From Syntrophobacterales bacterium (GTDB taxonomy: Bacteria; Desulfobacterota; Syntrophia; Syntrophales; UBA8958), in contig JAGPFL010000011.1 of the NCBI GenBank assembly GCA_018056545.1, positions 1-37,000 of the forward strand: a DNA stretch of 37,000 bases. The letters run 5' to 3'. The translations under genes and the position numbers were made by a program. Under the pieces are notes generated by a model. It saw only the letters and a list, made by a program, of their open reading frames with translations. It made no database searches and was not told the origin of the DNA. Positions 1 to 37,000 of the stretch are shown one piece after another; the stretch's first letter is position 1, and every line of letters begins with the position of its first letter.

Positions 1-97
1 AAACAAAAAGGAACGATTCGCCGAGGGAGGTCTTTCCCGTCGAACCGTGTCCGACAATAACGATGTTCCTTAGCGACTTGGAGTCATATTTGGCCAT
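1..97 (-). CDS. Translation elongation factor G-like GTPase, N-terminal fragment cut by the window edge
   Basis: Reading leftward from the ATG at 97-95 gives 32 codons that run off the window, beginning MAKYDSKSLRNIVIVGHGST and continuing GKTSLGESFLF. The GHGSTGKTSL stretch (residues 16-25) is a P-loop. Its RNIVIVGHGSTGKT context matches the second, EF-G-like class of translational GTPases, in which GHGGSGKT-type loops replace the AHIDAGKT of canonical FusA. These proteins act on the ribosome; a precise role cannot be given from this fragment. A good ribosome binding site (GAAAGGAGCT, reading 110 to 101 on the minus strand) lies just upstream and supports the start. The gene diverges from the biotin carboxylase operon. 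Identification as a GTPase of this group is fairly secure, but the subfamily is inferred from only 32 residues. Confidence 0.75.
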   Translation of the reverse strand, partial: MAKYDSKSLRNIVIVGHGSTGKTSLGESFLFV

Positions 98-147
98 GAC
101 AGCTCCTTTCAATGACGCAATGGTTGGAAATGGCGCCGTGATCGGGC

Positions 148-177
148 TGTTTAGCTTAACAATTCCCGCGCTGTCAA
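148..177 (-). promoter_or_regulatory. Possible promoter for the EF-G-like gene
   Basis: On the minus strand a perfect -35 box TTGACA (177-172) is followed after 18 bases by a poor -10 candidate, TAAACA (153-148). It lies about 50 bases upstream of the EF-G-like start codon. Only the -35 box is convincing. Confidence 0.3.
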
Positions 178-203
178 GACAATTTTCGTCCCTAATAATG
201 ATG

Positions 204-232
204 TTGACAGAAAACTTGGTAATAAGTATAAG
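204..232 (+). promoter_or_regulatory. Sigma-70 type promoter of the biotin carboxylase operon
   Basis: TTGACA (204-209), a 17-base spacer and TATAAG (227-232) form a near-consensus housekeeping promoter. It is the best promoter match in the window. Transcription would start near 239, leaving a leader of about 38 bases before the ATG at 277. It lies in the divergent region shared with the EF-G-like gene. Confidence 0.75.
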
Positions 233-276
233 TGCCGACTTAAACTGAAAACTGTACTCTGTGGGAAAGGCTATCA

Positions 277-1737
277 ATGACGAAGAAGAACCGAAAAATT
301 AAGAAGGTGCTTATCGCCAACCGGGGAGAGATCGCCCTGCGGATTATGCGCACCGTCCAGGAGATGTCCCTGGACGTGGTGGTCATCTACGAAAAACCCG
401 ATTCCGACGCCTATTATGTTCGACAGGCCGACGAAGCCATCTTGATCGGCGAAGGTCCCCGCAAGGATTATCTCGACATCGAGAAGATCGTCTGGGCGGC
501 GAAGAAGACCGGCGCCGACGCCATCCATCCCGGTTACGGTTTCCTGGCGGAAAACCCTGATTTCTCCGCCGCGTGCGAGAAGGCGGGGATAATCTTCATC
601 GGCCCGCCGCCCCAGGTCATCCGCGATCTGGGCAACAAGGTGGTGGCCCGCAAAATAATGGAAAAGGCGCGCATTCCCTTCATCCCCGGAACCTCCGACA
701 TCCCCAAAGGCGGCGACGGCGTCAACGAGGCCTTTTCCTTCGCCCGGACCTGCGGTTATCCCGTAATGCTCAAGGCCTCCTGCGGCGGCGGCGGTAGGGG
801 CATCCGCAAGGTCAAAGACGAAGCGGATCTCATGGTCCAGCTTCCCCTGGCCCGTTCGGAATCATTGTCGGCCTTCAAGGACGACAGCATCTACATGGAG
901 AAGTGCATCGAATCCCCTCGTCATGTGGAGATCCAGATTCTGGCCGACAGTCACGGCAACATCATACACCTGGGGTCCCGGGATTGCTCCATCCAGCGGC
1001 GTCATCAGAAGCTGCTGGAGATCGCCCCGGCGGACCTGCCCGAAGAGGTGCTGGCGGCGATGTATGAATGTGCCGTCAATGCCGCCCGGGAAGCGGGTTA
1101 CGTCAATGCCGGTACGGTGGAGTTCCTCGTGGACTCCCGGACCAATGAGTTCTGGTTCATGGAAATGAACACCCGTCTCCAGGTGGAACATACCGTCACC
1201 GAAGAGCTTACGGGGATCGATATCGTCCGGGAGCAGATCCGCATCGCCGAAGGGGGGGTCCTGGACATCCCCCGGGAAAGGGTCCGCCTCTTCGGCAAGG
1301 CCATCCAGGTCCGTATCAACGCCGAAGACCCAAAGAACAATTTCATGCCCGAAGGGGGAAAGCGGGTGGAGGTTTATCAGTCGCCCGGCGGGCCGGGGGT
1401 CCGGCTGGACGGCGCCGTATACCAGGGGTACCGCATCCCCACGGATTACGATTCCCTCCTAGTGAAGATGACCGTCCGAGGATACAACTGGGAACAGACC
1501 CTACAGCGCCTGAAGCGTTCCCTCCACGGTTTCATCATCGTCGGCCCCAAGACGACCATCCCCTTTTATCTGTCGATCTGCGGGGAGAAGGATTTTCAGG
1601 CCGGCAGGTTCGATACGGGATACATCGACACCCACCCGGAATTATTCGATTACCCCGAAGCGGAGCGGGAGATCGCCAAATTGAGCAAACTCATCGCGGA
1701 GATTCACGCCCGGAAGATAAACCGGCATGCCTATTGA
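277..1737 (+). CDS. Biotin carboxylase subunit (AccC / pyruvate carboxylase subunit A type)
   Basis: This 486-residue protein is full length for a free-standing biotin carboxylase. It uses ATP and bicarbonate to carboxylate the biotin of a carrier domain. Visible are the N-terminal domain start KKVLIANRGEIALRI (9-23), HPGYGFLAEN (84-93), the ATP-grasp glycine loop GGGGRG (170-175), RDCSIQRRHQK (235-245) and the catalytic MEMNTRLQVEH (295-305). The next gene overlaps it by 11 bases and encodes a carboxyltransferase fused to a biotin carrier, so the two probably form one two-subunit carboxylase, as in two-subunit pyruvate carboxylases. A true AccC role in acetyl-CoA carboxylase is possible, but no accB, accA or accD lies nearby. 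A strong promoter sits upstream (204-232) and a GGGAAAGG ribosome site at 263-270. I leave the symbol open because the acceptor substrate is not certain. Confidence 0.9.
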   Translation: MTKKNRKIKKVLIANRGEIALRIMRTVQEMSLDVVVIYEKPDSDAYYVRQADEAILIGEGPRKDYLDIEKIVWAAKKTGADAIHPGYGFLAENPDFSAACEKAGIIFIGPPPQVIRDLGNKVVARKIMEKARIPFIPGTSDIPKGGDGVNEAFSFARTCGYPVMLKASCGGGGRGIRKVKDEADLMVQLPLARSESLSAFKDDSIYMEKCIESPRHVEIQILADSHGNIIHLGSRDCSIQRRHQKLLEIAPADLPEEVLAAMYECAVNAAREAGYVNAGTVEFLVDSRTNEFWFMEMNTRLQVEHTVTEELTGIDIVREQIRIAEGGVLDIPRERVRLFGKAIQVRINAEDPKNNFMPEGGKRVEVYQSPGGPGVRLDGAVYQGYRIPTDYDSLLVKMTVRGYNWEQTLQRLKRSLHGFIIVGPKTTIPFYLSICGEKDFQAGRFDTGYIDTHPELFDYPEAEREIAKLSKLIAEIHARKINRHAY

Positions 1738-3712
1738 TAGAGACGACAGAATCATGAAAAAGAGAGTGAAAAAAGGAAGTTATTCCCGGGATGATATGCG
1801 CATCACCCCTAAAGAATTGAGCGAAAAGGGCGTTAAATACGTTCTGGACAAGATAAGACGACAGCCGGGTTATTACGTCACCAATACGGAGCGCGACCAA
1901 TCCCAGTCGGATTTCAAGAACCGGATCATGCCCCATACCCAATTGCTGGTCGCCGAGGAGCGCAACCGGGCCGGTTTCTTTTCCCTGGAGATCACCGGCG
2001 GCGCCTCCGTCCATGTGGATATGCTGCGCAAGCAGATCAACCCCCTGGAAAAGTTGCAGGTACTGGGAGAACGGATGCCCGAAACGTTGTTTCAGACCCT
2101 GTGCCGGGGGATCAATCTGTTCGGCTACCGGCCCTATCCCGACAATGTGATCCGGATGACCGTCCGCACCTTCGCCCGTTATGTCCATGTCTGGCGGGTT
2201 TTCGATTTTCTGAACCACATTCCCAACATGGTGCCGGTTTTCGAAGAGGTAAAGGCCGCGGGTTGCATCCTGGAGCCCTCCATCTGTTTTTCCACCGGAC
2301 CGGAACACACGGACGAATTCTATGTCCGCAAGGTCGGCGAGATATTGGCCGTCACCGGCGAGGACATCCTGCTGTGCATCAAGAACCACGGCGGTCTGGG
2401 AACCTCCAAACGTATCGGCGACTTGGTCCGGGCCATTCATGACCGGTATCCCGGGCTCATCATTCACTATCACGGCCACAACACCGACGGCGACGACATC
2501 GGCCGGATCGTGGCGGCGGTGCGGAACGGGGCGAAGATCGTGGATGCCGCCGATCATGCCTTCACGGGATTCTACGGGCCGCCGCCGCTGCTGTCCGTGG
2601 TGGATATCCTGGCGGATTACGGTTATGAAGCCGCCGGTTTGGACCGTCAGGCGGTGATCGACACCTCCAACAAACTGCGGCCGGAGCGGGAATACTACCG
2701 GGATTTTGAATCCCAGTTCCTCGGCTTCGATCCCACGGTGCAGATTCACAAGCTCCCCGGCGGCGCCACCGGATCGAGTTTCGAACAGGCCGTCAAAGGC
2801 GGCTTTCTGCAAAAGATGCCCGAGATCCTCCAGAAGGAGCTGCCCCGGGTGCAGGTGGAGCTGGGCAACTGGTGGAGCGTCACACCCGGTTCCCAGATTC
2901 TTTGGACCACCGCCGTCAACAATGTCCTGAAGGGCGAACGTTACAAAGACGCCAACGACGACCTGAAAAACCTCATGCTGGGCCGTTACGGGGATCTCCC
3001 CTTCTACCAGCCAAGCGACGAGATTTACCGGGCCGTCTTCGGAGAGGACTGGAAGAAGATCGTGGAATGCGACACCTGCTATCAGAAGATCGAGGACGTG
3101 GACCTGGAGGTGGAAAGGAAGGTGCTGCAGCATCGCCTGGGAAGGGCGGCCACGGATGACGAACTGGTGCTCTACCTACAGCATCCCAATGACGCGGTGG
3201 ACTTCTTCAAGTTCGAGGCAACCTACGGAAAGACCTGGGTACTCTCGCCGCGGATCTGGTTCCGGAAGGGGGGCTTCAACCTGGGAGAGAAGTTCGACAT
3301 CCCCGATGCGGAGGGCAAGCTCCACAGCGTCGAGATCGGACCCCAGCGCAAGACGAAGTCCGGGGATACGGCTACATACCTGATCATCGACCATCACCCC
3401 GAACCCATTGTGACCGAGCAGGAGGAGGAAGAGGGGGGAAAGAAACAGAAGAAATCCATCATGTCTCCCAAGGAGATCGACGCGGCCTGGAAAGCGGGGG
3501 ATATACGCGCTCACCTCACCGGGACGGTCAACGATATCGCCGTGGAACAGGGGGAGGAAGTGTCCACCGGGCAGGTCCTCATCGTCCTGGAAGCGATGAA
3601 GATGCTGAACAATATCACTGCGGAGATCAGCGGCAAGGTTACGGAAATTTATGTTTCCCCGGGAGACAAAGTGACGATCGGCGACAAGCTGCTGTTCGTC
3701 GCCAAGGAATGA
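1727..3712 (+). CDS. Carboxyltransferase with C-terminal biotin carrier domain (pyruvate carboxylase subunit B / OadA-like, divergent)
   Basis: The 661-residue protein has an HMGL-like carboxyltransferase TIM barrel (about 60-370), a PYC/OadA conserved region (about 370-480), an acidic linker (564-576) and a C-terminal biotinyl domain. The biotin attachment site is EAMKM, with Lys625. Family landmarks are RGINLFGYRPYPDN (127-140), RVFDFLN (157-163), PGG (344-346) and VTPGSQILWTTAVNNVL (385-401). It should move CO2 from carboxybiotin to an acceptor, pyruvate in the closest families. Several active-site motifs are altered: RDAHQS becomes IMPHTQ (67-72), IKDMAG becomes IKNHGG (218-223) and HTHDT becomes HGHNT (249-253). 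The acceptor may therefore differ. It overlaps the biotin carboxylase gene by 11 bases. An alternative start is the ATG at 1754; neither start has a strong ribosome site. Confidence 0.85.
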   Translation: MPIDRDDRIMKKRVKKGSYSRDDMRITPKELSEKGVKYVLDKIRRQPGYYVTNTERDQSQSDFKNRIMPHTQLLVAEERNRAGFFSLEITGGASVHVDMLRKQINPLEKLQVLGERMPETLFQTLCRGINLFGYRPYPDNVIRMTVRTFARYVHVWRVFDFLNHIPNMVPVFEEVKAAGCILEPSICFSTGPEHTDEFYVRKVGEILAVTGEDILLCIKNHGGLGTSKRIGDLVRAIHDRYPGLIIHYHGHNTDGDDIGRIVAAVRNGAKIVDAADHAFTGFYGPPPLLSVVDILADYGYEAAGLDRQAVIDTSNKLRPEREYYRDFESQFLGFDPTVQIHKLPGGATGSSFEQAVKGGFLQKMPEILQKELPRVQVELGNWWSVTPGSQILWTTAVNNVLKGERYKDANDDLKNLMLGRYGDLPFYQPSDEIYRAVFGEDWKKIVECDTCYQKIEDVDLEVERKVLQHRLGRAATDDELVLYLQHPNDAVDFFKFEATYGKTWVLSPRIWFRKGGFNLGEKFDIPDAEGKLHSVEIGPQRKTKSGDTATYLIIDHHPEPIVTEQEEEEGGKKQKKSIMSPKEIDAAWKAGDIRAHLTGTVNDIAVEQGEEVSTGQVLIVLEAMKMLNNITAEISGKVTEIYVSPGDKVTIGDKLLFVAKE

Positions 3713-3786
3713 GGTCGAGGGGAAAGGGGACCCGCAGCGGAGCCGGCGGAAGAATGGATGCCGCGGTGCGGGCGGGTGTTGAATGA

Positions 3787-3822
3787 AAATTCCGGCGGAA
3801 TAAAGCCGGATTTTTTCTTTTC
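3787..3822 (+). terminator. Rho-independent terminator of the biotin carboxylase operon
   Basis: The stem TCCGGC (3791-3796) pairs with GCCGGA (3805-3810) across an 8-base loop and is followed by TTTTTTCTTTT. The preceding AAAA (3787-3790) can extend pairing into the T tract. Its T tract ends only about 17 bases before the secA start codon. Confidence 0.85.
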
Positions 3823-3839
3823 GGGTGGAAAGAGGAAAG

Positions 3840-6356
3840 ATGATAGGCGCGTTGCTGAAAAAGATTGTCGGGACGAAGAACGATCGCACCATCAAGGAAC
3901 TCTCCGTCGTCCTTGACGAGATAAACCGTTTGGAACCGACGGTAAAGGCCCTTGCCGACGATGAACTTCGGGCCAAGACGGGACAATTCAAGGAAAGGCT
4001 CCATAACGGCGCCTCCCTGGACGATATTCTTCCCGAGGCCTTCGCCGTCGCCCGGGAGGCGGCCCGGAGGACCGTGGGGATGCGTCCTTTCGACGTCCAG
4101 ATCATCGGCGGGATCGTTCTCCACCAGGGAAAAATCGCGGAGATGAAAACCGGAGAGGGCAAGACCCTGGCCGCCACCCTGCCGCTTTATCTGAACGCCC
4201 TCACCGGCAAGGGATGCCATCTGGTCACGGTGAACGATTATCTCGCCCGCCGGGACGCCTCCTGGATGGGGCCGATATACAATTTCCTCGGGCTGTCCGT
4301 GGGGGTGATCGTCCACGGGATGGAGGACGACGAGCGGCGCCGGGCCTATCACGCCGATATCACCTACGGGACGAACAACGAATTCGGCTTCGATTACCTC
4401 CGGGACAACATGAAGTTTTCCCTGGAAGACTACGTGCAGCGGGACTTTCATTACGCCATTGTAGACGAGGTGGACAGCATCCTCATCGACGAGGCCCGGA
4501 CGCCCCTCATCATCTCCGGCCCTTCCGAGGAGTCCACGGACAAATACTACCGCATCAACCAGGTCATCCCCCGCCTGCGCCGGGATACGGATTACACGAT
4601 CGAGGAAAAGACCCGGACCGTGGTCCTCACGGAGGAGGGCATCGCCCGAGTGGAGAAGTATCTCAAGGTGCAGAATCTCTATGAGCCGCGGAATATAGAG
4701 CTCCTCCATCACGTCAATCAGGCCCTGAAGGCCCATACGATCTTCAAGCGGGATGTGGATTACGTGGTCAAGGACGGTCAGGTGATCATCGTAGACGAGT
4801 TCACCGGCCGGATCATGCCGGGGAGAAGATACAGCGACGGTCTCCATCAGGCCCTGGAGGCCAAGGAGCACGTCAAGATCGAGCGGGAAAACCAGACCCT
4901 CGCCTCGGTCACCTTCCAGAATTATTTCCGCATGTATGAAAAGCTGGCGGGAATGACCGGCACGGCGGACACGGAGGCGGAGGAATTCAGGAAGATCTAC
5001 AAGCTCGATGTGGTCGTGATCCCCACCAACATGCCCATGATCCGCATTGATTATAACGACGTCATCTACAAGACGGAAAAGGAAAAATTCCACGCCGCCA
5101 TCGAAGAGATAAAGGAAATGCACGCCCAAGGGAGACCGGTGCTCGTGGGTACCATTTCCATCGTCAAATCCGAGCTCCTCTCCGCCATGCTCACCCGGCA
5201 GGGGATCAAGCACCACGTCCTCAACGCGAAACATCACGAGCGGGAAGCGGAAATCGTGGCCCAGGCGGGCCAACGGGGGGCGGTGACCATCTCCACGAAC
5301 ATGGCGGGGCGCGGCACGGACATCAAGCTGGGCGAAGGGGTGGCCGAATTGGGGGGGTTGCACATCCTGGGAACGGAACGTCATGAAAGCCGCAGGATCG
5401 ACAACCAGTTGCGGGGCCGGTCGGGACGCCAGGGCGATATGGGATCGTCGCGGTTCTACCTGTCTCTGGAAGACGATCTGTTGCGGATCTTCGGGGCGGA
5501 GAAGATCTCCGCCATCATGGACCGGATCGGCATCGAGGAGAACCAGCCCATCGAGAACCGGCTGGTATCCAAGGCCATCGAAAATGCCCAAAAGCGTGTG
5601 GAAGGCCAGAACTTCGATATCCGGAAGCATCTGCTGGAATTCGACGACGTGATGAACAAGCAGCGGCAGGTCATCTACGAGCAGCGTCGGAAGGTGTTAC
5701 GGGGGCAGGAACTCTGGGCGGATGTGGAGGGCATGATCGAAGAGGTGGCGGCGGACATTGTGGCGGAATACGTGGATGAGAAGGGCCACCCGGAGGACTG
5801 GGATCTGAAGTCCCTGGACGACCGTATCTACCAGCAGTTTTCCCTGAAACTGAACCTCAACGAGAAAAAAGGGGAACTGAGCGCCGCAGAAATCGAGGCG
5901 AAGGTGGTGGAAGAGGTGAAGGCCCACCTGCGACGCAAGGAAGAGGCTTTCGGCGCCCCGCTGATGAAATACGTCATGACGATGATCATGCTGCAGAGCA
6001 TCGATACCCAGTGGAAGGACCATCTGCTGGGCATGGATCATCTCAAGGAAGGCATCGGCCTTAGGGGTTACGGGCAGAAGGATCCGGTCCGGGAATACCA
6101 GAAGGAAGGGTATGACATGTTCATGGCCATGATCCAGCGGATCAAGGAAGATACCCTGGAGAAGCTCTGCCTCGTCCAGATCCGCCGGGAGGAGGACCTC
6201 GAAGAGATGCAGCGACAGGCCGAGGACGATTATATCCTCAGCCGGGGGGAAGATGTGAGCGCCACGCCGGTGAAGCGGGAGAAGGAAAAGGTGGGACGCA
6301 ACGACCCCTGTCCCTGTGGCAGCGGCAAAAAATACAAGAAATGTTGCGGTAGATAG
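3840..6356 (+). CDS. secA: Preprotein translocase ATPase SecA
   Basis: SecA is the motor that pushes unfolded preproteins through SecYEG in the inner membrane. The 838-residue protein shows the N-terminal [16 protein letters not shown], the Walker A segment [12 protein letters not shown] (from about 102), the [14 protein letters not shown] box (209 onward), the [13 protein letters not shown] and RGRSGRQGD helicase motifs, and a C-terminal SEC-C zinc motif ([13 protein letters not shown]) that binds SecB or ribosomes. I place the start at ATG 3840 rather than an in-frame GTG at 3825, because SecA proteins begin with this sequence and AGAGGA (3831-3836) lies just before it. The GTG has no ribosome site. 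The gene follows a terminator almost directly, so its promoter must overlap that region or transcription must read through. Length and motifs are all normal. Confidence 0.98.
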
Positions 6357-6440
6357 GCCAGGATCGGCAGGTAATGTGCAGCCGGGGTTGTCGGCCGGAT
6401 AGCACCCTTGTCGGATGATTCTTTTCCGAGGTAAAAAATC

Positions 6441-7637
6441 ATGAACGAACAAGATATCTGTGTCCCCGGTTTTCTCGCCAACGGGATCAGCGCCGGGATC
6501 AAGGAGCAGGGGGCGAAGGATCTTTCCCTGATCTATTCCGAAACGCCGGCCCGGGTCTCCGGATTTTTCACCACCAATGCCTTCCCGGCGGCGCCGGTCC
6601 TTGTTTCCAGAGAGAGGGTCCGCCGGGGTTTCGCCCAGGCCGTCATCGCCAACAGCGGCAACGCCAACGCCGCCACCGGTGAAAAAGGTCTGCAGGATGC
6701 CCTGGCCATGTCGCAATGCCTTTCCGAAAGGTTGAAGATCGCAGACGATCTGGTCCTGGTGGCCTCCACCGGGGTCATCGGCCACCGCCTACCGTTGGCA
6801 AAAATTAGAAAAGGGGTGCCGAAGCTGGTCCGGGGCCTCCACTCGGAAGGGATTGCGGCGGCCGAGGAGGCCATCATGACCACGGACCGCTTTCCGAAAA
6901 TCGCCTGGGCGCGACGGCGCATCGGCGGCAGGGATATAACGGCCTGCGGTATGGCCAAGGGGGCGGGGATGATTCAGCCCCAGATGGCCACCATGCTGGC
7001 CTTCGTCATGACCGATGCCGCCGTTGACGGCCCGGCGCTGGAAAGGGCGTTCCGTCACGCTGTAAACCGTAGCTTCAACGCCGCCACGGTGGACGGCTGT
7101 ATGAGCACCAACGACACCGCCCTGATTCTGGCCAACGGCCGGGCGGGGAACGCAACGATTGCCTGTCCGCGCAGCCGTGCCTTCCGCGAATTTCAGGAAA
7201 TGCTTCTGGAGATCACGATCAAGCTCGCCCGGGATATGGTACGGGACGGGGAAGGGGCGACGAAAGTGATCGAAATCACTGTAGAACAAGCGAGAACGAC
7301 ACGAGAGGCCAGGGAGATGGCCTACGCCATCGCCAACTCCAATCTGGTCAAGACGGCCTTTTTCGGCGGCGATCCCAACTGGGGAAGGATTATCGCCGCG
7401 GCGGGCGCGGTGGGCATCCCCCTGCCGGTTTCCGGGGTGGAATTATATCTGGACGAGGCGCCCCTTTTCCGTGGGGGTCGGGCGGAGAAGGGGAAGGAAA
7501 CCCTATGGCAGGAGATCATGAGCCGGGAGGAGATCCGGGTCTTGTTCCGGGCGGGAATGGGAAACAAATCCTGCCGGGTATTCGCCTCGGACCTGGGATT
7601 TGAATACATCAAGATCAATGCCCATTACCACACCTGA
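6441..7637 (+). CDS. argJ: Glutamate N-acetyltransferase / amino-acid N-acetyltransferase ArgJ
   Basis: ArgJ transfers the acetyl group from N-acetylornithine to glutamate in the cyclic arginine pathway. Bifunctional members also use acetyl-CoA. The 398-residue precursor carries the self-cleavage motif KGAGMIQPQMATML (173-186), expected to split between Ala183 and Thr184 into alpha and beta chains, with Thr184 as nucleophile. Other family signatures are IANSGNANAATG (69-80), VDGCMSTNDT, and GGDPNWGRI near the C terminus. Whether it is mono- or bifunctional cannot be read from the sequence. The 84-base gap after secA holds no clear terminator. GAGGT (6429-6433) precedes the ATG. No other arginine gene lies in the window, so the secA-argJ adjacency looks positional rather than functional. 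Confidence 0.96.
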   Translation: MNEQDICVPGFLANGISAGIKEQGAKDLSLIYSETPARVSGFFTTNAFPAAPVLVSRERVRRGFAQAVIANSGNANAATGEKGLQDALAMSQCLSERLKIADDLVLVASTGVIGHRLPLAKIRKGVPKLVRGLHSEGIAAAEEAIMTTDRFPKIAWARRRIGGRDITACGMAKGAGMIQPQMATMLAFVMTDAAVDGPALERAFRHAVNRSFNAATVDGCMSTNDTALILANGRAGNATIACPRSRAFREFQEMLLEITIKLARDMVRDGEGATKVIEITVEQARTTREAREMAYAIANSNLVKTAFFGGDPNWGRIIAAAGAVGIPLPVSGVELYLDEAPLFRGGRAEKGKETLWQEIMSREEIRVLFRAGMGNKSCRVFASDLGFEYIKINAHYHT

Positions 7638-7675
7638 AGTACGCGTAGGCCGTCCATAAAAAATGGAAAATAGGC

Positions 7676-7702
7676 TTGCACAATCCCAGGTATTGTGATA
7701 GT
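7676..7702 (+). promoter_or_regulatory. Candidate promoter of the rpsB operon
   Basis: TTGCAC (7676-7681) and, after 15 bases, GATAGT (7697-7702) preceded by TG at 7694-7695 resemble an extended -10 promoter. The spacer is short, so this is a moderate call. It fits the 178-base gap between argJ and rpsB. Confidence 0.4.
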
Positions 7703-7815
7703 GCTGCGCGAATTTCACACATTCCCCGATGGGCCCGTGTTGCCTCTCCCGGTGGAGACGTTCGAAGCCTGCAGGAAGGGAATGGCGGAAAAAACACACT
7801 GCAAGGAGTAAAAGT
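7703..7815 (+). promoter_or_regulatory. Leader region of rpsB-tsf
   Basis: About 110 bases lie between the candidate promoter and the S2 start codon, ending with the strong ribosome site AAGGAG (7803-7808). In enterobacteria the rpsB leader mediates feedback by S2. I could not derive a comparable fold here, so regulation is an inference from position. The reading frame upstream of ATG 7816 is open back to 7729 but does not resemble S2. Confidence 0.3.
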
Positions 7816-8640
7816 ATGGCACACATTTCCATGAAGTTACTGCTGGAAGCGGGGGTACATTTCGGTCATCAGACCAACAAATGGAACCCCAAAATGAAGC
7901 CCTACATCTTTGGGGCAAGAAACGGCATCTACATCATCGATCTGCAGCAAACAGTGGTCCTCTTTCAGAAGGCCTACGAATTTGTGGTGGATACCGTGGC
8001 CAACGGCGGGGAGGTGCTCTTTGTGGGGACGAAGAAGCAGTCCCAGGAATCCATCCGGGAAGAGGCGACAAGGTGCGGCATGCCTTACGTCAATCAGCGC
8101 TGGCTGGGCGGCATGCTGACCAATTTCGTCACCATCAAGAAAAGCATCGATCGCCTCAATACCCTGGACAAGATGATCGAAGACGACTCTATCCGGGCCT
8201 TTCCGAAGAAGGAGATCCTGGCGCTACAGAAGGAAAAGGTCAAACTGGAGAAGATCCTGGGCGGCATCCGCCGGATCAAGGGGCGTCCCGCCGGCCTGTT
8301 CATCGTCGACCCGAAGCGGGAAAGCATAACGGTCCAGGAGGCGAGGAAGTTGGGGATTCCCATCGTGGCCATGGTGGACACCAACTGTAACCCCGACGAC
8401 ATCGATTACATCATTCCCGGAAACGACGATGCGATCCGGGCCATCAAGCTCTTCGCCTCCAAGATCGCCGATGCGGTTCTGGAGGGGAAAAAGAGATTCG
8501 AGGAGCGCATTCAAGCGGAAAGCGACAAGGAGGGTCCGACGCAGGAGGTGGCGATCGGCGACGAGGGTGAAAACGACGTTCCCGAGAGCATCGAGACGAA
8601 GGATGGTGTCGTGGCCGAGGATCTGGACGGCGAAGAATAG
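7816..8640 (+). CDS. rpsB: 30S ribosomal protein S2
   Basis: S2 is a structural protein of the small ribosomal subunit, recruited late near S1. The 274-residue protein opens with the family start [20 protein letters not shown] and carries [33 protein letters not shown] and FIVDPKRE, all diagnostic of S2. The acidic tail after about residue 232 is variable and longer than in the shortest homologues. The ATG at 7816 is chosen because AAGGAG lies 7 bases upstream and the protein start matches the family; an in-frame upstream ATG at 7729 would add 29 unrelated residues. It is followed by tsf after 44 bases, the normal bacterial order. Confidence 0.98.
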
Positions 8641-8684
8641 CCGGCAGGAAATTATTCAATAAAAAACGATCGGGAGGTATGGTT

Positions 8685-9293
8685 GTGAATATTACTGTAG
8701 ACATGGTTAAGACACTGCGGGTTAAGACCAATGCCGGGATGATGGAATGCAAGGAGGCGTTGAAGGAGGCCAACGGTGATTTCGAGAAGGCTGTCGATTA
8801 TCTGAGAAAAAAGGGCATGTCCGCGGCGACCAAGAGGTCTTCGAAGGCGGCGAAGGACGGAACCATCGCTCAGTATATCCATATGGGCGGCAAGATCGGC
8901 GTGCTGGTGGAGTTGAACTGCGAAACGGATTTCGTCGCCAAGACCGAGGCGTTTCAGACCCTGGCCCGGGATCTGGCCATGCATGTCGCCGCCTCCAATC
9001 CCCTCTACGTCCGGCCGGAGGAGATCCCCGCCGAGGCCCTGGAAAGGGAGAAGGAGATTTACCGCAGTCAGCTTGTGGCCGAAAAGAAACCGGAGAAGAT
9101 CTGGGACAAAATCATCGAGGGCAAGCTCCGGAAATTCTACGAAGAGGTTTGCCTCTTGCAGCAGAAATTCATCAAGAACCCCGACATCACTGTGGAAACC
9201 CTGGTAAACGAAATGATCGCCAAGACGGGAGAGAACATCACGGTGCGGCGTTTCGCTCGGTTTCAGCTCGGAGAAGAACTTAAATCCAGATGA
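8685..9293 (+). CDS. tsf: Elongation factor Ts
   Basis: EF-Ts exchanges GDP for GTP on EF-Tu. The protein is the short form of about 202 residues, against 283 in E. coli, with an N-terminal UBA-like domain ([17 protein letters not shown]) and the EF-Tu contact motif [13 protein letters not shown] choose the GTG at 8685 over the ATG at 8679: the GGGAGG ribosome site (8672-8677) lies 7 bases before the GTG but only 1 base before the ATG. The resulting start [12 protein letters not shown] also matches the family pattern M-x-I-T-x-x-M-V-K-x-L-R. Its stop overlaps the pyrH start in ATGA. Confidence 0.96.
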
Positions 9294-10009
9294 AACGACA
9301 AGCGGTCTATCAACGGGTCCTCCTGAAGCTCAGCGGCGAAGCCCTGGAGGGAGAGCGAGCTTTCGGCATCGATTTTGCCGTGGTCAACGAGATCGCCAAA
9401 CAGATCCGGGAGGTGGTCGAGTTGGGGGTGCAGATGGGCCTCGTCGTGGGCGGCGGCAATATCTGGCGGGGCGGCGAAGCCGCCAAGCTGGGCATGGAAA
9501 GATCGGCGGCGGATTATACCGGCATGCTGGCCACCTTGATAAACTGCCTGGCCCTCCAACATGCCCTCGAGCATATCGGCGTACCGACCCGGGTCCAGTC
9601 CGCCCTGGAGGTCAAGGAGGTTGCCGAGCCGTATCTGCACCGCCGGGCAATCCGTCACCTCGAAAAGGGACGGGTGGTCATCTTCGCCGGGGGGACGGGA
9701 AATCCTTTTTTCACCACGGATACCGCGGCGGCCCTCCGGGCGGTGGAGATGAGGGCGGAGGTGATCATGAAGGCCACCAAGGTAGACGGCGTTTACGACC
9801 GTGATCCCGTACGGGATTCCAAGGCGGTTATGTTCAAAAAAATATCGTATAACGATGTGTTGACCAAAAACCTTAAAGTAATGGATGCGACAGCAATCTC
9901 CCTGTGCCGGGAAAACGGGCTGCCCATCGTGGTCTTTAATTTGAAAAAAAAGGGTAACATCAAGGCCGTGATCTGCGGCCGGAACATCGGAACGCGAGTG
10001 GAGGGTTAG
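9290..10009 (+). CDS. pyrH: Uridylate kinase (UMP kinase)
   Basis: PyrH phosphorylates UMP to UDP with ATP, feeding all pyrimidine nucleotides. It belongs to the amino-acid kinase fold and is usually a hexamer regulated by GTP and UTP. The 239-residue protein shows [11 protein letters not shown] near the start, [47 protein letters not shown] and [13 protein letters not shown]. All match bacterial PyrH, and the length is normal. The gene overlaps tsf by 4 bases and is followed by frr after 4 bases, so it is translationally coupled in the rpsB-tsf-pyrH-frr operon. Confidence 0.97.
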
Positions 10010-10013
10010 GTTC

Positions 10014-10571
10014 ATGAAAGAAGCGGTCTTTGCAGAACTTAAAGACAATATGAACAAGATTCTGGAATCCCTGGAAAAGGCCTTCAGCAAGGTGCGGACA
10101 GGTCGGGCGTCGCTGTCCCTGTTGGATGGCATCAAGGTGGATTATTACGGGGTTCCCACCCCCCTTAACCAGGTGGCCAGCCTTTCCGTCCCCGAAAGCC
10201 GCCTGATCGTGATCTCCCCCTGGGACACCGGCGTCATCGGCGCCATCGAGAAGGCCATCCAGAAATCGGAACTGGGGCTGATGCCGTCCAACGACGGCAA
10301 GATCATCCGCCTTTCCATTCCGCCCCTTACGGAGGAACGGCGGAAAGATCTCGTAAAGATCGTGAAGAAAATGGCGGAAGAGGGCAAAGTCAAGATGCGC
10401 AATGCCCGTCGCGATGCCAACGAGCAGTTCAAGGCCTTGAAAAAGGACAACAAGATATCGGAAGACGAGATGTTCACGGCCCAGGAGGAGGTGCAGAAAC
10501 ATACGGACAAATATATCGAAAAGCTCGACCAAGTCCTGGCCGCCAAGGAAAACGAGATCATGGAGATCTGA
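10014..10571 (+). CDS. frr: Ribosome recycling factor
   Basis: RRF, with EF-G, splits the post-termination ribosome. The 185-residue protein has the family length and signatures: SKVRTGRASLSLLDGIKVDYYG, SLSVPESRLIVISPWD, SIPPLTEERRKDLVK and a lysine-rich helical end. GAGGG upstream of ATG 10014 serves as ribosome site. It is the last gene of the rpsB operon and is followed within 35 bases by a strong terminator, so uppS and later genes probably need their own promoter or read-through. The EF-G-like fragment at the left edge is not known to be its partner. Confidence 0.98.
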   Translation: MKEAVFAELKDNMNKILESLEKAFSKVRTGRASLSLLDGIKVDYYGVPTPLNQVASLSVPESRLIVISPWDTGVIGAIEKAIQKSELGLMPSNDGKIIRLSIPPLTEERRKDLVKIVKKMAEEGKVKMRNARRDANEQFKALKKDNKISEDEMFTAQEEVQKHTDKYIEKLDQVLAAKENEIMEI

Positions 10572-10604
10572 CCCGGCTGTGCAAAGCAGCGATCCGGATC
10601 ATGG

Positions 10605-10632
10605 GGGGAGTTCATAGACTCCCCTTTTTTTT
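10605..10632 (+). terminator. Rho-independent terminator after frr
   Basis: GGGGAGT (10605-10611) pairs perfectly with ACTCCCC (10618-10624) around a 6-base loop, followed by eight T (10625-10632). The 187 bases from here to uppS show only weak promoter-like boxes, such as GATAAT at 10703-10708 with no good -35. Confidence 0.92.
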
Positions 10633-10819
10633 AAAGTATCCTTGCGAAGAGACTCCCGATGTGCTACGCGAAATCCATGTCCAGCATGTCTCGCCCCTAC
10701 CTGATAATAACGGGTACGCCGAAGGGATTCCAAGACGCCCCTGATCTGGGTTACCGGATCTTTTCCCCAGTTCCCGGCCGCGAAAAAGGCAGGGGGACGA
10801 TCCACGGGACAGGGACAGG

Positions 10820-11569
10820 ATGCCAATGGAAATAGATCTTCGGAAACTCCCCCGGCATATAGCCATAATCATGGACGGAAACGGACGCTGGGCTCAGCGT
10901 CATGCCCTGGGCAGGGTCATGGGCCATCAGAAAGGGGTGGAGGCGGTGCGCAGAACCGTCCGGCTCTGCCGGCAACTCGGAATCGGGTATCTGACTCTCT
11001 ACGCCTTTTCCATGGAGAACTGGTCGCGGCCGGATCAGGAAGTGGCGGCGCTGATGAAGATACTGCGCCGTTATCTGCGTTCCGAACTCCAGGAAATGCT
11101 CCAGAACGACATCCGCCTCCAGGCTATCGGCGACATCGAAAGCCTCCAGAAACCGGTGCAAAAACTCCTTCTGGAAACGATGGAAAAGACCGCCCATAAT
11201 CAGGGCATGGTACTGAATCTGGCCCTAAGTTACGGCGGTCAGGATGAAATCGTCCAGGCCGTCCGGAGGATAGTCCGGGATGTAGGGGCAGGAAAACTGG
11301 CGGCGGAAAACATCTCCCGGGAGGTCTTCGCCCGATATCTCTATACCGCCGGCATCCCCGACCCCGATCTCCTCATCAGAACCAGCGGCGAGTATCGCAT
11401 CTCCAACTTCCTCCTCTGGCAGTCGGCTTACACGGAGTTCCATTTTACGGATGTCCTATGGCCGGATTTCGACCGGGACGATCTTTACGCCGCCATCGCC
11501 GATTATCAGCGCCGGGAGCGAAGATACGGTATGACCAGCGAACAGTTGGGGGGTGAGAACCGGTCATGA
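10820..11569 (+). CDS. uppS: Undecaprenyl diphosphate synthase (cis-prenyltransferase)
   Basis: UppS condenses isopentenyl diphosphate with farnesyl diphosphate to make C55 undecaprenyl diphosphate, the lipid carrier for peptidoglycan and O-antigen. The 249-residue protein has HIAIIMDGNGRWAQ (13-26) with the catalytic Asp19, the LTLYAFSMENWSRP segment, and the C-terminal RTSGEYRISNFLLWQ and FHFTDVLWPDF signatures. Length and motifs are normal. AGGGACAGG lies just before ATG 10820; a second ATG two codons later is also possible. It overlaps cdsA by 4 bases and opens the long envelope and isoprenoid gene run. Confidence 0.97.
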   Translation: MPMEIDLRKLPRHIAIIMDGNGRWAQRHALGRVMGHQKGVEAVRRTVRLCRQLGIGYLTLYAFSMENWSRPDQEVAALMKILRRYLRSELQEMLQNDIRLQAIGDIESLQKPVQKLLLETMEKTAHNQGMVLNLALSYGGQDEIVQAVRRIVRDVGAGKLAAENISREVFARYLYTAGIPDPDLLIRTSGEYRISNFLLWQSAYTEFHFTDVLWPDFDRDDLYAAIADYQRRERRYGMTSEQLGGENRS

Positions 11570-12372
11570 ACGCCCATATTCAACGTTGGCTGACAGCGGT
11601 CGCGGTGGTCCCGCTGCTGTTCGCCGCTGTCGCCTGGGGAGGACAGACGGTTTTCTTCACCGTGATCGCCGCCGCCGTGGTGCTCGGGGTTCACGAATAT
11701 ATCTCCATGGTGATGCCGGCGGCGACGATGTCCATGAAAATTCAGTCCCTGGTCATTTCCTTTATGATTCCGGTGATTTTTCACTGGGGGTCTCCGGAAC
11801 TGCTCACGGCTTTTCTCGCCTTTTCCCTCATGGCGGTGTTCATTCTATACCTGCTGGGTATCAGGGAAGAGAGGTTCGATATCCTGCCGGTCATGAAAAT
11901 CCTCTTCGGGGTCTTTTACATCCCCTTCCTTCTCTCCCATTTGATCTGGCTCCGCAACACCCCGCAAGGAGTATTGTGGATATTTTTCGTGATCGTCCTG
12001 GCCTTCTCGGGGGATGTGGCCGCCTATTATGTGGGCCGAACCTGGGGCCGGCACAAACTGATCCCCCTGGTGAGCGCCGGCAAGACCGCGGAGGGGCTTG
12101 TGGGACTGATCTTCGGCAGTGCTTTGGGTTGCCTGGTCTTCAGCTGGTTTTTCTTTCCCGCCCTTTTCCCCTGGCACGCGGTGCTGATGGGGGTTATCGG
12201 CAGTACGGTGGGACAACTGGGGGACCTTTGCGAATCGGTGCTGAAACGCGCCGCCGGGGTGAAGGACTCGGGGACGATCCTTCCCGGACACGGCGGTATC
12301 TTGGATAGATTGGACTGTCTGTTGTTCATCTCCCCCTTTGTTCATTACTACCGCTATTTTAACGTTCCATGA
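11566..12372 (+). CDS. cdsA: Phosphatidate cytidylyltransferase (CDP-diacylglycerol synthase)
   Basis: CdsA makes CDP-diacylglycerol from CTP and phosphatidic acid in the inner membrane. This is the substrate for PssA, encoded further down the same run. The 268-residue protein is almost wholly hydrophobic, with several membrane segments, and ends with the family signature around KRAAGVKDSGTILPGHGGIL followed by DRLD. Upstream, FSGDVAAYYVGRTWGRHKL is the other conserved block. It overlaps uppS and dxr by 4 bases at either end (ATGA junctions), implying translational coupling. Confidence 0.96.
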   Translation: MNAHIQRWLTAVAVVPLLFAAVAWGGQTVFFTVIAAAVVLGVHEYISMVMPAATMSMKIQSLVISFMIPVIFHWGSPELLTAFLAFSLMAVFILYLLGIREERFDILPVMKILFGVFYIPFLLSHLIWLRNTPQGVLWIFFVIVLAFSGDVAAYYVGRTWGRHKLIPLVSAGKTAEGLVGLIFGSALGCLVFSWFFFPALFPWHAVLMGVIGSTVGQLGDLCESVLKRAAGVKDSGTILPGHGGILDRLDCLLFISPFVHYYRYFNVP

Positions 12373-13535
12373 AAAACATCGCCATCCTGGGATCCACAGG
12401 CTCAATCGGACGGCAGTCCCTGGCGGTCATCGACGGCCATCGGGACAGGTTTGCCGTAAACGCCCTCGCTGCGGGGAAAAACGTCGTCCTGCTACGGGAA
12501 CAGATCAGCCGCTATCGACCGCGGGTAGCGGCCGTTTGTGATGAAGAACATGCCCGGAAATTGAAAGAGCTTTTGGGCCGGGACGCCGGAACGGATATCC
12601 TGTGCGGGCCCGAAGGTTATCGCGAGCTTGCCGTGGACCGGGAAAACCATCTGGTGCTGTCGGCCATGGTGGGGGCGGCAGGGCTTCTGCCCACGATGGC
12701 GGCAGTCGAGGCCGGCAGGGATATCGCCCTGGCCAACAAGGAAACCCTGGTCATGGCCGGCGAACTGGTGATGGCCATGGCATCGGCCAGGGGGGTGCGG
12801 ATCCTGCCGGTGGACAGCGAGCACAGCGCGATTTTCCAATGTCTCCAGGGGAATTCCCGCGGCGCGATCCGGCGGATCATCCTCACCGCTTCCGGCGGTC
12901 CCTTCCGTACCTGGTCGCCGGAAGCGCTGGCCGGGGTTACGGCGGCCCAGGCCCTCCGTCATCCCAACTGGGAAATGGGGCGCAAGATCACCATCGATTC
13001 CGCGACCATGATGAACAAAGGGCTGGAGATAATCGAAGCCCGGTGGCTGTTCGACGTTACCCCGGAACGGATCGACGTGGTTGTCCACCCCCAGAGTATC
13101 GTTCATTCCCTCGTGGAGTATTGTGACGGCTCGGTGCTGGCCCAGTTGGCCAGACCGGATATGCGCCTGCCCATCGCCTATGCCTTTTCCTGGCCGGAAA
13201 GACTGGTGGACAGTACCCCGGGCCTGGACTTGACAACCCTTGCCGCCCTGGAATTCCAGCCGCCCGATACGATCAAATTTCCCTGTCTGTCCCTGGCGGG
13301 AGAGGCTCTGCGGATCGGCGGAACCATGCCGGCCGCCCTCAACGGGGCGAACGAAGTGGCCGTCCAGGCCTTTCTCGATGGACAGATTCCCTTTCCCGGA
13401 ATCCCCGGGGTGATCGCCGCCGTCATGGAAGCCCACCGGGTCGTTGACCATCCGGATCTGGACGCGATCCTCGCCGCCGACTTTGAAGCAAGAGAAACGG
13501 CCAAGAAAACAATAAAGGAGAAGACAGCTTGGTAG
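12369..13535 (+). CDS. dxr: 1-deoxy-D-xylulose 5-phosphate reductoisomerase
   Basis: Dxr is the committed step of the MEP isoprenoid pathway, converting DXP to MEP with NADPH and a divalent metal. The 388-residue protein shows the nucleotide-binding GSTGSIGRQSL near the N terminus, VDSEHSAIFQCL with metal-binding Asp and Glu, LTASGGPFRTW, HPNWEMGRKITIDSATMMNK and NGANEVAV. These are complete, and the length is usual. It sits between cdsA (4-base overlap) and rseP (7-base overlap). Together with ispG and uppS in the same run it supports MEP-derived lipid carrier synthesis. Confidence 0.98.
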   Translation: MKNIAILGSTGSIGRQSLAVIDGHRDRFAVNALAAGKNVVLLREQISRYRPRVAAVCDEEHARKLKELLGRDAGTDILCGPEGYRELAVDRENHLVLSAMVGAAGLLPTMAAVEAGRDIALANKETLVMAGELVMAMASARGVRILPVDSEHSAIFQCLQGNSRGAIRRIILTASGGPFRTWSPEALAGVTAAQALRHPNWEMGRKITIDSATMMNKGLEIIEARWLFDVTPERIDVVVHPQSIVHSLVEYCDGSVLAQLARPDMRLPIAYAFSWPERLVDSTPGLDLTTLAALEFQPPDTIKFPCLSLAGEALRIGGTMPAALNGANEVAVQAFLDGQIPFPGIPGVIAAVMEAHRVVDHPDLDAILAADFEARETAKKTIKEKTAW

Positions 13536-14635
13536 GAATAAGCATCGTTTCGGTAATCGTGCTTTTGGGGATCCTGATCTTTGCCCATGAGCTGGGTCAT
13601 TTCCTCATGGCCAAATATTTTCACGTCGGGGTGCAGAAGTTCTCCCTGGGATTCGGCCGCAAACTCATCGGCAGGAAGATCGGCGAGACGGAATATCTCC
13701 TTTCCCTGGTGCCGTTGGGGGGGTATGTGAAGCTCCTCGGAGAGGGGGAAGGGGAGACGTTGAGTCCGGAGGATGAAAAAAGATCCTTCAGCCGGCAGGC
13801 GGTGTGGAAGAGGATCGCCATCGTCGGCGCCGGTCCGGCCTTCAATTTTCTGTTGGCGGTGATCATTTTCACCGTAGTCTATATGGTGGGGGTGCCTGTG
13901 CTCACCACCACCGTCGGTAAGGTTCAGGAGGGTTCGGCAGCATATCTGGCGGGTATGAAGCCGGGAGACGTGGTACGGGTGGTGGACGGGGAAAATATTT
14001 CCCGGTGGGACAAGATGGCGGTGAAGATCACCCAGAGCCAGGGGAGGGAGATGAGCTTTACCGTGGAGCGTCAGGGAAAGCCTCTGGAAATCCATGTCCT
14101 TCCCCGGGAGACGAAGAGCCGCAACATCTTTGGAGAGGAAACCACCTCCTACAAGATAGGCATCTCACCCACGGGCGAAACCGTGATCGAACGTCTCAAT
14201 CCCGCGGCGGCCCTCTGGTCCAGCCTGCAACAGACCTGGTTTATCACCAAACTGACGGTGATCAGCATCGTCAAGATTCTGGAGGGCGTCATCTCTCCCC
14301 GCACCCTGGGCGGACCTATTCTCATCGCCCAGATGGCCGGTGCCCAGGTGAAGGAGGGCATAATCCCCTTTGTCCTGTTCATGGCCCTCCTGAGCATAAA
14401 TTTGGCGGTGCTGAATCTGTTGCCCGTGCCGGTTCTGGACGGTGGGCATCTGCTATTTTACCTCATCGAGGCCGTCCGCGGCAAGCCCGTCAGCCTGAAG
14501 GTCAGGGAGCGGGCTCAGCAAATCGGTTTTGTCCTCCTGGTCATGCTCATGATTTTCGTGATCATGATGGACATCGACCGGCTCGATATTAAAATTATCA
14601 ATGACTTTACGAAGATATTCACGAACGAACCATGA
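13529..14635 (+). CDS. rseP: Site-2 intramembrane zinc metalloprotease RseP
   Basis: RseP-type proteases cut membrane-bound anti-sigma factors and leftover signal peptides within the inner membrane. The 368-residue protein has the zinc motif HELGH (20-24) in the first membrane helix, one recognisable PDZ domain in the middle (around GSAAYLAGMKPGDVVRVVDG) and the second active-site motif NLLPVPVLDGGHL near the C terminus. E. coli RseP has two PDZ domains and is longer, so this is the single-PDZ type. The start is a TTG at 13529, 8 bases after AAGGAG (13515-13520), and it overlaps the end of dxr. No sigma-E or anti-sigma gene lies in the window, so its substrate is unknown. Confidence 0.95.
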   Translation: MVGISIVSVIVLLGILIFAHELGHFLMAKYFHVGVQKFSLGFGRKLIGRKIGETEYLLSLVPLGGYVKLLGEGEGETLSPEDEKRSFSRQAVWKRIAIVGAGPAFNFLLAVIIFTVVYMVGVPVLTTTVGKVQEGSAAYLAGMKPGDVVRVVDGENISRWDKMAVKITQSQGREMSFTVERQGKPLEIHVLPRETKSRNIFGEETTSYKIGISPTGETVIERLNPAAALWSSLQQTWFITKLTVISIVKILEGVISPRTLGGPILIAQMAGAQVKEGIIPFVLFMALLSINLAVLNLLPVPVLDGGHLLFYLIEAVRGKPVSLKVRERAQQIGFVLLVMLMIFVIMMDIDRLDIKIINDFTKIFTNEP

Positions 14636-15330
14636 TGATCCTGGCCGTTGACACCTCGGGGGCCACCTTCGGCGCTGCGCTCGTCCGGGAGGAAACGGTC
14701 CTGGCGGAGACCTTTGTCCGGTCGGAACGTCATCACTCCGAGCTTCTCCTTCCCGGAATAGAGAAACTGCTACAAGCGGCTGATCTTCACCTCCACGAGC
14801 TGGATATTCTGGCCTGCATCGTGGGTCCTGGTTCCTTTACGGGCATCAGAATCGGGGTGGCCACGATCAAAGGCCTGGCCTTGGCGGCCGGTCTGCCCGC
14901 CGTCGGTGTCTCCTCCCTCAAGGCACTGGCCTTCAATGCGGCGGGATTTCCCGCAACGATATGTCCCATGATCGATGCCAGAAGAGGTCAGGTTTATACG
15001 GGTTTGTACCGAAGCGACGCCCCGGGAGACCTGACGGAGGTCCTTCCCGAAGGGGTGAGGACGGCGGAGGAGATCGCCGGAATGATCTCCGGAGAGGCAC
15101 TCTTCATCGGCAGCGGCGCCCAGGTCTACGGCGACGTTGTCCGCTCCCGTACTACCGGCGCGAATCGTTTCGCCCCCCCGCATCTAAACCGGATCAGTGC
15201 GGCGGCCGTGGCGGTACTCGCCCGTCGGCAAGCCATGGCTGGGGAGATAACGGACGCTCTGTGCCTGAACCCCGTTTATCTGCGCCGGTCGGAGGCGGAG
15301 GAAAAAGAGATGGAGAATATTGACAGATAA
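14632..15330 (+). CDS. tsaB: tRNA threonylcarbamoyladenosine synthesis protein TsaB
   Basis: TsaB is the scaffold partner of TsaD in making t6A37 on tRNAs that read ANN codons. The 232-residue protein has the ASKHA-fold start ILAVDTSGATFGAAL and the signature GPGSFTGIRIGVATIKGLA, both typical of TsaB. It lacks the metal-binding HxxxH pair of TsaD and is much shorter, which separates the two. It overlaps the rseP stop by 4 bases (ATGATG, so a start three bases later is equally possible). tsaD, tsaC and tsaE are not in the window. Confidence 0.93.
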   Translation: MMILAVDTSGATFGAALVREETVLAETFVRSERHHSELLLPGIEKLLQAADLHLHELDILACIVGPGSFTGIRIGVATIKGLALAAGLPAVGVSSLKALAFNAAGFPATICPMIDARRGQVYTGLYRSDAPGDLTEVLPEGVRTAEEIAGMISGEALFIGSGAQVYGDVVRSRTTGANRFAPPHLNRISAAAVAVLARRQAMAGEITDALCLNPVYLRRSEAEEKEMENIDR

Positions 15331-15418
15331 AGCAAATTCTCTTAGAATCAAACCGGTATCAGCGCCAGCAGACCGGCGATGCGAATGAGGTTCGGCAAGC
15401 GGGCATACCGGAAAAATA

Positions 15419-15444
15419 AAATTGCCGGCAGCGGGCGGCAATTT
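15419..15444. repeat. Perfect 9-base inverted repeat upstream of psd
   Basis: AAATTGCCG (15419-15427) and CGGCAATTT (15436-15444) flank an 8-base loop. There is no T tract, so a terminator is unlikely. It lies 22 bases before the psd start and just before its GGAAAGGGA ribosome site, within a 136-base gap. It could be an operator or an mRNA hairpin. Confidence 0.55.
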
Positions 15445-15466
15445 CCAACAGGAAAGGGAAACAGCC

Positions 15467-16129
15467 ATGTCGCATGATAGCCCCATTGCCCCGGAAGGCG
15501 TGCCTTTTATCATCTCCGCCTTGCTTATCACCTCCGTCTGCATATATTTCGCCAGGATTTGGGACTCCTCTTTCTGGACGGGCGCGGCGGTGGTCTTCGG
15601 GGTGACCGCCGTCTGGGTCGTTTGGTTTTTCCGCAATCCCCGGCGCATCCCTCCCGCCGAACCCGGTGTGGTGGTTTCTCCCTGCGATGGAAAGGTGATT
15701 CGCATCGAATCCCTTCAGGATCACGAGCTGCTGCCCGGGCCATGGCAGAAGATAAGCATCTTCATGAATGTCTTCAGCGTCCATGTGAATCGTATTCCCT
15801 ATGACGGCATCATCGAGGACATCCGTTATTTTCCGGGTAAATTCCTCACGGCGAATCTGGACAAGGCTTCCACCGACAACGAGCGCAACGCCCTGATTCT
15901 CGATCTTGGTAAGGAAGAAAGGATGATCGTTATCCAGATCGCCGGTCTGGTGGCCCGGAGGATCGTCTGCTGGGTGTCCAAGGGTCAGAAGGTGAACAAG
16001 GGAGAGAGATTCGGCATGATCCGTTTCGGTTCGCGACTGGATGTCTTTCTGCCCCCCCGCGCCGGGATCCGTGTCCGGATCGGAGACAAGGTGCGGGCCG
16101 GGGAAACGCCCATAGGAGAATTGCCATGA
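15467..16129 (+). CDS. psd: Phosphatidylserine decarboxylase proenzyme, short Psd-A type
   Basis: This enzyme decarboxylates phosphatidylserine to phosphatidylethanolamine at the inner membrane. The 220-residue proenzyme is the short type, with two hydrophobic segments (about 12-30 and 37-55). The conserved blocks are MNVFSVHVNRIPYDG (100-114), DKASTDNERNA (132-142) and the self-cleavage site RFGSRLDVFLP, where cleavage at Gly188-Ser189 yields the pyruvoyl group. Long-form enzymes use LGST at this point. The ATG at 15467 follows GGAAAGGGA at a good distance; an upstream in-frame TTG at 15422 would start inside an inverted repeat and is rejected. It overlaps pssA by 4 bases, forming the PE-synthesis pair. 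Confidence 0.96.
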   Translation: MSHDSPIAPEGVPFIISALLITSVCIYFARIWDSSFWTGAAVVFGVTAVWVVWFFRNPRRIPPAEPGVVVSPCDGKVIRIESLQDHELLPGPWQKISIFMNVFSVHVNRIPYDGIIEDIRYFPGKFLTANLDKASTDNERNALILDLGKEERMIVIQIAGLVARRIVCWVSKGQKVNKGERFGMIRFGSRLDVFLPPRAGIRVRIGDKVRAGETPIGELP

Positions 16130-16908
16130 AAGAAAAATCCCGCTTTCCGAAAGACAAGATGAAAAAGGGGATTTATGTCCTCCCCAATCTGTTTACCACC
16201 GCCAGTCTCTTCTCCGGCTTCTATTCCATGATCGCTTCCATGAAGGGATTGTTCGAAGTGGCCGCCGTCGCCATTCTGGTGGCCGCCGTCCTGGATGCCC
16301 TGGACGGCCGGATTGCCCGCATGACCAACACCACCAGCAAGTTCGGCGCCGAGTATGATTCCCTGGCGGATTTGGTATCCTTCGGTGTCGCCCCCGCGCT
16401 CCTGGCCTATATGTGGTCTCTTCAGGATTTCGGCCGCTGGGGCTGGGTGGTGGCTTTTCTCTTCATAACCTGCGGCGCCCTGCGGCTGGCCCGTTTCAAC
16501 ATCCAGATCGGGATCATCGACAGCAGGGTGTTCAACGGCCTGCCCATTCCCGGCGCCGCCGCCGTAGTGGCCACCGGGGTGCTGATCTATTATAAACTGG
16601 GCGGCACGGGACATTTCAATCATATCGCGGTGTTGATTTCCGTTTTTGTCCTGTCCCTGTTCATGGTGAGCAACATCAAGTATTACAGTTTCAAGGACCT
16701 GAATTTTTTTGCCAAAAAACCATTCATGTCCTTCGTCCTCATCGTCTGCATTCTGGTGGTGGTGATCGCAGAACCCCAGATCATGATCTTCACCTTCATC
16801 GCAGGCTACAGCCTTTCCGGTCCCGTCTGGTTTGTCGCCAAGGTTTACCGCAAGGGGCTGGCCAGCATGAGGGAGAAAAGGGATGCCGCGGTGAAACCGG
16901 GCCGGTGA
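16126..16908 (+). CDS. pssA: CDP-diacylglycerol-serine O-phosphatidyltransferase
   Basis: PssA joins serine to CDP-diacylglycerol, giving phosphatidylserine for Psd. The 260-residue membrane protein fits the CDP-alcohol phosphatidyltransferase signature exactly: Asp60-Gly61, Ala64-Arg65, Gly74, Asp78 and Asp82, in the motif DG-x2-AR-x8-G-x3-D-x3-D. About eight hydrophobic segments follow. Pairing with psd and the presence of cdsA upstream support serine rather than glycerol phosphate or inositol as acceptor. It starts within the psd stop (ATGA). The gap of 90 bases before asd has no terminator. Confidence 0.95.
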   Translation: MKEKSRFPKDKMKKGIYVLPNLFTTASLFSGFYSMIASMKGLFEVAAVAILVAAVLDALDGRIARMTNTTSKFGAEYDSLADLVSFGVAPALLAYMWSLQDFGRWGWVVAFLFITCGALRLARFNIQIGIIDSRVFNGLPIPGAAAVVATGVLIYYKLGGTGHFNHIAVLISVFVLSLFMVSNIKYYSFKDLNFFAKKPFMSFVLIVCILVVVIAEPQIMIFTFIAGYSLSGPVWFVAKVYRKGLASMREKRDAAVKPGR

Positions 16909-16998
16909 ACCTCGGATTACTACATTCAAAAACCGGTGGAGTCCTGGCCTGCGGTTAAGGGTCATAAGACATCAAATTCCTCAGGAGTGGAACTTAAT

Positions 16999-18015
16999 AT
17001 GAAAGCATTTGACGTTGCGGTAGTTGGCGCCACCGGCGCCGTGGGAAATGAAATGATCAAGGTACTCGAACAGCGCAATTTTCCCGTAGGCAAACTGCGC
17101 CTGCTGGCCTCCGAGCGCTCCCTGGGCAAGTCGCTGGAGTATCGGGGGCAAAGTCTGCCCGTGGAGGTGCTAAAGGAGGATTCCTTTGCGGGGGTACAGA
17201 TCGGCCTGTTCTCCGCCGGCGGCAGCATCTCGGAGAAGTTCGCCCCCATAGCCGCCCGGGCGGGGTGCGTGGTGGTGGACAACACCAGTGCCTTTCGCAT
17301 GGTGCCCGAAATCCCCCTGGTGGTTCCCGAGGTGAATCCCGAGGCGATCGCCCTTTACAAGAACCGGGGTATCATTGCCAATCCCAATTGCTCCACCATC
17401 CAGATGGTCGTGGCCCTGAAACCCATTCATGACGCCGTGCGCATCAAACGGATCGTGGTTTCCACCTACCAGGCCGTTTCCGGAACCGGCAAGAAGGCCA
17501 TCGAGGAATTGAGCGAACAGACCCGCGCCCTCCTGAGCTTTCAGGAACCGGTGGTCAAGGTCTATCCCCACCGCATCGCCTTCAATTGCCTACCCCAGAT
17601 CGACGTTTTTCTGGATAACGGCTACACGAAGGAAGAGATGAAGATGGTGAACGAAACCAAGAAGATCATGAACGATCCGGGAATCGCGGTGACGGCCACC
17701 ACGGTCCGTGTGCCGGTCTTCTTCTCCCATTCTGAATCGGTGAATATCGAAACGGAAAAGAAGATCACCGCTGCGGAAGTGCGGGAGCTCCTTTCCCGGG
17801 CGCCGGGGGTCAAGGTTGTCGACGATCCGAAAAACCGCCTTTATCCCATGGCCATCGACGCCGCGGGCAGGGATGAAACCTTCGTGGGCCGCATCCGGGA
17901 AGACGAATCCATCGCCAACGGCATCAACCTGTGGGTGGTATCCGACAATCTCCGCAAAGGCGCCGCCTTGAACGCCGTCCAGATAGCCGAGATCCTGGCC
18001 AAGGATTACTTGTGA
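16999..18015 (+). CDS. asd: Aspartate-semialdehyde dehydrogenase
   Basis: Asd reduces aspartyl phosphate to aspartate semialdehyde with NADPH, the branch point to lysine, diaminopimelate, threonine and methionine. The 338-residue protein has the dinucleotide-binding VVGATGAVGNEM (8-19), the catalytic Cys131 in NPNCSTIQM, and STYQAVSGTG. The start is ATG 16999: it gives the standard N terminus MKAFDVAVVGATG, and AGGAG (16983-16987) lies upstream. An in-frame GTG at 16936 would add 21 residues without family support. The aspartokinase gene is not in the window. Confidence 0.97.
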   Translation: MKAFDVAVVGATGAVGNEMIKVLEQRNFPVGKLRLLASERSLGKSLEYRGQSLPVEVLKEDSFAGVQIGLFSAGGSISEKFAPIAARAGCVVVDNTSAFRMVPEIPLVVPEVNPEAIALYKNRGIIANPNCSTIQMVVALKPIHDAVRIKRIVVSTYQAVSGTGKKAIEELSEQTRALLSFQEPVVKVYPHRIAFNCLPQIDVFLDNGYTKEEMKMVNETKKIMNDPGIAVTATTVRVPVFFSHSESVNIETEKKITAAEVRELLSRAPGVKVVDDPKNRLYPMAIDAAGRDETFVGRIREDESIANGINLWVVSDNLRKGAALNAVQIAEILAKDYL

Positions 18016-18072
18016 ATCCGGTGGCCGTGCGCGAAGGGACGGTACAAAAAATTTTAAACGGAGAATAAAGAG

Positions 18073-18636
18073 ATGCGCATCACCGGGGGCGAACTGGGGG
18101 GAAGAAGAGTCCCCCCTCCGCGGACCGGATTTGTACGGCCGACCCCGGATGCGGTCCGGGAGGCGCTTTTCGACCTGCTTCCCGATATGCGGGGCAGCAG
18201 GTTCCTCGATCTTTATGCCGGCACGGGGATCGTGGGCATCGAGGCCCTGAGCAGAGGGGCGGCAAGGGCGGTTTTCGTGGAGCAACAGGCCGTCAACGGT
18301 AGGAGATTGCGGGAACTCATCGCCGATTTCGGCTTGCAGGGACGATCCCGGGTCATCCGTGCGGAGATGCGCAAAGGGGTGAAGATCCTCATGGAGGAGG
18401 GGGAAAAATTCGAGGTGATTTTTGCCGATCCTCCCTATGAACGGGCGCTCATCGAGGCAACCATAGCCTGCTGCCGACGCGGCGACATCCTTGCCCCCGG
18501 TGGATTGCTGGTTTTGCAACGGTCGGTGAGGGAAACCATTGACCCGGTCGTCGAAGATCGGGGTTTGATCTTAAAAGCTGAGCGCCGTTATGGAGACACG
18601 GTGCTCAGCTTTCTGGAAAGGGCCATGGAGGATTGA
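18073..18636 (+). CDS. rsmD: 16S rRNA (guanine966-N2)-methyltransferase RsmD
   Basis: RsmD methylates G966 of 16S rRNA using S-adenosylmethionine. The 187-residue protein starts MRITGGELGGRRV, the family opening, followed by RPTPDAVREALFDLL, the SAM-binding LDLYAGTGIVGIEALSRG and the catalytic motif ADPPY. Length is normal. GGAG lies upstream of ATG 18073. It is followed 8 bases later by coaD; the rsmD-coaD pair is very widely conserved in bacteria, which supports both calls. Confidence 0.96.
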   Translation: MRITGGELGGRRVPPPRTGFVRPTPDAVREALFDLLPDMRGSRFLDLYAGTGIVGIEALSRGAARAVFVEQQAVNGRRLRELIADFGLQGRSRVIRAEMRKGVKILMEEGEKFEVIFADPPYERALIEATIACCRRGDILAPGGLLVLQRSVRETIDPVVEDRGLILKAERRYGDTVLSFLERAMED

Positions 18637-18643
18637 CGTTGAC

Positions 18644-19135
18644 ATGAAGAAAATCGCGGTTTATCCGGGATCCTTCGATCCCATCACCAACGGACACATC
18701 GATATCATCACCAGGGCGTTGCGGATGTTCGACGAACTTATCGTGCTGGTGGCCTATAATCCCAACAAGTCATCGCTTTTTACCGTCGAGGAGCGGATGG
18801 CCCTCATCCGGGAAGTGGTGGTCAAGGATGAACGGCGGCTCCGCGTGGACTGCTCTTCCGGGCTGCTGGTGGACTATGTGCGGAGTCGCGGGGCGAATGT
18901 CATTCTCCGCGGACTGCGGGCCGTATCGGATTTTGAATATGAATTTCAGATGGCGCTGATCAACCGGCGCCTGAATCGGGATATCGAAACGGTTTTTCTC
19001 ATGACCGGTTACCAGTGGTTTTACACCAGTTCCAACCTGATCAAGGAGGCGGCAAGCCTCGGCGGTTCGGTGAAGGGGCTCGTTCCGGACGCCGTTTTCG
19101 ATAGACTCAAGGCCAAGTACAATCACCATAAGTAA
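18644..19135 (+). CDS. coaD: Phosphopantetheine adenylyltransferase
   Basis: CoaD transfers AMP from ATP to 4'-phosphopantetheine, the penultimate step of coenzyme A synthesis. The 163-residue protein has the nucleotidyltransferase loop YPGSFDPITNGHIDII with TNGH (His18), then ILRGLRAVSDFEYEFQMALI and the C-terminal YTSSNLIKEAASLGG, which are specific for CoaD. I choose ATG 18644 because all homologues begin M-K-x-I-A-V-Y-P-G-S-F-D. An in-frame ATG at 18590 lies inside rsmD and adds unrelated residues. GGAGG at 18627-18631 is the likely ribosome site, at a rather long spacing of 12. Confidence 0.97.
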   Translation: MKKIAVYPGSFDPITNGHIDIITRALRMFDELIVLVAYNPNKSSLFTVEERMALIREVVVKDERRLRVDCSSGLLVDYVRSRGANVILRGLRAVSDFEYEFQMALINRRLNRDIETVFLMTGYQWFYTSSNLIKEAASLGGSVKGLVPDAVFDRLKAKYNHHK

Positions 19136-19159
19136 TAAAAATATCATTACAGAGGCATT

Positions 19160-20353
19160 ATGAAACTGACAAAACGGATCAATAGTATCAAACCGTCGCC
19201 CACGCTGGCCATTACCATGAAGGCCAACGCCCTCCGGGCGGCAGGGAGGGACATTATCGGCTTCGGCGCCGGCGAGCCCGACTTCGACACCCCGGACAAT
19301 ATCAAGGGGGCGGCGATCAGGGCTATCGAGGAGGGCTTCACCAAGTACACCCCGGTGGGAGGGACCGACGAACTGAAGGACGCCATCATCGGGAAAATGA
19401 AGCGGGACTACGGACTGGCCTACAAGCGGTCCCAAATCGTCGTTTCCTGCGGCGCCAAGCACACCCTGTTCAACCTCTTTCAGGTTCTCTGCGAGGAAGG
19501 GGACGAGGTCGTCATTCCGGCGCCTTACTGGGTATCTTATGCGGACATTGTGGTTTTGGCCGGCGGCAAACCGGTCGTCGTGACCACCGAGGAGTCCCGG
19601 GATTTCAAGCTGACGCCGGAGGCGCTGGCAAGAGCACTGACGGCGAAAACAAAGGCGGTGATCATCAACAGCCCCGCCAACCCCACGGGATCGGCCTACA
19701 GCCGCGCCGAACTGGCGGCCCTGGCGGCGGTGCTCGCCCCCACGGACGTAACGATCGTCTCCGATGACATCTACGAGAAGATTCTCTATGACGGCTTTGA
19801 GTTTTTCAGCATGGCTGCCTTGGACGAAAGTTTCCGGAACCGGACGGTGGTGGTGAACGGCGTCTCCAAGGCATACGCCATGACGGGCTGGCGGATCGGT
19901 TATGCCGCCGGCCCGGAGGAGATCGTGGCGGCCATTACCAAGCTCCAGAGTCAGAACACCTCCAATCCCAACTCCATCGCCCAGAAGGCTTCCGTGGAGG
20001 CCTTCAACGGTACTCAGGAACCGGTGACCCGGATGGTAAAAGCCTTCCGGGAGCGTAGGGATGTGATTGTCGCCGCCCTGAACCGGATACCGGGCGTCTC
20101 TTGCCGTAATCCACAGGGGGCGTTCTATGTATTTCCCAATGTGGCACAGCTTTATGGACGTACCGGTAGGGGCATGAAAATCGCCAATTCCTCTGATCTT
20201 GCCGCCTATCTCCTCGAAGAGGCCAACGTGGCCGTGGTGCCCGGCGCGGATTTCGGCGCCGACAGCTATATACGTTTGTCCTACGCCACCTCACTGCCGC
20301 TTATCGAGGAAGGCGTCAGGCGCATAGCCGGAGCGGTATCCCGACTTGCTTAG
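19160..20353 (+). CDS. PLP-dependent aminotransferase, aspartate aminotransferase type (class I, subgroup gamma)
   Basis: The 397-residue protein is a fold-type I aminotransferase. It has FGAGEPDFDTP (35-45), NSPANPTGSAYSR (170-182), SDDIYEKILYDGF (201-213) and the PLP-binding Lys237 in VNGVSKAYAMTGWRIGYAAG. This pattern is typical of AspC-like enzymes of the Bacillus/Thermus group, which move amino groups between aspartate and 2-oxoglutarate. Some relatives use prephenate or other acids, so the substrate is inferred. AGAGG precedes ATG 19160. It lies 24 bases after coaD and just before ispG. Confidence 0.9.
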   Translation: MKLTKRINSIKPSPTLAITMKANALRAAGRDIIGFGAGEPDFDTPDNIKGAAIRAIEEGFTKYTPVGGTDELKDAIIGKMKRDYGLAYKRSQIVVSCGAKHTLFNLFQVLCEEGDEVVIPAPYWVSYADIVVLAGGKPVVVTTEESRDFKLTPEALARALTAKTKAVIINSPANPTGSAYSRAELAALAAVLAPTDVTIVSDDIYEKILYDGFEFFSMAALDESFRNRTVVVNGVSKAYAMTGWRIGYAAGPEEIVAAITKLQSQNTSNPNSIAQKASVEAFNGTQEPVTRMVKAFRERRDVIVAALNRIPGVSCRNPQGAFYVFPNVAQLYGRTGRGMKIANSSDLAAYLLEEANVAVVPGADFGADSYIRLSYATSLPLIEEGVRRIAGAVSRLA

Positions 20354-20398
20354 AAGTCGCTGAACAAGACCGGCGCGGTGGGCGCTCCCCAACGAACA

Positions 20399-21472
20399 AT
20401 GGCGGAAATCACCAGAAGAAAAACCCGGCAGTTGTTTCTGGGCAAAGTCCCCGTGGGCGGGGACGCCCCGGTGGCGGTGCAATCCATGACCACCTCCGAT
20501 ACCCGGAACGTAAGGGGCACGGTGGCCCAGATCCGCAGACTGGCGCGCCAGGGCTGCGAGATCGTCCGGGTGGCCGTACCCGACGAGGAGGCCGCCGCGG
20601 CGCTCCCAGGGATCAAAAAGAGAATAACACTTCCCCTGGTCGCCGACATTCACTTCCGACACCGTCTGGCCCTGATGGCCATCGAGGCGGGGGTCGAGGG
20701 ACTCCGGATCAATCCGGGAAACATGAAGCGCGCCGCCCTGCCGGAAATAGTGCGAGCGGCCCAGGACCGAGGGACGGTGATCCGCATCGGCGTGAATTCC
20801 GGCTCCCTGGAGCGGGATCTGCTGAAAAAGCATCAGGGACCCACGGCGGAGGCCATGGTGGAAAGTGCCCTGCGTCACCTGCGGATTATGGAGGATCTGG
20901 GATTCGAACGCATGAAGGTTTCCCTGAAATCCTCGGACGTACCCACGATGATCCGCGCCTACGAGCTTCTTGCCGCCCAGGTGGACTATCCCCTGCATCT
21001 CGGGGTGACCGAGGCCGGTAACATCCTCCAGGCGGCGATAAAATCCTCATTGGGAATCGGTGCCCTTTTGCATCGGGGAATCGGTGACACCATCAGGGTT
21101 TCGGTTACCGGCGATCCTGTCCGGGAGCTGCCGGTGGCTTATGCCATTCTGAGGGCCCTGAGATTGCGTCTGGTGGGTCCGGAGATCATCTCCTGTCCCA
21201 CCTGCGGGCGTTGCGAGATAGATCTGCCGAAACTGGCAAGGGTCGTGGAACGCAAGTTGCGGAACGAAATGGTCTATCTCAAGGTGGCGGTCATGGGGTG
21301 CGTGGTCAACGGACCGGGAGAAGCCGCGGAGGCCGATGTGGGAATAGCCGGCGGCCGGGGGATGGGAATGTTGTTCCGCAAAGGGAAGATCATCGCCAGG
21401 GTTAAGGAGGGCGATTTCGCAGCGGCCCTACTGGCGGAAATAGAGAAGATAATAAACGAAAAAAGGAGGTAG
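20399..21472 (+). CDS. ispG: 4-hydroxy-3-methylbut-2-en-1-yl diphosphate synthase (flavodoxin)
   Basis: IspG (GcpE) is the [4Fe-4S] enzyme that converts MEcPP to HMBPP in the MEP pathway. The protein of about 357 residues has the start RRKTRQLFLGKVPVGGDAPV, VQSMTTSDTRN, LVADIHF, and the C-terminal cluster motifs CPTCGRCEIDL and GCVVNGPGEA, giving the three expected cysteines. The start is uncertain: ATG 20399 fits homologues best, but an in-frame GTG at 20378 is possible and neither has a clear ribosome site. The aspC stop codon region contains the short perfect hairpin CGACTT-GCTTAG-AAGTCG without a T tract. Confidence 0.95.
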   Translation: MAEITRRKTRQLFLGKVPVGGDAPVAVQSMTTSDTRNVRGTVAQIRRLARQGCEIVRVAVPDEEAAAALPGIKKRITLPLVADIHFRHRLALMAIEAGVEGLRINPGNMKRAALPEIVRAAQDRGTVIRIGVNSGSLERDLLKKHQGPTAEAMVESALRHLRIMEDLGFERMKVSLKSSDVPTMIRAYELLAAQVDYPLHLGVTEAGNILQAAIKSSLGIGALLHRGIGDTIRVSVTGDPVRELPVAYAILRALRLRLVGPEIISCPTCGRCEIDLPKLARVVERKLRNEMVYLKVAVMGCVVNGPGEAAEADVGIAGGRGMGMLFRKGKIIARVKEGDFAAALLAEIEKIINEKRR

Positions 21473-21473
21473 G

Positions 21474-23180
21474 ATGAGATACTCACAAATGTTTCTGCCC
21501 ACCGTAAAGGAGATCCCTTCCGATGCGGAGGTCGTCAGTCATCAGCTCATGCTGCGGGCGGGGATGATCAGAAAGCTGACCAGCGGGATTTATTCCTATC
21601 TACCCCTGGGTTACCGGGTGATACGCAAGGTGGAAAATATCATCAGGGAGGAGATGAACCGCGCCGGGGCACAGGAGATATTCATGCCCGCCGTCCAGCC
21701 GGCGGATCTCTGGAAAGAATCAGGGCGGTGGAGTTATTACGGGAAGGAACTCCTCCGTTTCCGGGACCGGAAGGATTCGGAATGCTGTCTCGGACCCACC
21801 CATGAAGAGGTGGTCACGGATATCGTGAGAAACGAGGTCAAATCCTATCGCCAGCTTCCTTTGAACCTTTACCAGATTCAGACCAAATTCCGGGACGAAA
21901 TCCGTCCCCGCTTCGGATTGATGCGCTGCCGGGAGTTTTCCATGAAAGACGCCTACAGCTTCGATGTGGATGCCGAGCATGCGGACGTGAGTTATCAGCT
22001 CATGTTCGAGGCCTACAACCGCATCTTCACGCGCTGCGGGTTGAAGTTCCGGCCGGTGGAGGCCGACACGGGCAGCATCGGCGGCAGCTATTCCCATGAA
22101 TTCCTGGTCATCGCCGACTCGGGTGAGGATGCCATGGCCTATTGCGAGGGTTGCGGCTATGCCGCCAATTTGGAAAAGGCGGAGATCGCCCGGCCGGAAA
22201 AGCGGGAGACCGAGGCGACCCTGTTGCCCCGGGAAGAGGTATTCACCCCCGAGGTGCGGACCATCGAGGAGGTATGCGCCTTTTTGCAGGTCACCCCCGA
22301 ACAGGTGGTCAAGACGCTGGTATTCAGCGCCGACGGCGTGCCCGTGGCCGTGCTGGTACGGGGAAATGAGGAAGTAAACGAGATCAAGGTAAAAAATTTC
22401 CTGGGCTGTGATGTCCTGGAAATGGCCATGGATGACATGATCCAGGAGGCGGCGGGTTCGCCGCGGGGGTTCGTGGGGCCCATCGGCATCAAATGCCGGA
22501 CCTTGGCCGATTATTCCCTGGTCAACCTCGTCAACATGGTCGTCGGGGCCAACAAGGAGAACTATCACCTGAAAAACGTTAATTTCGGCAGGGATTTCCA
22601 GGTTTCCGAGTTTGCGGATCTCCGGGTTGTTCGGGAATCGGACCCCTGTCCCCGGTGCCAGCGCGAGATCCGCTTCGCCCGAGGCATCGAGGTGGGGCAT
22701 GTCTTCAAGTTGGGGACGAAATACAGCCAGGCCATGAAGGCGATGTACCTCGACCGGCAGGGAAAGGAGCAGTTCATGGTCATGGGCTGTTACGGTATCG
22801 GCGTCGGGCGCACCGTGGCCGCCTGTATCGAACAGTGGCATGACGACAACGGCATAATCTGGCCTCTGGCCATCGCCCCCTATCATGTCATCATCACCCC
22901 GGTGAACATCAACGACCGGGAATCGTCCCGGGCCGCGGAAGATTTGTACGCGGAGCTCACAAACCGGGGCGTGGAGGTCCTCCTTGACGATCGGGACGAA
23001 AGAGCGGGGGTAAAATTCAAGGATGCCGATCTGATCGGCATTCCCATGCGGGTGACCATCGGTCCCAAGAATCTCGCCGTGGGGAAGATGGAGCTGAAAC
23101 TCCGCGGCACCGGGGAAACCATGATTCTGTCCCCGGAGGAGACGAGGGAATATATCGTGAGCGCCGTCCAGGCGTTATGA
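21474..23180 (+). CDS. proS: Prolyl-tRNA synthetase, bacterial type with editing insertion
   Basis: ProRS charges tRNA-Pro with proline. The 568-residue protein is the bacterial class II type. Motif 1 lies around LTSGIYSYLPLGYRV, motif 2 around FRDEIRPRFGLMRCREFSMK, and motif 3 in YGIGVGRTVAACIEQ. Between motifs 2 and 3 is the YbaK-like editing insertion (about 225-380), which clears mischarged Ala-tRNA-Pro. It ends with an anticodon-binding domain (IAPYHVIITPVN onward). A full AAGGAGGT ribosome site (21463-21470) overlaps the ispG stop, predicting strong translation. A tRNA-Pro(TGG) gene lies 3.6 kb downstream. Confidence 0.98.
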   Translation: MRYSQMFLPTVKEIPSDAEVVSHQLMLRAGMIRKLTSGIYSYLPLGYRVIRKVENIIREEMNRAGAQEIFMPAVQPADLWKESGRWSYYGKELLRFRDRKDSECCLGPTHEEVVTDIVRNEVKSYRQLPLNLYQIQTKFRDEIRPRFGLMRCREFSMKDAYSFDVDAEHADVSYQLMFEAYNRIFTRCGLKFRPVEADTGSIGGSYSHEFLVIADSGEDAMAYCEGCGYAANLEKAEIARPEKRETEATLLPREEVFTPEVRTIEEVCAFLQVTPEQVVKTLVFSADGVPVAVLVRGNEEVNEIKVKNFLGCDVLEMAMDDMIQEAAGSPRGFVGPIGIKCRTLADYSLVNLVNMVVGANKENYHLKNVNFGRDFQVSEFADLRVVRESDPCPRCQREIRFARGIEVGHVFKLGTKYSQAMKAMYLDRQGKEQFMVMGCYGIGVGRTVAACIEQWHDDNGIIWPLAIAPYHVIITPVNINDRESSRAAEDLYAELTNRGVEVLLDDRDERAGVKFKDADLIGIPMRVTIGPKNLAVGKMELKLRGTGETMILSPEETREYIVSAVQAL

Positions 23181-23227
23181 ACCCTCTTTTGGAGGGGGAA
23201 AGCAAATAGCGAGCACACCCGGAAAAA

Positions 23228-25375
23228 ATGCTCCGCATAACCGACATTCTGGACAAGACGCAATCGTATCTCCCTCCGGAAGAGCAGGAGATGATCGAGA
23301 AGGCCTACGTTTTCTCCGCCTCGGTTCATCAGGGGCAGACGCGCCTTTCCGGCGAGCCCTACCTGACGCATCCCATGGAAGTCGCCGGGATGCTCGCGGA
23401 CATGAAACTGGATGCCGCCACGATCATCACCGGCCTTCTCCACGACACCGTGGAAGATACCCTGACGACCACCGAACAGATCGAGGCCTTGTTCGGCAAG
23501 GATGTCGCCTTTCTGGTGGAGGGACTCACCAAGATCAGCAAAATTACCTTCGGTTCCCAGGAGGAGCGCCAGGCGGAGAATTTCCGGAAGATGATCCTGG
23601 CCATGTCCGCCGATCTGCGCATCCTCATCGTCCGCCTCGCGGACCGCATGCACAACATGCGTACCCTCAATTTCCAGCCTTTGGAAAAACAGCGCTTCAT
23701 CGCCACGGAAACCTTGGAACTCTACGCCCCCCTGGCCAACCGCCTGGGCATCAACTGGATGAAGGTCGAGTTGGAGGATCTCTCCTTTTACTATCTGGAC
23801 AACGAAGCCTACAACGAGATAGCGCGCCGCATCGACAAAAAGAAGGAGCAACGGGAGCAGTACACCGAAGAGGTGCGGAGCATTATCGCCACGGAGATAG
23901 CCAAATACGGCCTGAAAGGGGAGGTGGAAGGCCGGGCCAAACACTTCTACAGCATCTATGCCAAGATGAAGAATCAACGGATCGATTTTGACGAAGTTTA
24001 TGACCTTATCGCCTTTCGGATCATTCTGGACGGAGACCGGGACAAGGAATGCTACGAAGCCCTGAGCATCGTCCATGCCCTTTGGAAGCCCGTTCCGGGA
24101 CGCTTCAAGGATCGCATCGCCATGCCCAAGGCCAACGGCTACCGTTCCCTGCACACGACGGTCATCGGCCCCTACGGGGAACGGGTGGAGATCCAGATCC
24201 GCACCCGCCAGATGCATGAATGGGCGGAGGAGGGCATAGCCGCCCACTGGCGATATAAGGAGCGCCGCACCGACATCGGTTCCGATGACCAGCAGATCAT
24301 GAAGCTCCGGGAACTTCTGGAGGTGCAACAGGAGGTGGCGAACCCCCGGGAGTTCATGGCGAATCTCAAACTGGCCCTTTTCCCCGACGAGGTTTACGTT
24401 TTCACCCCCAACGGCGATGTCAAGTCCTTTCCCAAAGGCGCCACCCCGCTGGATTTCGCCTACAGCATCCATACGGATGTGGGCAATCAATGTATCGGCG
24501 CCCGGGTCAACCGGAGCATCGTGCCGCTGAAATACGAACTTCAGAACGGGGATACGGTGGAAATCATCACCCAGGCCGGACATCACCCCGGGAAAGACTG
24601 GTTGAAATGGGCGGTCACCTCCCGGGCGCGTTCCAAGATTAAAAACTGGATCAATACGGAGGAGAGAAAAAGAAGCATCGAGATCGGCCGGGAAATCCTG
24701 GAACGGGAATTCAAAAAGCAGGGCCTCAAGATATCCCAGTTGCTCAAATCAGAAAATCTCAAGAATATTTTCGAAGAGCTGAGCATTAACTCTCTGGAAG
24801 ACCTGATGGCCATGGTCGGTTATGGACGGCTCTCCGCCAAGCATTTCGTCAACCGCTTCCTTCCGGAAACGGTAACGAAGACGGAGGAGGTCCCCGCCGA
24901 GAAACCAAGGCGGAAAACCAAAAGCGCCGCCTCCGTGGGGATTTCCCTCACCGGTGTCGAGGACGTGCTGGTTAAATTCGCCCACTGCTGCGATCCCATC
25001 CCCGGCGACAGGATTGTGGGCTATATCTCCCGGGGCAGGGGAATCACCATCCATACCAGTCAGTGCGCCAATTTGCAGGATCTGGATCCCGAGCGGTTCG
25101 TCGAGGTGTCGTGGAGCATCAAGGATAAACAGACGTACTCGGTGGATCTGTTGGTCATCTGCCAGGACAAAAAGGGGGTGATCGCCGAGCTCAGTTCCGT
25201 CATTTCCTCCATGGATATAAACATAAGTCACGCGGAGGTGGAAACCACCCAGGATCTAAGGGCGATCTGCAACTTCCGGATCGATGTCCTCGATTTGAAT
25301 CAGTTCAATCAGGTGGTGGCCGCCCTCAAGAAGGTAAAGTGCGTGTTATCCATCGAGCGGCTCCGAAAGCGTTGA
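23228..25375 (+). CDS. Bifunctional (p)ppGpp synthetase/hydrolase, Rel/SpoT family
   Basis: This stringent-response enzyme makes and degrades (p)ppGpp. Domains in order are the HD hydrolase (HPMEVAGML and LLHDTVEDT, His72-Asp73), the synthetase (GRAKHFYSIYAKMK, YDLIAFRIILD), the TGS domain (FTPNGDVKSFPKGATPLDFA) and a C-terminal ACT domain (about 645-715). The hydrolase motif is intact. The synthetase has RFKDRIAMPKANGYRSLHTT, i.e. the RxKD form of bifunctional Rel/SpoT rather than the ExDD of RelA. Length, 715 residues, is normal. The ribosome site is weak (GGAAAA), and a short CCCTC/GAGGG hairpin lies in the 47-base gap after proS. The amidase gene follows. In such bacteria this is often the only long RSH protein, but that cannot be tested here. 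Confidence 0.95.
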   Translation: MLRITDILDKTQSYLPPEEQEMIEKAYVFSASVHQGQTRLSGEPYLTHPMEVAGMLADMKLDAATIITGLLHDTVEDTLTTTEQIEALFGKDVAFLVEGLTKISKITFGSQEERQAENFRKMILAMSADLRILIVRLADRMHNMRTLNFQPLEKQRFIATETLELYAPLANRLGINWMKVELEDLSFYYLDNEAYNEIARRIDKKKEQREQYTEEVRSIIATEIAKYGLKGEVEGRAKHFYSIYAKMKNQRIDFDEVYDLIAFRIILDGDRDKECYEALSIVHALWKPVPGRFKDRIAMPKANGYRSLHTTVIGPYGERVEIQIRTRQMHEWAEEGIAAHWRYKERRTDIGSDDQQIMKLRELLEVQQEVANPREFMANLKLALFPDEVYVFTPNGDVKSFPKGATPLDFAYSIHTDVGNQCIGARVNRSIVPLKYELQNGDTVEIITQAGHHPGKDWLKWAVTSRARSKIKNWINTEERKRSIEIGREILEREFKKQGLKISQLLKSENLKNIFEELSINSLEDLMAMVGYGRLSAKHFVNRFLPETVTKTEEVPAEKPRRKTKSAASVGISLTGVEDVLVKFAHCCDPIPGDRIVGYISRGRGITIHTSQCANLQDLDPERFVEVSWSIKDKQTYSVDLLVICQDKKGVIAELSSVISSMDINISHAEVETTQDLRAICNFRIDVLDLNQFNQVVAALKKVKCVLSIERLRKR

Positions 25376-25389
25376 GCCTGCCTTCCGTA

Positions 25390-25419
25390 TTGACAGACGG
25401 ACGGGTAATGAAGTATGTA
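25390..25419 (+). promoter_or_regulatory. Possible internal promoter before the amidase gene
   Basis: A perfect TTGACA (25390-25395) is followed after 18 bases by TATGTA (25414-25419), a poor -10. It would give the amidase and rdgB genes independent transcription. Confidence 0.25.
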
Positions 25420-25443
25420 CCGCCCAAAATTGAGGCCGACGAT

Positions 25444-26139
25444 ATGAAGAAGTTTAAGATAATATTAATATTCTTCCTGGTAGTATTGTGGGGGGTCGCA
25501 CTGCCCCTTTACGAAACCGGGGCAGAGCAGGGAACCGCCAAAAAGGCGGTGGTGATCGATCCGGGACACGGCGGCAGCGACAACGGCGTCCGCGCCGCGG
25601 ATAAGACATACGAGAAGGACTATAACCTGCGCCTGGCCCTGGCACTGCAACGGGAACTGCTGCAGTCCGGTTTCTCCCGGGTAGTACTGACGCGCACCGG
25701 CGACGTCGATCTGACGCTGAAGGAAAGGATCAGGATTATCAAGAACAGCGATCCGCTGGTCGTGATCGGACTCCATGCCAACGCGGGCTTCGGAGGCAAG
25801 GCGAGGGGATACGAGCTGTATTTCCCCGGCTTCGGGAACGTGAAGGAAACCCGCAACGATCCGTCGGCCATTATCAGCGACATGACCAAGAACAAGCACT
25901 TGAACGACAGCGTCCGCCTGTCCCAGCAGATCCAGAAACACCTGGGTGCGGTCTTCCCCCGGGAGAACCGGGGACTGCGGGAGGCGCCGCTGCCCCTACT
26001 GGCCGGTCTGAACGTCCCGGCGGTGATCATCGAAATCGGCTTTCTGACCAACAAGGAGAACCGCCAGAAACTGGTGGACGAGAGTGGCCGGCAGGAGATT
26101 GCCCGGGCTATCGCCAAGGGTGTGAAAGAGGGCCTGTAG
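25444..26139 (+). CDS. Exported N-acetylmuramoyl-L-alanine amidase (Amidase_3)
   Basis: The enzyme cleaves the bond between muramic acid and the stem peptide during cell division and wall turnover. The start at ATG 25444 gives a clear Sec signal peptide (MKKFKIILIFFLVVLWG, then ALP), cut probably near residue 25-29. The mature zinc amidase domain has VVIDPGHGGSDNGV with ligand His42, the ligand Glu57, GLHANAGFGGKARGYELYF with a third ligand His, and the catalytic glutamate in VIIEIGFLTNKENRQKL. At 231 residues it is just the catalytic domain, without AMIN or SPOR domains. An in-frame ATG at 25408 is less likely because it spoils the signal peptide. It abuts rdgB with no gap. Confidence 0.93.
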   Translation: MKKFKIILIFFLVVLWGVALPLYETGAEQGTAKKAVVIDPGHGGSDNGVRAADKTYEKDYNLRLALALQRELLQSGFSRVVLTRTGDVDLTLKERIRIIKNSDPLVVIGLHANAGFGGKARGYELYFPGFGNVKETRNDPSAIISDMTKNKHLNDSVRLSQQIQKHLGAVFPRENRGLREAPLPLLAGLNVPAVIIEIGFLTNKENRQKLVDESGRQEIARAIAKGVKEGL

Positions 26140-26745
26140 ATGATACCCGACAGGCTGGTCATTGCCTCCGGAAACAAAGGAAAAATTGCAGAGATTCGGG
26201 AGATGCTGGCGGAATTGCCCCTGGAAATCCTCTCTTTGGAGGACTATCCCGATGCCCCGGAAGTGGTGGAGGACGGGGAGAGTTTCTTCGCCAATGCCTT
26301 GAAGAAGGCCAAAATTCTTGCCGAACATACAGGGCTGACAGTCTTGGCCGACGATTCCGGTTTGGAGGTGGAGGTTCTCCAAGGGGCGCCGGGTATCCGC
26401 TCCGCCCGCTACGCCGGGGAAGGGGCCACGGACGAGGAAAACAACCGGAGACTGCTGGCGGAACTGGCGGGGGTGCCCCCCGGAGCGCGCCGGGCGGCGT
26501 TCCGTTGTGTCCTAGTCCTATACCGGCCCAGCGGAACCTATGAGAAATTTGAGGGGCGCTGGTCGGGAATCATCACGGATAAGCCCCGGGGTACCAACGG
26601 CTTCGGTTATGACCCCCTTTTTTTTCTTCCGGAGCGGGGTTTGACCGTGGCGGAGCTCGACCGTGAAGAAAAAAACCTTTACAGCCACCGGGCGCAGGCC
26701 GTTTTGGAATTGAAGAACTTCCTGCGGCAGGCCGCAGGAAATTGA
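26140..26745 (+). CDS. rdgB: XTP/dITP pyrophosphatase (RdgB/HAM1 family)
   Basis: This housecleaning enzyme hydrolyses dITP, ITP and XTP to monophosphates so that deaminated purines do not enter DNA or RNA. The 201-residue protein shows IASGNKGKIAEIREML, the metal-binding ADDSGLEVEVL, GAPGIRSARYAG and the base-recognition segment KPRGTNGFGYDPLFFLPE. These are complete and diagnostic. The ATG directly follows the amidase stop, so it is likely translated by coupling. A perfect 9-base hairpin overlaps its last codons. Confidence 0.96.
   Translation: MIPDRLVIASGNKGKIAEIREMLAELPLEILSLEDYPDAPEVVEDGESFFANALKKAKILAEHTGLTVLADDSGLEVEVLQGAPGIRSARYAGEGATDEENNRRLLAELAGVPPGARRAAFRCVLVLYRPSGTYEKFEGRWSGIITDKPRGTNGFGYDPLFFLPERGLTVAELDREEKNLYSHRAQAVLELKNFLRQAAGN
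26719..26740 (+). repeat. Perfect hairpin over the 3' end of rdgB
   Basis: TTCCTGCGG (26719-26727) pairs with CCGCAGGAA (26732-26740) over a 4-base loop, ending three bases before the rdgB stop codon. No T tract follows, so it may act as an mRNA stabiliser or processing site rather than a classic terminator. tRNA-Pro begins 55 bases later. Confidence 0.5.
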
Positions 26746-26795
26746 CCCGGCATCGCTGAGACACGGCGTCGGCAACGGATAAGGACGGTAACATG

Positions 26796-26872
26796 CGGGG
26801 CGTAGCGCAGCCTGGTAGCGCGCCTGCTTTGGGAGCAGGATGTCGGGGGTTCAAATCCCTCCGCCCCGACCA
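26796..26872 (+). tRNA. tRNA-Pro (anticodon TGG)
   Basis: A complete cloverleaf: acceptor arms CGGGGCG and CGCCCCG pair fully. The anticodon loop TTTGGGA sits on stem CCTGC/GCAGG. The T loop is TTCAAAT, and the 3' end A-CCA is encoded. The 77-base gene reads CCN codons and lies between rdgB and the crotonase gene. Confidence 0.97.
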
Positions 26873-26917
26873 TAATAATGCCTTTGAAGCGCAAAGACGG
26901 AAGAAGGAGTGACGGAT

Positions 26918-27709
26918 ATGACGGAGTTCAAAGAAGGGACCATCAGCCGGGAAAAGAAGGGATATGTTTTTTTGATCGGTGTCCATCGGGCGACCAAGAT
27001 GAACGCCTTTACCTGGGATATGCTTGTGGATCTGTCCCGGGCTTTCGGTGAATACGAGCAGGATCAGGAGATGCGGTGTGCCGTTTTGTATGCCGACGGC
27101 GATCATTTCACCGCGGGACTCGACCTGGGCGATGTGGCCCCCCATGTGGCCAAAGGGGAGCCGTTCATTCCCGAGGGCGGTGTCGATCCTTGGGCGGTAC
27201 ACGGACGGATGCTTTCCAAACCTTTAGTGATTGCCGTGCAGGGACGCTGTTACACCCTGGGCACGGAACTTTCCCTGGCGGCCGACATCGTGATCGCCGC
27301 CCGTGACACCCGTTTTGCCCAACTGGAGGTAAAAAGGGGTATTTTCCCCTTTGGTGGCGGGACCATCCGTTTCTCCAAGACCGCGGGATGGGGCAATGCC
27401 ATGCGCTACCTGCTGACGGGAGACGAGTTCGATGCCGACGAAGCCTATCGCTTCGGTCTGGTACAGGAAATCGTGGCCCCGGGTCAGCAGTTCACCAAGG
27501 CCCTGGAAATCGCGGAAAAGATCGCCGCACAGGCGCCGCTGGCCGTCCAGGCGACCCTGTCACTGGCCAAAACGGCGACTTACGAAGGTTTTGCGGCGGG
27601 GGTCAGGGAGATCATGCCCAAACTGCTGAAGATCATGAAATCTGAGGATGCGGCGGAAGGGGTGATGTCCCTCATCGAACGCCGGCCGGCAAATTTCAAG
27701 GGACGGTAG
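26918..27709 (+). CDS. Crotonase / enoyl-CoA hydratase family protein
   Basis: The 263-residue protein belongs to the crotonase superfamily, which act on acyl-CoA thioesters. It shows the oxyanion-hole segment ADGDHFTAGLDLGD, then GRCYTLGTELSLAADIVIA and FAQLEVKRGIFPFGGG. Both positions that carry catalytic glutamates in enoyl-CoA hydratase are Glu here (TLGTE and QLE). The TLGTE segment departs from the common GGG-x-E form, so the reaction could be hydration, isomerisation or another. The start is ATG 26918, 8 bases after AAGGAG (26904-26909); a GTG at 26909 overlaps that site. It stands alone between tRNA-Pro and a convergent operon. No beta-oxidation genes are adjacent, so its pathway is open. 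Confidence 0.88.
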   Translation: MTEFKEGTISREKKGYVFLIGVHRATKMNAFTWDMLVDLSRAFGEYEQDQEMRCAVLYADGDHFTAGLDLGDVAPHVAKGEPFIPEGGVDPWAVHGRMLSKPLVIAVQGRCYTLGTELSLAADIVIAARDTRFAQLEVKRGIFPFGGGTIRFSKTAGWGNAMRYLLTGDEFDADEAYRFGLVQEIVAPGQQFTKALEIAEKIAAQAPLAVQATLSLAKTATYEGFAAGVREIMPKLLKIMKSEDAAEGVMSLIERRPANFKGR

Positions 27710-27770
27710 GCGGCCTCTCTATAAACCCCAGGGATGAATGGATATTACCCTGCAAGGCCCGTTCGTCCCA

Positions 27771-29108
27771 TTACTCCCGTAATCCCTGGACATCCATCCA
27801 GCGTGAAAGATCGCGCAGGGAGCGGCGGGCATATTCCTGTCCCCGCTCCCTTTTCTTTATCCTTGCGGTAAGGGGCGTAAGCAGGCCGTGATTGACATTC
27901 ATCGGCTGAAAATCCCTTTTCCCAGCCGTGACGAGATGACGGATCAGGCCGCCCAAGGTAGTGGTATCCGGAGGGGGCGTCAAATCCTTTCCCGCCAGCA
28001 GGCGGTGCACGCTGATGCCCGCGTAGAGGCCCATAGCCGCCGACTCGACATAACCTTCCACCCCCGTCAATTGTCCGGCGACAAACAGCCGGGGATGAGC
28101 GCGGAGTTGGAGACGATCGTTGATCAGTTCCGGGGCGTGCAGGAAGGTGTTGCGGTGAATGCTGCCGTAACGGGCGAATTCCGCCCGGGCAAGAGCGGGA
28201 ACCGTCCGGAAGACCCGCTGCTGTTCCGGCCAGGTGAGTTTGGTCTGGAATCCCACCATATTGAGCATCGTGCCCGCTTCATTTTCCTTCCGCAACTGGA
28301 TGACGGCGAAGGGCTGACGTCCGGTGCGGGGATCGATCAGCCCCACCGGTTTCATGGGACCGAACAGCAGGGTGCGGGGACCGCGTTCCGCAAGAATTTC
28401 CACCGGCAGGCAGCCCTCGAAATAGCGGGGATTTTCAAAGTCCCGGAGGGGAATTTTCACCGCCGTAAGCAGGGAAGCCAGAAAAGAGGCATAAGTAGAT
28501 TCATCGAGGGGGCAGTTTAGATAATCTCCGGCTGTGGCGGCGGTAGTGGACTCGTAACGGGAGGCCCAGAAGGCGTGTTGCATGTCCACGGTGTCGGCCA
28601 GAACAATGGGGGCGATGGCGTCATAAAAGTATAGATAATCCCTGCCCGTTAGTTGCTGCAGCGCCTCGGCCAGGGAATCGGAGGTCAGGGGCCCTGTGGC
28701 GACGACGGTGGGCAGATCGCCGGAAAGCACGGTGACTTCCCGGTTAACGAGGGTGAAGTTGTCTCCGAAGGCCAGCAGCCGCTTCTGGATGAAGGAGGAA
28801 AAACGCTGCCGGTCCACGGCCAGGGACTTACCCGCAGGTACGGCGGTGGCATCGGCGGCCGCCATGAACAGGGAACCCAACAAACGCATTTCCGCTTTCA
28901 AAAGCCCGGCGGCGCTGGCAGGGTCTCCGGAACGCAGGGAATTACTGCAGACGAGTTCGGCGAGCAGGGGTGAGGAGTGGGCCGGTGAATAGCGTTCCGG
29001 CTTCATTTCATAGAGGGTGACCCGGCAGCCCCGGCGCAGAAGCTGCCAGGCCGCTTCACAACCCGCCAGACCGCCGCCGATTATCACTACCTCCCGGTCA
29101 CGCGGCAT
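27771..29108 (-). CDS. trmFO: Methylenetetrahydrofolate-tRNA (uracil54-C5)-methyltransferase TrmFO
   Basis: TrmFO makes ribothymidine at position 54 of tRNA, using folate and FAD instead of SAM. The 445-residue protein starts with the FAD-binding VVIIGGGLAGCEAAWQLLRR, followed by the family signatures YEMKP, AELVCSNSLRS and, later, VEGYVESAAMGLYAGI. Length is normal. It overlaps the 3' end of topA by 11 bases, so translation is probably coupled. The order dprA-topA-trmFO is the one known in Firmicutes such as Bacillus, where xerC-hslV-hslU follow; here a convergent crotonase gene follows instead. Only 61 bases without an evident terminator separate the two. Confidence 0.97.
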   Translation of the reverse strand: MPRDREVVIIGGGLAGCEAAWQLLRRGCRVTLYEMKPERYSPAHSSPLLAELVCSNSLRSGDPASAAGLLKAEMRLLGSLFMAAADATAVPAGKSLAVDRQRFSSFIQKRLLAFGDNFTLVNREVTVLSGDLPTVVATGPLTSDSLAEALQQLTGRDYLYFYDAIAPIVLADTVDMQHAFWASRYESTTAATAGDYLNCPLDESTYASFLASLLTAVKIPLRDFENPRYFEGCLPVEILAERGPRTLLFGPMKPVGLIDPRTGRQPFAVIQLRKENEAGTMLNMVGFQTKLTWPEQQRVFRTVPALARAEFARYGSIHRNTFLHAPELINDRLQLRAHPRLFVAGQLTGVEGYVESAAMGLYAGISVHRLLAGKDLTPPPDTTTLGGLIRHLVTAGKRDFQPMNVNHGLLTPLTARIKKRERGQEYARRSLRDLSRWMDVQGLRE

Positions 29109-31512
29109 CTTCGTCCTGATTGGCCTTGTAACGGCACTCCTTGCGGGAACACTGTTTGAAAACTCCGGCTTTCATGCGCTTTTCCACCAGGAAGGGGGCG
29201 CCGCACACCGGGCAGGGCTCGGGAAGGGGACGGTTCCAGGTGGCGTATTTACAGTGGGGGTAACGGGTGCAACCGAAGAATGTCTTGCCGGTTTTGGACC
29301 GTCTTTCCCCCAGATAGCCGGAGCAACCTTCCTCCGGGCACGGAATTCCTAAATGTATAGGCTGGATAACCTTGCAGGCGGGGTAGCCGGTACATCCCAG
29401 AAACCTTCCGTAGCGCCCTTCCTTTATAGCCATAGGGCGGCCGCATTTTTCGCAGTTTTGATCGGTGACGATCACCTCTTTCGGTGGTGTGTCGCTGCCG
29501 TCGGGGGCGATCTTCATGGTGGTTTTACATTCCGGATAGCCGGTGCAGGCCATGAATTTGCCGAAACGTCCCTGTTTCAGGACCATGGGTTTACCGCATT
29601 TTTCGCAGGTGAGCTCCGGCGCCATGGATTCTCCACATGCTTCCCCATGGCCGTTCGCCTCGGGAAGATTCATGGTGTTCCGGCAGTCCGGGTAATTGGT
29701 ACAGGCGATGAAGCGGCCATTCCTGCCCCATTTGATAGCCATGGGGCTGCCGCATTTTTCACAGGTCATATCCGTGGGGATTCCCTGTCCCTTGAGGCTT
29801 TTCATTCTTCCGGACGCCGTCTGCAGTTCTTTTGAAAATTCGGCATAGAAATCGTTGAGGATTTCAATACGGTCGTTCTTTCCCTCTTCGATGCGATCGA
29901 GGCGCTCTTCCAGGGAGGCGGTGAAGGAGACATCCAGGATCTTCGGGAAGTTCTCCACCAAAAGATCGGTGACCACTATGCCCAGATCGGTGGGATGAAA
30001 CCTCCCTTTTTCCAGCCGGACGTATTCCCGGTCCTGGATGGTGGCCAAGATGGCCGCATAGGTACTGGGACGGCCGATACCCTTTTCCTCCAATTCCCTG
30101 ACCAGGGTGGCCTCGGAAAAGCGGGGCGGCGGCTGGGTGAATTTCTGTTCCGGGGTAAGGGCGACAAGATTCAATACCTCGCCGGCATTCACCTCCGGCA
30201 GGAGTTTACCCAATTCATCCTCGGATTCGCTCCCGTTGTCGTCTTTCCCTTCCCGGTAGACCTCCATGTAGCCGGAAAACTTGAGGATGGAACCCTGGGC
30301 GCGCAATTCATGACGTCCGGCGGTGATCTCGATAAGCGTCTGATCGAAGCGGGCCGGGGACATTTGACTGGCCACAAAGCGGTTCCAGATCAGGAGGTAC
30401 AGCTTGAACTGATCCGGGGTCAGGTGCTGTTTGATGTCTTGCGGGCGGTATTGCAGCGAGGAGGGACGTATCGCCTCGTGGGCGTCCTGGGCCGCCGCGC
30501 TGTTCTTGAAAGCCCTGGGCTTCGGAGGCAGGAACTCCGGGGCGTAGGCGCCCCGGATATAGTTCCTGACCGCCTGCAGCGCCTCTTCGGAGATCCGTAC
30601 CGAGTCGGTGCGCATGTAGGTGATGAGACCTACGGAACCTTCCGCGCCGAGTTCCACCCCTTCGTAAAGCTGCTGGGCCACGTTCATCGTCTTTTTTGCG
30701 GAAAAACGCAACCAGCGCGAGGCCTCTTGCTGCAGCTTGCTGGTGGTGAAAGGGGGCAGGGGATTGCGTTTGACCTCCTTCTTGTCCACCCGGGAAACGA
30801 TGAATTTCTGACTTCCCAGTTCCGCCACCACCCGGTTGGCCTCTTCGGTGTCGGATATTTTTGCCTTTTTGCCATCGGACTTCATCAGGCGGGCATCGAA
30901 CGGCGGTGGATTCTTTCCGGACAGAGTGGCGGTGATATGCCAGTATTCTTCGGTAACGAAGGCGTTGATTTCCTTTTCCCGGTCGCAGATCAGCCGTACC
31001 GCCACCGATTGCACCCTGCCGGCGCTGAGACCCCGTTTCACCTTGTCCCAGAGCAGCGGGCTGATCTTGTAGCCCACGAGTCGGTCCAGAATCCTGCGGG
31101 TCTGCTGTGCCTCGAATTTCTGTCGATCCAGGGGGAGAGGATGATTGATGGCCTCCAGGACCGTGCTCCGGGTAAGATCGTTGAACAAGGCCCGGCGCAC
31201 CGTCTTTTCCTTGCCGTCGATTTCTTCGGCGATATGCCAGGCAATGGCCTCGCCCTCCCGGTCGGGATCCGGGGCGAGATAGATTCTGGCCGCCTTTTGA
31301 GCCGCCTTCTTTATCTCGGTGAGAACTTTCTTCTTGCTCTCGATTATTTTGTAGCTGGGGGTGAAGTTGTCCTGAAGATCGATACCCAGCGAGCTTTTCG
31401 GCAGATCCTTGACGTGGCCCATGGTGGCCCGGACGTCATAATCGGCGCCGAGAAATTTCTTTATCGTCTTGACCTTGGTGGGGGATTCGACGATTACCAG
31501 TGATGATGACAT
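29098..31512 (-). CDS. topA: DNA topoisomerase I
   Basis: TopA relaxes negative supercoils by cutting one strand through a tyrosine. The 804-residue protein begins SSSLVIVESPTKVKTIKKFL, the Toprim start, and has DPDREGEAIAWHI with the acidic metal ligands and LITYMRTDSVRIS with the active-site Tyr. The C terminus holds five zinc-ribbon segments, each with Cys pairs such as CEKCG and CTGYPEC; the last pair is CPVCG with CSRKEC. The start is ATG at 31512-31510, 7 bases after AGGAG; a TTG one codon earlier is less likely. It lies 4 bases after the dprA stop and shares 11 bases with trmFO. Confidence 0.98.
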   Translation of the reverse strand: MSSSLVIVESPTKVKTIKKFLGADYDVRATMGHVKDLPKSSLGIDLQDNFTPSYKIIESKKKVLTEIKKAAQKAARIYLAPDPDREGEAIAWHIAEEIDGKEKTVRRALFNDLTRSTVLEAINHPLPLDRQKFEAQQTRRILDRLVGYKISPLLWDKVKRGLSAGRVQSVAVRLICDREKEINAFVTEEYWHITATLSGKNPPPFDARLMKSDGKKAKISDTEEANRVVAELGSQKFIVSRVDKKEVKRNPLPPFTTSKLQQEASRWLRFSAKKTMNVAQQLYEGVELGAEGSVGLITYMRTDSVRISEEALQAVRNYIRGAYAPEFLPPKPRAFKNSAAAQDAHEAIRPSSLQYRPQDIKQHLTPDQFKLYLLIWNRFVASQMSPARFDQTLIEITAGRHELRAQGSILKFSGYMEVYREGKDDNGSESEDELGKLLPEVNAGEVLNLVALTPEQKFTQPPPRFSEATLVRELEEKGIGRPSTYAAILATIQDREYVRLEKGRFHPTDLGIVVTDLLVENFPKILDVSFTASLEERLDRIEEGKNDRIEILNDFYAEFSKELQTASGRMKSLKGQGIPTDMTCEKCGSPMAIKWGRNGRFIACTNYPDCRNTMNLPEANGHGEACGESMAPELTCEKCGKPMVLKQGRFGKFMACTGYPECKTTMKIAPDGSDTPPKEVIVTDQNCEKCGRPMAIKEGRYGRFLGCTGYPACKVIQPIHLGIPCPEEGCSGYLGERRSKTGKTFFGCTRYPHCKYATWNRPLPEPCPVCGAPFLVEKRMKAGVFKQCSRKECRYKANQDEDAA

Positions 31513-31516
31513 CAAT

Positions 31517-32665
31517 TCACTCCTGAAGGATATATTTGTTGCCCGCCGTCCGGCGGATCAAGCCCCGCAGTTCGAGCTGCAGGAGCAGGGCGAGGACCTC
31601 CGGGGCATTCAGGCCGGTGGCGGCGATCAATTCGTCTATGTGGCGGGGCTGCCGAGAGAGCGCCGCCAGCAGCGCCCGTTCACTGGCGCTCATGGTTTTT
31701 TCTGAAGCGGTAACGCTGCTTTCCCGTTTCATTCCCGCCGTCGTAACTTTTCCGGATGTTTCCGTGGCGGCGTTCGTCTTGGAGAGCTGGGGGCGAATCT
31801 CGTCGAGGATATCATGGACATTTTCCACCAGTTTCGCCCCTTCTTTGATCAGCCTGTTCGTTCCCCGGGACCCGGCCGCATCGATCCCGCCGGGGACGGC
31901 AAAGACCTCGCGGCCCTGCTCCAGGGCGATTCGGGCGGTTATCAGGGAGCCGCTCTTGTCGGTTGCCTCCACAACGACCACCCCCAGAGCCATACCGCTG
32001 ATGATGCGATTCCGGGAGGGAAAGTGCGGGGCGTTAGGCGGGGTTCCCATGGCATATTCCGTCACCACGGCGCCGGAGCCGGCAATCTCGTGATAGAGCC
32101 CTTCGTTTTCCGGCGGATAGACGACATCTATTCCCGACCCCAGGACCGCCACGGTTTTCCCCTTGACGGACAGGGCGCCGCGATGGGCGGCGGTATCGAT
32201 TCCCCTGGCCATGCCGCTGATCACGACCGCCCCCTGGAGAGTAAGTTCCCGGGACAGTCTCTCGGTGGTGAATCTACCGTAGGCGCTGGCCGCTCTCGAT
32301 CCCACCATGGCGATATACATATCGGCGGCAGGAAGCTCCCCCTTTACATAAAGAAGAAACGGGCAGTCATAGATATGGAGCAGCCGTTTCGGAAAACGGG
32401 GGTCCTGACAGGTAACGGCAACGGCCCCGCATCTTTCCATCCGGTCTATTTCCTCGTCGATCCGCTGCCAGTCTTGAAAATCCTTGATGCCCGCCGCCGT
32501 TTTGGTGCCGATTCCCTCCACCGTGCACAGCAGGGACAGAGGCGTCCGGAATATTCGTTCCGGGGTTCCGAAACTGCGAAGAAGATTTCTTACCCCGATA
32601 TTTCCCAAACCCTCCACGAATTTCAGGGCCAACCAGTATTTAATGTTCTCCGGCGCCTGCGCCAT
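31517..32665 (-). CDS. dprA: DNA-processing protein DprA
   Basis: DprA binds incoming single-stranded DNA and loads RecA during natural transformation. It is also found in bacteria not known to be competent. The protein of 382 residues has an N-terminal SAM-like region (YWLALKFVEGLGNIGVRNLL), the Rossmann core (AMVGSRAASAYGR, VVISGMARGIDTAAHRGAL, VLGSGIDVVYPPEN, HFPSRNRIISGMA) and a C-terminal winged-helix domain (about the last 60 residues). I choose the ATG at 32665-32663, preceded by AGGGA at good spacing; an ATG ten codons upstream (32695) has no ribosome site at a normal distance. It heads the dprA-topA-trmFO operon. The GC-rich shadow frame on the other strand is not a gene. Confidence 0.95.
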   Translation of the reverse strand: MAQAPENIKYWLALKFVEGLGNIGVRNLLRSFGTPERIFRTPLSLLCTVEGIGTKTAAGIKDFQDWQRIDEEIDRMERCGAVAVTCQDPRFPKRLLHIYDCPFLLYVKGELPAADMYIAMVGSRAASAYGRFTTERLSRELTLQGAVVISGMARGIDTAAHRGALSVKGKTVAVLGSGIDVVYPPENEGLYHEIAGSGAVVTEYAMGTPPNAPHFPSRNRIISGMALGVVVVEATDKSGSLITARIALEQGREVFAVPGGIDAAGSRGTNRLIKEGAKLVENVHDILDEIRPQLSKTNAATETSGKVTTAGMKRESSVTASEKTMSASERALLAALSRQPRHIDELIAATGLNAPEVLALLLQLELRGLIRRTAGNKYILQE

Positions 32666-32784
32666 ATAAATTCCCTGCTTTTTGACTGACGACATTAAGG
32701 AACAACGTTCCCCCGCCTGCCAAATGCCGACTTAGCCTGGTTGAGGATTGGCGGCCGTCACGATTTGGCCGAAAAACGTTGCAC

Positions 32785-32812
32785 GATATATCTCCTCCTC
32801 GGGAACTGTCAA
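32785..32812 (-). promoter_or_regulatory. Promoter of the dprA-topA-trmFO operon
   Basis: On the minus strand, TTGACA (32812-32807), a 16-base spacer and TATATC (32790-32785) form a good housekeeping promoter. It lies about 120 bases upstream of the dprA start. It diverges from the promoter at 32872-32898. Confidence 0.6.
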
Positions 32813-32871
32813 GATTTTTCCTGCCAAGGCAAGACAGCGGAAATTTCTTCCCGTTCTTTGTCAAATATTCA

Positions 32872-32898
32872 TTGTCATGGATGTTCATTTGCTATATT
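32872..32898 (+). promoter_or_regulatory. Extended -10 promoter of the secreted repeat protein gene
   Basis: TTGTCA (32872-32877) and TATATT (32893-32898), preceded by TGC, match an extended -10 promoter with a short 15-base spacer. The start site would be near 32905, about 32 bases before the ATG at 32937. Confidence 0.5.
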
Positions 32899-32936
32899 CA
32901 AACCCCCAAACTACAATGGGAACGGAAAATAGAGTA

Positions 32937-34580
32937 ATGAGGGTAGGATACCTGTTGTTCTATAGTATATTGTTCTGGGTGACCTTTTTCCCCCCCGTCC
33001 TGGAGGCTTCCCGGGCTGGGGAAGTGCTGTTGAACCAGGAAAGGGTCAGTTTGGGCGACATCGGCACCGGAAGATTGAAGAAAGCGCAAGCCATTATGAC
33101 CTATGCCACCGCCGCAAAGAGGATCTGGACGATCGGTTTGCCCTCCGGATGGAACTGCAAGCCGGAAGAGGATTTCTCCGGAACGATCACGCACCGCCAC
33201 CCCTCCCGGATACAGTTGGCCATGAAATCCTCTTTTGCCCCGATGGCGGCGAACGGGCATCTTCAGCAGCAATACAATGTCCAGCTCCATCTGGAGTTCG
33301 AGAACAAACATATTGTCTGTCAGCGATACCTCCCACCGGGACCGCATCGGGAAGGGATCAATTTCCGTATCGGCGGCGAAGAGAAAAATATCGAAATATT
33401 CTATAATGTTCTCGATTATCCTTCGGAACCGGTTTTGTCCGTCTACCCCCAGCGTTTGGATTTCGGGCGCCTGGAACCCAATCAGCAGACCATGAGGAAA
33501 ATAGAGATCACCAACCGGGGGCGCCAGCCGCTCAAATGGAGGATAGAACCGATTTCTCTTACAACGGAGAAAGTATCAGATTTCGTTGTAGGAACCTATC
33601 ATTCCTTCTTTCTTCCCGAGGCGTCGGGCACGGGCGCTTACCGACCGGCGGTGGCCAGAGCTGCCCTGATGGAGTTTTCAGGGCACTGGGGGGAGATGGA
33701 CGGTTATCCCGAAGCGCACGAAAAAGCCGTCCTGAAGTATCATTACACCGGCGGTGGGGTGATCGTTTATTACTGGAAATCACCGGCGGGAAAAACCATG
33801 AACGTCTATCTCGACAATCATCCGATAGGCCAGGTGGAGACCTACAGCGACAATTTTACCCCGGCCGAGTACCGCCTGCCGGAGACGACGATACGCGGTG
33901 CCCATACCCTGATGCTGGTCAATCAGCAGGGCAGGGTGGTGTTGGAAGGGGTGAAAATCCCAGGTAAAGGTTTGATCCGGGACCAAGGGAAATGGCTACG
34001 GATATTTCCCGAATCAGGCGCGACGAACAGAGAGGTTGATTATCTCCATCTGGCGGTGGATACAAAAAATCTGCGCCCCGGGGTACATGGACAGTACTTT
34101 CAATTGTCCTCCAACGGCGGCACGCAGCCTTTGGAGATCTACGTCGAGGTGGCGTCGGAAGTAGCGGCCAAGATACTTGATGTCTATCGCTACCACAAAG
34201 GCGATGATCTCTTCTTCACCACCAATCCTCCGGGAGAGGCCCGGTTAGCCAACGGAGGCGACTATCTAAAGGAGGGGATAGCCTTTCGACTATACAGTCC
34301 CGGGACGCCGGGAACCACGGATTTTTACCGCTGGTACAACCAGCGGGCTCAGCGGCACTATTACTCCTGTGAATTAAATGCCGATGGGAAACTGAATCGG
34401 GACTTTGTCCGGGAAGGGGCAATCGGCAACATTGCCACCATCCGCCTGGTAAATTCGCGTCCCCTATACCGGTGGCATCATAGCGGATCGGGACAATATT
34501 TTTTCACCACCGACCCCCGGGGTGAAGGGCGCACCAGGAAAGGTTATAAATACGACGGCATCGTCGGGTATGTCCGCTGA
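32937..34580 (+). CDS. Secreted mosaic protein: Ig-like segments, sugar-binding-like domain and three C-terminal aromatic repeats
   Basis: I do not recognise a named family for the whole 547-residue protein. Residues 1-24 are a Sec signal peptide (MRVGYLLFYSILFWVTF, then a cut near EAS). Residues 165-205 resemble an ASH/HYDIN-like Ig strand set (LSVYPQRLDFGRLEPNQQ, then ITNRGRQPLKW). Residues 240-343 have the pattern of a jelly-roll sugar-binding domain (FSGHWG, YTGGGVIVYYW, NVYLDNHPIGQVETYSD, GAHTLMLVNQ). Residues 350-405 look like a second Ig-like unit. Then come three repeats (about 414-453, 463-500, 510-547) sharing YR[YW]-x(5-9)-FFTT/YYSC and a closing Y-x-x-x-G-I. They resemble the DUF5648-type repeat of surface proteins. 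It is probably periplasmic or surface-bound. The start at 32937 is chosen for the signal peptide; the open frame back to 32748 crosses the promoters. It stands alone with its own promoter, divergent from dprA. Confidence 0.8.
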   Translation: MRVGYLLFYSILFWVTFFPPVLEASRAGEVLLNQERVSLGDIGTGRLKKAQAIMTYATAAKRIWTIGLPSGWNCKPEEDFSGTITHRHPSRIQLAMKSSFAPMAANGHLQQQYNVQLHLEFENKHIVCQRYLPPGPHREGINFRIGGEEKNIEIFYNVLDYPSEPVLSVYPQRLDFGRLEPNQQTMRKIEITNRGRQPLKWRIEPISLTTEKVSDFVVGTYHSFFLPEASGTGAYRPAVARAALMEFSGHWGEMDGYPEAHEKAVLKYHYTGGGVIVYYWKSPAGKTMNVYLDNHPIGQVETYSDNFTPAEYRLPETTIRGAHTLMLVNQQGRVVLEGVKIPGKGLIRDQGKWLRIFPESGATNREVDYLHLAVDTKNLRPGVHGQYFQLSSNGGTQPLEIYVEVASEVAAKILDVYRYHKGDDLFFTTNPPGEARLANGGDYLKEGIAFRLYSPGTPGTTDFYRWYNQRAQRHYYSCELNADGKLNRDFVREGAIGNIATIRLVNSRPLYRWHHSGSGQYFFTTDPRGEGRTRKGYKYDGIVGYVR

Positions 34581-34610
34581 AAAATATGTTAAACATGCTT
34601 TGATTGGGTC

Positions 34611-34639
34611 TTGACAAATATTTACAAAAAGGATATTGA
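34611..34639 (+). promoter_or_regulatory. Promoter of the tRNA cluster
   Basis: A perfect TTGACA (34611-34616) lies 46 bases before the first tRNA. The -10 is weaker: TATTGA (34634-34639) at 17 bases, or GATATT (34632-34637) at 15. The A/T-rich spacer and position before a tRNA operon support it. Confidence 0.55.
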
Positions 34640-34661
34640 GCTCCCTCTTTTACATAACCAA

Positions 34662-34738
<77 letters not shown>

Positions 34739-34746
34739 GTGAATAC

Positions 34747-34824
34747 GGTGGGTGTAGCTCAGCTGGTCAGAGTGCCGGGTTGTGGCCCCGGAGGTCGAGG
34801 GTTCAAATCCCTTCACTCACCCCA
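34747..34824 (+). tRNA. tRNA-His (anticodon GTG)
   Basis: Acceptor GTGGGTG/CACTCAC with an extra 5' G (34747) facing C73 (34821), the hallmark of histidine tRNA. The anticodon loop TTGTGGC on stem CCGGG/CCCGG reads GTG. T loop TTCAAAT and CCA are encoded. It lies 8 bases after tRNA-Arg. Confidence 0.96.
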
Positions 34825-34840
34825 TTGACTGCATGACCAC

Positions 34841-34917
34841 GCGCCTGTAGCTCAGTCGGATAGAGTCGCAGACTTCGAATCTGTTGGTCGTACGTTCGAG
34901 TCGTACCAGGCGCGCCA
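34841..34917 (+). tRNA. tRNA-Arg (anticodon TCG)
   Basis: Acceptor GCGCCTG pairs with CAGGCGC, discriminator G, encoded CCA. The anticodon loop CTTCGAA on stem GCAGA/TCTGT gives TCG, for CGN codons. T stem GTACG/CGTAC is perfect. The D stem GCTC/GAGT has one G-T pair. Its first 15 bases are identical to tRNA-Arg(TCT) in this cluster. Confidence 0.94.
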
Positions 34918-34949
34918 GACATAAAGAGATATGTTCTTTAAGGATTATC

Positions 34950-35025
<76 letters not shown>

Positions 35026-35032
35026 AAAAAAT

Positions 35033-35073
35033 AAAGGGGTTAGGCGATTTCGGCTTAACTCCTTTTTCTTTTT
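35033..35073 (+). terminator. Long-stem terminator of the tRNA cluster
   Basis: AAAGGGGTTAGGC (35033-35045) pairs with GCTTAACTCCTTT (35053-35065) over a 7-base loop: 13 pairs, two of them G-T. It is followed by a T-rich run to 35073. Unusually long for an intrinsic terminator, but otherwise typical. Confidence 0.88.
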
Positions 35074-35479
35074 ACGATCTATTTTTTACCGTTCCTTTAC
35101 CGCATTTGGATGTCAAAACGAATTTTCCGGGCCATAAATCCGGTCAATCTTTCTCCCTGATAAACCCGGCTCCCGTTGCGCATCCTCCTTTCAAAGAATG
35201 CCGTCGAAGGGCTTTACCGTCTTGCTTACGCGTCACAGCATCTTCAAAGCTACAAGGTATGGAGTCTTTTAGTCTTGGTCGGACTTTCATCGACTTTATT
35301 ATGCGTCCTTGGCTGGACGTGCCGATCAGCCATCCGCAACCATAAAATGAGGGGGGATTTTTCATTCCTCTTCACCATCCACGAGCTGCCGGTTACGGGC
35401 TACGAGCTGCAAAGTTAACCCATAGCCTATCGCCTTTATTCCAATCGCCGAAGGTAAAACACACTGATCAATTCGGAAC

Positions 35480-35508
35480 TTGTTCAATCCGCTGTATTCC
35501 ACTATACT
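35480..35508 (+). promoter_or_regulatory. Candidate promoter of the 5'-nucleotidase gene
   Basis: TTGTTC (35480-35485), a 17-base spacer and TATACT (35503-35508, five of six consensus bases). Transcription would start near 35515 and give a leader of about 78 bases. Confidence 0.5.
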
Positions 35509-35517
35509 CCCTTTCCA

Positions 35518-35534
35518 AAGCCCCGCCGGGGCTT
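35518..35534 (+). repeat. GC-rich hairpin in the 5'-nucleotidase leader
   Basis: AAGCCCC (35518-35524) pairs with GGGGCTT (35528-35534) over a 3-base loop. There is no T tract on the plus strand. If the promoter at 35480 is real, the hairpin would sit at the very 5' end of the transcript, where it could protect the mRNA. Confidence 0.45.
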
Positions 35535-35592
35535 GATTGTCAAAAATATTTGCATCAAAAATCCTTTGAAGGAAGGCCAGGAGCCCACGGAC

Positions 35593-37000
35593 ATGCCGGA
35601 ACCCAAACGTTGTATTGCGGAATCTGTGAGACCTTTGAAAAGCGAATTGTTGCGCAAAAGTCCCTCTGTGTTCAAGCAATCCGTCGGAAGGTTTTCATCG
35701 CTTGTTTTTGTTCTTCTGCTAACGCTGATTACGCTTTTTTCCGCAACCCATGCGGCCGAGCGCGAGATTCGCATTCTTTACCTCAACGACTTTCACGGAT
35801 TTGCCCTTCCTTATTCATCGAAGAGCGCCGGCCTGGCCGAAGGCGGCCTGGCTTATCTGGCCGGGCGCGTCGATCAGCTGCGCGCTGAAAAACCCACGCT
35901 GCTTCTGGCGGCGGGCGACATGATTCAGGGCAACAACTGGGCCAACCTGTTTTCGGGCAGATCGTCCATAGAAGCGCTCAACGCCATGAAGGTAGACGCT
36001 CTGGTGGTCGGCAATCATGAGTTCGATTTCGGGCAGGCCGTTCTCAAAGAGCGGATTGCCGAAGCCCGTTTTCCGGTGCTCGGCGCCAACGTTAAGGGAA
36101 TAAGGGCGCTCAAGCCTTATCTGCTCAAGGAACTGGACGGCATAACCGTAGCCGTCATCGGTGTGGTGACCGACGACGTGCCGCAGACCACCCATCCTCA
36201 AAACGTGATCGGCCTGCAATTTGCCGCTCCCGAAGAGACGGTGGCAACATACGTCCGGCAGCTGCGGGACAAAAGCCAGGTGGTGATCGTTTTGTCTCAT
36301 ATGGGATTTAACGCGGACAGACGTCTGGCGCAGAAAGTTGAAGGGATCGATGTCATCGTCGGCGGCCACACGCACACCCGAGTTGAAAAGCCGGTTCAAA
36401 CCGGCAAAACGTTTGTCGTGCAGGCATTTGAACACGGTAAAGTCCTCGGTGTTCTTGACCTAAAACTGGAAGGGAAACGCGTCGTCGGCGCCCGCGGCTG
36501 GCTGGAGCCCATCAAACCCGGAGGACAGGTAAACAAATCTGTCGAAACCATCGTCGCGAAGTACCAGCAGCAGGTGGACGCCATGCTGAATAAAAGTGTT
36601 GGCGTTGCCACGGTTCATCTGGACGGCGCCGGCGTTCGGCGCAACGAGACGAATCTCGGTAATCTGATCGCCGATGTTTTGCGACGGAGCACCGGCGCCG
36701 ATGCGGCGCTGATCAACGGCGGAACCATCCGGACCAGCATCCGGCAGGGGCCGGTGAAAGTCAGTGATGTCTATGCGGTGATGCCGTTCGATAATTATAT
36801 TGTCGCCATCCGTCTGACCGGCCGGCAGCTGCGCGAAGCGCTGGAGCATGGCGTTTCCGGCGTGGAGGACGAGGAAGGACGGTTTCCCCAGATTTCCGGC
36901 ATGGACTTCACTTACAGCCGGCAGGCTGCAAAGGGGGCGCGCGTTCGAGATATCCGCGTCGGCGGGAAGCCGCTGGAGCTCGACCGGGAATATACCGTCG
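35593..37000 (+). CDS. Exported 5'-nucleotidase / 2',3'-cyclic phosphodiesterase family protein, cut by the window edge
   Basis: The frame is open for 469 codons to the window end with no stop. A long basic N region leads into a signal peptide (hydrophobic about 37-53, cut near THA, residue 54). The calcineurin-like metallophosphoesterase domain follows with all metal motifs: LNDFHGF (Asp66, His68), AAGDMIQGN (Asp109), GNHEFDFG (Asn141, His142), LSHMG (His236) and GGHTHT (His259, His261). The C-terminal nucleotide-binding domain begins with RRNETNLGNLIADVLR and has INGGTIRTSI and MPFDNYIV. These enzymes hydrolyse nucleotides in the periplasm or at the cell surface to recover nucleosides and phosphate; the exact substrate is not visible. 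ATG 35593 has AGGAG (35579-35583) at a good distance. Confidence 0.92.
   Translation, partial: MPEPKRCIAESVRPLKSELLRKSPSVFKQSVGRFSSLVFVLLLTLITLFSATHAAEREIRILYLNDFHGFALPYSSKSAGLAEGGLAYLAGRVDQLRAEKPTLLLAAGDMIQGNNWANLFSGRSSIEALNAMKVDALVVGNHEFDFGQAVLKERIAEARFPVLGANVKGIRALKPYLLKELDGITVAVIGVVTDDVPQTTHPQNVIGLQFAAPEETVATYVRQLRDKSQVVIVLSHMGFNADRRLAQKVEGIDVIVGGHTHTRVEKPVQTGKTFVVQAFEHGKVLGVLDLKLEGKRVVGARGWLEPIKPGGQVNKSVETIVAKYQQQVDAMLNKSVGVATVHLDGAGVRRNETNLGNLIADVLRRSTGADAALINGGTIRTSIRQGPVKVSDVYAVMPFDNYIVAIRLTGRQLREALEHGVSGVEDEEGRFPQISGMDFTYSRQAAKGARVRDIRVGGKPLELDREYTV

What the first reader, a model, noticed from the sequence alone, without database searches (positions are those of the whole stretch)
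32937..34580. Secreted mosaic protein with three aromatic repeats and a sugar-binding-like domain
Among conserved housekeeping genes stands one exported 547-residue protein of unfamiliar architecture. In order it has a signal peptide, an ASH/HYDIN-like Ig segment, a domain with jelly-roll carbohydrate-binding character, a second Ig-like segment and three repeats ending in Y-x-x-x-G-I. The repeats (starts near 414, 463 and 510) share YR-aromatic, then FFTT or YYSC. This layout suggests binding of glycans or surface partners without a visible catalytic centre. It has its own extended -10 promoter and no partner gene.
Basis: partly seen in the sequence, partly recalled or inferred. Interest (0 to 1): 0.5.

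Follow-up and report, generated by a model that had tools for sequence, protein, structure and literature searches.

The report
Conserved secreted sugar-binding-like protein of Syntrophales
The window holds an exported, apparently non-enzymatic protein built from Ig-like and probable sugar-binding modules, which most members of one order of bacteria carry in one copy at the same place in the genome, so it probably serves their cell envelope in a way not yet studied.

Summary
The gene is real (32937-34580, +). The three aromatic repeats are one recognised domain, DUF5648 (62.7 bits, cut-off 25; [quoted passage not shown] The 'second Ig segment' is the second half of an ASH/BACON-like Ig domain into which a CE2_N/CBM-like jelly roll is inserted. 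A further Ig-like sandwich precedes it. No catalytic family passes a cut-off.

It is not a lone oddity. In its order (Syntrophales, named from record titles) 134 of 155 genomes match, 84 of 92 good ones. In a 395-genome phylum sample the 16 listed own-order genomes are the only ones matching along most of its length. It stands divergent from dprA in 71 of 73 loci and before tRNA-Arg(TCT) in 58 of 64. Four genomes of one family lack it cleanly.

Most likely it is an exported lectin-like envelope or matrix protein. Printed work links DUF5648 to O-antigen-targeting toxins; for the CE2 jelly roll the printed evidence is mixed. Ligand, location and role are not shown. New variant of a known kind; moderate interest.

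The parts
32937..34580 (+). whole gene, 547 aa plus stop, exported mosaic protein
   Evidence: homologues in 134 of 155 genomes of the order
32872..32898 (+). putative promoter: TTGTCA and TGCTATATT, hexamers 15 bases apart
   Evidence: TTGTCA block in 7 of 7 aligned sequences; not above chance in the general scan
32937..33017 (+). N-terminal export signal, residues 1-27 (inferred)
   Evidence: crude test passed; pLDDT under 50
33018..33416 (+). first Ig-like beta sandwich, residues about 28-160
   Evidence: model strands; multi-domain ASH-type chains align from residue 28 or 29 to 405-408, with rmsd of 7.7 to 16.8 A; no Pfam match in this protein
33423..33560 (+). N-terminal half of the split ASH/BACON domain, residues 163-208
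33579..33971 (+). inserted CE2_N/CBM-like jelly roll, residues about 215-345
   Evidence: 3nqh Z 13.0 (109 residues, 2.0 A), 2waa Z 12.7 (110 residues, 2.6 A); CE2_N in 36 of 77 members
33972..34160 (+).
34161..34577 (+). DUF5648 domain, residues 409-547; blades near 34167-34313, 34314-34454, 34455-34577
   Evidence: PF18885; own model pLDDT 90.3; highest conservation
31517..32695 (-). dprA, divergent neighbour, fixed in the order
   Evidence: DNA_processg_A 256 bits; 71 of 73 loci
34662..35025 (+). tRNA-Arg(TCT)-His(GTG)-Arg(TCG)-Lys(CTT) cluster behind the gene

Best explanation
It is an exported, non-enzymatic, lectin-like protein of the cell envelope or matrix. Two Ig-like (ASH/BACON) domains form a support or spacer; an inserted jelly roll and a C-terminal three-bladed propeller (DUF5648) offer the binding surfaces, most likely for polysaccharide such as O-antigen, capsule or matrix polymer. 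Shown here: export-type N-terminus by a crude test, domain make-up by profile and predicted fold, no catalytic family above cut-off, single copy, fixed locus, order-wide presence. Inferred: glycan binding, location outside the inner membrane (periplasm or surface undecided), role in envelope or aggregate structure.
For: DUF5648 in 77 of 77 members, the most conserved part (0.68 against 0.42 to 0.58 elsewhere). In print, group 1 BSAP C-terminal domains are DUF5648, three-bladed beta-alpha propellers, and the group holds relatives of three BSAPs that target O-antigen (PMC12853789, section 9 read). DUF5648 is an auxiliary domain of GH70 enzymes (PMC11299179, one passage) and was seen once on a GH25 endolysin (PMC13379245, two passages). 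The DUF5648 model aligns best with C-terminal parts of an aegerolysin-L pore (9uj0, Z 7.8, 3.5 A, 118 residues) and a GH174 fucanase (8jd7, Z 6.7, 3.1 A, 94 residues); the next is Z 2.6. Jelly roll: CE2_N in 36 of 77 members, fold matches to CE2 N-domains and CBM35/36/6; in CjCE2A the mutation W127A in or at the interface of this CBM-like domain raised KM for glucomannan and xylan (PMC2661963, passages). Order-wide.
Against: No ligand was tested. DUF5648 binding is a suggestion in print too. The domain's PDB matches have Z under 8, which the tool says may mean only a common arrangement, and Foldseek gave none at E 0.001. CE2_N is not listed for the window's own protein at E up to 10, and in CtCE2 the mutation Y683A of the same domain changed nothing. 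For BACON, a study cited in PMC12853789 found no binding and proposed a spacer. No polysaccharide gene is conserved beside it.
Confidence: 0.45

Rival explanations
1. It is a protein-binding scaffold of the periplasm or outer membrane. The ASH/BACON domains and the propeller hold an envelope complex together, and the jelly roll is structural.
For: The best fold matches of 163-408 are CEP192 and ciliary chains, and the family profile finds HYDIN and FAP74 chains (E 1.3e-12 to 0.0048); ASH-type domains sit in protein assemblies (general knowledge). A fixed single copy suits a fixed cellular partner.
Against: DUF5648 and the jelly roll belong to groups found on carbohydrate-active enzymes or O-antigen-targeting toxins. 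Apart from dprA, topA and trmFO, no neighbour cluster reached more than 19 of 79 loci, many of which have short flanks.
Confidence: 0.27
2. It is an adhesin for the syntrophic partner: it binds glycans of methanogens or of the mixed aggregate.
For: Found across an order known for syntrophy (recalled), with extra N-terminal BACON_2 or Big_2 domains in some members.
Against: Four genomes of one family, one of them by size taken for the classic syntroph Syntrophus aciditrophicus SB (recalled), lack it. Secretion to the surface was not shown. Adhesins usually vary and move (general knowledge), this gene keeps its place.
Confidence: 0.12
3. It is the receptor-binding part of a secreted antibacterial toxin, as DUF5648 is in BSAPs.
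For: Same C-terminal domain as BSAP group 1; a pore protein is the best fold match of that domain.
Against: MACPF is not among the 12 families listed for the 77 members at E 0.01; near-universal single copy is unlike a toxin.
Confidence: 0.04
4. It belongs to DNA uptake together with its divergent neighbour dprA.
For: Fixed divergent pair.
Against: dprA lies with topA and trmFO, which looks like housekeeping; five genomes keep dprA without the gene.
Confidence: 0.04

Closest known systems
DUF5648 (PF18885), as in group 1 BSAP C-terminal domains and GH70 auxiliary (beta3-alpha)3 domains
   Same: profile match above cut-off; three strand-strand-helix-strand units in the model
   Different: here it ends an Ig/jelly-roll protein without MACPF or GH domain; the second blade bears the stretch EGxIGNIAT, conserved in this family
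CE2 N-terminal jelly roll (PF17996) and CBM6/35/36-type jelly rolls
   Same: fold, and CE2_N profile in 36 of 77 members
   Different: no esterase domain follows; inserted into an Ig domain; window protein itself not reached by the profile
BACON_2 / HYDIN-type ASH Ig domains (PF19190, PF22544, PF14874)
   Same: fold (Z 13.9 to CEP192 domain 7) and weak profile matches in many members
   Different: split by an insertion of about 130 residues; below cut-offs in the window protein

Membership tests
DUF5648 (PF18885) | profile score above the curated cut-off | tested here: met
   62.7 bits against 25, profile 6-133 of 134; 77 of 77 members at E 0.01
DUF5648 (PF18885) | three beta-alpha blades | tested here: met
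   predicted model only, pLDDT 90.3, compared with descriptions in PMC12853789 and PMC11299179
DUF5648 (PF18885) | glycan binding | not testable with these tools
   suggested, not shown for the domain alone, in what I read
BACON_2 / ASH Ig domain | profile score above cut-off | tested here: not met
   BACON_2 13.0 bits intact, 24.2 joined without the insert, cut-off 25; PapD-like 20 against 27
BACON_2 / ASH Ig domain | fold | tested here: met
   6fvi Z 13.9, 1.9 A, 107 residues, model 163..408
CE2 carbohydrate esterase | N-terminal jelly roll (CE2_N) | tested here: inconclusive
   fold matches; profile in 36 of 77 members at E 0.01 but not in the window protein
CE2 carbohydrate esterase | SGNH hydrolase domain | tested here: not met
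   no such family in the lists; what follows the jelly roll is ASH and DUF5648
BSAP toxins | MACPF domain | tested here: not met
   not among the 12 families listed for 77 members
BSAP toxins | lipidated N-terminal cysteine | tested here: inconclusive
   lipobox-like pattern near a possible start in 5 of 78 members, not in the window; an earlier, narrower look found 0 of 78

The most novel reading that the evidence does not exclude
This is a signature protein of the order Syntrophales: an ancestral, single-copy envelope lectin used for building or recognising the syntrophic aggregate, which went unstudied because the cultured model Syntrophus lacks it.
Probability: 0.12. Interest if true: 0.7.

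Novelty: new variant of a known kind. Interest (0 to 1): 0.38.

Why it matters
A gene kept in one copy at one place through most of an order, with only binding or spacer modules recognised, points to an unknown constant feature of the envelope of these bacteria. It also offers a natural case for finding what DUF5648 binds, since here the domain stands without a recognised enzyme or toxin and is the most conserved part. Syntrophales matter for methane formation, and factors that hold their consortia together are poorly known (general knowledge).

Tried and rejected
Rejected: a phage or plasmid origin (no match at E 1e-5 among 50,697 phage and 72,556 plasmid records; fixed position). Rejected: an enzyme. 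Rejected as main reading: MACPF-type toxin.

Led nowhere: the first genome scan with the single protein found nothing and was repeated with alignment A1. Profiles of the jelly roll and of DUF5648 found no convincing PDB relative (the single one, bL33 at E 0.45, looks like chance). The viral structure library gave phage GH5, BACON and tail proteins, mostly with large rmsd or short alignments. Whether the gene was gained after the gene-less family split off, or lost there, is open: that family is a clade in an unresolved comb, and holding all other own-order rows together is not rejected (p-AU 0.179). In 28 loci of other orders the stretch upstream of dprA (425 to 1513 bases) held no tRNA-Arg(TCT), two held tRNA-Asp and tRNA-Val, so an older empty site could not be shown. 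Paper searches: for Syntrophales lectins the first 10 of 380 listed titles did not concern the order; for a jelly roll inside BACON/ASH, 7 listed, none fits by title; DUF5648, 3 papers; the paper on the aegerolysin-L pore was not found.

Full report
The observation. Window 32937-34580 (+) encodes 547 residues. Pfam places residues 417-546 in DUF5648, PF18885, with E 5.6e-17 and 62.7 bits against a cut-off of 25. The four other matches listed are below cut-off, the best being PapD-like at 165-225 with 20 bits. NCBIfam lists one family, below cut-off. With the single sequence, PDB gives only HYDIN chains at E 0.3 or worse. Pairwise, repeats 1-3 and 2-3 exceed all of 2000 shuffles, whereas repeats 1-2 do not stand out (274 of 2000). 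The domain alone is modelled with pLDDT 90.3 as three strand-strand-helix-strand units, the helix of the second being only three residues.

Architecture. The full model from 77 sequences has mean pLDDT 83.8 and pTM 0.61, so domains are reliable and their mutual arrangement is not. A single ASH domain of CEP192 aligns to model residues 163..408 with 107 residues at 1.9 A and Z 13.9, while CE2 N-terminal domains and CBM6/35/36 modules align to about 215-345 with Z of about 10 to 13. The jelly roll is therefore read as an insertion into the ASH domain after its LKW strand. Sequence agrees in part: with residues 206-350 left out, the two halves match BACON_2 from 2 to 86 of 94 at 24.2 bits, just under the cut-off of 25, and no half alone is listed for BACON_2; the intact protein reaches 13.0 bits over 2-37. 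The same test on two homologues gave 20.5 bits over 2-79 and 16.2 bits over 2-89. Against it, the PapD-like profile gains nothing from joining (23.5 for the first half, 23.0 joined), and one second half matches PF13004 weakly at 14.6 bits. A further Ig-like sandwich lies at about 28-160 in the model. It has no Pfam match in the window and in 2 of 3 homologues, and 18.8 bits to BACON_2 in the third.

Family. Of 77 members, 77 match DUF5648, 54 the HYDIN-type Ig, 45 BACON_2 and 36 CE2_N at E 0.01. The family profile also finds HYDIN and FAP74 chains in PDB, E 1.3e-12 to 0.0048. Six long members were scanned: BACON_2 passes its cut-off in five (L111, L113, L104, L056, L117) and Big_2 in two (L113, L117); in L093 both stay below. 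No hydrolase, MACPF or other catalytic or pore family is in the lists; Thioredoxin_10, a C-terminal domain, matches 4 of 77 weakly. Mean conservation rises from 0.42 in the first Ig domain to 0.68 in DUF5648. By a crude test on real start codons 75 of 78 members have a signal-like N-terminus, and a lipobox-like pattern occurs near a possible start in 5 of 78, not in the window.

Distribution. The 80 loci kept of 91 relatives carry titles such as Syntrophales, Syntrophaceae, Smithella, Syntrophus and Syntrophobacterales, and many only Deltaproteobacteria or wider; the order name Syntrophales is my inference from these. In the order, 134 of 155 genomes match with the single sequence, 84 of 92 among good ones, and 137 of 155 with the profile. 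In a phylum sample of 395 genomes 43 match; the 16 listed as own genus, family or order are the only ones whose match spans most of the profile, and the other 27 match only in pieces of 135 positions or fewer. At most three candidates per genome were scored there. With the single sequence, 2 other-order genomes of a sample of 198 match, in DUF5648 alone. DUF5648 occurs in 37 of 41 relatives, on the contig of this gene in each, apart from an extra 43-residue piece in G027.

The misses. The eight good genomes without a match are G028, G044, G055, G029, G082, G108, G123 and G031. In G029, G082 and G108 dprA was not found either, so the locus is probably not assembled. In G031 a contig ends inside a 408-residue frame divergent from dprA that resembles the protein (tblastn E 9e-5 in this short stretch), but the profile search did not list it at E 0.001, so it is uncertain. 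G028, G044, G055 and also the lower-quality G109 are of one family in which 333 to 472 bases lie between dprA and tRNA-Arg(TCT), with no frame of 70 residues there except one in L127 that runs into dprA; G123 has 162 bases there. G044 is one contig of 3,179,300 bases, which I recall as the size of Syntrophus aciditrophicus SB. Whether that family lost the gene or never had it is not resolved.

Locus. Of loci with more than 1400 bases upstream, 71 of 73 have dprA on the other strand upstream, 182 to 2932 bases from the match start, median 349. Of loci with at least 300 bases downstream, 58 of 64 have tRNA-Arg(TCT) within 600 bases. topA and trmFO follow dprA, clustered in 65 and 58 of 79 loci; their families are confirmed in the window, though GIDA does not tell TrmFO from MnmG. 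No other neighbour cluster reaches more than 19 of 79 loci; that one is a short minus-strand frame lying over the tRNA genes in L039. A block with TTGTCA lies upstream in 7 of 7 aligned sequences, window included, although the general scan found no excess of promoters.

Function. No solved relative of DUF5648 was found by sequence. Its model aligns best with C-terminal regions of an aegerolysin-L pore (Z 7.8, 3.5 A, 118 residues) and a GH174 fucanase (Z 6.7, 3.1 A, 94 residues), clearly above the next at 2.6, but under the level at which the tool advises trust, and Foldseek alone gave no match at E 0.001. [quoted passage not shown] the direct proof that a C-terminal domain drives receptor binding is for BSAP-1, an orphan outside that group (PMC12853789, abstract and section 9). 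The same section reports that a BACON domain showed no binding in another study and may be a spacer. DUF5648 is also an auxiliary domain of GH70 enzymes with aromatic residues in grooves between subdomains (PMC11299179, one passage), and occurs once on an endolysin (PMC13379245, passages). The CE2 jelly roll affects polysaccharide KM in CjCE2A but not in CtCE2 (PMC2661963, passages). Together these make an exported glycan-binding protein the most likely reading, a little under one half. That is inference from domains: no ligand, location or phenotype is shown.

Verdict. The gene is real and conserved, and no work on it was found: DUF5648 is named in 3 papers of the library, none about Syntrophales by its title and the passages read. 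Its modules are known; their combination, with a jelly roll inside an ASH domain and a locus fixed in the order, is a new variant. Interest is moderate.

Noticed in passing
32863-32898: A block upstream of the gene (AAATAT..ATTGTCA..GA.G...ATTT, with changes in some rows) is conserved in the seven sequences aligned, more than the rest of the spacer; it may be a regulated promoter.
   Followed up: partly
34662-35025: The tRNA cluster Arg(TCT)-His(GTG)-Arg(TCG)-Lys(CTT) keeps its order behind the gene in many loci of the order.
   Followed up: yes
L111, L113, L104, L056, L117, L093: Long family members (about 880-1040 aa) carry extra N-terminal Ig-type domains (BACON_2, Big_2), as if a stalk had been lengthened.
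   Followed up: partly
   Followed up: no
DUF5648 model mec60ea816c10 (window 34161-34577): It resembles C-terminal domains of an aegerolysin-L pore (9uj0) and a GH174 fucanase (8jd7), a possible unrecognised link between accessory domains.
   Followed up: partly
L130 2543-3520: Genome G123, which lacks the gene, has a shorter and diverged DprA (325 aa).
   Followed up: no
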